This document shows positions 1 through 64,000 of a stretch of DNA of 64,000 nucleotides, one piece after another (within the stretch, counting starts at the first letter, position 1; every line of letters begins with the position of its first letter). Position numbers and translations under genes: made by a program. Origin of the DNA: Sinorhizobium mexicanum. Lineage in GTDB: Bacteria > Pseudomonadota > Alphaproteobacteria > Rhizobiales > Rhizobiaceae. The stretch spans positions 645,501-709,500 of the forward strand of contig NZ_CP041238.1 of assembly GCF_013488225.1 (NCBI RefSeq), read 5' to 3'. The notes under the pieces were generated by a model. That model made no database searches. It saw only the letters and a list, made by a program, of their open reading frames with translations, and had not been told where the DNA came from.

Positions 1-920
1 TTGTCGCCGACAAGCTCGATCGCCTGAAACTGCATGTCATTGATCTCACCGATGGCGCGGTGCTGGAGACCGGCTGCGTCTACGTCGTGCCGCTGATGGA
101 GAGCCTGGCACTGCCGGAAAACATGTCGGCCTCCGCCAATCCGAAGAGCTCGACCGGCCGCCTCGATATATTCACGCGCGTCATCACCGACAGGGCGCAG
201 GAGTTCGACAAGATCCCCGCCGGCTACAGTGGCCCGCTCTATCTGGAAATCAGCCCGCGCACTTTTCCGATCGTCGTCAGGCGCGGCTCGCGCCTGTCGC
301 AGATCCGCTTCCGCGTCGGCCATTCCGTTCTCTCGGAACAGGAACTGCTGGCGCTGCACGAAAGCGATGTCCTCGTCGCCAGCGAGCGGCCCAACGTCAC
401 CGGCGGCGGCATTGCGCTCTCGATCGACCTCAAGGGCACCGGTCCGGACGGCCTGATCGGTTACCGCGGAAAGCACCACACCTCGGTGGTCGATGTCGAC
501 AAGAAGGCGGAGCACCCGGTCTTCGACTTCTGGGAGCCGCTTTACAGCCGGGGCCGCGATGATCTGATCCTCGATCCGGACGAGTTCTATATCCTCGTCT
601 CGCGCGAGGCGGTGCATGTTCCGCCGCTCTACGCGGCCGAAATGACGCCCTTCGATCCTCTGGTTGGCGAGTTCCGCGTTCACTATGCCGGCTTTTTTGA
701 TCCGGGCTTCGGGCACGCGTCGGCCGGGGGCAGCGGCAGCCGGGCGGTGCTGGAGGTCCGCAGCCACGAAGTGCCGTTCATCCTGGAGCACGGCCAGATC
801 GTCGGCCGCCTGGTCTACGAGCACATGATGGAGCGGCCGGAGGGGCTCTACGGACTCGATCTTGGCTCGAACTATCAGGCGCAAGGCCTGAAGCTTTCCA
901 AGCATTTTCGTGCCGAGTAA
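1..920 (+). CDS. dcd: 2'-deoxycytidine 5'-triphosphate deaminase, 3' part (5' end outside window)
   Basis: This is the C-terminal part of a dCTP deaminase, which deaminates dCTP to dUTP to feed thymidylate synthesis in the cytoplasm. The reading frame is open from base 3 to the TAA at 918-920, so the true start lies left of the window; the GTG at 60 is an internal codon. The visible part has the dUTPase-like beta fold signatures of this family, such as an S-S-T-G-R-L-D stretch followed by R-V-I-T-D and the Y-S-G-P-L-Y-L-E-I segment. A second, similar half follows, as expected for the long two-lobed alphaproteobacterial form. No operon partner is visible downstream; a tRNA gene follows after 95 bases. 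Confidence 0.85.
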   Translation, partial: VADKLDRLKLHVIDLTDGAVLETGCVYVVPLMESLALPENMSASANPKSSTGRLDIFTRVITDRAQEFDKIPAGYSGPLYLEISPRTFPIVVRRGSRLSQIRFRVGHSVLSEQELLALHESDVLVASERPNVTGGGIALSIDLKGTGPDGLIGYRGKHHTSVVDVDKKAEHPVFDFWEPLYSRGRDDLILDPDEFYILVSREAVHVPPLYAAEMTPFDPLVGEFRVHYAGFFDPGFGHASAGGSGSRAVLEVRSHEVPFILEHGQIVGRLVYEHMMERPEGLYGLDLGSNYQAQGLKLSKHFRAE

Positions 921-1015
921 GCCCAGTTGCAGTGACCTTTTGTGCGTTTCATGGGACGCAATACGCTGTAGACGCTTGACAGATCGCGGCCGTTGATGAA
1001 ATTTCCGCTTCTGTC

Positions 1016-1090
1016 GCGGGTGTAGTTCAGTGGTAGAACGCCAGCTTCCCAAGCTTGATGTCGTCGGTTCGATCCCGATCACCCGCTCCA
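1016..1090 (+). tRNA. tRNA-Gly (anticodon CCC)
   Basis: The stretch folds as a cloverleaf. A seven-base acceptor stem GCGGGTG pairs with CACCCGC at 1080-1086, followed by the discriminator T and an encoded CCA. The T arm contains GGTTCGATCCC and the D loop is of the AGTGGTAGAAC type. The anticodon loop TTCCCAA gives CCC, so it should read GGG glycine codons. The second base pair of the anticodon stem appears to be mismatched (C opposite T), which is tolerable. The gene stands alone between dcd and a binding-protein gene; no integrated element or repeated attachment site was seen beside it. Confidence 0.93.
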
Positions 1091-1239
1091 CTTTTCCTGT
1101 GCCTTCCAACGATATGATGGAAATTCCGAGGAGGCTCGTCTCGTTGAGGTTCCTGTAGCCAGTCGGGCAACATCTCGATAATCTTTGGAAAACCAAACCG
1201 AATCCGCGTGTTGGCCGCGGCTCCAAGTATCGGATCGTA

Positions 1240-2091
1240 ATGACGCGTGCTCTCAGTCTACGTATTTGCGGGATCCTCGCGCTCTGCGCCTTCCTCATCG
1301 CCGAACCGGCGCTTGCGCAACCGCGGGATCTGCCCCTCCTTTTCGACGCCCGCGAACGCATCGCCCGACCGGACCTGACCGGACTTGCACGGCTTCGCTT
1401 TTTGACGACGGTCGATTTTCCTCCGTTCAATTTCATCGACCAATCGGGCAAGCTTTCGGGTTTCCATGTCGACCTCGCGCGCGAAATCTGCCGCGAGCTT
1501 GAGATCGAGGACAAATGCCAGATTCAGGCGGTGACCTACGCCGAACTGATCCCGGCGCTCGAACAAGGCCAGGGCGAGGCCGTCGTCGCGGGCATTGCGG
1601 TTCGCCCCGAGCTGCGCCAGCGTTTTGCCTTCTCCAGGGCCTTCATGCAGATGCCGGCTCGTTTCGCTGTCAACACGAAGGCCGAAGATCCGGTGGCAAA
1701 CGTGGCTGGGCTCGAAGGCAAGCCCGTGGGCGTCCTGTCCGGCACCACCCACGAGGCCATGCTCAAAGCCTTTTTTCCGAAGGTCGAGCCCAAGACCTTT
1801 CCAGACCGGGATGCAATGCTCTCAGCTTTGCGACAGGGCTCGGTTGCGGCCGTCTTCTCTGATGGCATGCAACTCTCTTTCTGGGTTTCGGCGAGCGTCG
1901 CTGGAGGATGTTGTGCCTTGCTCGATGGGGCCTATTTCTCGCAGCATTTTCTGGGGGAAGGTTTGACGATCATGAACCGCAAGGCCGAGCCGGCATTGAC
2001 CCAGGCGATCGATCACGCCTTGCTGGCGCTGTCGCGCAGCGGCAGGCTCGACGAGATCTATCTTCGCTATTTCCCAAACGGTATCTATTGA
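1240..2091 (+). CDS. Periplasmic amino-acid-type solute-binding protein (SBP family 3)
   Basis: The 283-residue product is a family 3 extracellular solute-binding protein, the class that delivers polar amino acids to ABC importers or acts as a sensor domain. It opens with a cleavable signal peptide ending in the A-L-A-Q region near residue 27. Mature-protein motifs include F-P-P-F-N-F-I-D and G-F-H-V-D-L-A-R-E-I in the first lobe and G-K-P-V-G-V-L-S-G-T-T in the second. No permease or ATPase gene lies beside it, so it is an orphan component. It converges with the sterol desaturase gene, 27 bases from it. Confidence 0.85.
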   Translation: MTRALSLRICGILALCAFLIAEPALAQPRDLPLLFDARERIARPDLTGLARLRFLTTVDFPPFNFIDQSGKLSGFHVDLAREICRELEIEDKCQIQAVTYAELIPALEQGQGEAVVAGIAVRPELRQRFAFSRAFMQMPARFAVNTKAEDPVANVAGLEGKPVGVLSGTTHEAMLKAFFPKVEPKTFPDRDAMLSALRQGSVAAVFSDGMQLSFWVSASVAGGCCALLDGAYFSQHFLGEGLTIMNRKAEPALTQAIDHALLALSRSGRLDEIYLRYFPNGIY

Positions 2092-2118
2092 CCGAAGTCG
2101 AGCCGTGTCCGGCTCACG

Positions 2119-2931
2119 CTATCCACGCCGGAAGGGCAGCATCAGCGACCAGACGAGTTTGGTCGGCGCCTCACGCCCATAAGCCTTGAGGCCCGTCTCG
2201 ATAGCATCGTCGCCGCTTGCCGATTGTGCCACATAGGTGGAGAACAGCCGGTCCCAGATGGAAAGGTTGAAGCCGTAGTTGGAATCCGTCTCGACCCTCT
2301 CGACGGAGTGGTGGATGCGGTGCATGTCCGGCGTGACGATGAAGCGCCGCAGCCGCCGCTCGATCTTGGGCCGCAGCCGCAGATTGGCGTGGTTGAACAT
2401 GGCGCCGGCGTTGAGCACGATTTCGAAGAGCAGCACGGACAGCCCGGGGGCGCCAAGCGCGACAATGATCGCCGCCTTCCACACCATCGACAGCAGAATC
2501 TCTAAGGGGTGGAAGCGGAGCGCGGTCGTCAGGTCGACGCCAGGATCGGCATGGTGGACGCGATGGATGCGCCAGAGGATCGGCAGCTTGTGGGAGATGA
2601 CGTGCTCCAACCAGACGGCAAAGTCCAGTGCGACGAAGGCGATGAGGCCGGAAAGCAGCGCTGGGACGCCCAATGCGGGCAGTGCCCCGTATCCGCGTGC
2701 GTCGGCCCAGAGCGCAACGCCCGTGGCTGCGGCCGGAAAGACGATGCGCAGGAACAGCGAAGAGAGAAGGAGGATCGAAAGGTTCGTCGCCCAACGACGG
2801 GCCTTCAACGCTTTCATGAGCTCCGGTCGCTCCAGACGCGGATGAGAGAGTTCGAGAAGCGCGAGGAGGGCGAAGGCAGTCCCGAAGGCGATGAGGCGCC
2901 AGAGCGGTTCCGCAACACCGTAAAACAGCAT
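2119..2931 (-). CDS. Sterol desaturase / fatty acid hydroxylase family membrane protein
   Basis: The 270-residue protein belongs to the fatty acid hydroxylase superfamily of di-iron membrane enzymes that hydroxylate or desaturate lipids or carotenoids. Several hydrophobic helices in the first 100 residues are followed by the conserved histidine clusters: H-x(3)-H in the E-H-V-I-S-H segment, H-R-V-H-H, and a later D-M-H-R-I-H-H. The substrate cannot be told from sequence. The TerB-like gene lies upstream on the same strand, 44 bases away, so the two may be cotranscribed. Confidence 0.88.
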   Translation of the reverse strand: MLFYGVAEPLWRLIAFGTAFALLALLELSHPRLERPELMKALKARRWATNLSILLLSSLFLRIVFPAAATGVALWADARGYGALPALGVPALLSGLIAFVALDFAVWLEHVISHKLPILWRIHRVHHADPGVDLTTALRFHPLEILLSMVWKAAIIVALGAPGLSVLLFEIVLNAGAMFNHANLRLRPKIERRLRRFIVTPDMHRIHHSVERVETDSNYGFNLSIWDRLFSTYVAQSASGDDAIETGLKAYGREAPTKLVWSLMLPFRRG

Positions 2932-2975
2932 TCGTTCAGACCTTGTTGACGCGCCCGGCGATTCCGTAAGAGAAC

Positions 2976-3386
2976 TTACTTCCGGAAGCGTGCGATCGCG
3001 CCGCGTTCGATGCCCGCGCAGGTCAGTTTGTCGAGGCCCAGCCGGTCGCGCAGCAATTGCAGGAGCCGGATCTCCTCGTTGCGAATACGCTGATCAGCAG
3101 CAGCAAGCTCCACGGCGAGCGCATACGCGGTGTCATAAAGCCGTTGCGGCAGCGCTTCGCGGATCATTTCAAGGACGATGTCGAGGCCCTCCGGCGCGGC
3201 GAGCTGGGCCGAGCACTCGCGACCAATGTCGATCAGCCGGTTCTCATCGAAACCCTCGAAGGCGGGCAGAAACTTTACGAGCTCGCCGATGCGGGCAAAT
3301 TCGTCGTCGGTCATGTGCCGATCGACAGCGGACATCATCACCATGACATAGATGAAGGCTTCGTGCTGGCTGAGGCTTGTAGGCAT
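2976..3386 (-). CDS. TerB-family protein
   Basis: The 136-residue, mostly alpha-helical acidic protein resembles the TerB/tellurite-resistance domain. It has paired acidic helices, with D-R-H-M-T-D-D-E-F near residues 22-30 and a similar second repeat around A-A-D-Q-R-I-R-N-E-E. TerB domains bind divalent metal ions and sit in membrane stress complexes, but stand-alone copies like this one have no settled function. No other ter gene is present. It lies between the desaturase gene and the thermonuclease-like gene on the same strand. Confidence 0.75.
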   Translation of the reverse strand: MPTSLSQHEAFIYVMVMMSAVDRHMTDDEFARIGELVKFLPAFEGFDENRLIDIGRECSAQLAAPEGLDIVLEMIREALPQRLYDTAYALAVELAAADQRIRNEEIRLLQLLRDRLGLDKLTCAGIERGAIARFRK

Positions 3387-3434
3387 TTGTCCGGTCTCCT
3401 CTGACGGAGGGCAGTTAGGAATTTCGCGTGGGGC

Positions 3435-4253
3435 TTACAAGTCCGGTGTCGGTATTGTCGCCACCGGTGGTTCATCGATCGTGAGCGGCGCGCGGCTCAG
3501 GTCGCGCGGGTCGTTGCCGTAGAAGCCGAGCTTTGCGCTTCGGGCGGCTTCGGCTTTGACCTCAAGCGAGGTGCCGGGCAGCGGTGTCGCCCAACCGTTG
3601 CTGACCAGCCATTCCGCCGGGTTCTCGTTTCCGACCTTGCAGGCCGTCGTCACGGTTTTCTCGGAATTCTCTTCGGGCTGATCGCAGACGAGCGCCCGCG
3701 CCCTCAGGAAGTTACGAAAGGCGGTGCGCGCGACCATGCCGCAGGGCCAACTGCGGCCGTTGCCCTCGCAGGTTTTCTCGGCATCTTCCGGTTCGATATC
3801 CTTGAGCTGAACGGTCGTGTCGCCCGAGCGGATCAATCCGGCGGCAAGCGCGACCGGGCGCCGGAAGATCATCGTGGCCGTAGCCGGCTTTTCCTTCGGT
3901 TCGGAGAGCGGCGGTCGCGGTGCAATGCGCTCGAGCGGTTGTGCGAGCCCGTCCTGCGGCACGGCAAAAAGCTGCGGTTCGATCGTCCGTGCCGGCAGTC
4001 GGTCGACCTTTCCGGCGCCCGCCTTCTGCTCAGGTACTGCTTGCGACTTGGATACTGCTTGCGGCGGTGGGGCGGCGGGCATCTCCGCCGGCGGGTCCGG
4101 GGCTTCGATCGTTGCCACATCCGGCGTTTCGAGGGGAAAATCCGCTCCGCCACTTTCCTGGCCGCGGATTGCGACGACACCGGCCCAGAGAATACCGGCG
4201 TAAAGCAGCAGGGCGACAAGCCCGCCAGCGATTGTGAACGACTGCTGCCGCAT
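3435..4253 (-). CDS. Thermonuclease-like (SNase fold) membrane-anchored protein, probably inactive
   Basis: The 272-residue product has one N-terminal membrane segment (about residues 5-27) and a long proline/alanine-rich linker. From about residue 130 it carries a C-terminal staphylococcal-nuclease-like domain, with G-D-T-T-V-Q-L, C-G-x-x-A-R and N-G-W-A motifs. In active nucleases the first catalytic arginine lies in an I-R-L-x-G-I-D-A-P-E motif; here the matching stretch reads V-Q-L-K-D-I-E-P-E-D, so that arginine is missing. It is therefore more likely a periplasmic structural or binding module than a working nuclease. It is preceded by the S24 regulator gene, 13 bases upstream, which suggests cotranscription. 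Confidence 0.7.
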   Translation of the reverse strand: MRQQSFTIAGGLVALLLYAGILWAGVVAIRGQESGGADFPLETPDVATIEAPDPPAEMPAAPPPQAVSKSQAVPEQKAGAGKVDRLPARTIEPQLFAVPQDGLAQPLERIAPRPPLSEPKEKPATATMIFRRPVALAAGLIRSGDTTVQLKDIEPEDAEKTCEGNGRSWPCGMVARTAFRNFLRARALVCDQPEENSEKTVTTACKVGNENPAEWLVSNGWATPLPGTSLEVKAEAARSAKLGFYGNDPRDLSRAPLTIDEPPVATIPTPDL

Positions 4254-4266
4254 CAGGAAAGATATC

Positions 4267-4926
4267 CTACTGGCTGGCCCAGATGATCCGGGCGATCCAC
4301 TCCACGTCTGACATTTCGAAATTGCGGTTCGGGTGATCCGGGTTGAGCGACAACAGTTCGATGCCGCTTGACGTTTGCCGTGACAATACTTTCGCCATCA
4401 CCTCGCCCTCGCAGGTCTTGACAACGACACGGTCACCGCGCCGCGCCTGTGCGGTCGGATCGACAATCAGAATATCACCGTCGCGATAGAGCGGCAGCAT
4501 GCTATCGCCCTGGATTTCCAGAGCGTAGATGCCAGAGCGGCGCTCAAGCACTGCAGGAAAGTCGACGACGTCCCAGCCTTGACCGGCGGGGAAGCCGCCG
4601 TCATCGAAGAAGCCGCCGGCGCCGGCCTGCGCGAAGCCAATGAGCGGGATGTCGGCCGATTGCTCCCGCTCGTCCGCCGGCGCGCCCTTTCCCGCTGCAG
4701 GGCGCATGAGGGCCATGAACTGGTCGAGGGAGGAACCGGTTGCCTCTAGGATTTTCGAGATCGATTCCGTCGAGGGCCAGCGGTCGCGACCGTCGGCGGA
4801 TTGGCGCTTCGACTTGTTGAAGGACGTCGGATCGAGGCCGGCGCGGCGCGCCAGGCCGGACGGCGACAGCCGATGGCGCTCGGCCAGCGCGTCAATGGCG
4901 CGCCAGATGCTGTCGTGTGAAAGCAT
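4267..4926 (-). CDS. LexA-like S24 peptidase-domain transcriptional regulator
   Basis: This 219-residue protein has an N-terminal helix-turn-helix (about residues 18-40) and a C-terminal LexA/CI-type autoprotease domain. The G-D-S-M motif holds the nucleophile Ser142. A lysine 37 residues later (Lys179, in V-M-A-K) matches the LexA Ser-Lys spacing, so the dyad looks intact. The ATG at 4926 is chosen because a GGAG lies eight bases upstream; a GTG three codons earlier sits on that Shine-Dalgarno itself. No phage genes are nearby, so this is a free-standing, possibly stress-cleaved repressor rather than a prophage switch. Confidence 0.85.
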   Translation of the reverse strand: MLSHDSIWRAIDALAERHRLSPSGLARRAGLDPTSFNKSKRQSADGRDRWPSTESISKILEATGSSLDQFMALMRPAAGKGAPADEREQSADIPLIGFAQAGAGGFFDDGGFPAGQGWDVVDFPAVLERRSGIYALEIQGDSMLPLYRDGDILIVDPTAQARRGDRVVVKTCEGEVMAKVLSRQTSSGIELLSLNPDHPNRNFEMSDVEWIARIIWASQ

Positions 4927-5032
4927 TCGATCCACTCCGGAACGGCGGACGCCATTCCTTCTGCCTGTCGTTTCAGATTAGCGAAGCAGGCAGTGGCCGT
5001 AAAGAATGCGAAGGAAAATAGTCCTTTGTCGG

Positions 5033-5063
5033 CTACAGCGCCGCGCGTCTTATCAGACGCTGT
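5033..5063. repeat. Fragment of rhizobial mosaic repeat, family B
   Basis: Contains only the CTACAGCG...CGCGTCT-TATC-AGACGC portion of the family B element found elsewhere in the window, so it is a truncated copy. It lies between the divergent S24 regulator promoter region and the 3' end of the HxlR gene. Confidence 0.65.
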
Positions 5064-5082
5064 GGGACTTTAATTGCTGCGG

Positions 5083-5598
5083 TCAGGCGAGCTCCCGCTC
5101 CTTTGCCTTCCTTTCCATGACCTGCTCATAGGCCACCTGCAGCGTCTGCCGCACCGTGGGGCGATCCGCGACGGCGGGCGGGGCGCCGAGATGTTCGACC
5201 CGCAGTTCGTCCATGAACCGCTCCCAGAGTTCCGGCCCGCCTTCCTCCATCAGCTGCGCGCGGATGCTCAGCTCTTCGCTGACCGGCAGATAACGCCGGC
5301 CCCAGGCTCCGAGATGTGCCATGATAGGCACCAATGCGATCGTCATCTCGGTGAGGCTGTAGATCGCCTTCTGCTTGTGGCTGGGATCGTCCCTCTTCGT
5401 CAGCATGCCCATTTCCACCAGCGTCTTCAGCCGATCGGCGAGAATGTTGGAGGAAATGCCCTCCTGCGAGCGCAGGAGTTCGCGGAAATGCCGTTTGCCG
5501 CCGAAAATCATGTCCCGGATGATCAGCAGACTCCATTTGTCACCGAAGACTTCGAGCGAGAGATTGATCGGGCAACCGGAGCGATGGTCGTCTGTCAT
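5083..5598 (-). CDS. HxlR-family winged-helix transcriptional regulator
   Basis: The 171-residue product carries a full HxlR domain in residues 8-105. The signature C-P-I stretch is near residue 9, followed by G-D-K-W-S-L-L-I-I-R-D and then H-F-R-E-L-L-R-S, I-S-S-N-I-L-A-D-R-L and a Y-S-L-T wing. HxlR proteins are small dimeric regulators that often respond to thiol-reactive or electrophilic compounds. The C-terminal extension of about 60 residues is longer than in minimal family members. A direct repeat just upstream of its start is a candidate operator. Confidence 0.9.
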   Translation of the reverse strand: MTDDHRSGCPINLSLEVFGDKWSLLIIRDMIFGGKRHFRELLRSQEGISSNILADRLKTLVEMGMLTKRDDPSHKQKAIYSLTEMTIALVPIMAHLGAWGRRYLPVSEELSIRAQLMEEGGPELWERFMDELRVEHLGAPPAVADRPTVRQTLQVAYEQVMERKAKERELA

Positions 5599-5609
5599 GC
5601 TGGCCCCTG

Positions 5610-5629
5610 TAGATCACAATTTAGATCAC
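5610..5629 (-). promoter_or_regulatory. Direct repeat TAGATCAC x2 upstream of HxlR gene, candidate operator
   Basis: The octamer TAGATCAC occurs at 5610-5617 and again at 5622-5629, a 12-base period, starting 12 bases before the HxlR start codon. HxlR dimers commonly autoregulate from sites close to their own start, so this is a reasonable operator, but binding is inferred. Confidence 0.4.
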
Positions 5630-5848
5630 GATGATTTTGCGACTGTTACCCAAGATCATGAACGTGAACGATTCGGGCAAGGTGAGATGCGGGATGCCGG
5701 CCGGGCCGCTTGCACCTTTCCACATCGGACTGACCGCTTGCAGTATCGCATCAGTGGAGTTAATCTGCAACTGCTTTCAATTTGGTATCAGAATATCGCC
5801 GGCAAGGCGGCCGAGGTCTGACATCGCGGCGCGATTTGTCGAATAGCC

Positions 5849-6427
5849 TCACAGCATCGAAGCAAGTGCACTCCCGGCCATGCCGAAGGAGAACACAACG
5901 AGGCAGGCGGCAGCGATGCGGCGGGGCAGCCGCGGACCGATCGGCTGTCCTGGCAACCGTGCGAGGAAGGTGCCGGCGATGATCCAGAGCGAGCCGGCAC
6001 TCACAACCAGCGCTGCGAAAGCGGCAAGCCAGGGCAGCATCGCTATCAGCCTCACCTGCGGCATGATCGCCAGCGCGATGATCAGCCCCTTTGGATTGAG
6101 CACGGTGGTGATGAACACCTGCCCGAGTGTGATCGGCCGCGCCGCAGTTTCGCGCATCGGAGTCCAGAGCGCATAGGCCATGAAAAGGATCCAGCAGGCG
6201 GCGGCGAGCTTGACGACAAGGCCGATCTCCGGGTGGGCGGACATGAACGGCGCGGCGAGGGCGGCGACCGGTACGACCACCGTCAGATAGCCGCCGAGCT
6301 CGCCAAGAAGCAGCGAAGCCGAACGCCGCACGCCGGCCGCCGCACCGGATAGCCACAGCAGCGTGTTGGTCGGCCCCGGCGTTGCCAGGAGCAGGAGGAT
6401 CGCGAGTACGAACTGGAGTGGCTGCAT
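5849..6427 (-). CDS. LysE-family amino acid/metabolite exporter
   Basis: The 192-residue membrane protein is a LysE/RhtB-type translocator, exporting amino acids or related metabolites across the inner membrane. It begins with the family hallmark helix ending in A-T-P-G-P-T-N, has about six hydrophobic helices, and contains the conserved L-N-P-K-G loop near residue 113. The ATG at 6427 is chosen because the family normally starts directly at this helix; the frame stays open upstream but that extension is not hydrophobic. The substrate is unknown. The marR gene is 127 bases upstream on the same strand. Confidence 0.88.
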   Translation of the reverse strand: MQPLQFVLAILLLLATPGPTNTLLWLSGAAAGVRRSASLLLGELGGYLTVVVPVAALAAPFMSAHPEIGLVVKLAAACWILFMAYALWTPMRETAARPITLGQVFITTVLNPKGLIIALAIMPQVRLIAMLPWLAAFAALVVSAGSLWIIAGTFLARLPGQPIGPRLPRRIAAACLVVFSFGMAGSALASML

Positions 6428-6554
6428 GGACGGTCTTCTGCCTTGTTGTGTCGCTCCGTATCCCCGTAGCGCATCCGCTAACCCGCGAACTTGATCTTGG
6501 TCAATCGCCCGCAGCAAGGATTTCGCAGGTAGGTCGAGCTACCGTCTCGGTGGG

Positions 6555-6968
6555 TCAAGCCCGAGCCTCGATGTACCTTGCTGCCAGCAGGTCTTCGCAA
6601 CCACCTTCCATGAGCGCCGCGTCCAGCGCCTTCTCGTAATCCGGCTGCGCCCTTTCGAGGCGATCACGCCCCTTTTCGGTAAGAACCGTGTAGACACCGC
6701 GCTTGTCGTCCGGGCAGAGATCGCGAATGGTGAGCCCCCCGCGCTCCAGACGCTCAACCATTCGTGAAACCGAGCTTTGGTTGAGGTGTAAATATGCCGC
6801 CAGTTCCTGCATGCGAAGCTCGCAATCCGGCGAACGCGCCAGAACCTCCAGAGCGCGATACTCTGAAAGTCCGAGCCCATGCCCCGCTTGAAGAAACTTG
6901 CCGAGCTCGGTTTCGACGTTGGCGACAGCCTGAATCAATTTGAGCCATGCATCGCTTTTCTTGGACAT
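6555..6968 (-). CDS. MarR-family transcriptional regulator
   Basis: The product (137 residues from the ATG at 6968; an in-frame ATG at 6992 would add eight) has a classic MarR winged helix. The recognition region reads L-H-L-N-Q-S-S-V-S-R-M-V-E-R-L and the wing D-D-K-R-G-V-Y-T-V-L-T. MarR proteins usually repress a neighbouring efflux or catabolic gene and release DNA on ligand binding. The neighbours are a deaminase and two SMR efflux subunits on the same strand. Sequence elements upstream of this gene recur upstream of the SMR genes, so it probably controls both. Confidence 0.88.
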   Translation of the reverse strand: MSKKSDAWLKLIQAVANVETELGKFLQAGHGLGLSEYRALEVLARSPDCELRMQELAAYLHLNQSSVSRMVERLERGGLTIRDLCPDDKRGVYTVLTEKGRDRLERAQPDYEKALDAALMEGGCEDLLAARYIEARA

Positions 6969-7006
6969 GGTAGGCAGGCTCCTCTTGAGCAATGCGCGGA
7001 ACAGGC

Positions 7007-7036
7007 ATCAATATGTATGTCCACGCAAATGCAAAC
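7007..7036. promoter_or_regulatory. Candidate MarR operator upstream of marR
   Basis: The + strand reads ATCAATATGTATGT, then CCACGCAAATGCAAA. The first element matches the minus-strand ATCAATATGCATGC at 8507-8520, and the second resembles the near-palindrome TTTGCATGCGCAAGCAAA at 8546-8563, both upstream of the SMR genes. Shared elements in front of the regulator and its likely target are typical of MarR autoregulation. Confidence 0.45.
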
Positions 7037-7056
7037 TCAAGGAGCGCACCCGCTCC

Positions 7057-7542
7057 CTAACGCGCACCCTGGGCGGCGCGAAAATCGAGAAACGGACGCA
7101 AGCCGTCCGGCACGATAAGCTTCCTCGCGGGCGGCAACTGCCAGTTCCGAGGATCATCGGCGAACAGTGCGTATGTGCCCCGATAGTCGAACCCATGCGC
7201 TGCCGCCTCGTCTCGATCAACAGCAAAGAGCACCTGTGAGATGCCCGCGCATAGCGCGCTCATGTAACACATCGCGCAGGGCTCTCCCGAGGCCAGAAGC
7301 GTCGTCCCGTGAAGATGGGAAGTTCCATGTGCTCGGCACGCATCGCGGATCGCCTCCACCTCCGCATGCGCGGTCAGGTCGTGGTGTTCTTGGACGCGGT
7401 TGACGCCGCGTCCAAGAATGTTCCCGTCGGCGTCGACCACGAAAGCCGTGAATGGTGTGCCTCCGCCATGGACGTGCTCCACGGAGAAGGCGACCGCCTC
7501 CTCCATGAGTTGGATCACGCGGGTGGAAGGATCTCTGGACAT
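7057..7542 (-). CDS. Zinc-dependent nucleoside/guanine deaminase family protein
   Basis: The 161-residue protein is a member of the cytidine/deoxycytidylate deaminase superfamily, closest in layout to guanine or tRNA-adenosine-type deaminases. Zinc ligands and the proton shuttle are all present: His59 and Glu61 in H-A-E-V-E-A and the cysteines of P-C-A-M-C (Cys89 and Cys92). A GGAG lies nine bases before the ATG at 7542. It follows the second SMR gene by 28 bases, so the enzyme is very likely cotranscribed with the exporters. Its substrate is not known; the coupling with SMR exporters suggests a nitrogenous base or guanidine-like compound, which is inference. Confidence 0.85.
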   Translation of the reverse strand: MSRDPSTRVIQLMEEAVAFSVEHVHGGGTPFTAFVVDADGNILGRGVNRVQEHHDLTAHAEVEAIRDACRAHGTSHLHGTTLLASGEPCAMCYMSALCAGISQVLFAVDRDEAAAHGFDYRGTYALFADDPRNWQLPPARKLIVPDGLRPFLDFRAAQGAR

Positions 7543-7570
7543 TCAGATTTCTCCACACAGATTGCGAGAA

Positions 7571-7945
7571 CTAGCGTAGCTCTGCCCGGAGCTTGGCGCT
7601 GTCGGCGAGTTTCAGCCAGACGACACCGCCGATGATGACGGCCAGCCAGAACGCCTGGATCAGAGTGAGCGGCTGGTTGAGCAGGACGCTGCCAAGGACC
7701 GCCGCCCCCACGGCGCCGATGCCTGCCCAGACCGCATAGCCAATGCCGACGTCGATCGTTCGCAGGGCTGCGCTCAGAAAATACAGGGTGAGCAGGAAGA
7801 AGACGATGGCGGCGATCGACCAGCTCAACACGGTGAAGGCCTCGCTGCCTCCTACACTGAGGGCATAGCCGATCTCGAAGACTCCGGCGAGCAGCAGCAT
7901 AGTCCATGCTCGCCCGCTGTTTTCGTTCTTTTGGACTGGTGTCAT
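7571..7945 (-). CDS. SMR-family efflux subunit (second of pair)
   Basis: This 124-residue, four-helix membrane protein is a small multidrug resistance transporter, working as a dimer in the inner membrane by proton antiport. The essential glutamate of helix 1 is present as Glu24 in G-V-F-E-I. The A-V-W-A-G-I-G-A-V-G-A-A stretch of helix 3 resembles the guanidinium-exporter (Gdx/SugE) subtype more than EmrE. An N-terminal extension of about 14 polar residues precedes helix 1. It lies 55 bases after another SMR gene, so the two probably form a heteromeric exporter, as in known paired SMR systems. Confidence 0.9.
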   Translation of the reverse strand: MTPVQKNENSGRAWTMLLLAGVFEIGYALSVGGSEAFTVLSWSIAAIVFFLLTLYFLSAALRTIDVGIGYAVWAGIGAVGAAVLGSVLLNQPLTLIQAFWLAVIIGGVVWLKLADSAKLRAELR

Positions 7946-8000
7946 GGTGTTCGATTCCTTTCAGGTGGGGTGAGCTTGAATGCATCCCGCGCGCGTCGGT

Positions 8001-8321
8001 TCATGCCGCGCCGCTGAGCCGCAGTCCGACGACGCCTCCGATCACAAGCACGATTCCAAGGATCTTCTTCCAGTCCAGGCGTTGTCCGAAGAACAGTGCG
8101 CCCAGAATGACGATTCCGACGCCTGCGATGGATGTCCACATGGCGTAACCGACGCCAACATCGAAAGTCAGGAGGGCAAGACTGAGGAAGAACGTAGCGA
8201 TCACGCCGCTGACGAGCGTAGCGCCAGTCCACCAGGGTTGGGTGAAACCCTTTGCATTCCCTGCAGAAATCGCGACGGCAATCTCAAAGATCACGGCGAC
8301 TGCCAGATACAACCAGTGCAT
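8001..8321 (-). CDS. SMR-family efflux subunit (first of pair)
   Basis: A 106-residue, four-helix small multidrug resistance protein with the essential glutamate at position 13 (V-I-F-E-I). Helix 3 reads G-Y-A-M-W-T-S-I and is followed by F-F-G-Q-R-L-D, closer to the EmrE-like side of the family than its partner. A perfect GGAGG Shine-Dalgarno lies six bases before the ATG at 8321. It is the first gene of the SMR-SMR-deaminase cluster and follows the candidate MarR operator region at 8497-8563. Confidence 0.9.
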   Translation of the reverse strand: MHWLYLAVAVIFEIAVAISAGNAKGFTQPWWTGATLVSGVIATFFLSLALLTFDVGVGYAMWTSIAGVGIVILGALFFGQRLDWKKILGIVLVIGGVVGLRLSGAA

Positions 8322-8737
8322 GATTATCCTCCAGTGATGGTGTGATATTGGCCAGAGATGTTGTTGGCGGCGAAAGCTCGCCAGCTATTGCGGATATCCC
8401 GATGCTGGTCACGTCCGACAGCGCCTGCCTCGCAAGCAGGCAGTAGGAACGCGCAAGGTCGGATAGACGGTTATCGCAGGCATCCGATTTCCAAATTAAT
8501 GTATGTGCATGCATATTGATCGACTGTCAGGTGGGAGTCAAGGTATTTGCATGCGCAAGCAAACACAAAACGGTGAACGCGCGACCGGCGACGCTCGGGG
8601 CTAGTTACCGGGCTGCGAACGGAGCTGTGCGGCGATAGCAGCAACCCCTTGCGACCCCAACGCCGCAAGTCTGATCCGCCGCGCATCCGAAAAGCGGCCG
8701 AGGCCGGTAAGCACTTGGGGGAGGGGCCGATAAGGAT
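8322..8737. other. Intergenic region between SMR cluster and fad operon
   Basis: This stretch holds the SMR upstream region described separately and a GC-rich stem-loop near 8424-8443 with arms GCCTGC and GCAGGC. I saw no open frame with a convincing Shine-Dalgarno. I looked for a guanidine-type riboswitch because of the SMR genes, but found no paired hairpins with ACGR loops. Confidence 0.4.
8497..8563 (-). promoter_or_regulatory. Candidate MarR-controlled promoter/operator region of SMR cluster
   Basis: Two elements lie here. The first (8497-8520) is an AT-rich near-palindrome around ATGCATGCACATACAT. The second (8546-8563) is TTTGCATGCGCAAGCAAA, an 18-base palindrome with one mismatch. 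Both have partial matches upstream of marR. About 175 bases of untranslated leader would separate this region from the SMR start, including a small stem-loop at about 8424-8443. Confidence 0.4.
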
Positions 8738-8771
8738 GAAGAAAGGGGCCGCACCTTGTCGGCACGGCCCC
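8738..8771 (-). terminator. Rho-independent terminator of fad operon
   Basis: On the minus strand GGGGCCG and CGGCCCC pair around an inner GTGCC/GGTGC stem, followed by TTTCTTC. It lies 30 bases after the fadB stop codon, the expected place for the operon terminator. Confidence 0.75.
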
Positions 8772-8800
8772 TGGGTTCTTGCTTGGGAAGGACAGGTGGC

Positions 8801-11014
8801 TTACGCCGCCTTCTTCGCTTCTCCATAAGGATCGAAGCGCCCGTAGAAAGTCTCGCCCTTTTCCGCCATCTCCCTGAGCAGCGGCGTCGGCTTGAAATGG
8901 TCGCCATAGTTCTTGGCAAGCTTATCGCACAGCTTGACGAAGGTTTTCACGCCCATGCCGTCGATGTAGGAAAGCGTACCACCGGTATAGGGCGCGAAGC
9001 CGAAGCCGAGGATGGAGCCGACATCGGCTTCGCGCGGATCGATGACGATGCCTTCCTCGATCGTGCGGGCGGCTTCCAGCGCGATGGTTGCGAGGAAGCG
9101 CTGCTTCAGCACCTCGACGTCGATCTTATCGGCCGGCTGCTGCGGATAGAGCGTCTTCAGTTCCGGCCAGAGATACTTCTTGGCGGGCTTCGCCGGATAT
9201 TCGTAGAAGCCCTTGCCATTCTTGCGGCCGCGGCGGTCGAGTTCGTCGACCATCTTGTCGATCAGCGCCATATGTCGCGGATCGACGGCCTTTTCGCCGA
9301 GATCGGCAACGGTCGCCTTCAGGATCTTCTGGCTGAGATCGATCGCCACCTCGTCGTTGAGCGACAGCGGACCGACGGGCATGCCGGCCATCTTGGCGGC
9401 GTTCTCGATCATTGCTGGCGGCACGCCTTCGATCAGCATGTCGTAGGCTTCATGGATATAGCGAAAGACGCAGCGGTTGACGTAGAAGCCGCGGGTGTCG
9501 TTGACCACGATCGGCGTCTTCTTGATCGCCGCGACATAATCGAGCGCGGTCGCGAGCGCGCGGTCGCCGGTCCCCTTGCCGAGGATCACTTCCGTCAGCA
9601 TCATCTTCTCGACCGGCGAGAAGAAATGGATGCCGATGAATTGGTCCGGCCGCTTTGAATTCTTGGCAAGACCGGTGATCGGCAGCGTCGAGGTGTTGGA
9701 GGCGAAGATCGCATCCTCGGCAATCACCGCTTCGATCTTCTCGATGACCTCCTTTTTGACCTGCCGGTCCTCGAACACCGCCTCGACGACGAGGCCGGCA
9801 TCCTTGAGGTCGCCGTAGTCAGCAGACGGCGTGATGCGGGCAAGCAGAGCTTCGCCTTCTTCCTTGGTCAGCCGTCCCTTACCGATCGAATCCTTCACCA
9901 GCCCTTCCGAATGCGTCTTGCCCTTTGCGGCCGTCTCCATGTCGCGGTCGATGAGAGTCACCGGGATACCGGCAGCAGCGGTGACATAGGCGATCGAGGC
10001 ACCCATGAAGCCCGCACCGACGACGCCGACCTTTTTGAATTCCGACTTCGGCATGCCGGCCGGGCGGCGCGCGCCCTTGCCAAGCTCCTGCATCGAGACG
10101 AACAGCGAGCGGATCATCGAAAAAGCTTCGGTGGTCTGCAGGATCTCGGTGAAGTAGCGCTGCTCGATCTTGAGACCGGTGTCAAAAGGCACCTGCAGGC
10201 CTTCATAGACGCATTTCAGGATGGCGATTGCACCGGGGTAGTTGCCATAGGTCTCGCGGCGAAGAATGCCCGAGGCAGCGGGCCAGAGCTGGGCCGACGC
10301 CGGCGTCCAGATGCCTCCGCCCGGCACCTTGAAGCCCTTTTCGTCCCACGGCTGAACCGGCTTCAGACCATTCTTGATCATTGCCTTGGCGGCGTCGATC
10401 AGCTTGTCCGGATCGACCACCTCGTGCACGAGCCCCATCGCCTTGGCACGCGCCGCGGTCAACGACGAGCCGGTTGTCATCATCTGCAGCGCGTCCTGCG
10501 CATTGGTGAGGCGCGGCACGCGCTGGGTGCCGCCGGCGCCGGGAAAGATGCCGACCTTGACTTCCGGCAGAGCGATCTTCACCGCCTTGGAATTGGAGGC
10601 GACGCGGCCGTGGCAGGCGAGCGACAGCTCGAAGGCCCCGCCCATGCAGGTGCCGTTGATCGCCGAGACCCAGGGCTTGCCTGAGGTTTCCAGCTTGCGG
10701 AAGAGGCCTGTCATGCGACCGACGAGGTCGAAGAGTTTTTGCGCGGCGTTGGCCGGATCTTTCTTCTTTTCCTCCGCCTGGAAGGTGAACATCGACTTGA
10801 TCATCGAGAGATCGGCGCCGCCGGAGAAGGACGACTTGCCCGAGGTGAAGACGACGCCCTTGACGGCCGCGTCGGCGGTCGTCTGGTCGACAATCGCGTT
10901 CAGTTCCTCCATCGCCTCCTGGGTAAAGACGTTCATCGATTTTTCGGGCATGTCCCAGGTGACGAGCGCGATGCCGTCAGCGTCGGTTTCGATCTTGAAG
11001 TTCGTGTAAGACAT
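8801..11014 (-). CDS. fadB: Fatty acid oxidation complex alpha subunit (enoyl-CoA hydratase / 3-hydroxyacyl-CoA dehydrogenase)
   Basis: The 737-residue protein is the bifunctional beta-oxidation enzyme that hydrates enoyl-CoA and then oxidises 3-hydroxyacyl-CoA with NAD. Residues about 1-200 form a crotonase domain with the G-G-A-D-L-S and M-G-G-A-F-E-L oxyanion-loop motifs. A Rossmann dinucleotide-binding motif G-A-G-F-M-G is near residue 328 and is followed by the dehydrogenase helical domains (H-F-F-S-P and N-R-C motifs). The ATG at 11014 has a GGGAGAGAG just upstream. It is the last gene of a three-gene operon with the thiolase 20 bases upstream. Confidence 0.93.
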
Positions 11015-11034
11015 TTTCTCTCTCCCGGATCGGA

Positions 11035-12243
11035 TCAGACGCGTTCGATGATGGTGGCGGTGCCCATGCCGGCGCCGATGCAGAGCGTGACGAGTGCGGT
11101 GTTGAGGTCGCGACGCTCCAGTTCGTCCAGAACGGTGCCGAGGATCATTGCGCCCGTGGCGCCGAGTGGGTGTCCCATGGCGATCGCACCGCCATTGACG
11201 TTGATCTGGTCGTGCGGGATATCGAAAGCCTGCATGTAGCGCAGGACGACGGCGGCAAAAGCCTCGTTGAGCTCGAAGAGGTCGATGTCGGAGAGCTTCA
11301 TGTCGGCGCGCTTCAGCAGTTTCTCCGTCACGTCGACCGGACCTGTCAGCATCAGCGCCGGGTCGGAGCCGATATTGGCGAAGGCGCGGATGCGCGCTCG
11401 CGGCTTCAGCCCCATGGATTCGCCGCCGGCCTTGGAGCCGAGGAGCACGACGGCCGCGCCGTCGACGATGCCGGAGGAGTTGCCGGCGTGGTGGACGTAG
11501 TTGATCCGCTCGATCTCCGGATGCGCCTGGATCGCGACAGCCTCGAAACCACCCATTTCGCCGGGCATCTGGAAGGACGGGTTCAGGGAGGCGAGTGCTT
11601 GCATGTCGGTCGTCGGGCGCATGTGCTCGTCCCGATCGAGAATGGTCAGCCCGTTCTGGTCCTTGACCGGCACCACCGAGTTTTTGAAGTGGCCCTTCTC
11701 CCAGGCACTGGCGGCACGCTTCTGGCTTTCGACCGCGTAGGCGTCGACGTCGTCGCGCGAGAAGCCGTATTTGGTCGCGATCAGGTCCGCAGATACGCCC
11801 TGCGGCATGAAATAGGCGGGCAGGTTGACGGAGGGGTCCATGAACCACGAGCCGCCCGACATGCCGAGGCCGACGCGCGACATGGATTCGACGCCGCCGG
11901 CAATCACGATGTCGTCCGCGCCTTGGGCGATCTTGGCGGCGCCGAAATTGATGGCGTCGAGACCGGATGCGCAGAAGCGGGAGATCTGCATGCCCGGCGC
12001 GCGCGTCGAGTAGCCGGCCTCGAAAGCAGCCCCCTTGGGGATGACCGAACCTGCATCCATCACCGGATCGACGCAGCCCATGATGATGTCGTCGACGGTC
12101 GACGTGTCGAGACCATTGCGGTCGCGCACCGCTTCCAGCATCTTGGCGGCGAGGCGGACGGAAGGCACCTCGTGCAGCGATCCGTCCTTCTTGCCACGGC
12201 CGCGCGGTGTGCGCACGTGGTCGTAAACGAAGACTTTCGTCAT
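11035..12243 (-). CDS. fadA: Acetyl-CoA C-acyltransferase (3-ketoacyl-CoA thiolase)
   Basis: The 402-residue thiolase performs the last step of beta-oxidation, cleaving 3-ketoacyl-CoA with CoA. The nucleophile Cys91 lies in S-R-F-C-A-S-G. The [11 protein letters not shown] histidine motif is near residue 350, and the second catalytic cysteine is Cys388 in L-C-I-G-A-G-M-G. Translation begins at the ATG at 12243 with an AGGGAGATCAGGAG just before it. The gene sits between the acyl-CoA dehydrogenase and fadB on the same strand and is expected to form the alpha/beta complex with FadB. Confidence 0.92.
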
Positions 12244-12294
12244 CTCCTGATCTCCCTTTCGGCGGCGCCTTCAGGCCCGCATATTATTTGATTT

Positions 12295-12345
12295 GGAGCT
12301 GGATGCGCGCGGAAAACCGCTTCGCAACTTTCCCAATCCAGCTCC
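12295..12345. repeat. Rhizobial mosaic palindrome, family A, in fad operon
   Basis: Perfect ten-base arms GGAGCTGGAT (12295-12304) and ATCCAGCTCC (12336-12345) enclose the family core GGAAAACCGCTTCGCAACTTTCCC. It lies between the dehydrogenase stop codon and the thiolase start, inside the operon transcript, so it may form an RNA hairpin there. Confidence 0.85.
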
Positions 12346-12354
12346 GGCCTGAAA

Positions 12355-14151
12355 TCAGAACGCCGCTGCGTCCAGCGCCATCAGCGTGTCGGCGCCAGCT
12401 TCGATGCGGGCCTTCCGCAGCGCCGTTTCGGGCATGATACGCTCCATGAAGAACCTGGCCGTGATCAGCTTGCTCCTCAAATAGTCCGCGCGCTCGGTTT
12501 CTCCAGCGGTGAGCTTCTCCTCCGCGGTCTTGGCGATCCTGGCCCACATGTAGCCAAGCACGACAAGCCCGAAGAGGTGCATGTAGTCGGTCGAGCCGGC
12601 GCCGGCATTGTCGGGCTTCGCCATGGCGTTCTGCATGAACCACATGGTCGCCGCCTGCAGGTCATTCAGCCCCTTCTTTAGCGCCTTGGTGTAGCCAGAC
12701 AGCTTCTCGTCGTTGCGGTTTTCCTCGCAGAAGTCGCCGATTTCCTTGAACAGCGCCATCACGGCGCGGCCGCCATTCATCGCGAGTTTGCGGCCGACGA
12801 GATCGAGCGCCTGGATGCCGTTGGCACCCTCGTAGATCATGGCGATACGGGCATCGCGCACGTACTGGCTCATGCCGTGCTCTTCGATATAGCCGTGACC
12901 GCCGAAGATCTGCTGCGCCATGACGGTATGGTCGAATCCCTTGTCGGTCAAAACGCCCTTGAGGATCGGGGTCATCAGGCCGAGAATGTCGTCGGCCGCC
13001 TGGCGATCCTCTTCGCCGTCGGAGCGGTGGGCGATATCGGATTGCAACGCCGTCCAGAGTGTGAAGGCGCGGCCACCCTCGTTGAAGGCCTTGATCGTCA
13101 TCAGCGTACGGCGCACGTCCGGATGGACGATGATCGGATCCGCCTGCTTGTCCGGGGCCTTCGGGCCGGAAAGCGAGCGGCCCTGAATGCGCTCGCGGGC
13201 GTAGTTGGCGGCATTCTGATAGGCGATCTCCGCGATCGCCAGCCCCTGCATGCCGACGGCCAGACGGGCCTCGTTCATCATCACGAACATGGCGCTGAGA
13301 CCTTTATTCTCCGCGCCGATAAGGTAGCCGGTCGCCTCGTCATAATTCATGACGCAGGTGGCGTTGCCGTGAATGCCCATCTTGTGCTCGATCGCGCCGC
13401 AGGAGACGCCGTTGCGCTCTCCGGGTTCGCCGCTGTCGTTGAGCTTGTGCTTCGGCACGATGAAGAGCGAGATGCCCTTCACACCTTCCGGGGCCCCCTC
13501 GATGCGGGCGAGCACCAGATGAATGATGTTCTCGGCCATGTCGTGTTCGCCGGCGGAGATGAAGATCTTCTGGCCGGATATCCTGTAGGAGCCGTCGCCG
13601 TTCGGCACGGCCTTGGTGCGAAGCAGGCCGAGGTCGGTGCCGCAATGCGGCTCGGTCAGGTTCATCGTACCGGTCCAGGTGCCGTCGACCAGTTTCGGCA
13701 AATAGGTCCGCTTCTGTTCCTCGGAACCATGGACGAGGATGGCGGCGATCGCCCCCTGCGTCAGGCCCGGATACATCATCAGCGACATGTTTGCGGCAGA
13801 CAAGAATTCGCCGACGGCCGTGTGCAGCGTGTACGGCAGGCCCTGGCCGCCGAATTCTTCCGGCGCCGCCAAGCCGAGCCAGCCGCCCTCGCGATAGAGG
13901 TCAAACGCCTGCTTGAAGCCCTTCGGCACGGTAACGGAACCGTCGTCGTGGCGCGTGCAGCCCTCCTGGTCGCCGGAGAGATTGATCGGAAAGAGAGCCT
14001 CTTCCGCAAGTTTGGCAGCCTCCCCGACGATTGCCGCAACCGTATCGGGGGTCGCATCGGCAAAGCCCGGCAGGTTGTTGTACCGCTCGATGCCGAGCAC
14101 GTCGTTGAGGATGAACAGGGTGTCGTCGACCGGGGCCTTGTAGATGGGCAT
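12355..14151 (-). CDS. Acyl-CoA dehydrogenase (long form with extra C-terminal domain)
   Basis: The 598-residue flavoenzyme introduces the double bond in acyl-CoA in the first step of beta-oxidation. It has the acyl-CoA dehydrogenase N, middle and C domains, with M-Y-P-G-L-T-Q-G-A near residue 127, [10 protein letters not shown] in the flavin-binding region and the catalytic glutamate in the Y-E-G-A-N-G-I-Q motif near residue 440. An extra helical C-terminal domain makes it longer than the usual 380-residue form. The ATG at 14151 is preceded by GAGGAACGA. It is the first gene of the operon with fadA and fadB; the palindrome at 14266-14295 lies 115 bases upstream. Confidence 0.92.
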
Positions 14152-14265
14152 TCGTTCCTCGCCTTTATCTCCCTTCGGGCACGCGCCGGGTGCGGTTGCC
14201 CGATTCTCAATGCTTTGAGCGTACACCGCTGGGCGCGGTCTCGCATCGCCGGCAGGATGCTACAA

Positions 14266-14295
14266 AATTTTGACGTTTGCGTAAACGTCAAAATT
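14266..14295 (-). promoter_or_regulatory. Perfect 30-base palindrome, candidate MerR-type operator of fad operon
   Basis: Thirteen-base arms AATTTTGACGTTT and AAACGTCAAAATT flank a GCGT centre with no mismatch. The minus strand begins with TTGACG, a -35-like hexamer. The TTGACG...CGTCAA core resembles, from memory, operators described for the MerR-family regulator LiuR of branched-chain and fatty-acid catabolism genes. It precedes the acyl-CoA dehydrogenase gene, so it is a likely regulator site for the fad operon. Confidence 0.6.
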
Positions 14296-14394
14296 GCCAA
14301 AATCTTTCGCACGCGCATCCTCGCGAGGGGAGCGCCGCGCCTGAGCGCGCGCAACGGTCGTGATCCTGACAAAACGTTAAAAAATTGAGGCCGA

Positions 14395-14411
14395 TTAACT
14401 GCTTATTTACC
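14395..14411 (+). promoter_or_regulatory. Candidate CtrA box upstream of podJ
   Basis: The stretch reads TTAA, seven bases, then TTTACC, one mismatch from the alphaproteobacterial CtrA consensus TTAA-N7-TTAACC. It lies about 160 bases before the podJ start. Cell-cycle control of podJ by CtrA is known in related bacteria; here it is inferred from one site. Confidence 0.35.
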
Positions 14412-14568
14412 ACGTTTAATGAATTGTGGGTGGTGAGATAGTCAAAGCTGCAACCGGTCCCGTCTACGCGTTGTTGCTGCTTTGACGGCATCGATCGCAC
14501 CGCGGCCTCGGAGCTTGGCTCTTCTGGTCCGGCTTTCGATAACGGTCAACGACAGGGGCGAAGAGACA

Positions 14569-17500
14569 ATGAACGGATCGCGATCCAATCCTCAGCGCGC
14601 AAGTATCCCGTCCTATGGCGACAGGCCGTCGCTTGATGCCCTGAACCGCACGATCGAGGGCCTCGAGGCGCGCATCGAGGGCTTGATGAGCGGAGCGGGG
14701 CGCGAGGCTCAGCACCGCCAACCCGAGCGCTCGACGACCAGCGACGCTGTGTCCGAAATTCTACAGCGCCAGCGCGCTTTGAGCGCCAGCCGCGAGCGAA
14801 CGTCGCTGCGCGAACGCGTTGCGGCGAGAGAGGCCGACCGTTTTGCTTCCGGCCGCCTCCACGAGGACGCGCGGCCGCCGGTCGCACCGGCGCGACCGAC
14901 CTCGGCTGCGGCCGACATAGCCGAAGCTCTGGTCGGCCTGAGACAGGAACTGAAGCGCGACATCAGCGACGGGCTCGGTCGCGAACTGAGTGCTCTCAGA
15001 TCGGAAATCCGCGGCATCAAGGCCGAGGCGCAGGATCATCTTTTCGCCGAGGATCTTCGGGCAGATATGCAGCGCCTGGCGGACAGCATCCATCAGCTCG
15101 CCCGGCAGGCGTCGCCGGCTCAGGCGGACGCGCTCAGCGTCGAATTCGATGGCCTCAGGGCGCTGATCGACGGCCTGGCGCGCGAAGACGGCATCCGCCG
15201 TCTGGAAGACCGCTGGGGCGGCGTCGAGGAACGCCTGAACGCCTTCGACCGGAACCGTGACGACGAACTGGTGGCACTCGCCTACAGGCTGGATGACATC
15301 AAGTCGCAAATCGGCGCACTGAATAACGGAGCGGCCTTCGACATACTGGAGGAAAAGCTGCTCGCGATCGCCGACGCGATCGAACTCTTAGGGCGACAGA
15401 TACAGCCGGATGACGGCCGCCTCGCTTCGCAGCTTGCCGATTTCGATGCACGGTTCGATGAGATCAGCCGGGCAATCGCCGTCAGCAGCCGCAGTGCGGC
15501 GGACTTCGACGATGCTTTCGTCAGCCGGCTCGAAGGTCGGCTTGGCGATCTCTCGCGCCAGATCGACGAAGTCGCTCGTCCCGTCGAGACCGGACTCGGC
15601 ACGCGCATCGAAGCGCTGACGGCGCGCATCGAAGAACTGTCGAGCGAGAAGGCGGCCGCGCGGCTTGAGGAGCGCCTTGACGAACTCTCGATGCTGCTCG
15701 AAAGCAACCAGAAAAATGCGCAAGCGGAACTGGCCGACTATCTCGCCGACATTTCCCAGCGAATCGAGGCTCTGGACCAGGGCAGCATCAACGCAGCTCT
15801 GGCGGAGCGGCTCGATTATCTCGCGCGCCGCATCGACGATCTGGGCATGCACGGGGAGCAACCCGTGACGGACCACCGCTTCTCGCGTCTGGAAGACCGC
15901 CTCGCCGATATCGCGCAACGCCTGGAAGAGACGCATGCCGCTCCTTTCGACGACCGCGAAGCGCTGCGCAACCTTGAGTCCCAGATCGCCAACCTGTCGA
16001 CGTTGATCAGCCAGCCGCGCGTCGAGGCCGGTGCGGCTCCGGCGGATTTCGAGAGCCGGATGAGCGCGCTTGAAGACTATCTGGCAACCAGCGACGAATA
16101 CATTATCGAAGCAGCCCGCCAGGCGGCCGAAGCCGTCATGGAGGCCTTTACCAAGAGCGGCCCGATGCATGCCGGCGGCGACATGGCGGCAATCTCGGCG
16201 CTCGCCGAGGATCTGAGGACGCTCGAGGACCTCAGCCATTCGACCAACGAACGTACGGCGCAGACCTTCGAAGCGCTGCATGAAACCCTTGTTCAGATTG
16301 CCGAGAAGCTGGAACTGCTCGAAGACCGCGCGCCTGTCGTGACCACGGTGCGGCCCGATGCAGCGATAACGCGCGACATCCCGGCGATGCCGAGGGCCGC
16401 GCAGCCGGAATTCGGTACCCCATTCGGTCGTGCCGATCTCGACGAGCGCGACGACGACATTGACCGGAACGTCCGCGTGCTGCAGGCGGAAGACGAGATG
16501 GCTGCCGCCGCGCCAGCCTCCGCCACGGGCGATGATCTCGTGGTCGCCGAGGTGGCTTCGACGGTCGAAAAGGACGAGGTCCGGGAGCCGGCGCCCGCCG
16601 CCCGGACGGGATTGCTCGCCGGGCTGACCGGTCGCTTCACCAGGAAACGAACCGCGGCGATGCCCGAGCGTGTGCGGCAGTTGGTCGAACCGGCTCCATC
16701 GATCGATCCGTCCGAGATGCTCGCCCCCGAAGATGCCAACCAGTTGCTCGAGCCGGGCTCCGGCGCGCCGGACGTCAAGAAAATCCTTGAGCGCGTCCGC
16801 GCCGGTCAGATGAGCCGCGGCGGCCAGTCAGCCTTCGAGGGCGACAAGGCCGATTTCATCGCTGCCGCGCGCCGCGCAGCGCAATTGGCGGTCGAGGAAG
16901 CCGATACGCTGAACGGGGTGAAGGACGGCAGCGGTTCGTCCGGTGCGAGCGCCTTCGCCCGTCATCGCCGTCCGATCCTGATGGCAGTCGGCGCGGTGCT
17001 CCTGGCGATCATGTCCTATCCGCTCGTCAGCACCGTCCTCAAGGGCAAGGACATGCCCGAAATCCAGCCGATCGCGGTGATCGAGCAGAAGGCGGTTCCT
17101 GAAGCCGCAGAAGCGAAGGCCGTGGACGACCATCTGACGGAAACGGCCTCTGCCACTGTCGTAAAGACACCGGCAGAGACGCCGGCGGCAAACGCGGCGC
17201 CTGCCGCCATGGCAGCCGCCACGAATACGGCTCCGGCGGCGAAGGCGGCGGCTGAGCCTGCCACTGCCGGCAGCAGCCACGCGCCCTTGCTGCATCCGGC
17301 AAGCGAACCGGCACAGGCGAGCGCAACGACGTTTCAGGTCGCTCCTGCCGTGACCGCCAAAGCGGGGACATTCGAGCCGATCGCCAAGGCCGGCGACATA
17401 GTCCTGCCCGAAGGCTTTGGTCCGCCAGCTCTTGTCACGGCCGCCAAGGGTGGCGATCCCCTGGCTTTCTACGAGATCGGCACACGCTTCACCGAAGGCC

Positions 17501-18252
17501 GAGGCGTCAAGGAAGATCCCGCGGAAGCTTTAAAATGGTATCAGCGCGCGGCGGATGCCGGCGTGATCCCGGCCGAGTACCGGCTCGCCAATCTTTATGA
17601 GAAAGGCTCAGGCGTCACGCGCGACCCGGTCAAGGCGAAGACGCTTTATCTCAAGGCTGCCGCCGCAGGCAACGCCAGCGCGACCCACAACCTCGCGGTC
17701 ATGCTCGCCAGCGGCCGCGACGGCGCCCCGGATTTCGCCGAAGCCGCCAAATGGTTCGAAAAGGCGGCGAGCCTCGGCGTTCGCGACAGTCAGTTCAACC
17801 TCGCGGTGCTTTATGCTCGCGGCAATGGCGTCAAGCAGGACCTGGAAGAATCCTACAAATGGTTTTCGATTGCCGCTCGCGACGGCGACAAGGACGCCGG
17901 CGAAAAGCGCGACGAGATTGCCAAGGCGATGAAGCCTGAACAACTGGCGAGCGCTATGGCCAAGGCCGATGCATGGAAAGCCGAGCCGGCCGACGCCAAG
18001 GCGAACACCGTGGATGTTCCCGACGCGTGGGTCGGTCCGCCGACCAAGACAGCCACGGTCGACATGACCAAGGCGGTGCGCAATATCCAGGCGATTCTCA
18101 ACAACAATGGTTTCGACGCCGGCCAACCGGATGGGTATTTGGGCAAGAAAACCATTACCGCCATCAAGGCTTTCCAGAAATCCGTCGGCCAGGAACCGAC
18201 CGGAGAGATCACCGACGCACTCGTGAAGGAACTCTTGAAGCGGAACTCCTAG
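14569..18252 (+). CDS. podJ: PodJ-type polar organelle development / Sel1-repeat polarity protein
   Basis: The 1227-residue protein matches the layout of the polarity factor PodJ. A cytoplasmic N-terminal part of about 590 residues is rich in coiled-coil heptads with many repeated L-x-x-R-L/I-D segments. An acidic/proline linker follows, then one transmembrane helix near residues 800-825 and an alanine-rich periplasmic linker. Sel1-like repeats run from about residue 955 to 1115 (motifs such as A-x-K-W-Y/F-x-x-A-A). A peptidoglycan-binding domain closes the protein (about 1165-1226). PodJ marks the new pole and affects envelope functions, motility and division in Caulobacter and Sinorhizobium. 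The ATG at 14569 has GGGGCGAAGAG upstream; the frame is open earlier but lacks a site. It is divergent from the fad operon. Confidence 0.85.
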   Translation: MNGSRSNPQRASIPSYGDRPSLDALNRTIEGLEARIEGLMSGAGREAQHRQPERSTTSDAVSEILQRQRALSASRERTSLRERVAAREADRFASGRLHEDARPPVAPARPTSAAADIAEALVGLRQELKRDISDGLGRELSALRSEIRGIKAEAQDHLFAEDLRADMQRLADSIHQLARQASPAQADALSVEFDGLRALIDGLAREDGIRRLEDRWGGVEERLNAFDRNRDDELVALAYRLDDIKSQIGALNNGAAFDILEEKLLAIADAIELLGRQIQPDDGRLASQLADFDARFDEISRAIAVSSRSAADFDDAFVSRLEGRLGDLSRQIDEVARPVETGLGTRIEALTARIEELSSEKAAARLEERLDELSMLLESNQKNAQAELADYLADISQRIEALDQGSINAALAERLDYLARRIDDLGMHGEQPVTDHRFSRLEDRLADIAQRLEETHAAPFDDREALRNLESQIANLSTLISQPRVEAGAAPADFESRMSALEDYLATSDEYIIEAARQAAEAVMEAFTKSGPMHAGGDMAAISALAEDLRTLEDLSHSTNERTAQTFEALHETLVQIAEKLELLEDRAPVVTTVRPDAAITRDIPAMPRAAQPEFGTPFGRADLDERDDDIDRNVRVLQAEDEMAAAAPASATGDDLVVAEVASTVEKDEVREPAPAARTGLLAGLTGRFTRKRTAAMPERVRQLVEPAPSIDPSEMLAPEDANQLLEPGSGAPDVKKILERVRAGQMSRGGQSAFEGDKADFIAAARRAAQLAVEEADTLNGVKDGSGSSGASAFARHRRPILMAVGAVLLAIMSYPLVSTVLKGKDMPEIQPIAVIEQKAVPEAAEAKAVDDHLTETASATVVKTPAETPAANAAPAAMAAATNTAPAAKAAAEPATAGSSHAPLLHPASEPAQASATTFQVAPAVTAKAGTFEPIAKAGDIVLPEGFGPPALVTAAKGGDPLAFYEIGTRFTEGRGVKEDPAEALKWYQRAADAGVIPAEYRLANLYEKGSGVTRDPVKAKTLYLKAAAAGNASATHNLAVMLASGRDGAPDFAEAAKWFEKAASLGVRDSQFNLAVLYARGNGVKQDLEESYKWFSIAARDGDKDAGEKRDEIAKAMKPEQLASAMAKADAWKAEPADAKANTVDVPDAWVGPPTKTATVDMTKAVRNIQAILNNNGFDAGQPDGYLGKKTITAIKAFQKSVGQEPTGEITDALVKELLKRNS

Positions 18253-18296
18253 GCAATTCCAGGAAAAGTGCGCAGCGGTTTTCCGTCCGGAATTGC
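18253..18296. repeat. Rhizobial mosaic palindrome, family A, abutting podJ stop
   Basis: Arms GCAATTCC and GGAATTGC enclose the core AGGAAAAGTGCGCAGCGGTTTTCCGTCC. It starts directly after the podJ stop codon and may end its transcript. Confidence 0.8.
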
Positions 18297-18313
18297 GTCT
18301 CGTGAAAGACCCG

Positions 18314-18361
18314 GATCATTTCACTGTTTCAATAAAACAACGAAATGATCTACAGCGCCGC
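18314..18361. repeat. Second palindrome plus family B fragment
   Basis: A stem-loop GATCATTTC...GAAATGATC (18314-18350) is followed at once by TACAGCGCCGC, the start of a family B element that then breaks off. It shows the mosaic build of these repeats. Confidence 0.65.
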
Positions 18362-18712
18362 GCGAGCATGCTCTGCTTTCGGCCGCCGCCGCAATAAAGC
18401 CGCAGATCGGCGCAACAGGGTTCAGGGGCGAGGTCTGGAGGCCATGTGCCTGAAAAGGTTGACAACTCCGGCCCTGGGGCGCATGAGGAATTGCCGCTTG
18501 TTCCTCATGGCCGAGGGGCGGTCCGCCAAACATTCCCCCGCTCGTGGTAAATCGCTTGCCACTTTAGAAACGTCGCGCCGCGCGTCTCTCCGGATCCGTG
18601 CAGGAAGCGAATAATTTTAGGCATTGCACAATTCCTCAATCGATTCCGGTTAGGGATTGTGGAGTCGCAATTCCGCCCGCGTCGCGGGCCTTTGTCGTAT
18701 CGAGGTTCGGCC
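18362..18712. other. Intergenic region before TauE gene, no gene recognised
   Basis: I see no open frame with a good start in this stretch. It is moderately GC-rich in its first 250 bases and AT-richer from 18605 on, where promoter elements for the downstream TauE gene probably lie. Confidence 0.4.
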
Positions 18713-19639
18713 GTGACGGTCTATCTGCCCATTGCAGAGTTGTCGGTGAACATACTCATCATTCTCGGCATGGGCGCGGCCGTCGGATTTCTGTCCGGCA
18801 TGTTCGGCGTCGGCGGCGGTTTCCTGATCACGCCGCTCCTGATCTTCTACAACATTCCGCCGGTGGTAGCGGTGGCGACGGGCGCCAACCAGGTGGTTGC
18901 CTCGTCGATTTCCGGTGCGATTACGCATTTCCGCCGCGGCACGATCGATATCAAGCTCGGCACGGTGCTGCTCTGTGGCGGCCTCGTCGGCGCAACGCTG
19001 GGCGTCTGGCTTTTTTCGCTGCTGCGCCGCGTGGGGCAGCTCGACCTGGTGATCTCGCTGCTTTACGTCGTGCTGCTCGGCTCGGTCGGCGGCCTGATGC
19101 TCTGGGAGAGCATCGGCGCGATGCGCAAGGCGGCGAAGAACCAATCGACGCCACGCCGCCGGCCCGGGCAGCATAACTGGATTCACGGCCTGCCGCTCAA
19201 GATGCGCTTCAAGAAATCGAAGATCTATCTGAGCGTCATTCCGGTCGCCACGCTCGGCTTCGCCATCGGCATCCTGACCTCGATCATGGGCGTCGGCGGC
19301 GGCTTCATCATGGTGCCGGCGATGATCTACCTGTTGCGCATTCCGACGAGCGTCGTCGTCGGCACCTCGCTCTTCCAGATCGTCTTCGTCTCGGCTTACA
19401 CCGTGATCGTCCAGGCATCGACAAACTACACCGTCGATATCGTGCTTGCCTTCGTGCTGATGATCGCCGGCGTCATCGGGGCGCAATACGGCGTTCGCGT
19501 CGGCCAGCGCTTGCGTGGCGAACAGTTGCGGGCGCTGCTTGCGCTGCTCGTGCTTGCCGTCGGCATCCGGTTGGCGATCGAGCTCATCATTCCGCCGAAG
19601 GATATCTATTCGGTCGTCTCCGCGGGGTTCGGCTTCTGA
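18713..19639 (+). CDS. TauE/SafE-family sulfite/organosulfonate exporter
   Basis: The 308-residue protein has about eight hydrophobic helices in two related halves. Each half carries the family motif G-x-x-S-G-M-F/M-G-V-G-G-G-F (near residues 22 and 204). TauE/SafE proteins export sulfite, sulfoacetate or related anions across the inner membrane. The GTG at 18713 is chosen because it places the hydrophobic N-terminus directly after a GAGG; a GTG at 18659 would add 18 basic residues. Its stop codon overlaps the start of the TIGR02186 gene, so the pair is translationally coupled. Confidence 0.85.
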   Translation: MTVYLPIAELSVNILIILGMGAAVGFLSGMFGVGGGFLITPLLIFYNIPPVVAVATGANQVVASSISGAITHFRRGTIDIKLGTVLLCGGLVGATLGVWLFSLLRRVGQLDLVISLLYVVLLGSVGGLMLWESIGAMRKAAKNQSTPRRRPGQHNWIHGLPLKMRFKKSKIYLSVIPVATLGFAIGILTSIMGVGGGFIMVPAMIYLLRIPTSVVVGTSLFQIVFVSAYTVIVQASTNYTVDIVLAFVLMIAGVIGAQYGVRVGQRLRGEQLRALLALLVLAVGIRLAIELIIPPKDIYSVVSAGFGF

Positions 19640-20442
19640 TGTTTGATCTCGCCCGCCTGTGCCTCGTCTCCTTGGTCCTTGCGCTGGCGGCGCCGGCCGC
19701 TGCCCAGGTTCGGGAAGACGACCTCTCGGAGTTTTCGGAGAAGCTCGAGATCGGCATCTCGACGGATGAAATCTCCATCACCTCCGACTTTCGCGGCGCG
19801 GACCTGACGATCTTCGGGGCCATCGACGGCTTTGACGAGAAGCTGCTCGCCCAAGGTAAGTACAGCATCATCGTCACGCTCGAGGGCCCCAAGGAAAACG
19901 CGACGGTACGCAGGAAGGAGCGCGTCTTCGGCATCTGGGTAAATACCCGTTCGATGACCTTCGAGCTGGTGCCGGAGTCCTATTCGCTATCGAGCACGCG
20001 CGACATCGAGACGATCGCGCAGCCGGGCGAGTTGGGCAACATGGGAATCGGCGTCGACCACATGCGTCTCGTGCCGTTGGGCTTTGTCGGCGACGGCAGC
20101 AATCTCGGCGAGTTCCGCAACGCGTTCCGCCGGATCCGGGAGACGAGCGGTGTCTTCCAGCGCGACCCGGGCGGCGTGCGGTTCATCAGTTCCAGCCTGT
20201 TCAGGGCGTCGGTGCGCCTGCCTGCCAATGTGCCGAATGGCGTCCATGTCGTGCGGGCCTATCTCTTCCGCGACGGCCTTTTCGTCGCCGCGAAGGCGCT
20301 GCCGCTGACGGTGGTCAAGACCGGCCTCGAGCAGGCGATCACGCGCGCAGCACACGACCAGCCCCTGATCTATGGTCTCTTTGCCGTGCTTCTGGCGGTT
20401 ATCACCGGCTGGGGAGCCAGCCTGCTCTTCCGCAAGGAGTAA
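19639..20442 (+). CDS. TIGR02186-family membrane-anchored periplasmic protein
   Basis: The 267-residue protein has a cleavable signal peptide ending near A-A-A-Q, a largely beta-stranded periplasmic part and a single C-terminal membrane helix (about residues 240-262) followed by basic residues. It resembles the uncharacterised TIGR02186 family of alphaproteobacteria, which regularly neighbours TauE/SafE exporters. The ATG overlaps the upstream stop codon as TGATG. A role as accessory or anchoring subunit of the exporter is inferred from this coupling. Confidence 0.8.
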   Translation: MFDLARLCLVSLVLALAAPAAAQVREDDLSEFSEKLEIGISTDEISITSDFRGADLTIFGAIDGFDEKLLAQGKYSIIVTLEGPKENATVRRKERVFGIWVNTRSMTFELVPESYSLSSTRDIETIAQPGELGNMGIGVDHMRLVPLGFVGDGSNLGEFRNAFRRIRETSGVFQRDPGGVRFISSSLFRASVRLPANVPNGVHVVRAYLFRDGLFVAAKALPLTVVKTGLEQAITRAAHDQPLIYGLFAVLLAVITGWGASLLFRKE

Positions 20443-20567
20443 GGCTTTTCCTATCGACATGGGTTCCCTTCGCGTTCCCTTTTGTGGGATAGCGGTCTAA
20501 GGAAGGGGAAGGTATTTTGACGTCGGGCGTGTCGAACACGGGCGCTCCGTGCAGCAGAGGAAGCTCC

Positions 20568-20804
20568 ATGAAACCGATTTTTGTCCAGTTGCAATGCGCT
20601 CCCGGCAAGACCTACGAGGTGGCCGACGAGATCTACCGCAAGGAGATCGTCTCGGAGATGTATTCGACGAGCGGCGATTACGATCTGCTTCTGAAGATCT
20701 ACATTCAGGAGGGCGACGATATCGGCAAGTTCATCAACGACAATATCGCATCGGTTCCGGGAATTTCCCGGTCGTTGACGACCTTGACCTTCAACGCCTT
20801 CTGA
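20568..20804 (+). CDS. Stand-alone Lrp/AsnC ligand-binding (RAM) domain protein
   Basis: The 78-residue protein contains only the regulation-of-amino-acid-metabolism domain of Lrp/AsnC regulators, with the beta-alpha-beta-beta-alpha-beta pattern and a G-D-Y-D-L-L-L-K-I signature. No helix-turn-helix precedes it. Such single-domain proteins oligomerise, bind amino acids and may modulate full-length Lrp proteins. The ATG at 20568 follows GAGGAAG; the in-frame GTG/ATG further upstream lacks domain content. Confidence 0.88.
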   Translation: MKPIFVQLQCAPGKTYEVADEIYRKEIVSEMYSTSGDYDLLLKIYIQEGDDIGKFINDNIASVPGISRSLTTLTFNAF

Positions 20805-20814
20805 GATCGCTTCC

Positions 20815-20925
20815 GGCGCGGTTAGCGCGCGCGTCCTATCGGACTCGCAAAGGTCGATGTACTATTCTCGAGTTGCTGCATCTTTCCCTAGGTCGGCCAC
20901 GATATAAGGAAACATGCAGTAGCCG
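20815..20925. repeat. Degenerate rhizobial mosaic repeat, family B
   Basis: The segment retains GCGCGTCCTATCGGAC, AAAGGTCG, TTGCTGCAT and AAGGAAACATGCAGTA, the family B landmarks in order, with several substitutions. It sits in the gap between the Lrp-domain gene and the reductase-domain gene. Confidence 0.65.
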
Positions 20926-21117
20926 ACGCCTTCCTTCTTCGGGAGGCAGTCCTCCATACTCTCCAGACAATTGCGCTGCCAATCTCGCGCCTGCCGGGTC
21001 CCGCAACGGCGGCGAATGGGCCGAGGCGTTTCTCGAATCTACTGGTTGCAAATCGAAAGCGGTTTGTTATGATGAAACTGCTGCAGTTATGCAATCAGTT
21101 TCATGGAGGATGGAATC

Positions 21118-21675
21118 ATGGGCAAGGTCATTGTCTGGAATCTGGTAACGCTCGACGGGTACTTCGAAGGGACGAAGAAATGGGACCTCGACTTTCATAA
21201 CCGTGCCTGGGGGCCGGAACTGGAAGCACTCAGCCTGGAATTCGGGGACAAGGCACAGGCGATCGTCTTCGGTCGGGTCACCTATGAGGGTATGGCGGCC
21301 TATTGGCCGACGGCGGAAGGAGAGGGCCGGGTGAAGACCTATATGAATGCGCTTCCGAAGATTGTTGCCTCGCGCACGATGGAGAAGGCGGATTGGAACA
21401 ACAGCCGCGTCGTTCGGGACGCCGCCGCCGAATTGCGGCGACTGAAGGGGGAGAGCGAGAAGAACCTCTATATCTTCGGAAGCGCCGACCTCGTCGCGTC
21501 GCTGTTGCCGGAGAACGTCGTCGACGAGATCATGCTTTGCCTCGTTCCTGTACAGCTCGGCGACGGGACGCCATTCTTCAAGAAGGCTACGGCCGCGACG
21601 CCGTTCGGTCTGCTCGAGGCACGACCGCTTTCCAACGGCAGCGTCATTCTGCGCTACGCCCCGGAAGCGGCCTGA
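21118..21675 (+). CDS. Dihydrofolate reductase/RibD-C family protein
   Basis: The 185-residue protein has the DHFR-like fold of the RibD C-terminal family, with N-L-V-T-L-D-G-Y-F-E-G, F-G-R-V-T-Y-E-G-M and an L-Y-I-F-G-S-A-D nucleotide-binding loop. Stand-alone members of this family are NADPH-dependent reductases of unknown substrate. They are not the folA dihydrofolate reductase. The ATG at 21118 is preceded by GGAGGATGGAATC. It converges with pdeM, 28 bases apart. Confidence 0.85.
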   Translation: MGKVIVWNLVTLDGYFEGTKKWDLDFHNRAWGPELEALSLEFGDKAQAIVFGRVTYEGMAAYWPTAEGEGRVKTYMNALPKIVASRTMEKADWNNSRVVRDAAAELRRLKGESEKNLYIFGSADLVASLLPENVVDEIMLCLVPVQLGDGTPFFKKATAATPFGLLEARPLSNGSVILRYAPEAA

Positions 21676-21703
21676 ACCTATGGGTGCGGGCCTTTGGGCC
21701 GTC

Positions 21704-22429
21704 TCAGCCGAGGAGATTGGCGAACCGCACCGAATAGATCCGATCCCGGCCGAGCATGTGGGCGACGAGTTGCTGGCGATCGAACAATCCGCTCATGGCG
21801 CGATGCCTGAGGTCGAGCCCACCGGTCGTAACGCCGAACGCCGGCATCACCAGGCGCTTTCCATCTGTTGCGAAGCAAGCGCGCCGGACCGACTTTTCCC
21901 GGCGCCTGACCGTCGCTGCCGGATGCAGGTGACCGGCAATTTCGCCGATAGTGTCGCCCTTGGACGGCTCATGGCGGAAGACCAGCCCGGTGTGGCGAAG
22001 TTCGTCCATGGAGGCTCCCGGCAGCCCGGAAGCGCCGTCAGGGTCGTGATTGCCGTTGATCCAGATCCATTCTCGTCCGTGGGCCATGGCAGCGACCATG
22101 TGGCGGAAAGTCTCCGGCATCGCCGCCGATCCTTTCCGGTCATGAAAATTGTCGCCGAGGCTGATAACCGTCGCGGGGTTGTGACGGGCGACCACCGCCT
22201 CCAGAATGCGCAGGGTCGCGAGCGTGTCATAGGGCGGCAGCATCATCCCGCGCCGGGCAAAGGCCGAGCCTTTTTCGAGGTGGAGGTCGGAAACGACGAG
22301 CGTTCGGCTTTCGGGCAGGTAGAGTCCGCCCAGCGGGTCGCAGATCGCGACAACGCCGTTGATGTCCGTGCGCGACTGGAAGAAGCCATCCGTGGCCTGG
22401 GGCGAGATCGCGTGAACGAGCCTATGCAT
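21704..22429 (-). CDS. pdeM: Ligase-associated DNA damage response endonuclease PdeM
   Basis: The 241-residue metallophosphoesterase carries the calcineurin-like motifs in order: D-L-H (V-S-D-L-H-L-E-K), G-D-N-F-H-D and N-G-N-H-D, then a late G-H-L-H-P. PdeM proteins occur with an Lhr-type helicase and often with a DNA ligase and an exonuclease of the metallo-beta-lactamase fold. The helicase gene is the next gene on the same strand, with its stop codon 98 bases upstream of the pdeM start, so cotranscription is likely. The ATG at 22429 is chosen for the GAGGTGACG before it. Confidence 0.88.
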   Translation of the reverse strand: MHRLVHAISPQATDGFFQSRTDINGVVAICDPLGGLYLPESRTLVVSDLHLEKGSAFARRGMMLPPYDTLATLRILEAVVARHNPATVISLGDNFHDRKGSAAMPETFRHMVAAMAHGREWIWINGNHDPDGASGLPGASMDELRHTGLVFRHEPSKGDTIGEIAGHLHPAATVRRREKSVRRACFATDGKRLVMPAFGVTTGGLDLRHRAMSGLFDRQQLVAHMLGRDRIYSVRFANLLG

Positions 22430-22527
22430 CGTCACCTCGACATTCGAGCGCCTGGTTCGCCCCGACCGGCATACCGCTTGGAACACATCGGCTGAACGAG
22501 AGGCTTGCAATCTCTCTCATATCGCTC

Positions 22528-25080
22528 CTACTCATCGGCATCTTGGCTGCCGCCCATCGCTTCGTTGATCAGGTCGTCGGCCGCTTCCGAGAGCAGGAAG
22601 TCGTGCGCCTCTCCCTGGACCGCTTCCCTCCCGATCTCCAGCATCACGGGTATGGCGAGCGGTGAGATATGATCGAGCCGTCTGTGGGTGATGTGCCCCT
22701 TGATTCGGTTGAGCATAGACCCGAGCCGGCCGATGTCCAGAAGTCCCGTCGCGGCGTCGTTGCGCGTTGCCTCAAGCAGGATGTGGTCCGGCTCGTGCGC
22801 CCGCAATACGTCGTAAATGAGATCGGCCGAAACGGTAATCTGCCGCCCGGTCTTTTCCTTGCCCGGATGGCGCTGGTCGATCAATCCGGCGACGACGGCG
22901 CAGTTGCGGAAGGTGCGTTTCAAAAGGAAGGACTCGTTCAGCCAGGCCTCGAGGTCGTCGCCGAGCATGTCTTCGTCGAAGAGCTGCGCGAGCGACGGGC
23001 GACGGGCCCGGAAGGCGCTGCTGAGATCGTCGAGCCCCCAGACGGCGAGCGAGTAGTCGGTGGCGACGAAGCCGAGCGGTTTCAAGCCGGCGCGGTCGAG
23101 GCGGCGGGTCAAGAGCATGCCGAGCGTCTGGTGGGCGAGCCGCCCTTCGAAGGCGTAGATCACCATGTAATGACGACTGCCGCGCGGGAAGGTTTCGATC
23201 AGCAGCTCGTCCTCGCGCGGCAGCACCGAGACGTCCTTCTGCAGCGCCAGCCAGTCACGCACCTGGTCGGGTAACGAGGCGCGGCGCGCGGCATCGGCAA
23301 GCATCTTGCGAACTTGCGCCGCGAGGTATGTGGAAAGTGGAAATTTGCCGCCGGCATAGGTCGGCACCTTCGGGTCGAAGGAAAAGGCCTGAGAGACGAG
23401 GCACTCGTTCTCGCGGATTCCCTCGAAGCGGACCACCTTGCCGGAAAAGAGGAATGTGTCGCCCGGCGACAGCATTTCGAGGAAATATTCCTCCACCTTG
23501 CCGAGCGTCATGCCGCCGCGGCCAAGCGAGCGGCGCGCGTTGCGCTTGACCATGCGCACGTTCAGCATCGGGGATTCGACGATGGTTCCGACATTGAGGC
23601 GGTATTGCTGGGCGACCATCGGGTTCGATACCCGCCAGAGCCCGTCTTTAGTCTTGCGGATGCGGGCGTAGCGCTCGTAGGTGCGAAGCGCATAGCCGCC
23701 GGTGGCGACGAAATCGACGATGCGCTCGAAAGTCTCCCAGGAAAGGTCCGCGTAGGGTGCCGCGCTGGTGATTTCGCGATGAAGATCGAGGACATCGAAG
23801 GGCTTCGCGCAGGCAACTCCCAGGATATGTTGGGCGAGCACGTCGAGTGCGCCTCGGCCAACGGGCGGCGTATCCTGCGCGCCGACATAGTTGGCGTCGA
23901 GCGCCGCCTGGCATTCCATCACTTCGAAGCGGTTGGCAGGCACGAGGATCGCCCGGCTGGGCTCGTCCATGCGGTGATTGGCTCGGCCGATACGCTGGGC
24001 AAGGCGGCTCGCCCCCTTCGGTGCACCGACATGGACCACCAGATCGACATCGCCCCAGTCGATACCGAGATCGAGCGTCGAGGTGGCGACGACGGCGCGC
24101 AGCCGGTTTTCCGACATGGCCGCCTCCACCCTGCGGCGCTGCGCGACATCGAGCGAACCATGATGAAGCGCGATCGCCAGGTTGTCGTCGTTGATCTTCC
24201 AGAGCTCCTGGAACAGCATTTCCGCCTGGCTGCGGGTGTTGACGAAAAGCAGCGTCGTGCCGTGATCCTTGATCGTGGCATAGACGTCGGCGATCGCATA
24301 ACGCGCCGAATGTCCGGCCCAGGGCACGTGCTCGTCGGTGCGCAGGATCGAAATTTCCGGCTTCGCGCCGCCGGAAACGGTAATCAGTCCGGCGTGGTTC
24401 TCCCGTTCTTCGCTCTGGGCCACGAGCCAGCGCTGCAGGTCCATTGGCTCGGCGACGGTTGCGGAAAGGCCGATCGTCTGAAGGTCGGGTGCGAGCCGGC
24501 GCAGTCGTGCAAGACCGAGCGAGAGCAGATGCCCGCGTTTTGAGGTCACCAGCGAGTGCAGCTCGTCGAGCACGACGTAGCGCAGATCCTTGAAGAAGCG
24601 CTCCGCTTCGCCATTGGCGATGAGGAGAGCCAGCTGCTCAGGCGTGGTCAGCAGGATATCGGGCGGATTGAGCCTCTGGCGCTGTCGCTTGCCCTGCGGC
24701 GTGTCGCCCGTCCGGTTCTCGATCCTGACCGACAGGCCCATCTCGGAGACGGGCTTCATCAGGTTGCGCTCGATGTCAACCGCGAGCGCCTTCAGCGGCG
24801 ATATGTAGAGGGTGTGAATGCCGATGAAGGGTGAGCCTGGTGGGATCTTGCCGCGTCGGGTAAGCGCGACCAGCGACGGCAGAAATCCGGCAAGCGTCTT
24901 GCCCGCACCGGTCGGTGCGATCAGAAGCGTGCTTTCTCCCGCCTCCGCACGGGACAGCAGCTCGAGCTGGTGGGCGCGGGGTCGCCAGCCCTTCTCGGCG
25001 AACCACCGGAGAAACGGCGCCGGCAACGTCAGCGCGTCGCTTTCCGGCAATGGAGAATCGATCCTGTTCACGGGGAACAA
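22528..25080 (-). CDS. Ligase-associated DNA damage response DEXH-box (Lhr-type) helicase
   Basis: The 850-residue superfamily 2 helicase has Walker A A-P-T-G-A-G-K-T near residue 57, the DEXH box D-E-L-H and S-A-T. Helicase motif VI reads Q-R-I-G-R-A-N-H. A winged-helix and Lhr-core domain fill the C-terminal half. Homologues are 3'-5' DNA helicases of DNA repair. The predicted start is a TTG at 25080; a GTG three codons later is an alternative and no ATG is in frame nearby, so the start is uncertain. It pairs with pdeM downstream; the ligase and exonuclease that complete the cluster in other bacteria are not in this window. Confidence 0.9.
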   Translation of the reverse strand: MFPVNRIDSPLPESDALTLPAPFLRWFAEKGWRPRAHQLELLSRAEAGESTLLIAPTGAGKTLAGFLPSLVALTRRGKIPPGSPFIGIHTLYISPLKALAVDIERNLMKPVSEMGLSVRIENRTGDTPQGKRQRQRLNPPDILLTTPEQLALLIANGEAERFFKDLRYVVLDELHSLVTSKRGHLLSLGLARLRRLAPDLQTIGLSATVAEPMDLQRWLVAQSEERENHAGLITVSGGAKPEISILRTDEHVPWAGHSARYAIADVYATIKDHGTTLLFVNTRSQAEMLFQELWKINDDNLAIALHHGSLDVAQRRRVEAAMSENRLRAVVATSTLDLGIDWGDVDLVVHVGAPKGASRLAQRIGRANHRMDEPSRAILVPANRFEVMECQAALDANYVGAQDTPPVGRGALDVLAQHILGVACAKPFDVLDLHREITSAAPYADLSWETFERIVDFVATGGYALRTYERYARIRKTKDGLWRVSNPMVAQQYRLNVGTIVESPMLNVRMVKRNARRSLGRGGMTLGKVEEYFLEMLSPGDTFLFSGKVVRFEGIRENECLVSQAFSFDPKVPTYAGGKFPLSTYLAAQVRKMLADAARRASLPDQVRDWLALQKDVSVLPREDELLIETFPRGSRHYMVIYAFEGRLAHQTLGMLLTRRLDRAGLKPLGFVATDYSLAVWGLDDLSSAFRARRPSLAQLFDEDMLGDDLEAWLNESFLLKRTFRNCAVVAGLIDQRHPGKEKTGRQITVSADLIYDVLRAHEPDHILLEATRNDAATGLLDIGRLGSMLNRIKGHITHRRLDHISPLAIPVMLEIGREAVQGEAHDFLLSEAADDLINEAMGGSQDADE

Positions 25081-25175
25081 AAGTAGATCATGTTCGGGAA
25101 AAGAGAAGCCTGCGCATGGGCATTGCCGGAGACAACCTGCCTCTGTGTCGGCTGCCGCGTGCCAAGACCCCTCAG

Positions 25176-25811
25176 TTAAAGCGCGATGTAACGATCGGCG
25201 CGGTGGTTGATGGCCACGAACAGGTTGAGGACGACCGCGCCGAGCACCGACCAGATGACGACGGACGGCGTCGTCACGGCAAAGGCGGTGGCGAGCACGA
25301 CCATGTCGATCGCAAGCTGCACCAGCCCGGCGCGAATGCCGAAGCGCTCCTGCAGATAGATGCCCAATATGCCGACGCCGCCGAGGCTCGCGCGGTGTCG
25401 GTAGAGCGCCAGCAGCCCGTATCCAAGCAGCAGGCCGCCGAGGAGCGCGGCCCAGGCCGGATGGATTCCGCCAACCTGAAACAGGCGCGACTGCATGTCG
25501 GTCAGGAACGACGTCAACGCGATGGCGATGAATGTCTTGACGGTGAAGGCCGGCCCGAGCCGCTTTAGCGAGAGATAGAAGAACGGCAGGTTGAGAAGAA
25601 AGAAGGCAAGGCCAAAGTTCACGCCGATGGCGTAATGCAGCAGGAACGCGACGCCGGCGGTGCTGCCGGTCAGAAGTCCGGCACTCGCGAGGAAATAGAG
25701 CCCGAGCGCGGCGACGAGGCTGCCGGAAAAGATGCCCTGCACGTCCTCGACAGGCGTATGCCGGGTGGGGCTGGTATTCCAGAGACCGAAGACGCTGCTG
25801 ATATGTGCCAT
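25176..25811 (-). CDS. YitT-family membrane protein
   Basis: The 211-residue integral membrane protein has five or six hydrophobic helices and the family's G-x-x-T-G-S-T-A-G helix-2 motif, followed by a G-G-V-G-I-L segment. YitT (DUF161) proteins are widespread and their transport role is not established. The gene stands alone, 95 bases past the helicase start, on the same strand. Confidence 0.85.
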   Translation of the reverse strand: MAHISSVFGLWNTSPTRHTPVEDVQGIFSGSLVAALGLYFLASAGLLTGSTAGVAFLLHYAIGVNFGLAFFLLNLPFFYLSLKRLGPAFTVKTFIAIALTSFLTDMQSRLFQVGGIHPAWAALLGGLLLGYGLLALYRHRASLGGVGILGIYLQERFGIRAGLVQLAIDMVVLATAFAVTTPSVVIWSVLGAVVLNLFVAINHRADRYIAL

Positions 25812-25917
25812 GACGAAACCCCTATCGCGAGGCCATCAGCATTGCTGCAACGCACAAAAATATTCAAGAAAAATATGTAAGTAATGCTGACCTATTTTCG
25901 CGTGGCAGCTTTGCGCC

Positions 25918-26862
25918 CTATGCAGGCTTCCGCGCGAGAAAGAGAATTCCCGCGATCGGCTTTCCGGCATCCGTGCGAATGACCGTGCGCTCCGTTGCGA
26001 TCAGCAAAAATCCGCGTTCGGCGCAGAGACCGACGATATAGGGTTCGGAATGCGCGTAGCGCAGCGACGGCCGGAGGGTGAAACCTTCATCCGTTGCAGC
26101 GTCCTCGACCGAAAAGGCGAAGAGACCGCCGTGCGCGAGCAGTCGGTCGGCAATCACGAAGACAGTTTCGAGATTGCCGAGATACATCAACACATCCGCC
26201 GCACTGACGAGATCGGACCTTTCAGGCGGCAAAGCGCCGAACGCGCCCGACTCCTCTGGCGCAAGCGACAGGTCCGCCTGCGCCAGACGGTCGTAGGTCG
26301 CCTTTGCCTCGGCCTTGGCCAGCATGTTGGCGGAGAGGTCGAAGCCTTCGAGATAGTCACAGCGATGGCGGATGCGCTCGCCGAAGAGGCCGGTGCCGCA
26401 GCCGAGGTCGGTGACGTGATGAAAACGGCGGCCGTTGGTCGCTCGGTCGATCAGCGCGGCGAGCTTTTCGGGCACGCTGTAGTCGAGCTTTTCAATGAGC
26501 GCCTTGTCGAAGCGCTCCGCATAGTCGTCGAAGAGGCGTTCGATATAGACGCTCGGCGGCTGCTCGGGCGTTTCGGCCGCGCCGAGAAGGGCGAGTTTCA
26601 GGCCAGCGCCGAAAATGTCCTCCGGAGTGAGCCGCAGCGTGTTGCGGAGTGCCTCGATCGCTGCCTCTTTTCGGCCAGATTTTTCCTCATAGTCCGCCAG
26701 CCGAAACCAGCCGGCTGCCCAGTCGGGCGCGCGTTCGAGAGCCTGGGCCATCAGTTCCGCCGCACTTTGCGGCTCACCGGCTTCGGCGAGCATTTTGGCA
26801 TAGTCGGCGCGGCGATCGGCGATCAGGTCGCCGGAGGAGAGCTGGTTGAGGGTCATCGACAT
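25918..26862 (-). CDS. Class I SAM-dependent methyltransferase with TPR-like N-terminus
   Basis: The product of about 314 residues has an N-terminal helical repeat region (two TPR-like units, A-E-L-M-A-Q-A-L and A-I-E-A-L-R-N-T-L). A methyltransferase domain follows, with motif I D-L-G-C-G-T-G-L-F-G and the acidic ribose-binding loop G-F-D-L-S. Such proteins methylate small molecules or proteins; the substrate is unknown. The ATG at 26862 is chosen over a codon 17 residues earlier because the extension is not conserved-looking. It is divergent from the DUF6460 gene. Confidence 0.83.
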   Translation of the reverse strand: MSMTLNQLSSGDLIADRRADYAKMLAEAGEPQSAAELMAQALERAPDWAAGWFRLADYEEKSGRKEAAIEALRNTLRLTPEDIFGAGLKLALLGAAETPEQPPSVYIERLFDDYAERFDKALIEKLDYSVPEKLAALIDRATNGRRFHHVTDLGCGTGLFGERIRHRCDYLEGFDLSANMLAKAEAKATYDRLAQADLSLAPEESGAFGALPPERSDLVSAADVLMYLGNLETVFVIADRLLAHGGLFAFSVEDAATDEGFTLRPSLRYAHSEPYIVGLCAERGFLLIATERTVIRTDAGKPIAGILFLARKPA

Positions 26863-27008
26863 GACGGCGTGGTTGCGATGGACGCTTCTGACGTCGGCCA
26901 CGATAAAATACAAGCGGAATCTGAAAGACGGGGCAACTCGCTTTCCGTTACGCCTTGCGACCTCGATGACGGCGGCTTATTTGAAGGGAAACAGGAGAAT
27001 TTTCGCCG

Positions 27009-27275
27009 ATGTCGGACGGCCTTAACAAGTTTCTAGGGGACACGCCGCTGCGCGTGCTGGTCAAGCTCGTCGTCGTGTCGATCCTGGTCGGTTTCGTCAT
27101 GACCGTGTTCGACTGGTATCCGGTCGACATCTTTTTTGGGATTCGCAATTTCCTGCTCGACCTGTGGCGTACCGGGTTCGCGGCCCTCGGAAGGGTCGGC
27201 GACTATCTGTTGCTCGGGGCGGCAATCGTCATACCCGCCTTCCTCATTCTTCGTGTTTTGAGCTATCGACGGTAA
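27009..27275 (+). CDS. Small two-helix membrane protein (DUF6460-like)
   Basis: The 88-residue protein has two hydrophobic segments, about residues 16-38 and 62-84, separated by a short amphipathic stretch with F-D-W-Y-P-V-D-I-F. It resembles the DUF6460 family of small rhizobial membrane proteins, of unknown function. It ends two bases before the CAP-domain lipoprotein gene, so the two are very probably one operon. Confidence 0.75.
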   Translation: MSDGLNKFLGDTPLRVLVKLVVVSILVGFVMTVFDWYPVDIFFGIRNFLLDLWRTGFAALGRVGDYLLLGAAIVIPAFLILRVLSYRR

Positions 27276-27277
27276 GC

Positions 27278-27781
27278 ATGCAGTATCAGCAGTTCTTCAT
27301 CCGCAGGCGCGTCCTGTTGCGGGCTGGGGGTTTCCTCTCGCTCGGCATGCTCGCCGGCTGCACGACATCAAACCTCCTGTCTAGCGGCGAAGGCAGCGGA
27401 AGCGACCAGACGACAGCGACGCTCGGCTACGTCAACACGCTCCGGAAGGATCGCGGGCTGACGTCGCTCGTTCACGATCCCGTCGCGTCGGTCGCGGCAT
27501 TGAGCCAGGCGGCGCGCATGGCGCGTGTCGGCAAGATGCAGCACAACATCGGCTGGCGCGACAGTTTCTACGATCGGATGAAGGAGCAGGGCGTCACACT
27601 TCCGGCCGCGGAAAATATCGCCATGGGCCAGGACGATGCGGAGAGTGCCTACGACGCCTGGTTCCATTCTCCGAAGCATCTCGAAAACATGCTCGGCAGC
27701 TACCGTGGCCTCGGTGTTGCGGTGGCGCAGAATTCCGCTTCCGGGAACCGCCCCTATTGGGCCATGGTGCTCTCCGGCTGA
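27278..27781 (+). CDS. CAP-domain (SCP-like) lipoprotein
   Basis: The 167-residue protein begins with R-R-R-V-L-L-R, resembling a twin-arginine signal, then a hydrophobic stretch and the lipobox L-A-G-C with Cys28 as acceptor. The rest is a CAP/SCP domain with N-x-x-R (V-N-T-L-R-K-D-R-G), H-N-I-G-W, A-E-N-I-A-M-G and W-x-x-S-P-x-H motifs. Bacterial CAP proteins are exported and poorly understood; some bind lipids or metal ions. It follows the small membrane protein directly. Confidence 0.88.
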   Translation: MQYQQFFIRRRVLLRAGGFLSLGMLAGCTTSNLLSSGEGSGSDQTTATLGYVNTLRKDRGLTSLVHDPVASVAALSQAARMARVGKMQHNIGWRDSFYDRMKEQGVTLPAAENIAMGQDDAESAYDAWFHSPKHLENMLGSYRGLGVAVAQNSASGNRPYWAMVLSG

Positions 27782-27790
27782 CCTGATTCC

Positions 27791-27890
27791 CTGCTGCATG
27801 TTTCATTAAATCGTAGCCGATTTGAGGAAAAACATGCAGCAATTCAAAGTGCTACAGCGTCCTTTGCGCGTCAGACGCGCGGCGCTGTAG
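27791..27890. repeat. Rhizobial mosaic repeat, family B
   Basis: A full copy: the first stem CTGCTGCATGTTT / AACATGCAGCA surrounds ATTAAATCGTAGCCGATTTG. A linker AATTCAAAGTG follows, then the second stem CTACAGCG / CGCTGTAG around TTTGCGCGTCAGACGCG. It starts nine bases after the CAP-domain gene stop. Confidence 0.9.
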
Positions 27891-27926
27891 TGGGCGGTTC
27901 GGAAGCCACCCGTTAGGAATTCGACG

Positions 27927-29294
27927 ATGGCTGCCACGGAAACCCCCGAACGCGACTCGCATGCTGGCGAAGCCGGCCCTTTCCACGTCACCAATCGGTT
28001 GATCTTCTCGATTGCCCTGCCGATGACGCTGGGGTTCGTGACGACGCCGCTGCTTGGTCTCGTCGACACCGCGGTAGTCGGCCGCCTTGGCCGGGCGGAT
28101 CTGCTGGCCGGGCTCGCGATCGGCGCCGTGATGTTCGACCTGATCTTCACGACCTTCAACTTCCTCCGGGCGTCCACGACCGGCCTCGTGGCGCAGGCCT
28201 ATGGCCGGGGCGACCGCCGCGAACAGCAGGCGGTCTTCTGGCGGTCACTGGTGATCGCGCTTGTCTCGGGCGTCGCCATCGTACTGCTCTCGCCTTTGCT
28301 GTTTGCTGCCGGTCTGTGGCTGATGGCACCCGGTGCCGAGGTCGCAGCGGTCACACGTACCTATTTCTTCTACCGGATCCTGTCCGGGCCGGCGGCGCTC
28401 GCCAATTATGCGATCCTCGGCTTCGTCCTCGGGCGCGGCGAGGGCTCCATCGGCCTGTTGCTGCAGACGCTCATCAACGGGATCAACATGGTGCTTGCCA
28501 TCCTGCTCGGCCTCGTCCTCGGTTGGGGCGTGACTGGCGTCGCGCTGGCGACGGTGACGGGCGAAGTCATCGGCGCACTCGTCGGTTTCGCGATCGTCTA
28601 TGGCCGATTCGACCGGCGCGATGCACCGGACTGGGCTGCGATCTTCGCCCGCGAGCGGCTGAAGCCGCTGTTCGGTCTCAACCGCGACATCATGATCCGC
28701 TCGTTCGTGCTGCTCGCCGCCTTCACGCTGATGACGCGGATCGGCACGGCCTTCGGGCCCGTGACGCTTGCTGCCAACGCCGTACTGATGACGATCTTCC
28801 TGGTGGCCGGATACTATCTCGACGGCCTTGCGAACGCGGCCGAGCAGCTTACCGGACGATCGATCGGTGCCGGATATCGTCCGGCCTTCGATCGCGCTCT
28901 GCGGATGACCGCGCTCTGGTCGCTGGGGCTTGCCGCACTGACGACGCTCGGCTTTCTCGTCTTCGGCGATGACCTAGTCGCCGTGCTGACGACCGCGCCG
29001 GATGTGCGTGCGCTGGCTTATGAGTATATGCCCTGGGCGGCGCTGACGGCGCTGACCGGCACGCTTGCCTTCCTGATGGATGGGGTCTTCATCGGCGCTA
29101 CCTGGTCACGCGATATGCGCAACATGATGCTGGCGGCTTTCATCGGCTATGCAGTCGCGCTCGCTGTGCTGGTCCCGGTCTTCGGCAACCACGGGCTCTG
29201 GGCAGGGCTCAATCTGTTCCTGCTCATGCGCGGGGTTTTCCTGCTGATCCTGGTGCCGCGCCGTGCCGCTCAGGCGTTTCGCGCGGCCCAATAA
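27927..29294 (+). CDS. MATE-family (DinF-like) efflux transporter
   Basis: The 455-residue protein has twelve hydrophobic helices in two halves and resembles the DinF branch of MATE cation-coupled drug/organic-compound exporters. Motifs include P-L-L-G-L-V-D-T-A-V-V-G-R in helix 1-2 and N-F-L-R-A-S-T-T-G-L-V-A-Q-A-Y-G in helix 2. The 3' end overlaps the end of pyrD on the opposite strand by 25 bases. The substrate is unknown. Confidence 0.9.
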   Translation: MAATETPERDSHAGEAGPFHVTNRLIFSIALPMTLGFVTTPLLGLVDTAVVGRLGRADLLAGLAIGAVMFDLIFTTFNFLRASTTGLVAQAYGRGDRREQQAVFWRSLVIALVSGVAIVLLSPLLFAAGLWLMAPGAEVAAVTRTYFFYRILSGPAALANYAILGFVLGRGEGSIGLLLQTLINGINMVLAILLGLVLGWGVTGVALATVTGEVIGALVGFAIVYGRFDRRDAPDWAAIFARERLKPLFGLNRDIMIRSFVLLAAFTLMTRIGTAFGPVTLAANAVLMTIFLVAGYYLDGLANAAEQLTGRSIGAGYRPAFDRALRMTALWSLGLAALTTLGFLVFGDDLVAVLTTAPDVRALAYEYMPWAALTALTGTLAFLMDGVFIGATWSRDMRNMMLAAFIGYAVALAVLVPVFGNHGLWAGLNLFLLMRGVFLLILVPRRAAQAFRAAQ

Positions 29295-30358
29295 TCCAGG
29301 CGGCTATCGCGGATGTCGCGGATCGAGGCAAGCTGCTCGCGATCGCAGAGCTCTGACAGGCCCCGCACGATCCGGCCGGGCAAGCCCGGCCCTTCATAGA
29401 CCATGCAGGAATAGAGCTGGACGAGATCGGCGCCGGCGCGGATCTTCTCCGCCGCGGTGTCCGCCGAGTGGACGCCGCCGACGCCGATGATCGGCAGGGC
29501 AGGGCCGACGCGCTTGCGCATCCGCGCGAGCACGGCCGTCGATTTTCCGAAAAGCGGCCTGCCGGAAAGTCCGCCGGTTTCCTTAGCCTGCCGCTGATCC
29601 TTCAATCCGTCGCGCGCAAGCGTGGTGTTGGAGACGATAAGCCCGTCGAGATCGTGTGCCAGCACTTCTGCCGCGATATCGTCCATCCCTTCTTCGGTGA
29701 GATCGGGGGCGATCTTCAGGAAGACGGGGACTCGTTTGGCGTTTTTCCTTGCTTCCTCGTCGCGGGCCTCAAGCACGGCTGCAAGCAGCGCTGCCAGGCT
29801 TTCGCGCGCCTGGAGGTCGCGAAGGCCGGGCGTGTTCGGCGACGATATGTTGGCCGTGAAATAGCGCGCGACCGGATAGAAGGTGCGGATCCCCGCGACA
29901 TAGTCGCCGATGCGGTCGGCGCTATCCTTGTTGGCGCCGATATTGACGCCGATCAGCGCCTGACGCGAGCAGCCTTGAAGGCGGGCAAGCGCGGCTCCAT
30001 GGCCTTCATTGTTGAAGCCGAGCCGGTTGATGACCGCCTGGTCTTCCACCAGACGGAAGATGCGGGGCTTGTCGTTGCCCGGCTGCGGCCGCGGCGTGAC
30101 CGTGCCGATTTCCGTGAAGCCGAAGCCGATCTTCAGGAGTGCTTCCGGCACTTCCGCATTCTTGTCGTACCCGGCCGCCATGCCGATGGGATTAGGGAAA
30201 GTGAGGCCTGCGATTTCTTGGCTGAGGCGCGGATCGCCAGGCGCCGCGCAACTCGGCACGAGCCCGCTCTTGAGCGCCTTGACCGACATACCATGCGCTG
30301 TTTCCGGATCGAGAAGAAACAGGCCACTGCGCGACAAAAGTTTCAAGGCATCGATCAT
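29270..30358 (-). CDS. pyrD: Quinone-dependent dihydroorotate dehydrogenase
   Basis: The 362-residue membrane-associated class 2 enzyme oxidises dihydroorotate to orotate in pyrimidine synthesis, passing electrons to quinone. It has the amphipathic N-terminal helix (residues 1-25), P-N-P-I-G-M-A-A-G-Y-D-K-N, and the N-I-S-S-P-N-T-P-G-L-R loop bearing the class 2 catalytic serine. Further on are the phosphate-binding G-G-V and G-A-D-L-V-Q-L-Y-S motifs. Its ATG overlaps the stop of the DUF952 gene by four bases, so the two are translationally coupled. Confidence 0.95.
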   Translation of the reverse strand: MIDALKLLSRSGLFLLDPETAHGMSVKALKSGLVPSCAAPGDPRLSQEIAGLTFPNPIGMAAGYDKNAEVPEALLKIGFGFTEIGTVTPRPQPGNDKPRIFRLVEDQAVINRLGFNNEGHGAALARLQGCSRQALIGVNIGANKDSADRIGDYVAGIRTFYPVARYFTANISSPNTPGLRDLQARESLAALLAAVLEARDEEARKNAKRVPVFLKIAPDLTEEGMDDIAAEVLAHDLDGLIVSNTTLARDGLKDQRQAKETGGLSGRPLFGKSTAVLARMRKRVGPALPIIGVGGVHSADTAAEKIRAGADLVQLYSCMVYEGPGLPGRIVRGLSELCDREQLASIRDIRDSRLDYWAARNA

Positions 30359-30702
30359 GGTAGGAGCTCGGGAAAGACGTGAAGGCCGTCGGCACTCAAC
30401 GGCAAGGGCTTCTCCCAGATCACCGCATCGAGCGGGAGCGGCCCGTAGAGATGGGGAAACAGCGCGCCGCCGCGCGAAGGTTCGTAGACGAGCTTGTCGC
30501 CGAGGGCGGCGCCGTCGATGGCGATGAGCAGCAGTCCGTCCTGGCCCTCGAAGTGCCTTGCGGCCGTTTCAGCGACCTGGTCGCCGGTCGAGAAATGGAT
30601 GAAGCCATCGGCCAGGTCGACTGGTGCCCCGGTGAATTGTCCTGCCCGCCGCGCCTCCTGCCATAGAAGTGCCGGAACGATTTTGTATATAGTAGCGTTC
30701 AT
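30355..30702 (-). CDS. DUF952 domain protein
   Basis: The 115-residue protein matches the DUF952 family, with I-Y-K-I at the start, D-G-F-I-H-F-S-T near residue 33, and F-P-H-L-Y-G-P-L in the second half. The family has a fold related to ADP-ribosyltransferase-like domains but no agreed function. The ATG at 30702 is the first plausible start; the frame is open far upstream but that part is the antisense of other genes. It immediately precedes and overlaps pyrD. Confidence 0.87.
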   Translation of the reverse strand: MNATIYKIVPALLWQEARRAGQFTGAPVDLADGFIHFSTGDQVAETAARHFEGQDGLLLIAIDGAALGDKLVYEPSRGGALFPHLYGPLPLDAVIWEKPLPLSADGLHVFPELLP

Positions 30703-30807
30703 GTGCCCGCTTGTCCGTCGTGAAACCCAATCGTGGCCTTGCCGCAAATATTGGCGCTTGTCCACCACGGAAGGCGGATTTCCGCAGCATCCAATGGAGT
30801 GGCTGTC

Positions 30808-31242
30808 ATGAGGAAGGTGGTTGCGGCACTGGCGATGGGGCTGACGCTCGGCTGGGTCGCGTTGGCGCACACGCAGGAAGTGCCTCCGGGGCGCTACAGC
30901 ATGCAGAAGTCGGACACCGGCATCGCGCGGCTCGATACTGAGACGGGCGAGGTTACCCTGTGCCGGGAAAAGGACGGCGAGCTCGTCTGCAGGATGGCGG
31001 CCGATGAGCGGGCGGCCTTCGAGCGGGAGATCGATCTCCTGACCAAACGCGTCGAGGCACTGGAAAAGGCGGTCAAAAGCGGTGAAACTGCGATGAAACC
31101 GGCTCTTCCGAGCGATGAAGAGATTGACCGGACGATGAGCATCATGGAAAGAATGATGCGCAAGTTCATGGAGATCGTGAAGGATCTGGAAGGGAGCGGC
31201 GACGGTTCTACCGATCGTACAGAAGTGCCGCAAAAGACCTGA
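30808..31242 (+). CDS. Secreted hypothetical protein with coiled coil
   Basis: The 144-residue protein starts with a signal peptide (residues 1-22, cleavage near A-H-T-Q). A short region with G-R-Y-S-M-Q and V-T-L-C-R-E-K-D-G-E-L-V-C follows, resembling the small alphaproteobacterial periplasmic proteins that hold two cysteines. After it comes an E/K-rich coiled coil (about residues 66-125). I do not recognise a family. It precedes the response-regulator gene by 87 bases on the same strand. Confidence 0.7.
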   Translation: MRKVVAALAMGLTLGWVALAHTQEVPPGRYSMQKSDTGIARLDTETGEVTLCREKDGELVCRMAADERAAFEREIDLLTKRVEALEKAVKSGETAMKPALPSDEEIDRTMSIMERMMRKFMEIVKDLEGSGDGSTDRTEVPQKT

Positions 31243-31329
31243 CGGCCCCGGCACGAACCATTGAGATGCGACCCGGTGCGTTGGAGGATGCGCGGGGTCC
31301 GGGGCCGACGCTCTTGGGAGGAGCATCCA

Positions 31330-31977
31330 ATGCCGGAAATGACCATCATCATCGCCGATGACCACCCGCTTTTTCGTGGTGCAATGCGCCAGGCGTTGAG
31401 CGGCATGGCCGATGCTCCGGGTATTGTCGAAGCCGGTGATTTCGCAGCCGCCCGCAAGGCTGCGGCGGATTATCCGGATGCCGACCTGATGCTGCTGGAC
31501 CTGACCATGCCTGGCGTCAGCGGTCTTTCGGGCCTGATTGCATTGCGCGCGGAGTTTCCGAGTCTCCCGGTGATGATTGTCTCGGCCCATGACGATCCGG
31601 CGACCATTCATCGTGCGATCGATCTTGGTGCCGCCGGTTTCCTCTCCAAGTCTGCTGGCATCGACGAAATTCGCGACGGCATCTCCAAGGTGATCGCCGG
31701 CGAAGTTTTTGTGCCGGCGGGTTACGACCAGAATCAGGAATATGAGCCCGAAGTGGCCGACCTCCTGCATCGGCTGCAGACGCTGACGCCGCAGCAGTCG
31801 CGCGTGCTCAGCATGCTTGCCGAGGGCCTGCTCAACAAGCAGATCGCCTATGAGCTCGGCGTCTCCGAGGCGACGATCAAGGCCCATGTTTCAGCGATCC
31901 TGCTGAAGCTCAACGTCGACAGTCGCACACAGGCCGTCATTCAATTGTCGAAGATAGGCACGGTCGCGGCGGCTTGA
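31330..31977 (+). CDS. LuxR/NarL-family response regulator
   Basis: The 215-residue protein has a receiver domain (residues 1-120) with the acidic pair D10-D11, phosphoacceptor Asp57 in L-L-D-L-T-M-P-G, and a conserved lysine in S-K-S-A. A C-terminal LuxR helix-turn-helix reads Q-S-R-V-L-S-M-L-A-E-G-L-L-N-K-Q-I-A. The start at 31330 follows GGAGGAGC. It converges with the hybrid histidine kinase gene, 38 bases away; the pairing of a NarL-type regulator with this type of kinase suggests a cognate system. Confidence 0.92.
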   Translation: MPEMTIIIADDHPLFRGAMRQALSGMADAPGIVEAGDFAAARKAAADYPDADLMLLDLTMPGVSGLSGLIALRAEFPSLPVMIVSAHDDPATIHRAIDLGAAGFLSKSAGIDEIRDGISKVIAGEVFVPAGYDQNQEYEPEVADLLHRLQTLTPQQSRVLSMLAEGLLNKQIAYELGVSEATIKAHVSAILLKLNVDSRTQAVIQLSKIGTVAAA

Positions 31978-32015
31978 TTTGGCGATCTGCTGGCTCCTTC
32001 TTTGAAACTGCTTTG

Positions 32016-35000
32016 CTATTCCGCGGCCGCCTTCCCAGCAACGGAGAGCTGGGTCAACCATGCGCGCATGGCCGCCGGACGGACGGGCTTGTTTTGTAGG
32101 GCGACCCCGTCGCGTTCGGCGGCGCCGCGCACCTCCGGCGAGCGGTCGGCCGTCACCAGCAGGGCCGGGATGCTTTCCTCCCAAAGCGCGCGGATGCGGG
32201 CAATCGCTTCGATGCCGGTGCCGTCACCGAGGTGATAGTCGGCGATGATCGCATCCGGTCTTTTCGCCTGATGGCCGCGCCCCATTTCCGAACAGCCGGC
32301 AAGCGATTCCACCGTGGTCACGCTGCAGCCCCACCCCCCAAGCAGTACCGCCATGCCGTCGAGAATCTTCGGCTCATTGTCGATGCAGATGACGCTCAAG
32401 CCGGTCAGGGCGTCATGCGCCTTCGCGGTCGCGACATCTCGCGGTTTGGCGCGTTCGCTGACGCTTGCTTCGAGCGGCACCGTGACCTTGAAGCCCGTGC
32501 CTTTGCCATGCTTCGACTGAAGGCTGACCGGGTGGTTGAGGACGCGCGAGATGCGGTCGACGATTGAGAGGCCGAGGCCGAGCCCGGAGGCCGTCCGCGC
32601 GCCCTCGTCAAGGCGTGCGAACTCCTTGAAGACGGTGCGGAATTTCGAGGGCGGTATGCCGATACCGGAATCGAGCACCTCGATCGTCGCGGCCCGGCCG
32701 CGTCGGCGCACCCCGACCAGCACCTTGCCCTTCAGCGTGTATTTGATGGCGTTCGAGACGAGGTTCTGGACCACCCGCCGCAGGAGGTTCGGATCGCTGC
32801 GCACGACGAGTGATGTCGGCATGACCACGAGTTCGAGACCCTGTGCCCGCGCCATTGGGGCGAAATCCGTCTCGACACGTCGGAGCAGTTCATTGAGCGG
32901 CACCGATTGCAGGCGAGGCTTCATTGCCCCGGTGTCGAGCCGGGAGATATCGAGCACCGCCCCGAGAATGGCCTCCACCGATTCCAATGAGGAATCGATA
33001 TTCTGGACGAGCGTGCTGTCATCGGAATCGCCGAGGCGCTCGACGAGCGATGAGGAATAAAGGCGGGCGGCGTTCAACGGCTGCAGGATGTCATGTCCGG
33101 CGGCGGCGAAGAAGCGTGTCTTGCCGATGTTGGCTTCCTCGGCTGCCGCACGCGCTTCGGCGAGCTCCCGGTTGACCCGTGTCAGTTCGCGCGTCCGTTC
33201 TGTGACGCGCAGTTCCAGCGTCTCGTTGGCTTGTTTCAGCGCCATGTCGGCGGCGACGCGCTGCGTGATGTCGGTATAGGTGGTGACGATGCCCTTGTCC
33301 GGCATCGCATTGGTTCTGACTTCTATGATGCGCTCACCATTGGCGAGCTCGAGCAGGAAGGGCTTGTCTAGCGTCAGGAAGTTGGCGACCAGCGCCTTCT
33401 CCTGGTCCTTGCGGATATCGCCGCGTCTCGTCAGGATCTCGACGATATCGGCGAGCGGGAACCCGACCTGGCCCGCGGCCTCGGGCAGATCGAGCAGTTG
33501 CCTGAAGCGGCGATTCCAGATGATCAGGTTGTTGGCATTGTCGAAGACGGCGATGCCCTGATCCATTTGCGAGAGCGCCGTTTGCAGCATGTCCTGATTG
33601 TATTGCAGGGCCTCGCTCGCCTGATCGAGCAGCCAGGCCGTATCCGACGAGGCATCATCCATCCGCTGCAGGACGAGCGAAAGCACGAGGCGGGCCGAGG
33701 ATGAGCCGATGGCGCTACCGAGCAACTGTTCCGAGAAATGAATGAGCGCCGTGTCGGCGGAGGCATTCTCGTCCAGCCAGCGGCCCGATTGTTGCTCATA
33801 AGTGTGGAACGAGCGCTGCATGCGTTCCTCGCCCATGTAGCGGGCGATCGTGGTCTTGAGGTCGCGCACGGTCACCTTGGTCTTGCGTCCGCGGAACGTT
33901 CTTTCCGTGCGCGAACGGCGGGTGATGAACACGCCGGCCTGGAAGCGCTCCAAGGGTTTTGGGGTCCGGGTCAGCGATGCAAGCACGTAAGTCGTCATGT
34001 TGACGAAAAGGCTTAGCGCTGTGGCGTTGACCAGAGGATCGGCGTCCGGTCCCGAAAAGAGATCCGTGAACGGCAGAAGAAAACTGAGGATGGTCGTCGC
34101 CACGTGCGAATTGTCAGGCCCGCCGAGGCTTGGCAGGAACAGGAGATAGGCCCAGACGAGAAAGCCGCAGACCATTCCGGTGATTGCGCCGCGGGCATTC
34201 GCCTGCCGCCACACGAGGCCGCCGAGAAGCGCGGGCGCCATCTGCGATACGGCGACGAAGGACAGCAGCCCGAGCGACGCGAGGCCTGCGCTGATATCGG
34301 CCGAGCGATAATAGGCATAGCCGAGCAGAAGGACGACGAAGATCGCGGTCCGGCGAATGTTGAGCAGCGTCCCCGCCATGTCCTCCTGCAGTGCGCCACG
34401 CGAGCCGAGCCGCCGGCGCAGGAACACCGGCATGACGATGTCGTTGGAAATCATGATCGACAGCGCCACCGATGCGACGATGACCATGGCTGTTGCGGCT
34501 GAAAAGCCGCCGATGAAAGTCGTCAGCGACAGCAGGGGGACTTCACCGGCAAGCGGCAGCTTCAGCAAGTAGAGGTCTGCGTCGCCGGAGCCCGAGAAGG
34601 TCAGAATGCCTGCGATGGCGATCGGCAGTACGAAGAGGTTGATTGCGATCAGATAAAGCGGAAAGAGAACGCCCGCGGTGCGCAGTTCGGTTTCGGTGCG
34701 GTTCTCGACCACCGTCACATGGAATTGCCGCGGCAGCATGATGACCGCGAAGGCCGAGAGCACGATGAGTAGGATCCACCGCGCCGGCGGCGTGCGGTAT
34801 TCGAGGGCGGCGAGGACCGCAGGACTTTGCTGGGCTTGCGCCCACAGGTTCGCGGGGCCATCGAACAGGACAAAGACGACATAGGCGCCGATCGTCAGCA
34901 TCGCCACGAGCTTCACGACCGATTCCATGGAGATCGCGAGGATCAGACCGTCCTGATGCTCGGTCGCATCCGTATGGCGCGTCCCGAAGACAATTGCGAA

Positions 35001-35522
35001 GCAGGCAAGGAAAAGTGTCACGAGCAGTGGCAGATCGATGAAAGTCTGTCCGGCACCGATGCCATAGTCGCTCGTATTGATCATCGCGGCGACCGAGCTC
35101 GAGACCGCCTTGAGCTGGAGGGCGATGTAGGGAATGGCACCGACCAGTGAGATCAACGCAACGATTGCGGCGACGGCCGGGTTCTTGCCGTAGCGTGCCG
35201 CCATGAAATCGGCGACCGACGTCAGCTTTTCGGTCTTGGCGAGCTGGATGATGCGGCGGACCAGCGGCATGCCGAGCGTGAACATCAGGATCGGCCCGAT
35301 ATAGATGCCGGTGAACTCGAGTCCGCGTTCGGCCGCCAGTCCCACGCCGCCGAAATACGTCCAGGACGTGCAGTAGATCGCGAGGCTGAGCGCATAGACC
35401 AACGGCCTGCCTCTGCTGGCAGCGCTGTTTCTCCTGGCTCGCCGGTCGCCATAGCTTGCGACTGCGAAGAGCAGCAGCAGATAGGCGAAGGCAGAGGCGA
35501 AAATTACAGAACCCGAAAGCAT
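32016..35522 (-). CDS. Hybrid sensor histidine kinase with sodium:solute-symporter-like N-terminus
   Basis: The 1168-residue protein joins three parts. A 12- to 13-helix sodium:solute symporter-like domain fills residues 1 to about 500. A PAS domain (about 650-760) and a coiled coil follow, then a HisKA/HATPase core with His810 in A-A-A-G-H-D-I-L-Q-P-L-N and an N box. A C-terminal receiver has Asp1095 in I-I-A-D-Y-H-L-G-D-G. This is the NahK/ErcS'-type layout. The symporter part may sense or transport the signal compound, which cannot be named. It faces a LuxR-type response regulator at its 3' end. The start at 35522 follows a GAGGAGCGAGGC. Confidence 0.92.
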   Translation of the reverse strand: MLSGSVIFASAFAYLLLLFAVASYGDRRARRNSAASRGRPLVYALSLAIYCTSWTYFGGVGLAAERGLEFTGIYIGPILMFTLGMPLVRRIIQLAKTEKLTSVADFMAARYGKNPAVAAIVALISLVGAIPYIALQLKAVSSSVAAMINTSDYGIGAGQTFIDLPLLVTLFLACFAIVFGTRHTDATEHQDGLILAISMESVVKLVAMLTIGAYVVFVLFDGPANLWAQAQQSPAVLAALEYRTPPARWILLIVLSAFAVIMLPRQFHVTVVENRTETELRTAGVLFPLYLIAINLFVLPIAIAGILTFSGSGDADLYLLKLPLAGEVPLLSLTTFIGGFSAATAMVIVASVALSIMISNDIVMPVFLRRRLGSRGALQEDMAGTLLNIRRTAIFVVLLLGYAYYRSADISAGLASLGLLSFVAVSQMAPALLGGLVWRQANARGAITGMVCGFLVWAYLLFLPSLGGPDNSHVATTILSFLLPFTDLFSGPDADPLVNATALSLFVNMTTYVLASLTRTPKPLERFQAGVFITRRSRTERTFRGRKTKVTVRDLKTTIARYMGEERMQRSFHTYEQQSGRWLDENASADTALIHFSEQLLGSAIGSSSARLVLSLVLQRMDDASSDTAWLLDQASEALQYNQDMLQTALSQMDQGIAVFDNANNLIIWNRRFRQLLDLPEAAGQVGFPLADIVEILTRRGDIRKDQEKALVANFLTLDKPFLLELANGERIIEVRTNAMPDKGIVTTYTDITQRVAADMALKQANETLELRVTERTRELTRVNRELAEARAAAEEANIGKTRFFAAAGHDILQPLNAARLYSSSLVERLGDSDDSTLVQNIDSSLESVEAILGAVLDISRLDTGAMKPRLQSVPLNELLRRVETDFAPMARAQGLELVVMPTSLVVRSDPNLLRRVVQNLVSNAIKYTLKGKVLVGVRRRGRAATIEVLDSGIGIPPSKFRTVFKEFARLDEGARTASGLGLGLSIVDRISRVLNHPVSLQSKHGKGTGFKVTVPLEASVSERAKPRDVATAKAHDALTGLSVICIDNEPKILDGMAVLLGGWGCSVTTVESLAGCSEMGRGHQAKRPDAIIADYHLGDGTGIEAIARIRALWEESIPALLVTADRSPEVRGAAERDGVALQNKPVRPAAMRAWLTQLSVAGKAAAE

Positions 35523-35736
35523 GCCTCGCTCCTCCGCAAAGCAGCATAGGACAAGTGCAGCGGGTTGAGAATTGCCCGGCCTATGCGTCTTAAGTCCAAG
35601 AAAGCAACGAGCATTCCGTTTGGCGGTGAAGGCGCAACTCTCAGGGCCGCCGTTAGCTGGATAGCACTTGATCAAATGCAAAGAACGGTTCCCCCTGCGC
35701 GACCTTTGGTCTAGATTCCAAACCAGCGGTTGCCAC
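35523..35736. other. Upstream region of hybrid kinase gene
   Basis: No gene seen. Together with the repeat that follows it, this spacer separates the divergent kinase and mscL genes and must hold both promoters. No strong inverted repeat is visible outside the family B element. Confidence 0.35.
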
Positions 35737-35840
35737 TACTGCATGCTTCCTTGACTGCAGCCGGTTAAGGGCAAAACATGCAGCAGATCAAAGTGCTACA
35801 GTGATCCTCTGCGCGCCTGACAAGACGCGGGGCGCTGTAG
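35737..35840. repeat. Rhizobial mosaic repeat, family B
   Basis: Full-length copy with diverged stems: ACTGCATGCTTCC...AACATGCAGCAGATC, then CTACAGTG...GACAAGACGCGGGGCGCTGTAG. It lies 47 bases upstream of mscL, so it would be in or next to the mscL promoter region. Confidence 0.88.
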
Positions 35841-35887
35841 GACGGATGCGGTTGCCGCTCTCAAACGGGGACTTTACGGAGAGACGC

Positions 35888-36316
35888 ATGCTGAACGAAT
35901 TCAAGGAGTTTATTGCCCGCGGCAACGTAATGGATCTTGCGGTCGGCGTGATCATTGGCGCCGCCTTCAGTAAGATCGTCGACTCGGTCGTCAACGACCT
36001 CGTGATGCCGATCGTCGGCGCCATCACCGGCGGCGGCTTCGACTTCTCCAATTTTTTCATCCCGCTTTCGGCAAACGTCACCGCGCCCTCGCTTGCGGCC
36101 GCTCGCCAGCAAGGCGCCGTGTTCGCCTACGGCAACTTCATCACCGTGCTCATCAATTTCCTGATTCTTGCCTGGATCATTTTCCTGCTGATCAAGCTGG
36201 TGAACCGGGCCCGTGCTTCGCTCGAAACGAAAAAGGAAGCGGCGCCCGCAGCTCCGCCGCCGCAGGATATCGTGCTACTTTCCGAGATTCGCGATCTGTT
36301 GAAACAGCGCGCCTGA
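35888..36316 (+). CDS. mscL: Large-conductance mechanosensitive channel
   Basis: The 142-residue channel opens on membrane tension to release solutes during osmotic downshock. It has the [20 protein letters not shown] amphipathic start and helix 1 [13 protein letters not shown] periplasmic loop and a second membrane helix follow, and the short C-terminal helix carries [15 protein letters not shown] at 35888 follows GGAGAGACGC. It is a single-gene unit flanked by family B repeats on both sides. Confidence 0.95.
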
Positions 36317-36336
36317 TTCCCTCAAGGGCGTCGATT

Positions 36337-36362
36337 GCGGCTTCCGGTCACTCGGAAGCCGC
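36337..36362 (+). terminator. Stem-loop after mscL
   Basis: Perfect ten-base arms GCGGCTTCCG and CGGAAGCCGC with a six-base loop, 20 bases after the mscL stop. No T-tract follows, so it may act as an RNA-stabilising or Rho-assisted end rather than an intrinsic terminator. Confidence 0.5.
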
Positions 36363-36444
36363 GAAACATCACAAAAATCGATAAACCGGTCAGATAATGT
36401 CGCGTGATCGGCTGCGCAAAAGCGTCTAGAAGCGGTGGGCGGTT

Positions 36445-36550
36445 TACAGCGCCGGGGCGTCTTATCAGACGGGAAAAGGACGCTGTAGCATTTTGAATTC
36501 CTGCATGTTTTCGTCCTTAAATCGGCTCCGATTTAAGGAAACATGCAGTA
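36445..36550. repeat. Rhizobial mosaic repeat, family B (inverted)
   Basis: Copy in reverse order: TACAGCG...CGCTGTAG stem first, then CATTTTGAATT, then CTGCATGTTTTCGTCCTTAAATCGG with its partner ending ACATGCAG. It ends ten bases before the aminotransferase start codon. Confidence 0.9.
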
Positions 36551-36560
36551 GGAGCCCACC

Positions 36561-37727
36561 ATGCCGATCATGACCAGTCTCAGCCCCCGTTCTCTTTCGG
36601 CCCCCGAAAGCGGCATCGTCGAGGTTGTGAACTACGCGCGCGGCCGGGAAGGTGTGATCCCGCTCTGGGTGGGCGAGGGAGATCTTGCCACGCCCGACTT
36701 CATCAGCCGAGCTGCCGCGGCGGCGCTCGTTGCGGGTGAGACGTTCTACACCTGGCAGCGTGGCATCCCGCCGCTGCGCGAAGCGCTGGTGCGCTACTAT
36801 CAGCGCCGGTTCCAGAAGACGCTGTCTCCGGAAAATTTTTACGTCACTGGCTCGGGCATGCAGGCGATCAAGCTTGCCATCGAGGCGGTGACGTCGCCCG
36901 GCGACGAAGTGGTGCTGCTGACGCCCGCCTGGCCGAATTTTGCTGCTGCTGCCGAGATTTCAGGAGCGCGGCCGGTTTCCGTGCCCCTGCGTTTCGAACA
37001 CGGCAAATGGCAGCTCGACCTCGATCGGCTCGAAGCCACCATCGGCGAGAAGACGCGGGCCTTGTTCATCAACACGCCGTCTAATCCGACCGGCTGGACC
37101 GCGACGCGGGATGATCTCAAAGCCATCCTGGCGCTCGCCCGCAAGTACGGTCTCTGGATCATCGCCGATGAGATCTATGCCCTGTACCACTATGCCGGCG
37201 GACGGGCGCCGTCGTTCCTGGACATCATGGACGATGACGACCGAATCCTCTTCGTCAATTCCTTCTCCAAGAACTGGTCGATGACCGGCTGGCGCGTCGG
37301 CTGGATCGTTGCGCCGCCGGCGATGGGACAGGTGCTGGAAAATCTGATCCAGTATTCGACATCCGGCGTTGCCCAGTTCATGCAGCGCGGCGCGGTTGTG
37401 GCCCTCGATGAGGGAGACACCTTTGTCGACGAGAACATCGCCAAGGCGGAACTGAGTCGCGACCTGCTCTGCGACGCGCTGATCGCGACCAATCGCGTCG
37501 AGACCCTGAAGCCGGACGGTGCGCTCTATGCATTCCTGAAGATCGACGGGGTGACCGATTCACGGCAGGCGGCGATCGACATCGTCGACAAGACCGGTGT
37601 CGGATTGGCGCCGGGAACCGCCTTCGGCGAAGGCGGCTCGCTCTTCATGCGTGCTTGCTTTCTGCGCGATCCGGCGCAGGTGGCGGAGGCGGCGGCGCGC
37701 CTCAGCCGCTATATACTTAGCCGGTAG
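36561..37727 (+). CDS. Class I/II PLP-dependent aminotransferase
   Basis: The 388-residue fold-type I aminotransferase has N-T-P-S-N-P-T-G-W, the D-E-I-Y-A-L-Y loop and the PLP lysine in N-S-F-S-K-N-W-S-M-T-G-W-R. The arginine that binds the substrate carboxylate is in the last 30 residues (F-M-R-A-C-F). It resembles aspartate/aromatic aminotransferases but the substrate cannot be fixed. Single gene; the repeat directly upstream leaves almost no unique 5' leader. Confidence 0.87.
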   Translation: MPIMTSLSPRSLSAPESGIVEVVNYARGREGVIPLWVGEGDLATPDFISRAAAAALVAGETFYTWQRGIPPLREALVRYYQRRFQKTLSPENFYVTGSGMQAIKLAIEAVTSPGDEVVLLTPAWPNFAAAAEISGARPVSVPLRFEHGKWQLDLDRLEATIGEKTRALFINTPSNPTGWTATRDDLKAILALARKYGLWIIADEIYALYHYAGGRAPSFLDIMDDDDRILFVNSFSKNWSMTGWRVGWIVAPPAMGQVLENLIQYSTSGVAQFMQRGAVVALDEGDTFVDENIAKAELSRDLLCDALIATNRVETLKPDGALYAFLKIDGVTDSRQAAIDIVDKTGVGLAPGTAFGEGGSLFMRACFLRDPAQVAEAAARLSRYILSR

Positions 37728-37788
37728 CGTTGCTCTCCCCACTCGATCGAAGCAAGCTCAAATCGTCCCGCCGGAGCCGCATCCCAAT

Positions 37789-39126
37789 CTAGCGTACGAG
37801 CCGGATTGCGCCCGGATAGTAGATGCCCTTGGCGGCAAGCTCCGCCGTGCAATCCATCTTGAATTTGCTGTTGCCGGTCAGGGTGATTTCCTGAGCGATC
37901 AGCCGGATGCACTCGCCGCTCGTTGCGCCATTGCCCGAATATTGCAGTTCTGCAGCGTCGGGGAGGTAGACGATACCGGTCAAGGACGACCGGCTGTTTC
38001 CGTTGATGATCGCGGTTTCCACATTGCCATGCTCGGCGACGATCGAGAAGCCGGCCCAATCACCTTCGAGCGACGGCGAGATATCGAACGTCGCAGAACC
38101 GTTGATGTTGAGCACGGCGCCATTCATGAGGAAGAAAGTGACGCCTTTCCCGGTCACGTTGGCCTGGCTGCCGAATTCCAGGCGTCCGCCGTCGATGATG
38201 TAGTAGCCGGGCAGGAGATTTACGGCGCGCTTGATGTCCAGGCTTTGATAGGTTCCGGGCTTCAGTGTGACGACGTAGCCCTCATTGTTGTTCTTGGGCG
38301 TCTTGCCGGTGCCGTTGCAATCACCATTGCCACCGCCGCCGTTGATGAAATCTTGCCCGCAGCCGGATATATTGACCCACGCCGATGTCTTCGGCAGGGC
38401 TTTTCTCTTGAACGGGTCGGGCACGCGCGACGCGCTTTCCATCGCCTTGTCGCAAGCAAGTTCGACCGATTGCGGCGCAGTGTAAATGGCGCCGGCGGCG
38501 TAGAGACACTCCGCCTTGAGCTTGCCTGTGCCGCCGACATAGATCGATTGCTCGTCGTTGGAGTCCGAGATGACGGTGCATCCGGTCAGATCGACGGCTG
38601 CGCTGCCGCTGACTTCGAATGCCCGGTCCGCCGTGTTATGCAGGGCCAGAATGCAGGCTTCCGCGCTGGCCGCGCGCGCAGCAACGGCTTGGCGCCGGAT
38701 TTCGAGAGGCAGGCGCTCCAGGAATATCGGTTTGTAGTCGAAGCTGAATTCCGCTGCGGCGACGTCTTCGATGGTGCTGCGCGTGAACGCGACGGACAAT
38801 GCGCCTTGCGTCGGTGTGCCCGCGAGATTGGCTCCCTCGACGACGTTCTCCTGTGGCAGCGCATAGTTGCTCCAGAAGAACTTCCCCGCCGCCTCGGAGG
38901 CTTCGCTCTCATCCGCGCCTTCGCCGTAGGCTCGCACGGAACCGAGCGCGGCGGCGTCCAGTGCGGCCTGAATTTTCTCGGCTTCGAGATAGGCGCCGAC
39001 GAAGTCGAGCGTGAGCCCGACGGCGGCGATGATGGGGACGATCGCGATTGCTCCAAGGACGGCGAAATTGCCGTTTTTGTCGCGGGCCAGTCGTCTCAGC
39101 TGGGCATGGAGCTTCGCACGTCTCAT
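37789..39126 (-). CDS. TadE/TadG-like pilus-assembly protein
   Basis: The 445-residue protein starts with a basic stretch and a single hydrophobic segment of the TadG type (D-K-N-G-N-F-A-V-L-G-A-I-A, residues about 16-45), whose E/D-x-x-A-L-D-A-A-A-L continuation is characteristic. The rest is a large extracytoplasmic part with many glycine- and asparagine-rich beta repeats, for example N-G-G-G-G-N-G-D, and cysteine pairs. TadG-like proteins assist Flp pilus or secretion systems, yet no other tad gene is here, so its partner is unknown. The ATG at 39126 follows a GGGGGAACC. Confidence 0.82.
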   Translation of the reverse strand: MRRAKLHAQLRRLARDKNGNFAVLGAIAIVPIIAAVGLTLDFVGAYLEAEKIQAALDAAALGSVRAYGEGADESEASEAAGKFFWSNYALPQENVVEGANLAGTPTQGALSVAFTRSTIEDVAAAEFSFDYKPIFLERLPLEIRRQAVAARAASAEACILALHNTADRAFEVSGSAAVDLTGCTVISDSNDEQSIYVGGTGKLKAECLYAAGAIYTAPQSVELACDKAMESASRVPDPFKRKALPKTSAWVNISGCGQDFINGGGGNGDCNGTGKTPKNNNEGYVVTLKPGTYQSLDIKRAVNLLPGYYIIDGGRLEFGSQANVTGKGVTFFLMNGAVLNINGSATFDISPSLEGDWAGFSIVAEHGNVETAIINGNSRSSLTGIVYLPDAAELQYSGNGATSGECIRLIAQEITLTGNSKFKMDCTAELAAKGIYYPGAIRLVR

Positions 39127-39470
39127 TCGTGGTTCCCCCTGGAAGGCCAATATCTCGAAAGGCTAATGCATGCGTTCTTCCGAAAGCGTTATTAAGCGCC
39201 CGTGTATTTTAGTAAAATTTAATAGATCGGAGGTTCCAGCCGAGAAGAGCGTCTGTAACTGCCTGGCATGCCCGGTTATGCGGACGGCGGAGTATGCATT
39301 CGGCACAGATGCGGCGTGATCCATAAAATTCTCGATAATCGGCAGATCGGCGCTTAACTACAGCCACGAGAATATCGGGCCAAGTCCGCCGGGCGCGCCT
39401 CGAATTTACCAATTCAGAAAGCTCAACTCGTCTTTCCTGTCTCCATGTTTGAGGGGATGGAAACCGGGCA
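39127..39470. other. Intergenic region between tadG-like gene and galE
   Basis: Contains an AT-rich block at 39190-39230 that probably holds the tadG-like promoter on the minus strand, and the galE promoter side. The 67-codon minus-strand frame within it lacks a Shine-Dalgarno and is not called. No repeat element was found here. Confidence 0.4.
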
Positions 39471-40475
39471 ATGGCGATATTGGTAACGGGTGGAGCGGGC
39501 TACATCGGCAGCCACATGGTGTGGTCACTGCTCGACGCGGGCGAGTCTGTCGTCGTGGTGGACAGGTTGTCCACAGGTTTCCGCTGGGCGATCGCGCCGG
39601 AAGCAAAGTTCTATTTCGGCGACGTCGGCAACCGGACGCTTCTCGGCAGGATCTTTGCGGAGAACGAGGTCGATGCGGTCATCCATTTCGCCGGATCGGC
39701 GGTCGTGCCGCAATCCGTCGCCGATCCGCTTACCTATTATGAAAACAACACGGCGAACACGCGCACGCTGATTGCCGCGACGATCGCGGCCGGTATTCGC
39801 CACTTCGTCTTCTCGTCGACCGCGGCAGTTTATGGCACGCAGGATACCGCCGATCCGGTCAAGGAAACGGCCACGTTGCGTCCCGAGAGCCCCTATGGCC
39901 GCTCGAAGCTGATGTCGGAAATCATGCTGCAGGATGCCGCGGCCGCTCACGATTTCCGCTATGTGGTGCTGCGCTATTTCAATGTCGCCGGAGCGGATCC
40001 GCTCGGTCGCGCCGGGCAATCGACGGCGGGTGCCACTCATCTGATCAAGGTAGCGTGCGAAGCCGCCCTCGGCACACGCCGCAAGGTCCATGTCTACGGA
40101 ACCGACTATCCAACCGCCGACGGCACCGGCATCCGGGACTATATTCACGTTGCCGATTTGGTAGCGGCTCACAAGGACGCGCTCGGCTATCTGAAAGGTG
40201 GCGGCGAACCGCTGACGAGCAATTGCGGTTATGGCAAAGGCTTTTCGGTGCTGCAGGTTCTCGACACGGTGCGGCGGGTCTCGGGGTGTGATTTCCGTAT
40301 AGGCCATGCACCGAGGCGTCCGGGCGACGCTGCGCAGGTCGTCGCGGACTCCTCGCTTGCGCGGCTGAAACTCGACTGGGTGCCGACCCACGCAAGCCTC
40401 GAAGATATCGTCCAGAGCGCCTTCGACTGGGAGGTGTATCTCAGCCGCAAGAACAGCTATGACAAGGCGGTCTGA
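39471..40475 (+). CDS. galE: UDP-glucose 4-epimerase
   Basis: The 334-residue short-chain dehydrogenase interconverts UDP-glucose and UDP-galactose, supplying galactose for surface polysaccharides. It has the NAD motif G-G-A-G-Y-I-G-S-H at residues 7-15 and S-S-T-A-A-V-Y-G. The Y-x-x-x-K pair lies in S-P-Y-G-R-S-K and the family R-Y-F-N-V-A-G-A segment follows. A GAGGGGATGG lies before the ATG. Sinorhizobium has a second epimerase, exoB, so this could be either; the exo cluster is not here, which favours galE. Confidence 0.9.
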   Translation: MAILVTGGAGYIGSHMVWSLLDAGESVVVVDRLSTGFRWAIAPEAKFYFGDVGNRTLLGRIFAENEVDAVIHFAGSAVVPQSVADPLTYYENNTANTRTLIAATIAAGIRHFVFSSTAAVYGTQDTADPVKETATLRPESPYGRSKLMSEIMLQDAAAAHDFRYVVLRYFNVAGADPLGRAGQSTAGATHLIKVACEAALGTRRKVHVYGTDYPTADGTGIRDYIHVADLVAAHKDALGYLKGGGEPLTSNCGYGKGFSVLQVLDTVRRVSGCDFRIGHAPRRPGDAAQVVADSSLARLKLDWVPTHASLEDIVQSAFDWEVYLSRKNSYDKAV

Positions 40476-40535
40476 CGAATAGGCTGTGTCGGAGGCGTCG
40501 GGAGCAATGCCAGTGCCCCTGCCAAACAAGCCACG

Positions 40536-40841
40536 CTATTGGTTGGCCTCGCCGAGCAGGCTGCGCTCGTGCGCAATGGCATGATCGATCAACTGGGCCC
40601 AGATGCCCTCATAGAAATCGGGATCGAGGCCGAGTTCGCTGGCGTGCCTGCGCGCATTCTCCCGCACTTCGGCCACGCGCGCCGGGATGTCGGCTTTCAA
40701 TTTAAGCGGGCGCTTTATTTCGGCCGCGCGATCGATGTAGCCCCAGCGCTCCGCGAGCAACGTCATCAGGGCGCGGTCGAGCCGATCAATCTCGACACGC
40801 ACATCCGCCATTGTCGTGCATTCTGCGGGGTTCTTCTGCAT
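40536..40841 (-). CDS. Chorismate mutase (AroQ alpha class)
   Basis: The 101-residue all-helical protein fits the AroQ chorismate mutase, which converts chorismate to prephenate for phenylalanine and tyrosine synthesis. The helix-1 R-x-x-I-D-R-L-D-R-A-L motif, the Y-I-D-R-A-A-E-I-K region and D-P-D-F-Y-E-G-I-W all fit. It could start at Met11 (40811), which would leave the complete domain. Single-domain form without a fused dehydratase. Confidence 0.88.
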   Translation of the reverse strand: MQKNPAECTTMADVRVEIDRLDRALMTLLAERWGYIDRAAEIKRPLKLKADIPARVAEVRENARRHASELGLDPDFYEGIWAQLIDHAIAHERSLLGEANQ

Positions 40842-40873
40842 CGCTCGTCCAGCTCCTGCGGGCGGAAGCCGCC

Positions 40874-40979
40874 CTGCTGCATGTTTCCTTAAATCGTAGC
40901 CGCCCTAAGGATAAAACATCCAGAGATTCAAAGTGCTACAGCGCCCTCTGCGCGTCTGATAAGACGCGCGGCGCTCTAG
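40874..40979. repeat. Rhizobial mosaic repeat, family B
   Basis: Full copy: CTGCTGCATGTTTCCTTAAATCGTAGCC, AAGGATAAAACATC, linker ATTCAAAGTG, then CTACAGCG...GATAAGACGCGCGGCGCTCTAG. It lies 33 bases upstream of the chorismate mutase start. Confidence 0.9.
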
Positions 40980-41050
40980 GGTTCGTCGCGGCCGAACTGC
41001 TAGCAAAGGGAAGCGTGGCTGAGAAGAGGCAAAACGGCCGCAGCGGCTTG

Positions 41051-41098
41051 GCGGGATGAGGAAAAGTGTGCGCGGTTTTCGCCCGCATCCGGCTCTAA
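41051..41098. repeat. Rhizobial mosaic palindrome, family A
   Basis: GCGGGATGAGGAAAAGTG...CGGTTTTCGCCCGCATCC, arms GGATG and CATCC. First of two family A copies in this 565-base gene-free gap. Confidence 0.75.
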
Positions 41099-41141
41099 CC
41101 TACAGAACGATCACGATCCGTAGCTTCTGGAGTGGTCACCT

Positions 41142-41200
41142 CGGCGGGTGATCGCCGGAGAGGAGGGTGCGGTCCTGTCTCCGCCGCCGATCGCCCGCCG
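41142..41200. repeat. Long structured inverted repeat of unknown type
   Basis: CGGCGGGTGATCG pairs with CGATCGCCCGCCG (one G-T wobble). Inside it CGGAGA pairs with TCTCCG around GGAGGGTGCGGTCC, so about 22 base pairs can form in one arm. It matches neither family A nor family B and is described in the findings. Confidence 0.6.
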
Positions 41201-41211
41201 ATGTGTGTGAA

Positions 41212-41258
41212 GACATTAGGCCCTCAAACTGGCGCGAGGCTTTTTCGCTTCTAATGTC
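41212..41258. repeat. Inverted repeat GACATTAG...CTAATGTC
   Basis: Perfect eight-base arms at 41212-41219 and 41251-41258 around a 31-base loop that contains GCGCGAGGC and a T-run. It directly follows the structured element and precedes a family A copy. Confidence 0.55.
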
Positions 41259-41260
41259 AG

Positions 41261-41301
41261 AGCGGGATGCGGGCGAAAACCGCGCACACTTCTCATCCCG
41301 C
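41261..41301. repeat. Rhizobial mosaic palindrome, family A (inverted)
   Basis: AGCGGGATGCGGGCGAAAACCGC...TTCTCATCCCGC, arms GCGGGATG and CATCCCGC, in opposite orientation to the copy at 41051. Confidence 0.8.
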
Positions 41302-41303
41302 AC

Positions 41304-41406
41304 TACAGCGCCGTGCGTCTTTTGGGGACGCACGAAGGACGCTGTAACTCTTTGAATCCATGCATCGTGCTTTCCGAAGATCGGGTCCGATTCTCGGGCC
41401 GATGCG
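41304..41406. repeat. Rhizobial mosaic repeat, family B (inverted)
   Basis: TACAGCGCCGTGCGTC...GACGCACGAAGGACGCTGTA, linker CTCTTTGAAT, then CATGCATCGTGC and its partner near GATGCGC. It ends directly at the stop codon of the DUF2474 gene on the other strand. Confidence 0.78.
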
Positions 41407-41520
41407 CTAGGTGTCCAGCACCAGTTTGATCGCGAGGCCGACGATGCCGACCGCAGCCACGCCTGCAAGCCAGAGCGCGACAAACCAGAGCAGTTTCCGG
41501 CCTGTGCCGCCCGCCCGCAT
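41407..41520 (-). CDS. DUF2474-type small subunit of bd oxidase operon
   Basis: This 37-residue protein is one basic N-terminal stretch and one membrane helix (L-L-W-F-V-A-L-W-L-A-G-V-A-A-V-G). It fits DUF2474, a tiny partner often found after cyanide-insensitive bd-type oxidases, functionally comparable with CydX. Its ATG overlaps the cydB stop codon (ATGA), so it is translationally coupled to cydB. Seen directly from sequence; its role as an oxidase subunit is inferred. Confidence 0.8.
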   Translation of the reverse strand: MRAGGTGRKLLWFVALWLAGVAAVGIVGLAIKLVLDT

Positions 41521-42524
41521 CAATGGTAGCCCTCCTCCGGATCGACCTTGCCGCGGAAGACCCAATAGGCATAGCCGGTATAGGCGAGAATGATCGGGAC
41601 GAGCACGAGGGCGCCGGCAAGCAGGAAGGCAAGGCTTTCCTCCGGCGCGGCCGCTTCCCAGATGGTGAGCGACGGCGGCACCATATAGGGATAGAAACTG
41701 ATGCCGATACCGATATAGCCGAGGACGAAGAGGCCGAGTGCCGCCACGAACGGCTGCGCGTCGTACCGCTCGCGAATACCCTTGATGAGGAGATAAAGGC
41801 AACCAAGGACGAGCAAGGGAACGATGATGCTGAAAATTGCCGTCGGCCAGCCGAACCAGCGTTGCAGATAGACCGGCTCGAGAAATGGCGTCCAAAGGCT
41901 GACGACACCCATCGCCCCGATGGTCGCAAAGCAGCACTTGAGCGCAATTGCGCGTGCCCGGTCGGCGAGATCGCCGCGCGTCTTCATGACGAGCCAGGTG
42001 GCGCCGAGCAAGGCATAGCCGACGACAATCGCGATGCCGGTCACGATGGAAAAGGGCGTTAGCCAGTCCCACCAGCTGCCGGCATAGGCGCGGTTTTCGA
42101 CCGGTATGCCCTGGACCAATGCACCGAGTGCGATCCCTTGCGCGAAGGCGGCCAGCATCGAGCCGCCGGCAAAGGCCCAGTTCCACAGAAATTCGGCGCG
42201 CTTCGTACGCCAGCGATATTCGAATGCGACACCCCGGAAGATGAGGCCGATCAGCATTGCGATGATCGGCGCATAGAGCGCCGGCAGGATCGTCGCATAG
42301 GCAAGCGGGAAAACGGCCATCAGGCCGCCGCCGCCGAGCACGAGCCAGGTCTCGTTGCCGTCCCACACGGGGGCAACCGAGTTCATCATCACGTCGCGAT
42401 CATGCTTCTCGGGGAAGAGCGGGAAAAGGATACCGACGCCGAGGTCGAAGCCGTCGAGAACGACATAGGCCAGAACGGCAAAGGCAATGATGGCGGCCCA
42501 GATCAGTGGAAGATCAAAGTTCAT
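41520..42524 (-). CDS. cydB: Cytochrome bd-type ubiquinol oxidase subunit II (cyanide-insensitive type)
   Basis: The 334-residue membrane subunit pairs with subunit I to reduce oxygen with ubiquinol. It starts with M-N-F-D-L-P-L-I-W and the family motif D-G-F-D-L-G-V-G-I-L, then W-D-G-N-E-T-W-L, about eight helices and the typical E-Y-R-W-R segment. ATG at 42524 is used; an upstream frame extension overlaps cydA. The start overlaps the end of cydA by eleven bases. Confidence 0.93.
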   Translation of the reverse strand: MNFDLPLIWAAIIAFAVLAYVVLDGFDLGVGILFPLFPEKHDRDVMMNSVAPVWDGNETWLVLGGGGLMAVFPLAYATILPALYAPIIAMLIGLIFRGVAFEYRWRTKRAEFLWNWAFAGGSMLAAFAQGIALGALVQGIPVENRAYAGSWWDWLTPFSIVTGIAIVVGYALLGATWLVMKTRGDLADRARAIALKCCFATIGAMGVVSLWTPFLEPVYLQRWFGWPTAIFSIIVPLLVLGCLYLLIKGIRERYDAQPFVAALGLFVLGYIGIGISFYPYMVPPSLTIWEAAAPEESLAFLLAGALVLVPIILAYTGYAYWVFRGKVDPEEGYH

Positions 42525-43929
42525 GATGCTCTCCATGAGATTTGGCGCTCGCCGGGCCGTGCGCGACACCGGCCGCGCGGATCGGGCCCTCGTCGAGTTC
42601 CGGCATCGTGTCGCGCGGGAGCCGCGCCATCAGCCGCAGGATGTAGAAGGTTCCCGCGCCAAAGACGAAGAAGTAGACGATGATGAATGCCAGAAGCGAG
42701 GCGGAAACGGCAGGAGCTTCGATCGGCGCGACAGAGTTGGCCGTCATCAGGTGGCCGTAGACCGTGTAAGGCTGGCGGCCCACTTCCGTGGTTACCCATC
42801 CCGCCAGAACCGCGACGAAGCCGGCAGGACCCATTAGCACCGCGGCGCGGTGGAGCCAGGGATCGCTGTCGAGCGTACCGCGGTAGCGACACCAGAGCGA
42901 CCACAGCCCGATGCCGAGCATGGCCAGCCCGATGCCGACCATGACGCGGAACGACCAGAAAATCACAGCGACCGGCGGATGCAATTCGTCGGGGATCGTG
43001 TCCAGGCCTGCAAGCGGCGCATCGAGATCGTGCTTCAGGATCAAGCTCCCCAATTTCGGCACCTCGATCGCGTAGTCGATGCGTTTCTCGGCCGTGTTGG
43101 GGATGCCGAAGAGCACGAGCGGAGCGCCGTCGGGGTGGCTTTCGAAGTGGCCTTCCATCCCCATGACCTTGGCCGGCTGGTGCTCGAGCGTGTTGAGCCC
43201 GTGCTGGTCGCCGGCGAAGATCTGGATCGGCGCGACAATGGCCGCCATCCACATCGCCATCGAGAACATCGTGCGGGCGCGCCGTGGTGCCGTCTTGCGC
43301 AAGAGATGCCAGGCGCCGCAGGCCCCGACGACGAAAGCCGTCGTCAGATAGGCGGCAAGCACCATGTGGACGAGACGAAATGGGAAGGACGGGTTGAAGA
43401 CGATCGCCCACCAGTCGACCGGCATGAACTGACCGGCTTCGTTCATGGCAAAACCCGTGGGGGTCTGCATCCAGGAGTTCGCGGACAGGATCCAGGTTGC
43501 CGAGATCAGCGTGCCGATCGCCACCATGGCGGTTGCGAAGAAATGGAGTTTCGGACCCACACGGTTCAGGCCAAACAGCATGACGCCGAGAAAGCCGGCT
43601 TCCAGGAAGAACGCGGTGAGCACCTCGTATCCCATTAGCGGGCCGATGATCGGGCCGGCCTTGTCGGCGAACACGCTCCAGTTGGTGCCGAACTGGTAGG
43701 ACATGACGATGCCTGAGACGACGCCCATGCCAAAGGTGACCGCGAAGATCGTCTTCCAGAAGTTGAAGAGCTCCAGGTAGACGTCGTCCTTCTTCCACAG
43801 CCAGAGGGCTTCAAGAACGGCGAGGTAGCTGGCAAGGCCGATGGAGAAGGCTGGAAAGATGATGTGGAACGAGACGGTAAAGGCAAACTGCATGCGGGCG
43901 AGCATGGTTGCGTCGAAGGATTCAAACAC
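42514..43929 (-). CDS. cydA: Cytochrome bd-type ubiquinol oxidase subunit I (cyanide-insensitive type)
   Basis: The 471-residue subunit holds the haems and quinol site. The N-terminus L-A-R-M-Q-F-A-F-T-V-S-F-H contains the haem-ligand histidine, and G-R-Q-P-Y and a short quinol (Q) loop around G-D-Q-H-G-L-N match the CioA type rather than E. coli CydA. The GTG at 43929 is chosen because AAGAGGA lies seven bases before it; a GTG seven codons earlier lacks a site. First gene of the cydA-cydB-DUF2474 operon. Confidence 0.93.
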   Translation of the reverse strand: MFESFDATMLARMQFAFTVSFHIIFPAFSIGLASYLAVLEALWLWKKDDVYLELFNFWKTIFAVTFGMGVVSGIVMSYQFGTNWSVFADKAGPIIGPLMGYEVLTAFFLEAGFLGVMLFGLNRVGPKLHFFATAMVAIGTLISATWILSANSWMQTPTGFAMNEAGQFMPVDWWAIVFNPSFPFRLVHMVLAAYLTTAFVVGACGAWHLLRKTAPRRARTMFSMAMWMAAIVAPIQIFAGDQHGLNTLEHQPAKVMGMEGHFESHPDGAPLVLFGIPNTAEKRIDYAIEVPKLGSLILKHDLDAPLAGLDTIPDELHPPVAVIFWSFRVMVGIGLAMLGIGLWSLWCRYRGTLDSDPWLHRAAVLMGPAGFVAVLAGWVTTEVGRQPYTVYGHLMTANSVAPIEAPAVSASLLAFIIVYFFVFGAGTFYILRLMARLPRDTMPELDEGPIRAAGVAHGPASAKSHGEHHEL

Positions 43930-44121
43930 GACGTGATCCTCTTGGGGCACTACCGGAAAGCAAGGCGTCCGCCTGTCAGTTGGAGCCGGTCATTTCATCG
44001 CGTGATTGAATTTGAAGCAAAACTGGCAAACGTCAATGACAGGCGGATCGCCACGTTGTCACACTGCGGCAATGTTTCGCTTGCGGCATTTCGCGTGCCC
44101 GCCGGGATCCTGCGGCGTCAC

Positions 44122-45510
44122 CTATCGTTGAGCAGAGAGCACGACCACCCTTTTGCCGCGATAGGGATAGTTTATCACCGTCTGGTAGCCGGCGACGTCC
44201 TTGCTGTCCCGGGATACGACGATCGCGCGCCCATCCGGATGGTCGGCAAACCATTGTGCGAGCCGACGCGGAGGGACATCGTCAACCGGTTTTTGAAGGC
44301 GCGCCAGGAAGCCGAGCTCCGCGTGATAGTTGGTGACGAAAGCCCAGTCCTTGTCGCGATTTGCACGCATGTAGGTGGCGACCGGCTCCAGATCGTAGCG
44401 CTTCAGGATCGTCGCCGACGCGATGGCCTGGCCGGCGACGATGGCGACGACCATGATCGCCAGGCCCTGCGCCAGCTGCCGGGTCGGGACCTCCTTCAAG
44501 CAAAGAACCATAGCAAGGACGACGGCCGGCAACAGCGGCAACAGGTAATGCGGTTGCTTCTCGCTGATGACGGAGAACAACAACAAGTTGGGAACGACCC
44601 AGCAAATGAGGAACCGGCTTCCCTCCGCCTCCCACAAGCCTTCGCGCAGCACCGCAACGCCCTTCCAGAATCGGGGAAGGAAGACCCACGGGATAAGCGC
44701 CGCGGGCAGGAAAGGCAGATAGAAATAGAAGGGTTGAACGTGGGCGTCGAGCTTTCCGGTCGCCCGCCCGACGGTCTGCACCCAGAGCAGCGCGTAAGCG
44801 AACTTGCCGTCTGCCTGCCGCAGCACCGGGATGAGCCAGCAGAGAACGATGACGGTGGCCACGCCCAAAGCTGCAAGAATTCCGAGGTACCACCTTATCG
44901 GCTGCCTTAAATCGCTGGCCCAGAGCGGCGCCAGCAAAATCGGGAACAGTATGTGGAGGAATGCCACAGGTCCCCTGGCGAGAATCCCCAGCCCCAGGGA
45001 CACGCCGATGAGGACCACGGAACGCCAATCCCGCTCGCGCGCATAGACGACCGTGCCGATGAGGGACAGCAAGACGAAGACGGTCAACGTGAGGTCGAAG
45101 TAAATAAGGGTGCTGTAGGCGAGAAACGGCACACTCGCGACCATGATTATCGCCGCACGATCACCCTGGTTGTGAAAGGCGGGAAACAGCACGCGGCCGA
45201 GAGCGACCGTAAGGTATACGCATGCCAGGGAGGAAAGCACGACCGGAAGCGTTGCCGCCCAGCGAGAGACCCCGAAAATTGCCCATGAGGCATTGATGAG
45301 CCAGAAGAGGAGGGGGAGCTTGTGGTGATAGGGCGCGAAGTTCATCGTCAGCGGCTTGAGCCAGTCCTGGCTGAGATACATCTCCCAGGCGACGCTGGTG
45401 TAGCGCGTCTCGTCGATGGGCAGGAGCGGCCTGAAGGAAATCGCAGCCAGGAAGAGGATGAAAACGACGAGGGGGAGCCAAACGAGCCTGGTCCACGCAG
45501 GAAGGGCCAT
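44122..45510 (-). CDS. ArnT-like glycosyltransferase family 39 membrane protein
   Basis: The product of about 462 residues is a multi-helix membrane glycosyltransferase of the PMT/ArnT kind. It uses a polyprenyl-phosphate sugar donor to modify lipid A or other envelope glycans on the periplasmic side. The catalytic D-E motif lies in L-P-I-D-E-T-R-Y-T just after the first helix, followed by F-A-P-Y-H-H-K-L-P-L-L-F-W, both typical for GT39. Ten or more helices follow and a soluble tail ends the protein. The start at 45510 puts helix 1 at residue 10; an ATG at 45555 would add 15 residues. No arn genes lie nearby. Confidence 0.85.
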   Translation of the reverse strand: MALPAWTRLVWLPLVVFILFLAAISFRPLLPIDETRYTSVAWEMYLSQDWLKPLTMNFAPYHHKLPLLFWLINASWAIFGVSRWAATLPVVLSSLACVYLTVALGRVLFPAFHNQGDRAAIIMVASVPFLAYSTLIYFDLTLTVFVLLSLIGTVVYARERDWRSVVLIGVSLGLGILARGPVAFLHILFPILLAPLWASDLRQPIRWYLGILAALGVATVIVLCWLIPVLRQADGKFAYALLWVQTVGRATGKLDAHVQPFYFYLPFLPAALIPWVFLPRFWKGVAVLREGLWEAEGSRFLICWVVPNLLLFSVISEKQPHYLLPLLPAVVLAMVLCLKEVPTRQLAQGLAIMVVAIVAGQAIASATILKRYDLEPVATYMRANRDKDWAFVTNYHAELGFLARLQKPVDDVPPRRLAQWFADHPDGRAIVVSRDSKDVAGYQTVINYPYRGKRVVVLSAQR

Positions 45511-45699
45511 ATGCACGCAGTGTGATTCCGCTGATGTTGCTGCTCTCAACACCATGATCAGAGAACCTGTCTGGTTGCTGTCAAACACTCAAAACAGGGC
45601 ATCCCGCATTGATCCGTTACATGCACGCGTGTTAGGTCACGCTGATCTTAGGCCGAATCGACCCAAAAATCATAAAGGTGATCGATCCTAATAAGCCGA

Positions 45700-45745
45700 G
45701 ACGCGGGATTCGGGCGGAGAACCGCTTGTACTGTTGCTCATCCGG
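45700..45745. repeat. Degenerate rhizobial mosaic palindrome, family A, over M20 gene end
   Basis: CGCGGGATTCGGGCGGAGAACCGC...GTTGCTCATCCGG retains the family core with substitutions. Its right arm includes the stop codon of the M20 peptidase gene at 45738-45740. Confidence 0.6.
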
Positions 45746-46904
45746 CAAGATAGGTCTCGGCGAGTTCGGTCCAGAAGGCGGCGCCGATCGGCAGCAGATC
45801 GTCATTGAAGTTGTAGCCGGGATGATGGAGCGGCTTTTCCTCGCCCGTCGCTTTGGTTCCGAGGAAGAAATAGCTGCCGGGCCGCTCTTTCAGCATGTAG
45901 GCGAAGTCTTCGCTGCCCATGAAAGGGCGCGCAAGATCAATGACCTTGTCGGTGCCGGCGAAGCGGATCGCGAGGTCGCGCACGAAATCGGTCTCGGCCT
46001 TGTGGTTGATTGTCGCGTCGTAACTCCGCTCGTAATCGACGGTGGCACGCATACCGAAGCTTGCCGCCTGCGCTTCCGCGATCATGCGGATGCGGCGCTC
46101 CAGCTCGTCGCGGACGGCGGGGTCGAAGGAGCGAATGCCGACGACGATCTCGGCCCGTTCCGGAATGATGTTGCTTGCGGAGCCGGCGTGAAAGGCGCCG
46201 ACTGTGACGACGGTCGGATCCATGGGGTGGATGTTGCGCGACACGACAGACTGCAGTGCCATGACGATGCTGGCGCCGCAGACGATCGGATCGGCGGCCT
46301 CCTGCGGTTCGGCACCGTGACCGCCGCGGCCATGAATGGTGATCCGCGCCTCGTCCACGGCCGCCATGATCGGGCCTTCGCGCAAGGCGAACTGGCCGAA
46401 GGGGAGGTTCGGTTCGTTGTGAAGCGCGAACACGGCGTCGCACGGAAACCTGTCGAACAGGCCGTCATCGATCATGATTTTCGCGCCGCCGAAATTCTCC
46501 TCGGCCGGCTGGAAGATGAGATGGATCGTGCCGTCGAAATTCCTCCGTTCGGCGAGCGCACGGGCGGCGCCGAGCAGCATCGCCGTGTGGCCGTCGTGCC
46601 CGCAGGCATGCATCAACCCCGGCGTCCTGCTGGCATAGTCGAGCCCGGTTTCCTCGTGGATAGGCAAGGCATCGATGTCGGCGCGGATGCCGATCGAGCG
46701 TGAACCGGTGCCGTTCCTGAGCGTGCCGACGACACCGGTCTTCGCAAGTCCGGTTGTTACCGTGTAGCCAAGTGCATCGAGGTGCCGGGCAATGAAGGCG
46801 GAGGTCCGCGTTTCCTCGAGACCCAATTCCGGGTGCGCATGCAGGTCGCGGCGGATCGAGACCAGCTGCGGCATGGCGTTGTCGAAGGCGGCGGCGAGCT
46901 TCAT
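45738..46904 (-). CDS. M20-family amidohydrolase (hippurate hydrolase/N-acyl amino-acid hydrolase type)
   Basis: The 388-residue metalloenzyme belongs to the M20D amidohydrolases that remove acyl groups from N-acyl amino acids or cleave related amides. Metal ligands are visible in H-A-C-G-H-D-G-H and in Q-P-A-E-E. A dimerisation domain follows with the G-R-G-G-H-G-A motif, and a late M-G-S-E-D-F-A-Y provides another ligand. ATG at 46904 lies one base after the stop of the permease gene upstream. As the last gene of an amino-acid importer operon it probably processes the imported ligand, which suggests an acylated or conjugated amino acid as substrate. Confidence 0.88.
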   Translation of the reverse strand: MKLAAAFDNAMPQLVSIRRDLHAHPELGLEETRTSAFIARHLDALGYTVTTGLAKTGVVGTLRNGTGSRSIGIRADIDALPIHEETGLDYASRTPGLMHACGHDGHTAMLLGAARALAERRNFDGTIHLIFQPAEENFGGAKIMIDDGLFDRFPCDAVFALHNEPNLPFGQFALREGPIMAAVDEARITIHGRGGHGAEPQEAADPIVCGASIVMALQSVVSRNIHPMDPTVVTVGAFHAGSASNIIPERAEIVVGIRSFDPAVRDELERRIRMIAEAQAASFGMRATVDYERSYDATINHKAETDFVRDLAIRFAGTDKVIDLARPFMGSEDFAYMLKERPGSYFFLGTKATGEEKPLHHPGYNFNDDLLPIGAAFWTELAETYLAG

Positions 46905-46905
46905 G

Positions 46906-47844
46906 TCAGGCACCACGGGTCGGTATGCGGTTTTCGAAATAGCGGAAGGCGACCACCAGAATGCCCGTAAGGCACAGGTAGATCAGAGCAAGCAGCAGCA
47001 GCGGTTCGTAGGTGAGATAGGTTTCCTGCCGCACCTTCGAGATGACCGCATAGACATCGACGACGGTGATCGTGGCGACCAGCGGCGTCGACTTGAGCTG
47101 CAACACGGTCTCGCCATTGAGCGTCGGAAGCGCGCGGTGGATCGCACGCGGCAGCCAGATCCGCCGGAACATCGTCCAGCGGCTCATGCCATAGGCCCGC
47201 GCCGCCTCCAACTCGCCGGCTGGCACGCCGGCAAAGGCGCCGCGCATCACTTCGCCCTCGTAGGCGGCAAAGGAAATGGTGAGCGCCGCAACGCCATAAG
47301 GCCAGGCTTCGCGCAGATACGGCCAGAGAAACGAGTGGCGGATTGCCGGAAATTGCGGAAACAGCGAGCCGAGCCCGTAATAAAGCAGCCACAACTGCAG
47401 GAGCAGCGGCGTCCCGCGGATGATCGTGCAGAAGATCTTGGCAAGGCCCTTGAGATACCAGGGCCCGGTGACCTGGACGAGACCCAGCGGCACGGCAAAA
47501 AGGAAGCCAAGGATCGAGGTGCTGAACAGCATCGCGATGCTGACAAGGATGCCCCAGCCGAGCCTCGGCAGGTAGCGCGGCAGCCAGTCCCAGCGCATCA
47601 GGAGGGCGACGGCGACGATCAGTGCGGCGGCGACGAGAATGAGAACGACACGGTGAGGCTTGAGGAAGTTCTCGCCTTTCGGCAGGTCTTCGGGGGTGAA
47701 GGCCAGAGCGGGATGAGGAAAAGTGTGAAGCGGTTTTCCGCCCGCATCCCGCTCCAACTCATTAGAATCGACCACATTTGTGATTTTGGATTGTTTCAAT
47801 CCAAAATCAGCGTGATCGAGAGCGTGGGTCGTTTCGTCGGTCAT
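46906..47844 (-). CDS. Amino-acid ABC transporter permease with repeat-derived N-terminal insert
   Basis: The 312-residue inner-membrane permease of the His/Glu/Gln/Arg/opine group has the C-terminal E-A-A-R-A-Y-G-M-S-R-W-T-M-F-R-R-I-W-L-P coupling loop and P-L-L-L-Q-L-W. Its ATG at 47844 overlaps the stop codon of the first permease (ATGA), so the start is well fixed. The cytoplasmic N-terminal tail of about 60 residues is unusually long; codons about 13-47 are encoded by a family A palindrome (47706-47754) and a second hairpin (47782-47808). The insert keeps the frame and ends before the first helix (about residue 67). Confidence 0.9.
   Translation of the reverse strand: MTDETTHALDHADFGLKQSKITNVVDSNELERDAGGKPLHTFPHPALAFTPEDLPKGENFLKPHRVVLILVAAALIVAVALLMRWDWLPRYLPRLGWGILVSIAMLFSTSILGFLFAVPLGLVQVTGPWYLKGLAKIFCTIIRGTPLLLQLWLLYYGLGSLFPQFPAIRHSFLWPYLREAWPYGVAALTISFAAYEGEVMRGAFAGVPAGELEAARAYGMSRWTMFRRIWLPRAIHRALPTLNGETVLQLKSTPLVATITVVDVYAVISKVRQETYLTYEPLLLLALIYLCLTGILVVAFRYFENRIPTRGA
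47706..47754. repeat. Rhizobial mosaic palindrome, family A, in frame inside permease gene
   Basis: Perfect ten-base arms GAGCGGGATG (47706-47715) and CATCCCGCTC (47745-47754) around AGGAAAAGTGTGAAGCGGTTTTCCGCCCG. The element is otherwise found only between genes in this window. Here it is translated as part of the permease N-terminus without a stop codon or frameshift. Confidence 0.95.
47782..47808. repeat. Companion hairpin of family A element inside permease gene
   Basis: Eleven-base perfect arms GATTTTGGATT and AATCCAAAATC around GTTTC. It resembles the second palindrome seen after the family A copy downstream of podJ (GATCATTTC...GAAATGATC), so the gene appears to contain a two-part composite element. 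Confidence 0.85.
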
Positions 47845-48566
47845 CGCTGCTCCACGAAACCACGCCGGGCATGCCTCTCCAAGGCGCCGATGAAGACGTT
47901 GGAAACGAGCGTCAGCGCAAGATAGAGCGCGCCGGCAGCGCAGAAGAAAAGCAGATAGGCCTTGGTTGCGCCGGCCGCCTGGCGGGTTACCAGCGTCAGC
48001 TCGCTGAAGCCGACGACGGCAAGCAGGGCGGTATCCTTGGTGGCGATCAGCCAGAGATTGGCGAGGCCGGGGATGGCATAGGGCAGCATCGCGGGGAGGG
48101 TGACACGCCGCAGGACCTTTCCGGGCGACATGCCGTAGGCGCGCGCCGCCTCGATCTGCCCGGCGGGCACGGCCTTGATCGCGCCGCGCAACACTTCCGT
48201 CGAATAGGCCCCCTGGACGACGCCAATGACGAAGATACCGGCCATCAGGCCGCTGATGTCGACCGTCCCGAAGCCGACGGCGCCGAGCAGCTGGTTCAAG
48301 AGGTCGGTGCCGGCATAGTAGAGGAGGAGGATGAGGACGAGTTCGGGCACGGCCCGGACGATGGTGGTGTAGCATTCGAGAAGATCGCGCGTGACCGGCC
48401 CGCCATAGAGCTTGCCGAAGGCGCCGCCGACGCCGAGCAGGAGGCCGAGCGCGTAGCCGCCGACCGCGATCTGGATCGAATGGAGAAAGCCTTGCAGCAA
48501 TACGCCGCCCCAGCCGGGCGCCGAAAGCGAGAGCAGGCTCCAGTTGATGATGGAATCCGCGGCCAT
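47841..48566 (-). CDS. Amino-acid ABC transporter permease, first
   Basis: The 241-residue permease has about five membrane helices and the family coupling loop G-Q-I-E-A-A-R-A-Y-G-M-S-P-G-K-V-L-R-R-V-T-L-P. It forms the channel with the second permease. The ATG at 48566 is chosen because the protein begins there like its homologues; in-frame codons further upstream (48590, 48632) would read into the family B repeat. It overlaps the second permease start by four bases. Confidence 0.9.
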   Translation of the reverse strand: MAADSIINWSLLSLSAPGWGGVLLQGFLHSIQIAVGGYALGLLLGVGGAFGKLYGGPVTRDLLECYTTIVRAVPELVLILLLYYAGTDLLNQLLGAVGFGTVDISGLMAGIFVIGVVQGAYSTEVLRGAIKAVPAGQIEAARAYGMSPGKVLRRVTLPAMLPYAIPGLANLWLIATKDTALLAVVGFSELTLVTRQAAGATKAYLLFFCAAGALYLALTLVSNVFIGALERHARRGFVEQR

Positions 48567-48583
48567 GGCGACTTCATGCTCCT

Positions 48584-48677
48584 TCTGCATCTTCCCAGCT
48601 CGAAACGGAGTTGTGAAGATGCAGCAATTCAAGTGTTACAGCGACCATGCGCCCGGATAGGCGCATAGCGCGCTGCA
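48584..48677. repeat. Rhizobial mosaic repeat, family B, inside ABC operon
   Basis: CTGCATCTTCCCAGCTCG...GAAGATGCAG stem, linker CAATTCAAGTG, then TTACAGCGACC...GCGCGCTGCAA. It separates the binding-protein gene from the permease genes, the same place where REP-type repeats lie in other transporter operons. Confidence 0.8.
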
Positions 48678-48696
48678 AAGCGTCGGCCGGAAGCGC

Positions 48697-49479
48697 TTAG
48701 CCGCCATAGATGTCGAAGTCGAAATACTTCTTCGAGAAGGTGTCGTAAGTGCCGTTCTCGCGGATCGCCTTGATCGCCGCGTTGATCTTGTCCTTGAGCT
48801 CGGCCTCGCCCTTGCGCAGGCCGACGCCGACACCGGGGCCGAGGATGGCGAGATCCTGGGCGACATCGCCCTTGTAGTCGCAGCATTCCTTGCCCTGGTC
48901 GCTCTTCAGGAAGGCATCGAGCGCTATCGCATCCGCCTGCACTGCGTCGAGACGGCCGGCGGCCAGGTCCTGGTTTGCCTCGTCCTGCGTCTGGTATTCC
49001 TTGACCTCCACGCCGGCCGGGGCGAAGTGCGCGGTCGCGTAGGCCTGATGCACGGTCGAAACCTGCACGCCAAGCGTCTTGCCCGACAGGCCTTCCGGCG
49101 TCGGCTTGATGTCCTCGCCCTTGGTGCCGATGACGCCGGTCGGCGTGTTGTAGTACTTGTCGGAAAAGTCGATCGTCTTCAGGCGCTCTTCCGTGATCGA
49201 CATCGAGCCGATGATCATGTCGATCTTCTTGGAAGTCAGCGCCGGAATGATGCCGTCCCAGGCGACGGGCGTGATCACGCAGTCGAGCTTCGCCTCGGCG
49301 CAGATCGCCTTCATGAACTCGACTTCCCAGCCTTCCCAATTGCCGTTGGCGTCAGGCGAGGTGAAGGGCGGATAAGGCTCGGCGGCAAAGCCGACCTTGA
49401 CCGGCTCAGCCTGCGCGGCGACGGCGCCCGCGATCGACAAAGCGGCCGCGACCGCTAGGAGTTTCAATGTCTTCTTCAT
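48697..49479 (-). CDS. Amino-acid ABC transporter periplasmic binding protein
   Basis: The 260-residue family 3 binding protein has a clean signal peptide (residues 1-24 ending A-A-Q-A). It shows the lysine/arginine/ornithine-type features Y-P-P-F-T-S-P-D-A-N-G-N-W-E-G-W-E-V-E, G-S-M-S-I-T-E-E-R-L-K-T-I-D-F and L-G-V-Q-V-S-T-V. Cysteine pairs (I-C-A and D-C-V; E-C-C-D) are like those of LAO-type proteins. It lies between the ATPase gene and the permeases; cationic amino acids or opine-like ligands are the best guess. Confidence 0.9.
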   Translation of the reverse strand: MKKTLKLLAVAAALSIAGAVAAQAEPVKVGFAAEPYPPFTSPDANGNWEGWEVEFMKAICAEAKLDCVITPVAWDGIIPALTSKKIDMIIGSMSITEERLKTIDFSDKYYNTPTGVIGTKGEDIKPTPEGLSGKTLGVQVSTVHQAYATAHFAPAGVEVKEYQTQDEANQDLAAGRLDAVQADAIALDAFLKSDQGKECCDYKGDVAQDLAILGPGVGVGLRKGEAELKDKINAAIKAIRENGTYDTFSKKYFDFDIYGG

Positions 49480-49515
49480 GCTGTTCCCTTTTTTGGTTGT
49501 TGAGCATTGCGGAAT

Positions 49516-50289
49516 TCAGTGAATGGAGCTGATGAACTTCTTGAGCCTCTCAGATCTCGGCGCACCGAAGATCGCCTCGGGTGACCCCTGCTCTTCGATG
49601 ACGCCGTTGTGCAGGAAGACGATGTGATTGGCGACGTCGCGGGCAAACTTCATCTCGTGGGTGACGAGGATCATCGTGCGCTTCTCACGCGCAAGATCGC
49701 CGATGACGGAGAGCACCTCGCCGACAAGCTCCGGATCGAGAGCCGAGGTCGGTTCGTCAAAGAGCATCACCAGCGGCTGGATCGCCAGCGCCCGGGCGAT
49801 CGCCGCGCGTTGCTGCTGGCCGCCGGAAAGGAAGGCCGGATAGGCGTCGCGTTTCTCGTAAAGGCCGACCCGGCGTAGCAGTGTCTCGGCCGTCTCGATC
49901 GCCTCGGCCTTGGATTTGCCGAGCACATGCACCGGCACCTCGATCACGTTTTGAAGAATGGTCATGTGCTGCCAGAGATTGAAGCTCTGGAAGACCATGC
50001 CGAGTTGAGTGCGAATTCGCTGCACTTGCTTGCGATCGGCGGGCACTAGCCCGCCATGGCCGTCGGGCTTCATGCGGATTTCCTCGCCGTGAACGCTGAC
50101 GCGTCCGGCCGACGGCAGTTCCAGCATGTTGATACAGCGAAGAAAAGTGGATTTGCCCGAGCCGCTGCCGCCGATGATCGCGATCACGTCGCCCTGTCGG
50201 GCTGTGAGCGACACACCTTTCAGCACTTCCAATGGCCCGAAACGCTTGTGCAGGTCAGTGACCGCGATTGCCTGGGCCGTACCCGTCAT
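49516..50289 (-). CDS. Amino-acid ABC transporter ATP-binding protein
   Basis: The 257-residue ATPase energises the importer. All nucleotide-binding motifs are present: Walker A G-G-S-G-S-G-K-S-T at residues 36-44, signature L-S-G-G-Q-Q-Q-R, Walker B V-M-L-F-D-E-P-T-S-A-L-D-P and the switch histidine in V-T-H-E-M. The length and sequence style are those of HisP/GlnQ/OccP. First gene of a five-gene operon ending with the M20 amidohydrolase; its promoter lies in the spacer shared with the divergent TetR gene. Confidence 0.94.
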   Translation of the reverse strand: MTGTAQAIAVTDLHKRFGPLEVLKGVSLTARQGDVIAIIGGSGSGKSTFLRCINMLELPSAGRVSVHGEEIRMKPDGHGGLVPADRKQVQRIRTQLGMVFQSFNLWQHMTILQNVIEVPVHVLGKSKAEAIETAETLLRRVGLYEKRDAYPAFLSGGQQQRAAIARALAIQPLVMLFDEPTSALDPELVGEVLSVIGDLAREKRTMILVTHEMKFARDVANHIVFLHNGVIEEQGSPEAIFGAPRSERLKKFISSIH

Positions 50290-50410
50290 CGACGCGCCAC
50301 TCCCGTGGCTCGCAGAGCTTTCGTTGAAAGCATGAAAACAGTTCCCCTGGTCGTTCTCTCGTGCAGCATCTTCGGCTTGTCACGCTGTTTCATTGGGGGG
50401 AATGTTGCAC

Positions 50411-50439
50411 TTGTGCCGATATTATTCAAGCGTATAATA
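50411..50439. promoter_or_regulatory. Promoter with overlapping palindrome in ABC/TetR spacer
   Basis: On the + strand TTGTGC (50411-50416) and TATAAT (50433-50438) are 16 bases apart, a usable promoter for the TetR gene. A palindrome TATTAT-N8-ATAATA (50420-50439) overlaps the -10 box, a likely site for self-repression and for control of the divergent ABC operon. Confidence 0.5.
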
Positions 50440-50563
50440 ATTTCATCGCGGTTTTTTTGGCCGCGCCGTCTGAACGAGTATCACCGCAGGAGCGATGCAT
50501 GAGCCCATCCGGTTCGCTAACCCTGACGATCTGGTTGCGACGTCCTGCGCGCTGGAGATTGCA

Positions 50564-51178
50564 GTGAATCGCCGCACATTTCACCGCGCTCCCGAAGGCG
50601 AGCGGCGTCAGGAGCTGATCGAGGCGACGCTTGATTGCATCGCGGAATTCGGCTTGAAAGGCGCGACCGTCCGTCAGATCGCGATCCGCGCCGGCGTGAC
50701 CGCAGGGCTGGTCCGCCATTATTTCGACTCCAAGGACCAGATGGTCGCGGAGGCCTACCGCGCCGTCATCGCTTCTCTCACCGAGAAGGCGCAGAACGTC
50801 GAAGGCGATCCTGCGACGCGGCTCAGGGAATTCATTGCGGTCAACTTCACCGAACCGGTTGCCGACAGCCGCAGCGTCTCGCTTTGGGCGGCCTTCATCA
50901 GCCAGGTGCGGGTCGATCCGGTTCTCGCCGAGATCCACCGCGAAGGCTATCTCGCCTTCCGCAACACGCTGCAGGAACTGCTGAGCGAATTCCTTGCCGC
51001 CAAGGGCCGGCCCGCGAGCGAGGAAGAGTGCCGCCGCCATGCGATTGCGATCAACGGCCTGGTGGACGGGCTCTGGGTCGAAGGCTGCCTTGCCGGCGAC
51101 CTCTTTCGCGACGGCGAACTGGTCAGCATTGCCATGGCCTCGGTCGAGGCCGTGCTCGGCCTACCAATCAAAAACTGA
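50564..51178 (+). CDS. TetR/AcrR-family transcriptional regulator (BetI-like)
   Basis: The 204-residue regulator has an N-terminal TetR helix-turn-helix: I-A-E-F-G-L-K-G-A-T-V-R-Q-I-A-I-R-A-G-V and then L-V-R-H-Y-F-D-S-K. A BetI-type C-terminal ligand domain follows. The GTG at 50564 is chosen because TGGAG lies six bases before it; an ATG at 50498 is also in frame. Placed between the divergent ABC operon and the aminotransferase-decarboxylase pair, it probably controls both in response to the substrate. Confidence 0.87.
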   Translation: MNRRTFHRAPEGERRQELIEATLDCIAEFGLKGATVRQIAIRAGVTAGLVRHYFDSKDQMVAEAYRAVIASLTEKAQNVEGDPATRLREFIAVNFTEPVADSRSVSLWAAFISQVRVDPVLAEIHREGYLAFRNTLQELLSEFLAAKGRPASEEECRRHAIAINGLVDGLWVEGCLAGDLFRDGELVSIAMASVEAVLGLPIKN

Positions 51179-51245
51179 TGCGTGTCGCCCAAAACGTGCA
51201 GCGGTTTTGGGATAGCGACGTGCTTAAAACAAAGAACCAAAAAGG
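51178..51245. repeat. Rhizobial mosaic palindrome, family A variant
   Basis: GTCGCCCAAAACGTGCAGCGGTTTTGGGATAGCGAC, arms GTCGC / GCGAC with internal CCAAAA / TTTTGG, then a TTAAAACAAAG tail. It starts at the TetR stop codon and ends eleven bases before the aminotransferase start, filling the intergenic space. Confidence 0.8.
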
Positions 51246-51255
51246 GAGCAAACAT

Positions 51256-52446
51256 TTGCGCTACGCGTCGATCACCTCACGTCTTGCTGATCTCGGTTCC
51301 GGTAAATGGACGTTGCACATCCGCGCGCGCCAACTGAAGGCAGAAGGGGCCGATATCATCGAGCTGACGATCGGTGAGCCGGATCTGCCGCCGGACCGCT
51401 CCCTGCTTGACGAATGCCAGCGTGCCATGAACGCCGGGCGGTACCGCTACTCGAACGGGCGCGGCGAACCGGCCGTGGTCGCTGCTCTTGCGGAAAAATA
51501 CCGGCGGCGCCGCGCCGATGCGACTGCCGAAAACGTCCTGTGTTTTCCAGGCACGCAGACGGCGCTCTTCGCCGTCATGCTGGGCCTCGTCGAGGCTGGC
51601 GACGCCGTGCTCGTCGGCGATCCGCTCTATGCGACCTACGAAGGCGTCATCTGTTCGACTGGCGCCCACCATGTGCTCGTCCCACTGAAACCCGAATTCG
51701 GTTTCCATATGCGGGCGGAGGACTTGGAAAAGGCGATCACGCCGGAATGCCGTGTGCTGCTTCTCAACACACCGCACAATCCGACCGGTGCGGTGCTGAC
51801 TGCCGCCGAGATTGCCGCCATCGGCGAAGTCGCACGCCGCCACGACCTCTGGATCGTCTGCGACGAAGTCTATGAGGAACTGGTCTTCGATGCCGCGTTC
51901 GCGTCGCCCTTCGACAACCCCGATCTGGCCGAGCGCACTGTCGTCGTCTCGTCGATCTCCAAGTCGCACGCTGCACCCGGCTTCCGCAGTGGCTGGGCGA
52001 TCGGCCCTGCCGAATTCACAAACCGCCTCCTGCCGATCTCCGAAACCATGTTTTTCGGCGTGCAGCCGTTCATCGCCGACATGACGGCTTACGCGCTGAC
52101 CCACGAGATCGACACGGCGAAAAAAATGCGCGCGGCCTACAAGCGGCGCGCCGGGCGCATCGTTGATGGCCTTGCCGATGCGCCGGGTGTCTTTGTCCTG
52201 CCGCCGGAAGCGGGCATGTTCACGCTGATCGACGTCGCCGGTACCGGTCTTTCCGGCGAGGCCTTCGCATGGGCGCTTCTCGAAGAGGAAGGCGTGGCGG
52301 TGATGCCGGGTTCCTCCTTCGGCGAGGAAGCGCAGAATTTCCTGCGCGTGAGCCTCACCGTTCCCGATTGCGATATCGATGAAGCATGCCGGCGTATCGG
52401 CTCCCTGGCGGAGCGCCTGACCGCCCGCAGGGAGCGCCGCGCATGA
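51256..52446 (+). CDS. PLP-dependent aminotransferase, arginine:pyruvate transaminase (AruH)-like
   Basis: The 396-residue class I aminotransferase has N-T-P-H-N-P-T-G-A, D-E-V-Y-E-E-L-V-F and the PLP lysine in S-S-I-S-K-S-H-A-A-P-G-F-R. From memory it is similar along its length to Pseudomonas AruH, which transaminates arginine to 2-ketoarginine. The start is a TTG at 51256 supported by GGGAG eight bases upstream; no ATG fits. Its stop overlaps the start of the decarboxylase gene by four bases, so the two are coupled. Confidence 0.8.
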   Translation: MRYASITSRLADLGSGKWTLHIRARQLKAEGADIIELTIGEPDLPPDRSLLDECQRAMNAGRYRYSNGRGEPAVVAALAEKYRRRRADATAENVLCFPGTQTALFAVMLGLVEAGDAVLVGDPLYATYEGVICSTGAHHVLVPLKPEFGFHMRAEDLEKAITPECRVLLLNTPHNPTGAVLTAAEIAAIGEVARRHDLWIVCDEVYEELVFDAAFASPFDNPDLAERTVVVSSISKSHAAPGFRSGWAIGPAEFTNRLLPISETMFFGVQPFIADMTAYALTHEIDTAKKMRAAYKRRAGRIVDGLADAPGVFVLPPEAGMFTLIDVAGTGLSGEAFAWALLEEEGVAVMPGSSFGEEAQNFLRVSLTVPDCDIDEACRRIGSLAERLTARRERRA

Positions 52447-54056
52447 CTGCCGGAATGAAAACCGTAGGCGAGGTCCTCGTCGATCTCCTCGAGGCAAACG
52501 GTGTCGAAGTTGTGTTCGGTATACCCGGCGTGCACACGGTCGAACTCTATCGCGGTCTTGCCTCATCGAAGATCCGCCATGTCACGCCGAGGCACGAGCA
52601 GGGCGCGGGCTTCATGGCCGATGGATATGCGCGCGTCAGCGGCAAACCAGGTGTTGCGCTCGTCATCACCGGCCCCGGCCTCACCAACACCATCACGGCG
52701 ATGGCGCAGGCTCGCCAGGATTCGATCCCGATGCTTGTCATTTCCGGCGTCAACCGTCGCGATTCGCTCGGCCATGGCCGCGGCCTGCTGCACGAATTGC
52801 CCGACCAGCACGGGATGATGAAGACGCTGGCGCTTTATTCCCACACGCTGCTCAACCCCACCGATTTGCCGCTTGTGGTGGACCGGGCCTTTGCGGTCCT
52901 GCTTTCCGGGCGGCCCGGGCCAGTGCACATCGAGATTCCGACCGACGTGATGGCTCTGCCGATCGAGAGCAAGGCGGCGAGACCCGCCGCCGCAACCCGG
53001 CCGCGGTCCGACGGCGAAACCTTGCAGAAGGCGGCGATCCTGTGCGCCGAGGCCGCCCAGCCGGTGATCATATGCGGCGGCGGCGCGCTGACGGCGGAAG
53101 CGGAAGTGCGGCAGCTTGCGGAACTGATCGGCGCGCCGGTGGTGACGACCGTCAACGCGCGCGGCATGCTTGCCGGCCACCCCCTGAGGGTGCCGGCGAG
53201 CCCGAGCTTGAAGGCGGTGCGCGCCCTGCTGCGGGCCGCGGATCTTGTCTTGGCGCTCGGCACGGAGATGGGCCAAACGGACTACGATCTTTATGCCGAT
53301 GGCGGCTTTCCGGAGCTGCGCAATCTCATCCGCACCGACATCGATGCCGCGCAGCTCGCCCGCGGGCCGCAGGCAGCACTTTCGATCCTGTCGGGCGCGA
53401 AGATGGCGACGGCCGGCATCCTGGGCTTTCTGCCCGGCCATATGGCTGCAAAAGACGGCGCAGAGCGTGCGGAATTTGCTCGCAAGGCGGCGCTCAAGGA
53501 ATTGTCCGCCAAGATGCGCGCGGAAGTCGCCGTCATCGACATGATCTACGGGGCGCTTCCCGATTGCGTGATCGTCGGGGACTCCACGCAAGCCGTCTAC
53601 GCCGGCAACCTCTATTGCGATGCGCCCCGACAACGGAGCTGGTTCAATTCCGCGACCGGTTACGGGGCGCTCGGTTATGCGCCGCCGGCGGCAGTCGGCG
53701 CGGCCGTGGCGGATCGCGGCAAGCCTGTCGTCTGTCTCGTCGGCGACGGCGGCTTTCAATTCTCGCTGGCCGAGATCGGCTCGGCCGTCGACGCCGCGGC
53801 GAGGGTGATCTTCCTCGTCTGGAACAATGACGGGTACCAGGAAATCGAGTCCTACATGGTCGATTCCGGTATCACCCCGGAAGGTGTGAAGCCCTCCGCT
53901 CCAGACTTTCTGATGACTGCCAGGGCATATGGCGTTCCGGCGGAACGGCTGGCCGATGTCCGCGATCTGCCGCGCGCGCTCACTGTGGCCGCTGCGCGAC
54001 CCGGACCTTCGCTGATCGAAATCCATGAGGCAAAGACCGTCGGTGTTACCGCCTGA
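52443..54056 (+). CDS. ThDP-dependent 2-oxo acid decarboxylase, 5-guanidino-2-oxopentanoate decarboxylase (AruI)-like
   Basis: The 537-residue thiamine-diphosphate enzyme has the catalytic glutamate in R-H-E-Q-G-A-G-F-M-A-D-G-Y-A-R, a central nucleotide-like domain, and the ThDP motif G-D-G-G-F-Q-F through W-N-N-D-G-Y. It is closer to AruI, which decarboxylates 2-ketoarginine, than to acetolactate synthase: the F-G-I-P-G-V-H-T-V-E-L-Y-R-G-L start resembles AruI as I recall it, and no IlvH-type small subunit gene follows. Coupled to the aminotransferase (ATGA overlap). Confidence 0.78.
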   Translation: MTAGMKTVGEVLVDLLEANGVEVVFGIPGVHTVELYRGLASSKIRHVTPRHEQGAGFMADGYARVSGKPGVALVITGPGLTNTITAMAQARQDSIPMLVISGVNRRDSLGHGRGLLHELPDQHGMMKTLALYSHTLLNPTDLPLVVDRAFAVLLSGRPGPVHIEIPTDVMALPIESKAARPAAATRPRSDGETLQKAAILCAEAAQPVIICGGGALTAEAEVRQLAELIGAPVVTTVNARGMLAGHPLRVPASPSLKAVRALLRAADLVLALGTEMGQTDYDLYADGGFPELRNLIRTDIDAAQLARGPQAALSILSGAKMATAGILGFLPGHMAAKDGAERAEFARKAALKELSAKMRAEVAVIDMIYGALPDCVIVGDSTQAVYAGNLYCDAPRQRSWFNSATGYGALGYAPPAAVGAAVADRGKPVVCLVGDGGFQFSLAEIGSAVDAAARVIFLVWNNDGYQEIESYMVDSGITPEGVKPSAPDFLMTARAYGVPAERLADVRDLPRALTVAAARPGPSLIEIHEAKTVGVTA

Positions 54057-54225
54057 CCGAGCAATGAACTGAGCCGGATTTGACTTTTCTGCCCCGGAAT
54101 GGTGTTAAGAGGCCGCACGCTCGAATCCGGCCATGTTCTTTCGATAGGCTGCAGCAGTCGGGTTGAATTTCGTCTCGCCGGTGTCCCGGTCAAGGGCCCG
54201 TCGAGAAAAAGGGATAGTGTCCTCG

Positions 54226-54636
54226 ATGGACCTCTTGGGTGGTGGCAGCAAGAGCATGCAGGCCAGCCGGCTCCTTGCCGTGCTGTGGCTGTTCTGTGCC
54301 TCCTTTGCCATGCAGGTCATTGCCGTTGGGCAGAGTGTTTCGAGCCGCACCTCTGGCGCGCCTGCCGGCAATGTCGCTGTGCCGGACACCGGCTCCTCCG
54401 ATCGTCCGGCGGTACGGCAGGGTTCGAGGGCAGTTACCTTGCCCGATCTCCGTTTCGTCGGCGAGCGAGCGGATGGAAAATCGACGACCGGAGGCGATCT
54501 CCCACCGGTTCTTCCCTTCGATTTCGTCAACTTGCCTGCCCTTGAAAACGCTCGGCCGCCGTTGTTTCCGCGAGCGGACATCGTGGCAGGAGCGCAGCTC
54601 TTTAGCGAACGCATTCGCGCTCCACCTGAGGCATAA
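54226..54636 (+). CDS. Hypothetical secreted/anchored protein
   Basis: A 136-residue product with a hydrophobic stretch (S-R-L-L-A-V-L-W-L-F-C-A-S-F-A-M-Q-V, about residues 14-31) followed by a proline- and alanine-rich periplasmic tail with no recognised domain. The start is uncertain; ATGs at 54226 and 54256 are both possible and neither has a strong Shine-Dalgarno. It lies 111 bases before secDF on the same strand, which may be its only functional hint. Confidence 0.5.
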   Translation: MDLLGGGSKSMQASRLLAVLWLFCASFAMQVIAVGQSVSSRTSGAPAGNVAVPDTGSSDRPAVRQGSRAVTLPDLRFVGERADGKSTTGGDLPPVLPFDFVNLPALENARPPLFPRADIVAGAQLFSERIRAPPEA

Positions 54637-54747
54637 AGCATCGTTCAGTGTTGGTGGGCCGGCGATCTCCGGTCCGCCTGAGTTTTGATGAAAACCTGGC
54701 CCGGACGCCGCTGGTTGAGCGCGTTCAGGCATTCATGGAATTTCCAC

Positions 54748-57282
54748 ATGCATACATCCAGATGGGCGGTCCTCGCCTATGTCGCGATCATTATTTTCGG
54801 ATGCCTCGCGGCGGTGCCGAGCGTTCTGCCGCAAGGCATGAGAGAGCAATTCACGTCGATCCTGCCCTTCAAGCCGGTCACTCTCGGCCTCGATTTGAGG
54901 GGCGGCTCGCACCTCGTTCTCGAGGTCGACGGCGCCGGCCTGCAGAAGGCGCGGCTCAATACGCTTCTTGATGATACCCGCCGGGTTCTCCGCGGCGAGC
55001 GCGTTTCCGCCTCGTCGGCGCGCATCAGCGGTAACGCCGTAACGGTCAGCATCGCGGATGCGGCCGATCGCGAAAAGGTGTTGCCGAAGCTGCAGGAACT
55101 CGCAACCCCCGTCAGCACGATCGGCTTCGGCGGCGCGGCGCCTGAGGTCGAGGTAACGACGAACGCCGACGTGGTGACACTCGCGATCACCGAGGCAGGA
55201 CTTGCCGACCGCATGACCAAGGCGGTCGAGCAGAGCCTGGAGATTATCCGCAACCGCGTCGACCAGGTCGGCGTCGCCGAGCCGCTGATCCAGCGTATCG
55301 GCTCGAACCGCATCCTCGTACAGCTCCCCGGCCTGCAGGATCCGACCCGTCTTCGCGAACTCCTGGGCTCCACGGCGCAGATGAGCTTCCACATGCTCGA
55401 TCAGACCGCGGACGTCACACAGCCGCCGCCACGCGGCGTCGACATCCTTCCCGGCGCCAATGACGGCAACAAATACCCGGTCGAAAGCCGCGTTGCCATT
55501 TCCGGCGAGCGGCTCGATGACGCCAAGGTCGGCTTCGACCAGCGCACGAACCAGCCGGTCGTGGACTTCACCTTCGATTCGCTTGGCGCCCGCCAGTTCG
55601 CCGAAATCACGCGTGAAAATGTCGGCCGCCCGTTCGCAATCGTCCTCGACGGCAAGGTGCTGACCGCACCGGTAATCAACGAGCCGATCCTCGGCGGCCG
55701 TGGCCAAATCAGCGGTCATTTCACCGCTCAGGAGGCAACGGTTCTCTCCGCGCTCCTCCGCTCGGGCGCCCTGCCGGCGCCGCTCACGATCATCGAAGAG
55801 CGTTCGGTCGGCCCGAACCTCGGCAGCGACTCGATCCGCATGGGCCTCTACACCGGTCTTGCCGGCTTCGCCCTCGTCGTCGTCCTCATGGTCGTCCTCT
55901 ATGGCGCCTGGGGCATGATCGCCAATGTCGGCCTGGTGCTGCACACGGCCTTGACGATCGGTGTTCTCGGCATGATCGGCTCGACGCTCACCCTGCCCGG
56001 CATTGCCGGCATCATTCTCGGCATCGGCATGGCCGTCGACGCCAACATCCTCATCAACGCACGTATCCGCGAAGAGACGGAAGGGGGCGCCGGCGCGATG
56101 AAGGCGCTAGATGTCGGCTTCAACAAGGCTTACGCGACGATCCTCGACTCCAACGTCACGACGCTCTCCGGCACAATCCTCCTGTTCTGGCTCGGCAGCG
56201 GCCCGGTTCGCGGCTTTGCCGTCACCATGATGCTCGGCATCGTCATCTCGATGTTCACGTCCATCACGGTCGTGCGTCTGCTGATGCGCGAGGTCGTCGT
56301 CCGCCGCAAGATGAAGAAGCTGGAGATCCCGTCGCTCTTCGGCGGCGTGCCGCATCTGCCGACCATCTCCTTCATGAAGCGCCGCTTCCAGGCAATCGGC
56401 TTCTCTGCCTTCCTGTCGATCAGCTCGGTGGTGCTGTTCTTCACACCGGGCCTCAACTACGGCATTGATTTCGTCGGCGGTATCCAGGTCGAGGCGGTAT
56501 CGAAGGACAAGATCGATCTGGCGACGCTGCGTCACGGGCTCGAGGCGCTCAATCTCGGCGAGGTGGCGCTGCAGGACTTCGGCAACGGTCAGTCGGTGCT
56601 GATCCGCGTCCAGCGCCAGCCGGGCGGCGAGCAGGAGCAGACCGCGGCGCTGAACCGCGTCAAGGATGCGGTGACGACCGCCGTCCCGGGGGCGACCCTG
56701 GAGCGGACCGAGGTCGTCGGTCCGACGGTCAGCGGCGAGCTGCAGCGCTCCGGCTTCCTCGCCGTCGGTCTCGCTATGGTGGCGATCCTGCTCTACATCT
56801 GGTTCCGCTTCGAATGGCACTTCGCCGTCGGCGCGATCGCGGTGCTCTTGCTCGACATCACCAAGACGGTGGGCTTCTTCGCGCTTACCGGCGTGGACTT
56901 CAACCTGACGGCAATCGCCGCACTGCTGACGATGATCGGCTATTCGGTGAACGACAAGGTGGTCGTGTACGACCGCATGCGTGAAAACCTGCGCAAGTAC
57001 AAGTCGATGCCCTTCTCGGATCTCATCGACATGAGCATCAACCAGGTGATTGCGCGATGCATCTTCACCTCCATGGCGACGGCCCTTTCCCTTGTGCCGA
57101 TGGCGATCTGGGGCGGCGAAACGGTGCGCAGCTTCGCCTGGCCGATGATCTTCGGCGTCATCGTCGCCACGACCTCATCGATCTATATCGGTGGTCCGAT
57201 CCTCCTGTTCCTGAGCCGGTGGTGGAAGGATCGCGAGGCGAGTCGCACCACGGCGCAGCAGCCGGGAACGCCAGCGGCGTGA
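54748..57282 (+). CDS. secDF: Protein translocase subunit SecDF (fused)
   Basis: The 844-residue product fuses SecD and SecF, the proton-driven accessory subunits that help the Sec translocon move proteins to the periplasm. The SecD half has the L-G-L-D-L-R-G-G-S-H start of the P1 domain, and the transmembrane motif G-I-G-M-A-V-D-A-N follows. The SecF half begins near residue 545 with the G-L-N-Y-G-I-D-F-V-G-G motif and ends with S-V-N-D-K-V-V-V-Y-D-R-M-R-E-N. The start at 54748 gives a short N-terminus before helix 1; the frame is open from 54685, so a 21-residue longer form is possible. Confidence 0.94.
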   Translation: MHTSRWAVLAYVAIIIFGCLAAVPSVLPQGMREQFTSILPFKPVTLGLDLRGGSHLVLEVDGAGLQKARLNTLLDDTRRVLRGERVSASSARISGNAVTVSIADAADREKVLPKLQELATPVSTIGFGGAAPEVEVTTNADVVTLAITEAGLADRMTKAVEQSLEIIRNRVDQVGVAEPLIQRIGSNRILVQLPGLQDPTRLRELLGSTAQMSFHMLDQTADVTQPPPRGVDILPGANDGNKYPVESRVAISGERLDDAKVGFDQRTNQPVVDFTFDSLGARQFAEITRENVGRPFAIVLDGKVLTAPVINEPILGGRGQISGHFTAQEATVLSALLRSGALPAPLTIIEERSVGPNLGSDSIRMGLYTGLAGFALVVVLMVVLYGAWGMIANVGLVLHTALTIGVLGMIGSTLTLPGIAGIILGIGMAVDANILINARIREETEGGAGAMKALDVGFNKAYATILDSNVTTLSGTILLFWLGSGPVRGFAVTMMLGIVISMFTSITVVRLLMREVVVRRKMKKLEIPSLFGGVPHLPTISFMKRRFQAIGFSAFLSISSVVLFFTPGLNYGIDFVGGIQVEAVSKDKIDLATLRHGLEALNLGEVALQDFGNGQSVLIRVQRQPGGEQEQTAALNRVKDAVTTAVPGATLERTEVVGPTVSGELQRSGFLAVGLAMVAILLYIWFRFEWHFAVGAIAVLLLDITKTVGFFALTGVDFNLTAIAALLTMIGYSVNDKVVVYDRMRENLRKYKSMPFSDLIDMSINQVIARCIFTSMATALSLVPMAIWGGETVRSFAWPMIFGVIVATTSSIYIGGPILLFLSRWWKDREASRTTAQQPGTPAA

Positions 57283-57308
57283 TCCGATCACAAATGACAA
57301 AACAGGAA

Positions 57309-57334
57309 GGGGCGGCCGTCGGCTGCCCCTTTTT
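57309..57334 (+). terminator. Rho-independent terminator of secDF
   Basis: GGGGCGGCC pairs with GGCTGCCCC (one G-T wobble) around a GTC loop, followed by five T residues, 26 bases after the secDF stop. Confidence 0.88.
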
Positions 57335-57449
57335 CGTCTGAAAGTGCTGTCTTTATACGTCGTCCCTTGCAGATTGATTCGTCGCTACCTAGATAGCGTT
57401 CGAGTCCTCAGCGGGGACCACAAAAATAGAATTGTTGCCATGACGGTCA

Positions 57450-57534
57450 AAAACGGGAGAGCAGAGAATTATTTTTCTCCTCTTTGTTTTCGGAATTGAC
57501 TAATTTGGTAGATTATTCTAGTTTGCGAAGCGTG
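57450..57534 (+). promoter_or_regulatory. AT-rich promoter region ahead of leader ORF
   Basis: A clearly AT-rich block for this genome, with TTGACTAATTTGGTAGATTATTCTAG at 57496-57521. It contains a TTGACT -35-like hexamer and an ACTA...TAGT framed near-palindrome. It precedes the leader ORF at 57611 and the small protein gene at 57782. Confidence 0.45.
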
Positions 57535-57610
57535 ATGCGGAGGAGTCCGCCTCACATTGTTCATGAACCGCCGCGGCGCGATGCGCCGGGCCCAGCCAAA
57601 GGAGAGTGAC

Positions 57611-57706
57611 ATGTCCGGAATCGTCTCGACCGCCGCTTTCTGCGGCTCGCGTTCCTATTGTCGTGCAACAGTGAAACGTCACCTTCGCGCACTTCGCCGA
57701 ATGTGA
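57611..57706 (+). CDS. Putative 31-residue leader peptide
   Basis: A 31-codon ORF begins at the ATG at 57611, with AAAGGAGAG six bases upstream, one of the strongest Shine-Dalgarno sites in the window, and ends at TGA 57704-57706. The peptide has two cysteines close together (F-C-G-S-R-S-Y-C-R) and a very basic C-terminus (K-R-H-L-R-A-L-R-R-M). Its coding sequence includes the hairpin GCCGC-TTTCT-GCGGC over the first cysteine codon. It lies 75 bases before the next start codon, so it may be a regulatory leader. Translation is inferred. Confidence 0.5.
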   Translation: MSGIVSTAAFCGSRSYCRATVKRHLRALRRM

Positions 57707-57781
57707 CCGTCCGAACTTCCCGAATTTCATCTTTTGCCGAGAATCGAATGATCCGCGCCGCGGGGCGTGGAGGAGCGTTAC

Positions 57782-57991
57782 ATGAGCAAGCAAGTTATCG
57801 AATATGGCGGTGAAGCCGTCGGCGTTGTTGTCCCCGACGAGGACCGGTTGAAGTTCTTGGCCGTGAAGTACTACGTCTGGGACCTGGACGCTCAACGTTT
57901 CCGCTCTGCCGATGAAGCGCGCGCGGCGATCCGCCGCCTGCTCGCCGGCCAAGGCGCCCGAAACCATCAGGTTGGCATTGCGGCGGCGTGA
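57782..57991 (+). CDS. Small hypothetical protein
   Basis: A 69-residue acidic/mixed protein with an excellent site (GGAGGAGCGTTAC) before the ATG at 57782. The first half reads like two or three beta strands (V-I-E-Y-G-G-E-A-V-G-V-V-V-P) and the middle contains F-L-A-V-K-Y-Y-V-W-D-L-D, followed by a helix (S-A-D-E-A-R-A-A-I-R-R-L-L-A). I do not recognise a family. It lies downstream of a likely leader ORF and upstream of an Rrf2 regulator gene. Confidence 0.7.
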   Translation: MSKQVIEYGGEAVGVVVPDEDRLKFLAVKYYVWDLDAQRFRSADEARAAIRRLLAGQGARNHQVGIAAA

Positions 57992-57994
57992 TCT

Positions 57995-58093
57995 CCTGCA
58001 TGTTTCCTTAAATCGTAGCCGATATGAAGGCATGCAAGCAATGCAAGTGCTACAGCGTCTTTTGCGCGTCCGATAAGACGCATGGCGCTGTAG
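57995..58093. repeat. Rhizobial mosaic repeat, family B
   Basis: CCTGCATGTTTCCTTAAATCGTAGCCGATATGAAGGCATGCA, linker ATGCAAGTG, then CTACAGCG...GATAAGACGCATGGCGCTGTAG. It starts three bases after the small protein stop codon and may end that transcript. Confidence 0.88.
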
Positions 58094-58257
58094 CGTCCGC
58101 CGCCATGCGGCAATAAACCCATCAAATTTGAGGTTCATCCTCCCGAATTGTCGACCAAAATTGTGTATTGGCGACGCGTTTCTTGTGCTATGCGAAGACA
58201 GGATTGTGTCGTTGCCAACGATCCCGGGTCTTGGGACCGGGAGGGGAATTTCTGGGA

Positions 58258-58713
58258 ATGCTGACGAAGAAGGGAAAATACGGGCTCAAGGCCCTCGTCG
58301 ATCTGGCGCGCCTCGAACCGGGCGAGACTGCCTTCATCAATGAAATTGCCCAGCGCAACAACATTCCGAAAAAATTCCTCGACACGATTCTGCTCGAATT
58401 GCGCAATGCCGGCATGCTGCGTTCCAAGAAGGGGCCAGGCGGCGGCTATTCGCTTTCTCGGCCGGCGTCGGAGATTCGTATCGGCCACGTCATACGCACG
58501 CTTGACGGTCCCCTCGCACCGATCCGCTGCGCCAGCCGCACGGCCTATGAGGTCTGCGAAGACTGCAGCGATCCCGAGACCTGTCGTGTGCGGATATCGA
58601 TGACGACGGTCCGTGACGCGATGGCCTCCATTCTCGACTCGATGACGCTTGCGGAATTTGCGGGTGATGGCGATCTGCCGCACGAGGTTATCGAAGAAAA
58701 ACGTGCGGGCTGA
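58258..58713 (+). CDS. Rrf2-family transcriptional regulator with cysteine cluster
   Basis: The 151-residue regulator has an Rrf2 winged helix: M-L-T-K-K-G-K-Y-G-L-K-A-L, then F-I-N-E-I-A-Q-R-N-N-I-P-K-K-F-L and G-G-G-Y. A cysteine group between about residues 89 and 110 (C-x(9)-C-x(2)-C-x(5)-C) could bind an Fe-S cluster, as in IscR, NsrR and RirA. The spacing differs from IscR. Family members sense Fe-S, iron, NO or cysteine status; which applies here is open. Start at 58258 with a GGGAGGGGAA upstream. Confidence 0.86.
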   Translation: MLTKKGKYGLKALVDLARLEPGETAFINEIAQRNNIPKKFLDTILLELRNAGMLRSKKGPGGGYSLSRPASEIRIGHVIRTLDGPLAPIRCASRTAYEVCEDCSDPETCRVRISMTTVRDAMASILDSMTLAEFAGDGDLPHEVIEEKRAG

Positions 58714-58859
58714 CGGTCAGGAACGGCCGGTTTCAGTGCAAACAGGCGCAAATAGACTTGGTTTGCCAAGAAAAAGCGCTTATCAGCCTCCTATATGCTG
58801 CGGCTGCCGCTGAAACGGCGGGCGTTCGGACAATTTCGTCGCGGAAACTAGGGTCAACG

Positions 58860-59870
58860 ATGGGCTTGAGACAAGTGAAAGCGGATGGGCAATCCCGTTC
58901 CGCCATGCTGGATTCGATCGGCAGGACGCTGACGACCGCAACCAACGGGATCAAGGCTCTCGCCGATCACCTGACGACGGATGAAGTCTTTGCGCGCAGC
59001 CTTGTCGATGCGATCGAATTGATCGGCGACAGCGAGGGCCGGGTCGTCGTGTCAGGCGTCGGCAAGAGCGGGCATATCGGCCGCAAGATCGCTGCGACCA
59101 TGGCGTCCACCGGCACGTCCGCCTATTTCGTCCATCCGACCGAGGCGAGCCATGGCGATCTCGGCATGGTCACGTCGCAGGATGTCCTGATCCTGCTTTC
59201 CTGGTCGGGAGAGACGGCCGAGCTTGGCAACATGCTCACCTACGCCAAGCGCTTCAAGGTACCGGTTGTCTCGATCTGCGCCAATCGCGACAGCATCCTT
59301 GCGCGCAACTCCGATGTTGCCCTGGTGCTGCCGAAGGTGCCGGAAGCCTGCCCGCACGGGCTTGCTCCCACGACCTCGGCGATGCTGCAGCTTGCGGTCG
59401 GAGATGCCTTGGCAATCGCGCTCCTGGAGCGTCGCGGTTTCTCGGCTGAAGATTTCAAGACATTCCATCCCGGTGGCAAGCTCGGCGCGCAGCTGCGCCT
59501 CGTGCATGAACTCGCGCATGTGGCGGAACAGGTGCCGCTGCTGCCGGTCGGTCGTCCGATGAGCGAAGCGGTCATCGAGATGTCGTCGAAGGGATTTGGC
59601 GTAGTCGGCATCGTCGACGAAGGCGGCGCGCTGATCGGCGTGATTACCGACGGCGACCTGCGCCGTCACATGGCGGGCGATCTGCTGCTTCAGCCGGTCG
59701 AGGACGTGATGTCGCGCAATCCGAGGGTCATCAAAGGCGACGTGCTTGCCAGCGCCGCCATGGAGTTCATGCAGGAGCACAAGGTGACCGTGCTTTTCCT
59801 GGTCGACGACGCCGGACTCCCGGCCGGCATCCTGCATATCCACGATCTTCTGCGCGCCGGCGTCGCGTGA
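58860..59870 (+). CDS. kpsF: Arabinose-5-phosphate isomerase (KpsF/GutQ family)
   Basis: The 336-residue enzyme makes D-arabinose 5-phosphate from ribulose 5-phosphate, the first step of Kdo synthesis for lipopolysaccharide and Kdo-type capsule. An SIS domain (about residues 45-190) contains G-V-G-K-S-G-H-I and L-L-S-W-S-G-E-T, then H-P-G-G-K-L-G, and two CBS domains fill the C-terminal 130 residues. The ATG at 58860 follows AGGGTCAACG. It converges with rkpJ, matching the kpsF3-rkpJ order of the Sinorhizobium rkp-1 region as I recall it. Confidence 0.92.
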   Translation: MGLRQVKADGQSRSAMLDSIGRTLTTATNGIKALADHLTTDEVFARSLVDAIELIGDSEGRVVVSGVGKSGHIGRKIAATMASTGTSAYFVHPTEASHGDLGMVTSQDVLILLSWSGETAELGNMLTYAKRFKVPVVSICANRDSILARNSDVALVLPKVPEACPHGLAPTTSAMLQLAVGDALAIALLERRGFSAEDFKTFHPGGKLGAQLRLVHELAHVAEQVPLLPVGRPMSEAVIEMSSKGFGVVGIVDEGGALIGVITDGDLRRHMAGDLLLQPVEDVMSRNPRVIKGDVLASAAMEFMQEHKVTVLFLVDDAGLPAGILHIHDLLRAGVA

Positions 59871-59896
59871 CCGCCCCGCGACGGCGGACGATGACG

Positions 59897-61213
59897 TCAG
59901 CGGCCGCCAAGTGCCGCAAAGGGAGCGCTCTTTTCCGGCTTTCGCCGGGGCGGAGGGTCTACGAAAGCCCCGGGCTCGTTGACGACGCCCTGATGCAGAC
60001 GCTCCGCGATCGCGTTTGCGCCGGCACTCGTGCCTGCGCTTGAATAGAGGTTGCCACGGACCTGGATGGCCGCGGCCATCAATCTGAACAAGGCCGCGCT
60101 CAAGTCTGGATCAGGCGCCTGCGGCGCTCGCCAGAACGTGTCGAGCGGCTGCTGATCGGTAAGCCCCGCAATGTCGAAAAGGGCACTGCCGAGGACTTTC
60201 ACGGGTTTGCCCTGTTTCAACGCATGCAGGCCGGCGGTCGAGTTGACGGTAACGACGCCCGCGCTCCCGAGCACCAAAGCGTCCAGATTACCGCCGTCAA
60301 GATAGACGATGCGGTCTCCGATTCCGGTTTTGCCTGCCTCTTCGGCAACGATCTTGCGCCAGCGGATGAGGCCGTTGTCGAGGGGATGGGTCTTGATCGC
60401 CAGTTTGCTGCCCGCGGGTGCGTGGCGCGCGAAGGAAGCAAGGATCGCGCGGATCGCTTCCTTCTGACTGTTGAACGGCGAGTGCGCACGCAGTTGATAG
60501 TCGGTCTCCAACTGCAGCGGATAGACGAAATAATCGCGGCCCTCCGCGGCTAGCGAGCGGATGAGGGCATCGGCTGCACGTTGTTCCCGCCCCTGCGTGC
60601 TGAGGCGCAACAGCCACCCCGCATATTCCGCGAGGGGATGAAAGATCCCGTGTCGGCGATAGCCCGGAAAAAGAAACCAAAGGAAGACGTTCGGAAGATT
60701 GTAGAGCAGATCGCAGGCTGCTTCGGTGAAGAAGGATTGCTCGTAACGCCGCCGCCAGTCCGGTTCCGGCAGGCCGGCTGCAGCGCGCAGGATTTGGTCC
60801 GGTTCGGATGGAAAATGCGAGTTGGACGACATGCCGCCACGTTCCAGCGTCAGCCAGTCGGGGCGCAGATATCCCATCTCCACGATGAAGACAGCCACGC
60901 CTTCCTGGCGGGCAGCGGCGATCGCGGCCTGATGGTAGGGGCGCTCTTCGCCAAGCAGCACGAGGTCGCTGACGGCGTGGCGACGGATAAAGGCTTCAAC
61001 ATAGGTCGGCCAAGCCGACATGGAGCCGCGATAGTTGAAGGCCCCGCGGCGTCGCCAGAAAATCTGGTCGCCGACGTTGAGATTGATGCGCAGACACGTG
61101 TGGCCCAATGCCTCGAGCCGGCTGGCAATCTTGGCAAAGATCGGCGACGAGGGGCCCTGCAGAAACAGGAATGTCCGTAGTGTCGAGCGATTGATCGTCG
61201 TGTCCGCTGTCAT
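59897..61213 (-). CDS. rkpJ: Capsular polysaccharide biosynthesis/export protein RkpJ (KpsS-like)
   Basis: The 438-residue protein fits the KpsS/LipB family, thought to be a Kdo transferase that builds the lipid-linked primer for K-antigen export. Landmarks are F-L-F-L-Q-G-P-S-S-P-I-F near the start, R-I-N-L-N-V-G-D, E-M-G-Y-L-R-P-D-W-L-T-L-E, V-Y-P-L-Q-L-E-T-D-Y-Q-L and K-T-H-P-L-D-N-G. V-V-T-V-N-S-T-A-G-L lies in the nucleotide-sugar site. It is cytoplasmic or membrane-associated. The rkpI gene lies 15 bases upstream on the same strand. Confidence 0.85.
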   Translation of the reverse strand: MTADTTINRSTLRTFLFLQGPSSPIFAKIASRLEALGHTCLRINLNVGDQIFWRRRGAFNYRGSMSAWPTYVEAFIRRHAVSDLVLLGEERPYHQAAIAAARQEGVAVFIVEMGYLRPDWLTLERGGMSSNSHFPSEPDQILRAAAGLPEPDWRRRYEQSFFTEAACDLLYNLPNVFLWFLFPGYRRHGIFHPLAEYAGWLLRLSTQGREQRAADALIRSLAAEGRDYFVYPLQLETDYQLRAHSPFNSQKEAIRAILASFARHAPAGSKLAIKTHPLDNGLIRWRKIVAEEAGKTGIGDRIVYLDGGNLDALVLGSAGVVTVNSTAGLHALKQGKPVKVLGSALFDIAGLTDQQPLDTFWRAPQAPDPDLSAALFRLMAAAIQVRGNLYSSAGTSAGANAIAERLHQGVVNEPGAFVDPPPRRKPEKSAPFAALGGR

Positions 61214-61228
61214 TGCCAGTCGCCGCCG

Positions 61229-62821
61229 CTATTGCAGCGCATCCTTTTGCAGGTTCGCATGTCTGAGCAGCGACCGTATCAGGTTCCACGGGTCCTCGTC
61301 CTGGGGCGCTTTCGCACTGGATTGGGCCGGGCGGGCCTTTGCCAGCGGCACGATGAAATAGTCCGTGCGGGGATCCGGGAACGGGTCCGCGAAGGATTTC
61401 AAGAGAGGCGCATGGTCGCCGTAAAAGACGAGCCAGACGGGACGCTCGAGCTTGTTGAGACGGTTGACCAACTGCTTGAGGGCGGCATCCGACTGCTGCA
61501 GGATTGCCATATAGATATCGACCGGATTCGCCAGCGTGCCCACTCGGCCAGGCTCCCACGGGCCGTGATTGGCCATGGACGCGACGAAGAAAAAGCCGCT
61601 TTCGTCTTCCGGCAGCTTCTCGACTTCGGCGATCACTCGTTCTGTCAGCGTCGCGTCGGAGACATAGAGCCCGTCGCGCTCGGGTTTGTGGTCGAACGCG
61701 TCCAACATGGTGAGCTTCTCGAAGCCAAGCTGCGGCATCGCCTTGTGCCGGAGGAAGAAGGTGCGGTCGTAGGGGTGGATGAAGTGTGTATGCCAGCCGG
61801 CCCGCTTCAATTTCCCCGGCCAAACGACGTCGGCATAATGCGCGGCGCGCAGATAGGGATAACTCGCATCGACATGGAGGTCGTCCGGCAACAGTCCGCT
61901 CAGCACGGCGAACTCGGTGCGCAAGGTATAGCCGCCCTCGAACACATTGCCGAGGCGGCCCCATTGTATCGCCTGCTTGCGCAGCCGGTCGATCGTCGGC
62001 AGCTTGATCGTGTCGACGCCGAAGTGGCGCATGTCGATGAAGGATTCCGATTGCCAGACAACGATCAGCGGGGCTTCCTCGTGTCCGATCAGATCCAGCA
62101 CGACGGCGCGAAGCCGTTCAGAAAGCTCGGCGACGATTTTTTCGCGTTTCACGCCCAGCCAAATAATGAAATGGAAGACGACGGAGGCAAACGTCCCGAA
62201 GCGCACCGTATTCATCTTGACGTTAACGGCCCTTACGAGTTTTTGCACAAGCGCCGCTGTCGGCCGGTTCACCGGCCCGTAGAACAAAAGGCCCCAAGGC
62301 GCGCTGGCGGCGAAGATCATCAGCAGAATCCAGAACAACTTGGCTTGCGCGGGCAAGATGCTTGGCTCGAAATACATGTAGAGGGCGGAGACGCCGAACA
62401 CGTAAAGGCAAGCGACGATCCAGAACAGGATATTCAGCGAAGTCGCGTAGAAGATCGTCTTGTATTTGAAGACATCCGCGACGAGCGCGATGTCCGAGAA
62501 AACCAGCGGCTCGCGGATGAACTTGAACTTCGCGCGCGATATGCCGGTGAAGATGATGAAGAAGCTCATGACTCCGGCAGCGGCATAGAGCGGGCGCCAG
62601 GAAATCGCGAAAAAACCAGCAAAGACGAGCGCTATGACCGGCAGGCGCGCGAGGATGTCGATTCTGTCCTGATTGCGCCCGTAGGGGGGCCTGTTCCTCC
62701 TGCGCTCACGCGCCGGCAGGGCAAAGCGATCCGTGAAGAAAATCACGGCGCAGGACAGCAGATAGCAAAAGAGGGTCAGCGCCGCCGGATAATCATGGAG
62801 ATGAAAGGAAAGCTGCGGCAA
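61229..62821 (-). CDS. rkpI: RkpI-like LTA-synthase/sulfatase-fold membrane protein
   Basis: The 530-residue protein has four or five N-terminal membrane helices (to about residue 225) and a C-terminal alkaline-phosphatase/sulfatase-type domain. The first metal-site motif is V-W-Q-S-E-S-F and the last G-D-H-A-P. This is the layout of phosphoglycerol transferases and related enzymes of envelope glycans. In Sinorhizobium the gene between rkpH and rkpJ is needed for K antigen. The predicted start is a TTG at 62821 with AAGGTAACCG before it; no ATG is in frame nearby. Confidence 0.83.
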   Translation of the reverse strand: MPQLSFHLHDYPAALTLFCYLLSCAVIFFTDRFALPARERRRNRPPYGRNQDRIDILARLPVIALVFAGFFAISWRPLYAAAGVMSFFIIFTGISRAKFKFIREPLVFSDIALVADVFKYKTIFYATSLNILFWIVACLYVFGVSALYMYFEPSILPAQAKLFWILLMIFAASAPWGLLFYGPVNRPTAALVQKLVRAVNVKMNTVRFGTFASVVFHFIIWLGVKREKIVAELSERLRAVVLDLIGHEEAPLIVVWQSESFIDMRHFGVDTIKLPTIDRLRKQAIQWGRLGNVFEGGYTLRTEFAVLSGLLPDDLHVDASYPYLRAAHYADVVWPGKLKRAGWHTHFIHPYDRTFFLRHKAMPQLGFEKLTMLDAFDHKPERDGLYVSDATLTERVIAEVEKLPEDESGFFFVASMANHGPWEPGRVGTLANPVDIYMAILQQSDAALKQLVNRLNKLERPVWLVFYGDHAPLLKSFADPFPDPRTDYFIVPLAKARPAQSSAKAPQDEDPWNLIRSLLRHANLQKDALQ

Positions 62822-62860
62822 ACGGTTACCTTCAGGCCATTCGGTCGCGCCGCGTCCCCC

Positions 62861-62963
62861 TACAGCGCCGCGCGTCTAATCGGACGCGCTAAGGTCGCTG
62901 CAGCGCTTTAAAGTGCCGATGATTTTCCCCATAAATCGATTCCGATTTATGGAATCATGCAGC
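62861..62963. repeat. Rhizobial mosaic repeat, family B (inverted)
   Basis: TACAGCGCCGCGCGTCTAATCGGACGCGC...CGCTGCAGCG, then CGATGATTTTCCCCATAAATCGATTCCGATTTATGGAATCATGCAG. It fills the spacer between rkpH and rkpI. Confidence 0.88.
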
Positions 62964-63036
62964 AGGCAGCACGGCAATCGTCTGACACTTAAATCCTATC
63001 TCCGATCCGCACAAGCGCGGCTAGGGATATCGGCTA

Positions 63037-63840
63037 TCACCGTCCACTGCCGCGTGCGATCGCCCGGTCGAACCACCAGTCGAGGAGCGGTCTGACCGCT
63101 GGTCCGAAGCGGCCGAGCAGGAACAGGGTGGTGCCGAAGTAAACCTCGAAACGTCCCCTGTCGATGCCTTTGGCGATTCTTTGAGCGACGGCATCCGCCG
63201 GCCATGGCCGGACAGTTCCCATCACAGCGTTCGCCTCGCGCGGGCGCAAGGAGAGTTCGCGCTCGAACTGCGGGGTTTCCGTATCCGGCGGGAAGCTCAC
63301 CGATATCTGCACATCGTGTCTTCGCGCCTCGCTGCGCAGCGCCTGGGCAAAGCCGTGAAGCGCGAATTTCGACGCGCAATAGGCGGAATAGCCATAGATG
63401 CCGATGAGGCCGGCGCCCGACGAGATCATCATGATCTTGCCTCCATGCCGTCGCTTCATGTCCGCATAGACGGAGCGTACCGCGTGCACGGTGCCCGAAA
63501 AGTTCGTTTCCATCTGCCGGCGGAAGGCTGCGCTTTGCTGTTCCTCGAAAGGCGCCGGTTCGACGATGCCGGCCGAGGTCACGAGAATGTCGCACGGGCC
63601 GAAGGTTTCGATGCAGCGTCGAATGGCCGTTTCGATTTCTTCCTCCCGGGCAACGTCGGCTGCCTCCACCTGGACATCTCCGGCCTTTGCACCGTGCTCC
63701 GCCAGGAGCTTCTGCCTGGCCTGTTCCAGAAGGTCGCCTGAACGCGCGATGAGCGAGAGCCGCGCGCCGCGGCCCGCGTAGATGGATGCAAGTGCCAGGC
63801 CTATGCCGCTGGAGCCACCGGTGATGATCACATGGGTCAT
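63037..63840 (-). CDS. rkpH: Short-chain dehydrogenase RkpH
   Basis: The 267-residue NAD(P)-dependent short-chain dehydrogenase has the cofactor motif G-G-S-S-G-I-G at residues 8-14 and S-S-G-A-G. The catalytic Y-x-x-x-K is in S-A-Y-C-A-S-K, and a hydrophobic C-terminal stretch may help membrane association. In the rkp-1 region the homologous gene lies upstream of rkpI and is needed for K-antigen formation. Its exact substrate, probably a lipid or sugar precursor, is not known. Confidence 0.88.
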   Translation of the reverse strand: MTHVIITGGSSGIGLALASIYAGRGARLSLIARSGDLLEQARQKLLAEHGAKAGDVQVEAADVAREEEIETAIRRCIETFGPCDILVTSAGIVEPAPFEEQQSAAFRRQMETNFSGTVHAVRSVYADMKRRHGGKIMMISSGAGLIGIYGYSAYCASKFALHGFAQALRSEARRHDVQISVSFPPDTETPQFERELSLRPREANAVMGTVRPWPADAVAQRIAKGIDRGRFEVYFGTTLFLLGRFGPAVRPLLDWWFDRAIARGSGR

Positions 63841-63863
63841 GCTGAGGTTCCGCCTGCGGCTTG

Positions 63864-63967
63864 GCGCATCGGCCCAAAAATCGGCATCGATTTTCGGAAA
63901 GCACGATGCGTAGGTTCAAAGAGTTACAGCGTCCTTTGTGCGTCCTGAAGGACGCACGGCGCTGTAG
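63864..63967. repeat. Rhizobial mosaic repeat, family B, upstream of rkpH
   Basis: GCGCATCGGCCCAAAAATCGG...CGATTTTCGGAAAGCACGATGCG, linker GGTTCAAAGAG, then TTACAGCG...GACGCACGGCGCTGTAG. It starts 23 bases upstream of rkpH. Confidence 0.85.
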
Positions 63968-64000
63968 GAGCAGAGGTTTGCGTAAGGAATGATCCTACCG

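Follow-up and report, generated by a model that had tools for sequence, protein, structure and literature searches.

Can a rhizobial palindromic repeat lie in frame inside a protein-coding gene, be translated with it, and matter there? The question is raised by a transporter gene in the window, i.e., the whole 64,000-nucleotide stretch of Sinorhizobium mexicanum DNA analyzed here, in which two palindromes fall within the beginning of the coding sequence. The gene product is a permease of a polar amino acid ABC transporter, with a Pfam PF00528 (BPD_transp_1) match over residues 121-307 and a score over the family cut-off of TIGR01726. As originally predicted, its start codon is set by an overlap with the preceding gene, the ATG at 47844-47842 overlapping the upstream stop, and the minus-strand frame is open through both palindromes, translating without a stop. 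The features of the locus are as follows.

47841..48566, minus strand: first permease gene of this transporter, upstream of the host; its stop and the host start overlap as ATGA, and its own start at 48566 is our choice
46906..47844, minus strand: host permease gene; 312 aa including the insert (insert-free same-genus orthologues read: 274 aa)
47842..47844, minus strand: host start codon ATG, fixed by the ATGA overlap with the upstream permease gene
47704..47817, minus strand: inserted mosaic element, 114 bp, 38 codons, residues 10-47, DHADFGLKQSKITNVVDSNELERDAGGKPLHTFPHPAL; absent in 23/23 insert-free same-genus loci read
47706..47754, no strand assigned: palindrome A (family A of the original prediction), 13-nt arms, 92% complementary
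47781..47809, no strand assigned: palindrome B, 13-bp perfect arms, 3-nt loop; its middle fits GGRTTGAAWCAAYCC
47704..47823, no strand assigned: imperfect direct repeats, GCTCTC at 47818-47823 before the insert (coding strand) and GCTCTG at 47704-47709, the insert's last bases

The two palindromes had been correctly located beforehand, but with arms of ten and eleven bases, while both have arms of 13 nt: 47706-47718 and 47742-47754 for palindrome A, 23 nt apart, and 47781-47793 and 47797-47809 for palindrome B, perfect and 3 nt apart. Likewise, the element had been equated with residues 13-47; the end at residue 47 stands, while comparison with insert-free orthologues moves the beginning to residue 10.

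A permease orthologue was found in 32 of 33 same-genus genomes (≥83% identity), G018 having only a more distant relative. The insert was present in seven of these 32 orthologues, which matched over their full length (G000, the genome of the window, G025, G032, G031, G029, G005, and G021), and absent from the other 25, which matched only from residue 35-45 on. We read 30 of the 32 loci base by base, i.e., all seven carriers and 23 insert-free loci; G012 and G020 were scored as insert-free by match alone. The 23 insert-free loci run uninterrupted from the ATG to CTN|GCN (CTC in 21) and encode 274 residues, and the seven carriers have 114 or 111 extra bases at this CTN|GCN site, corresponding to 38 or 37 codons. 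An N-terminal gap matching the element, as the original prediction expected, was therefore observed in 25/32 same-genus orthologues, and the outcome it had named as contrary, that all orthologues carry these residues, proved false, since the same 25 lack them. Within a separate named collection, three of 80 loci carry the insert (Sinorhizobium sp. 6-70, S. terangae USDA4894, and Ensifer sp. BR816), and no insert peptide was seen in the N-termini of the other 77 (the start was perhaps taken too late for L185). No 312-aa form occurred among the 120 homologues listed of 4170, whose lengths were 244-294 aa.

We consider it highly probable that a small non-autonomous mosaic repeat inserted at codons 9/10 of the permease gene and is read as 38 extra tail residues, tolerated there and doing little. 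The element is one of a dispersed family, most same-genus orthologues lack it, it joins the host gene cleanly, and its length is a multiple of three; given the clean junction, this length, and the stop-free frame, the gene is intact. Mechanistically, the repeat would have entered between codons 9 and 10, and the ribosome would read it as 38 extra residues in a disordered tail ahead of helix 1, where such an insert would be tolerated with little effect. Since two of the six element frames lack stops, an insertion at a suitable position and phase would be survivable, gene-breaking insertions would presumably be lost, and the bounding direct repeats could permit the precise loss of the element.

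The coding strand of the element is predicted to fold mainly into two large separate hairpins (-52.6 kcal/mol, z -8.4, with 0/200 shuffles as good). Both hairpins are internal, and no pairing of the element ends with each other was found in the predicted fold. The region 47500-48000 had no match to Rfam families up to E 1, and the tetramers GTAG and CGTC are absent from both strands of all seven permease inserts. Insertion in the permease follows a Leu codon (CTC|GCC), between codons 9 and 10. The GCTCTC/GCTCTG repeats around it are candidate microhomology or a candidate target duplication, and an insert in addA (described below) is likewise bounded by imperfect repeats, GCTCTG and GCTCTA; the 3' GCTCT copy at these inserts may be the element's own end rather than a target duplication.

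With a 131-base query covering the site, we obtained 43 matches in the same genome, i.e., the site itself, one inverted self-match, and at least 41 other places, from the 40 scored among 183 first-look candidates. The best other copy among the matches listed was 86% identical over query positions 16-131 (E 4.3e-32), and the listed copies were 76-86% identical where the match was about full length and up to 98% where it was short. The neighborhood of pckA, which may be the site of a known repeat copy of this kind, contained a disrupted copy 3' of the pckA match in G000 (L331:3158-3271) and none at E 1e-3 in G015, G014, and G009. The earlier statement that all other window copies are intergenic or at gene ends holds for the six other places found (blastn, E ≤5e-4) when genes are judged by codon score, a verdict that sets aside weakly scoring open frames. 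Such frames overlap window copies at 5621-5776 (51 codons), at 45636-46703 (antisense), and by 3 bases at 12289, and we took them as probably non-genic from their codon usage. A nearly full-length copy lies at 45633-45746, between two genes, and covers the last 9 bases of an M20 peptidase gene (45738-46916, minus strand).

To judge copies beyond the window, we used a codon-usage model trained on the window and classified each copy from 240 bases on either side (48 distinct copies in G000 and 28 in G230, a genome of another genus of the same family). This filter flagged no stop-free in-gene copy in G000, including the 47 copies other than that in the permease; for four copies, the sequence on either side gave a coding signal on one and the same strand, with stops or a broken frame. 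Among the 28 copies of G230, a single stop-free in-gene case was flagged, located in addA. Because the permease copy lies too near the gene start, the filter missed it, so that these in-gene counts are lower bounds. Overall, in-gene insertion of the element looks like a rare exception by this sequence criterion.

A peptide search over 297 genomes of the family Rhizobiaceae gave matches at E 1e-4 or better in 13. G230 at first appeared full of in-gene copies: the search listed 25, of which 23 had no stop and many fell in long open frames; the codon test left one of 28. The four copies that we read looked like chance frames of a GC-rich genome, and long open frames alone are poor evidence of a gene in G230. 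The copies in this genome are many and uniform (L082, L094, L102, L109, and L241-L270), with the coding-compatible frame open in 23/25 peptide matches.

The original prediction proposed a search for the same peptide in unrelated proteins. Using residues 8-49 as query against targets of 0.55 to 1.75 times the 312-residue length, at E up to 10, we found ten candidates with eight matches, all in other proteins and in the same frame by design of the query. Stretches of the peptide do occur in eight proteins, two of them with weak E-values, and most of the eight come from metagenome gene calls; seven bear a Pfam domain, and two share DUF934. The peptide is about full length in four (a TPR methyltransferase, a CHAD-domain protein named YgiF, a methylpurine glycosylase, and one domainless protein) and partial, mainly its A half, in the other four: a GNAT protein (18 + 15 residues), a DUF934 protein (26), a DUF934-PAPS reductase fusion (21, E 0.027), and TfuA (19, E 0.23). 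The insert of the methylpurine glycosylase falls within its Pfam match (residues 21-196), and when the protein is compared with a solved glycosylase structure, which we take to be that of the human enzyme, the aligned pieces 23-124 and 166-193 (the latter weak, 7 bits) flank the insert. The metagenome TPR methyltransferase (P0121) contains two separate in-frame copies, which flank its Pfam methyltransferase match.

Two further host genes could be compared with their relatives. The addA gene of G230 is a TIGR02784 AddA (1188 bits, cut-off 861), open to the contig end over 1002 residues without a stop. Its insert is present in one of ten genomes of that genus and absent from all nine congeners, which match on both sides of it and not over query residues 179-214; against AddA of G327, the protein is 86% identical over 978 columns with a single gap of 38 residues. 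The junction, Leu CTG|GCG Ala, resembles the CTC|GCC of the permease. The TfuA match was refound 100% identical in G016, where tfuA holds the A half only, in a loop that differs in length and sequence across the ten loci read (L316-L325), with G026 empty and five genomes matching only on both sides of the A half; from these sequences, the loop variants in relatives are possibly decayed remnants of the element. In-frame insertion accompanied by insert-free orthologues was thus found for the permease, addA, and, for the A half only, tfuA.

Whether the insert is under selection was evaluated from its divergence among carriers. Nonsynonymous/synonymous differences (Nei-Gojobori) between G000 and G025, G032, G029, and G005 were 4/2, 3/0, 5/2, and 11/5 in the insert and 11/44, 15/45, 8/37, and 11/37 in the host, indicating that the peptide is not guarded as the host is, although these counts are small, come from non-independent pairs and ~26 silent sites in the insert, and depend on a hand-placed 3-base gap in the 111-base copies. 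Palindrome A is little changed among the seven permease copies; between G000 and G021, its half of the element has 1 difference in ~14 silent sites vs 104 in 211 in the host. Such a low divergence fits a young arrival or a constraint on DNA, RNA, or peptide, and not an old neutral fossil. It also stands against our preferred explanation, since a single old insertion decaying slowly and neutrally would not yield an A half more conserved than host silent sites across the deep G000-G021 split. Across seven sequences (six distinct permease copies and the addA copy), all 13 pairs of palindrome B are intact; three of them changed on both sides, a count as high in 4/500 shuffles, and the covariation score of 0.183, against a shuffle mean of 0.088, lies above all 500 shuffles and all slid controls, in a test whose structure was drawn from the seven tested sequences and whose shuffles ignore relatedness. 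One of the five covariation measures, further pair types, showed no excess, with 286/500 shuffles as high.

These patterns bear on an alternative reading in which selection keeps the element in service, either as a peptide tail or, more likely, as mRNA hairpins near the start of the second permease that tune expression or stability of the operon. Palindrome B preserving its 13 pairs while its arms change (0/500 shuffles reaching its score), the little-changed A half, and the strong fold all speak for such a role. However, presence is patchy, with five of the 11 members of the main carrier clade lacking the insert, the copying of whole elements can also preserve pairing, the covariation test carries the null measure and the dependencies given above, and the peptide is only loosely kept, so that we regard a selected function as quite improbable.

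The distribution of the insert among carriers raises the related question of how often it arrived. On a gene tree built from 825 bases without the insert, two changes are required to account for its presence, and two are forced by well supported branches; on the tree of the upstream gene, five changes are needed, three of them forced. Six carriers fall in an 11-member clade with five insert-free members and a poorly resolved interior, and the seventh, G021 (BR816), sits far from them in an otherwise insert-free clade. All seven permease copies nevertheless fit one loop pattern, GGRTTGAAWCAAYCC, as GGATTG in five carriers and GGGTTG in G005 and G021. This pattern, which was drawn up with the permease copies in view and allowed no mismatch in the search, has exactly one occurrence per carrier genome in all seven, always in the permease gene, and its reversed control occurs in none of them. 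The other local copies sampled have mostly TCGA-type loops, and the GGATTG loop is usual in G230 (20 of 29 copies read). Over ~115 bases, the window copy is closer to G230 copies (up to 89%) than to the copies listed from its own genome (up to 86%).

Two sources could be set aside. Re-insertion from the local pool is unlikely because the loop pattern occurs once per carrier genome (7/7) and the local copies sampled are mostly of the TCGA type. A recent import of the gene region into G021 was rejected, as, within 300 bp, 27 diagnostic sites have the state of its own clade and one is carrier-like; the nearest own-clade sites lie at -37 and +6, and a tract little larger than the element (-37 to +6) may have been transferred. 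In G005, G029, and G032, the permease copy is the best match by E-value to the G021 permease copy; against a close tie among permease copies, and against setting the local pool aside, another G025 copy matches the G021 permease copy at 86% in overall similarity, whereas the permease copy of G025 does so at 82%. Any of three accounts may hold: a foreign subfamily may have entered the codon repeatedly, one insertion may have spread by a very short tract, or the insertion may be old and often lost. It is conceivable, if rather unlikely, that codon 9/10 serves as a landing and excision site, the subfamily having entered repeatedly, each time with one orientation and frame, and being lost precisely between the GCTCT repeats, i.e., a reversible 38-codon cassette moving between species. 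A shared loop class at one codon in distant lineages poses a concrete question of element movement and loss.

Of these accounts, the last, an old segment lost in most lineages, amounts to a rival explanation. It would explain why G021, far from the other carriers in the gene tree, yet shares their loop class, and exact excision could occur between the bounding direct repeats. On the gene tree, however, no more than two changes are needed, while a single old gain needs many losses (25/32 without the insert), and the silent divergence of the A half is too low for such an age unless constrained. We hold this history to be very improbable, and the segment would in any case still be a mobile repeat.

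In the reading that we favor, translation would begin at ATG1, ahead of the element. The ATGA overlap is present in 30/30 loci read, and the nine residues before the insertion site are near constant, being MTDETTHAL or one of two close forms in 23/23 insert-free loci and 6/7 carriers, with MTDETTRAP in G021. The in-frame starts of G000 are ATG1, then TTG16, GTG24, and TTG30 inside the element, followed by no ATG, GTG, or TTG until ATG83; in the other carriers, candidate starts downstream of the element, the second contrary case named beforehand, are GTG82 (G025), GTG67 (G032 and G031), ATG69 (G005), and ATG68 (G021), and G029 has none. An AlphaFold model of the permease of moderate confidence (mean pLDDT 66.6) has residues 1-50 at pLDDT <50 and its first long helix at 63-82, so that starts at 67 or later would cut into this helix. 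The flexible tail suggested by the model fits the earlier proposal that the insert is tolerated for lying before the first membrane helix. Reading from ATG1 through the element appears to be the simplest account of these sequences, from which we infer that the 38 extra residues are translated in the permease tail. Partial translation, with initiation inside the element at TTG16, GTG24, or TTG30, is highly improbable: TTG16 is present in 7/7 carriers, GTG at 23-24 in 6/7, and TTG at 29-30 in 6/7, but these codons are also simply element sequence, and the overlap in 30/30 loci and near-constant first nine residues are as expected if ATG1 is used.

Given its features, we assign the dispersed element in the permease, as a presumptive label, to the RIME kind; RIME reportedly stands for the Rhizobium-specific intergenic mosaic element described by Osteras in 1995. 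The likeness lies in being rhizobial, a mosaic of palindromes, and many-copied: the element is dispersed, has many Sinorhizobium copies, and contains two palindromic motifs. In the literature as far as accessible, RIMEs are treated as intergenic repeats, while the permease copy lies inside a gene. No report of translated RIME copies was found in the literature searched, most subscription papers being outside its reach, and the accessible text of the work on Rickettsia palindromic elements (RPEs) and REPs (PMC2229807, PMC3733652, PMC10969869) does not mention RIMEs.

In-frame palindromic insertion is nonetheless of a known kind, represented by the Rickettsia elements and intragenic REPs; the RIME-type case is without a report in the literature searched. 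According to the accessible parts of these sources, RPEs are palindromic, measure 105-146 bp, and occur in frame within unrelated protein genes, to which they add a conserved peptide (PMC2229807, PMC10969869, PMC3733652). The rhizobial element resembles them as an in-frame palindromic repeat in unrelated genes with a shared peptide, a likeness of description, RPEs belonging to another lineage (Rickettsia). Nearly half of RPEs lie in genes, per the accessible text of a 2024 review (PMC10969869), vs 1/48 copies of the rhizobial element in G000 (the permease) and 1/28 in G230. GTAG and CGTC REPs are described, in the part of the source available, as mostly outside genes and sometimes inside, with repair genes (UvrD/REP helicase and RecBCD, for example) among their frequent hosts (PMC3733652), which is paralleled by the copy in addA, a repair helicase; such REPs are 20-40-bp palindromes with a GTAG or CGTC tag, whereas the rhizobial element is a tagless 111-114-bp mosaic of two palindromes. 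Similarly, the 107-bp Neisseria element and ERIC/RU-1 are, in the text available, short non-autonomous repeats whose open frame fuses with host frames (PMC2229807). The rhizobial element shares with such MITEs the in-frame fusion of a short non-autonomous repeat with a host gene, but its ends are unpaired and its hairpins separate and internal, unlike MITE terminal inverted repeats.

In-frame palindromic insertions are best known from obligate intracellular Rickettsia, with REPs in genes from several other bacteria in the accessible text (PMC3733652). Here, the hosts of a rhizobial mosaic element include such basic genes as those for an amino acid transporter and a recombination-repair helicase, and close relatives without the insert are available for comparison. 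Since Sinorhizobium is genetically tractable, whether the insert is neutral, regulatory, or useful could be tested by removing it.

Element matches also occur in 168 plasmid records, 162 of them from Sinorhizobium or Ensifer. As candidate in-gene cases these were rejected: seven of 60 rows listed have a gene under the best place, and the three inspected are gene-end overlaps, involving the C-terminus of CcmF, the start of PxpB, and 2 bases of a slipin gene. A peptide search of plasmids returned 22 records, 17 of them annotated, with no gene under the best place in any. One copy in S. meliloti Ak57 (CP090106.1, L271:1501-1615) extends over the final 66 bases of a gene annotated as CcmF/NrfE heme lyase, and one on a Terrarubrum flagellatum plasmid (NZ_CP091854.1, L272:1501-1611) overlaps an annotated pxpB start by 76 bases. 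With the latter plasmid and that of Methylovirgula sp. HY1 (NZ_CP073765.1), the element family extends past Rhizobiaceae.
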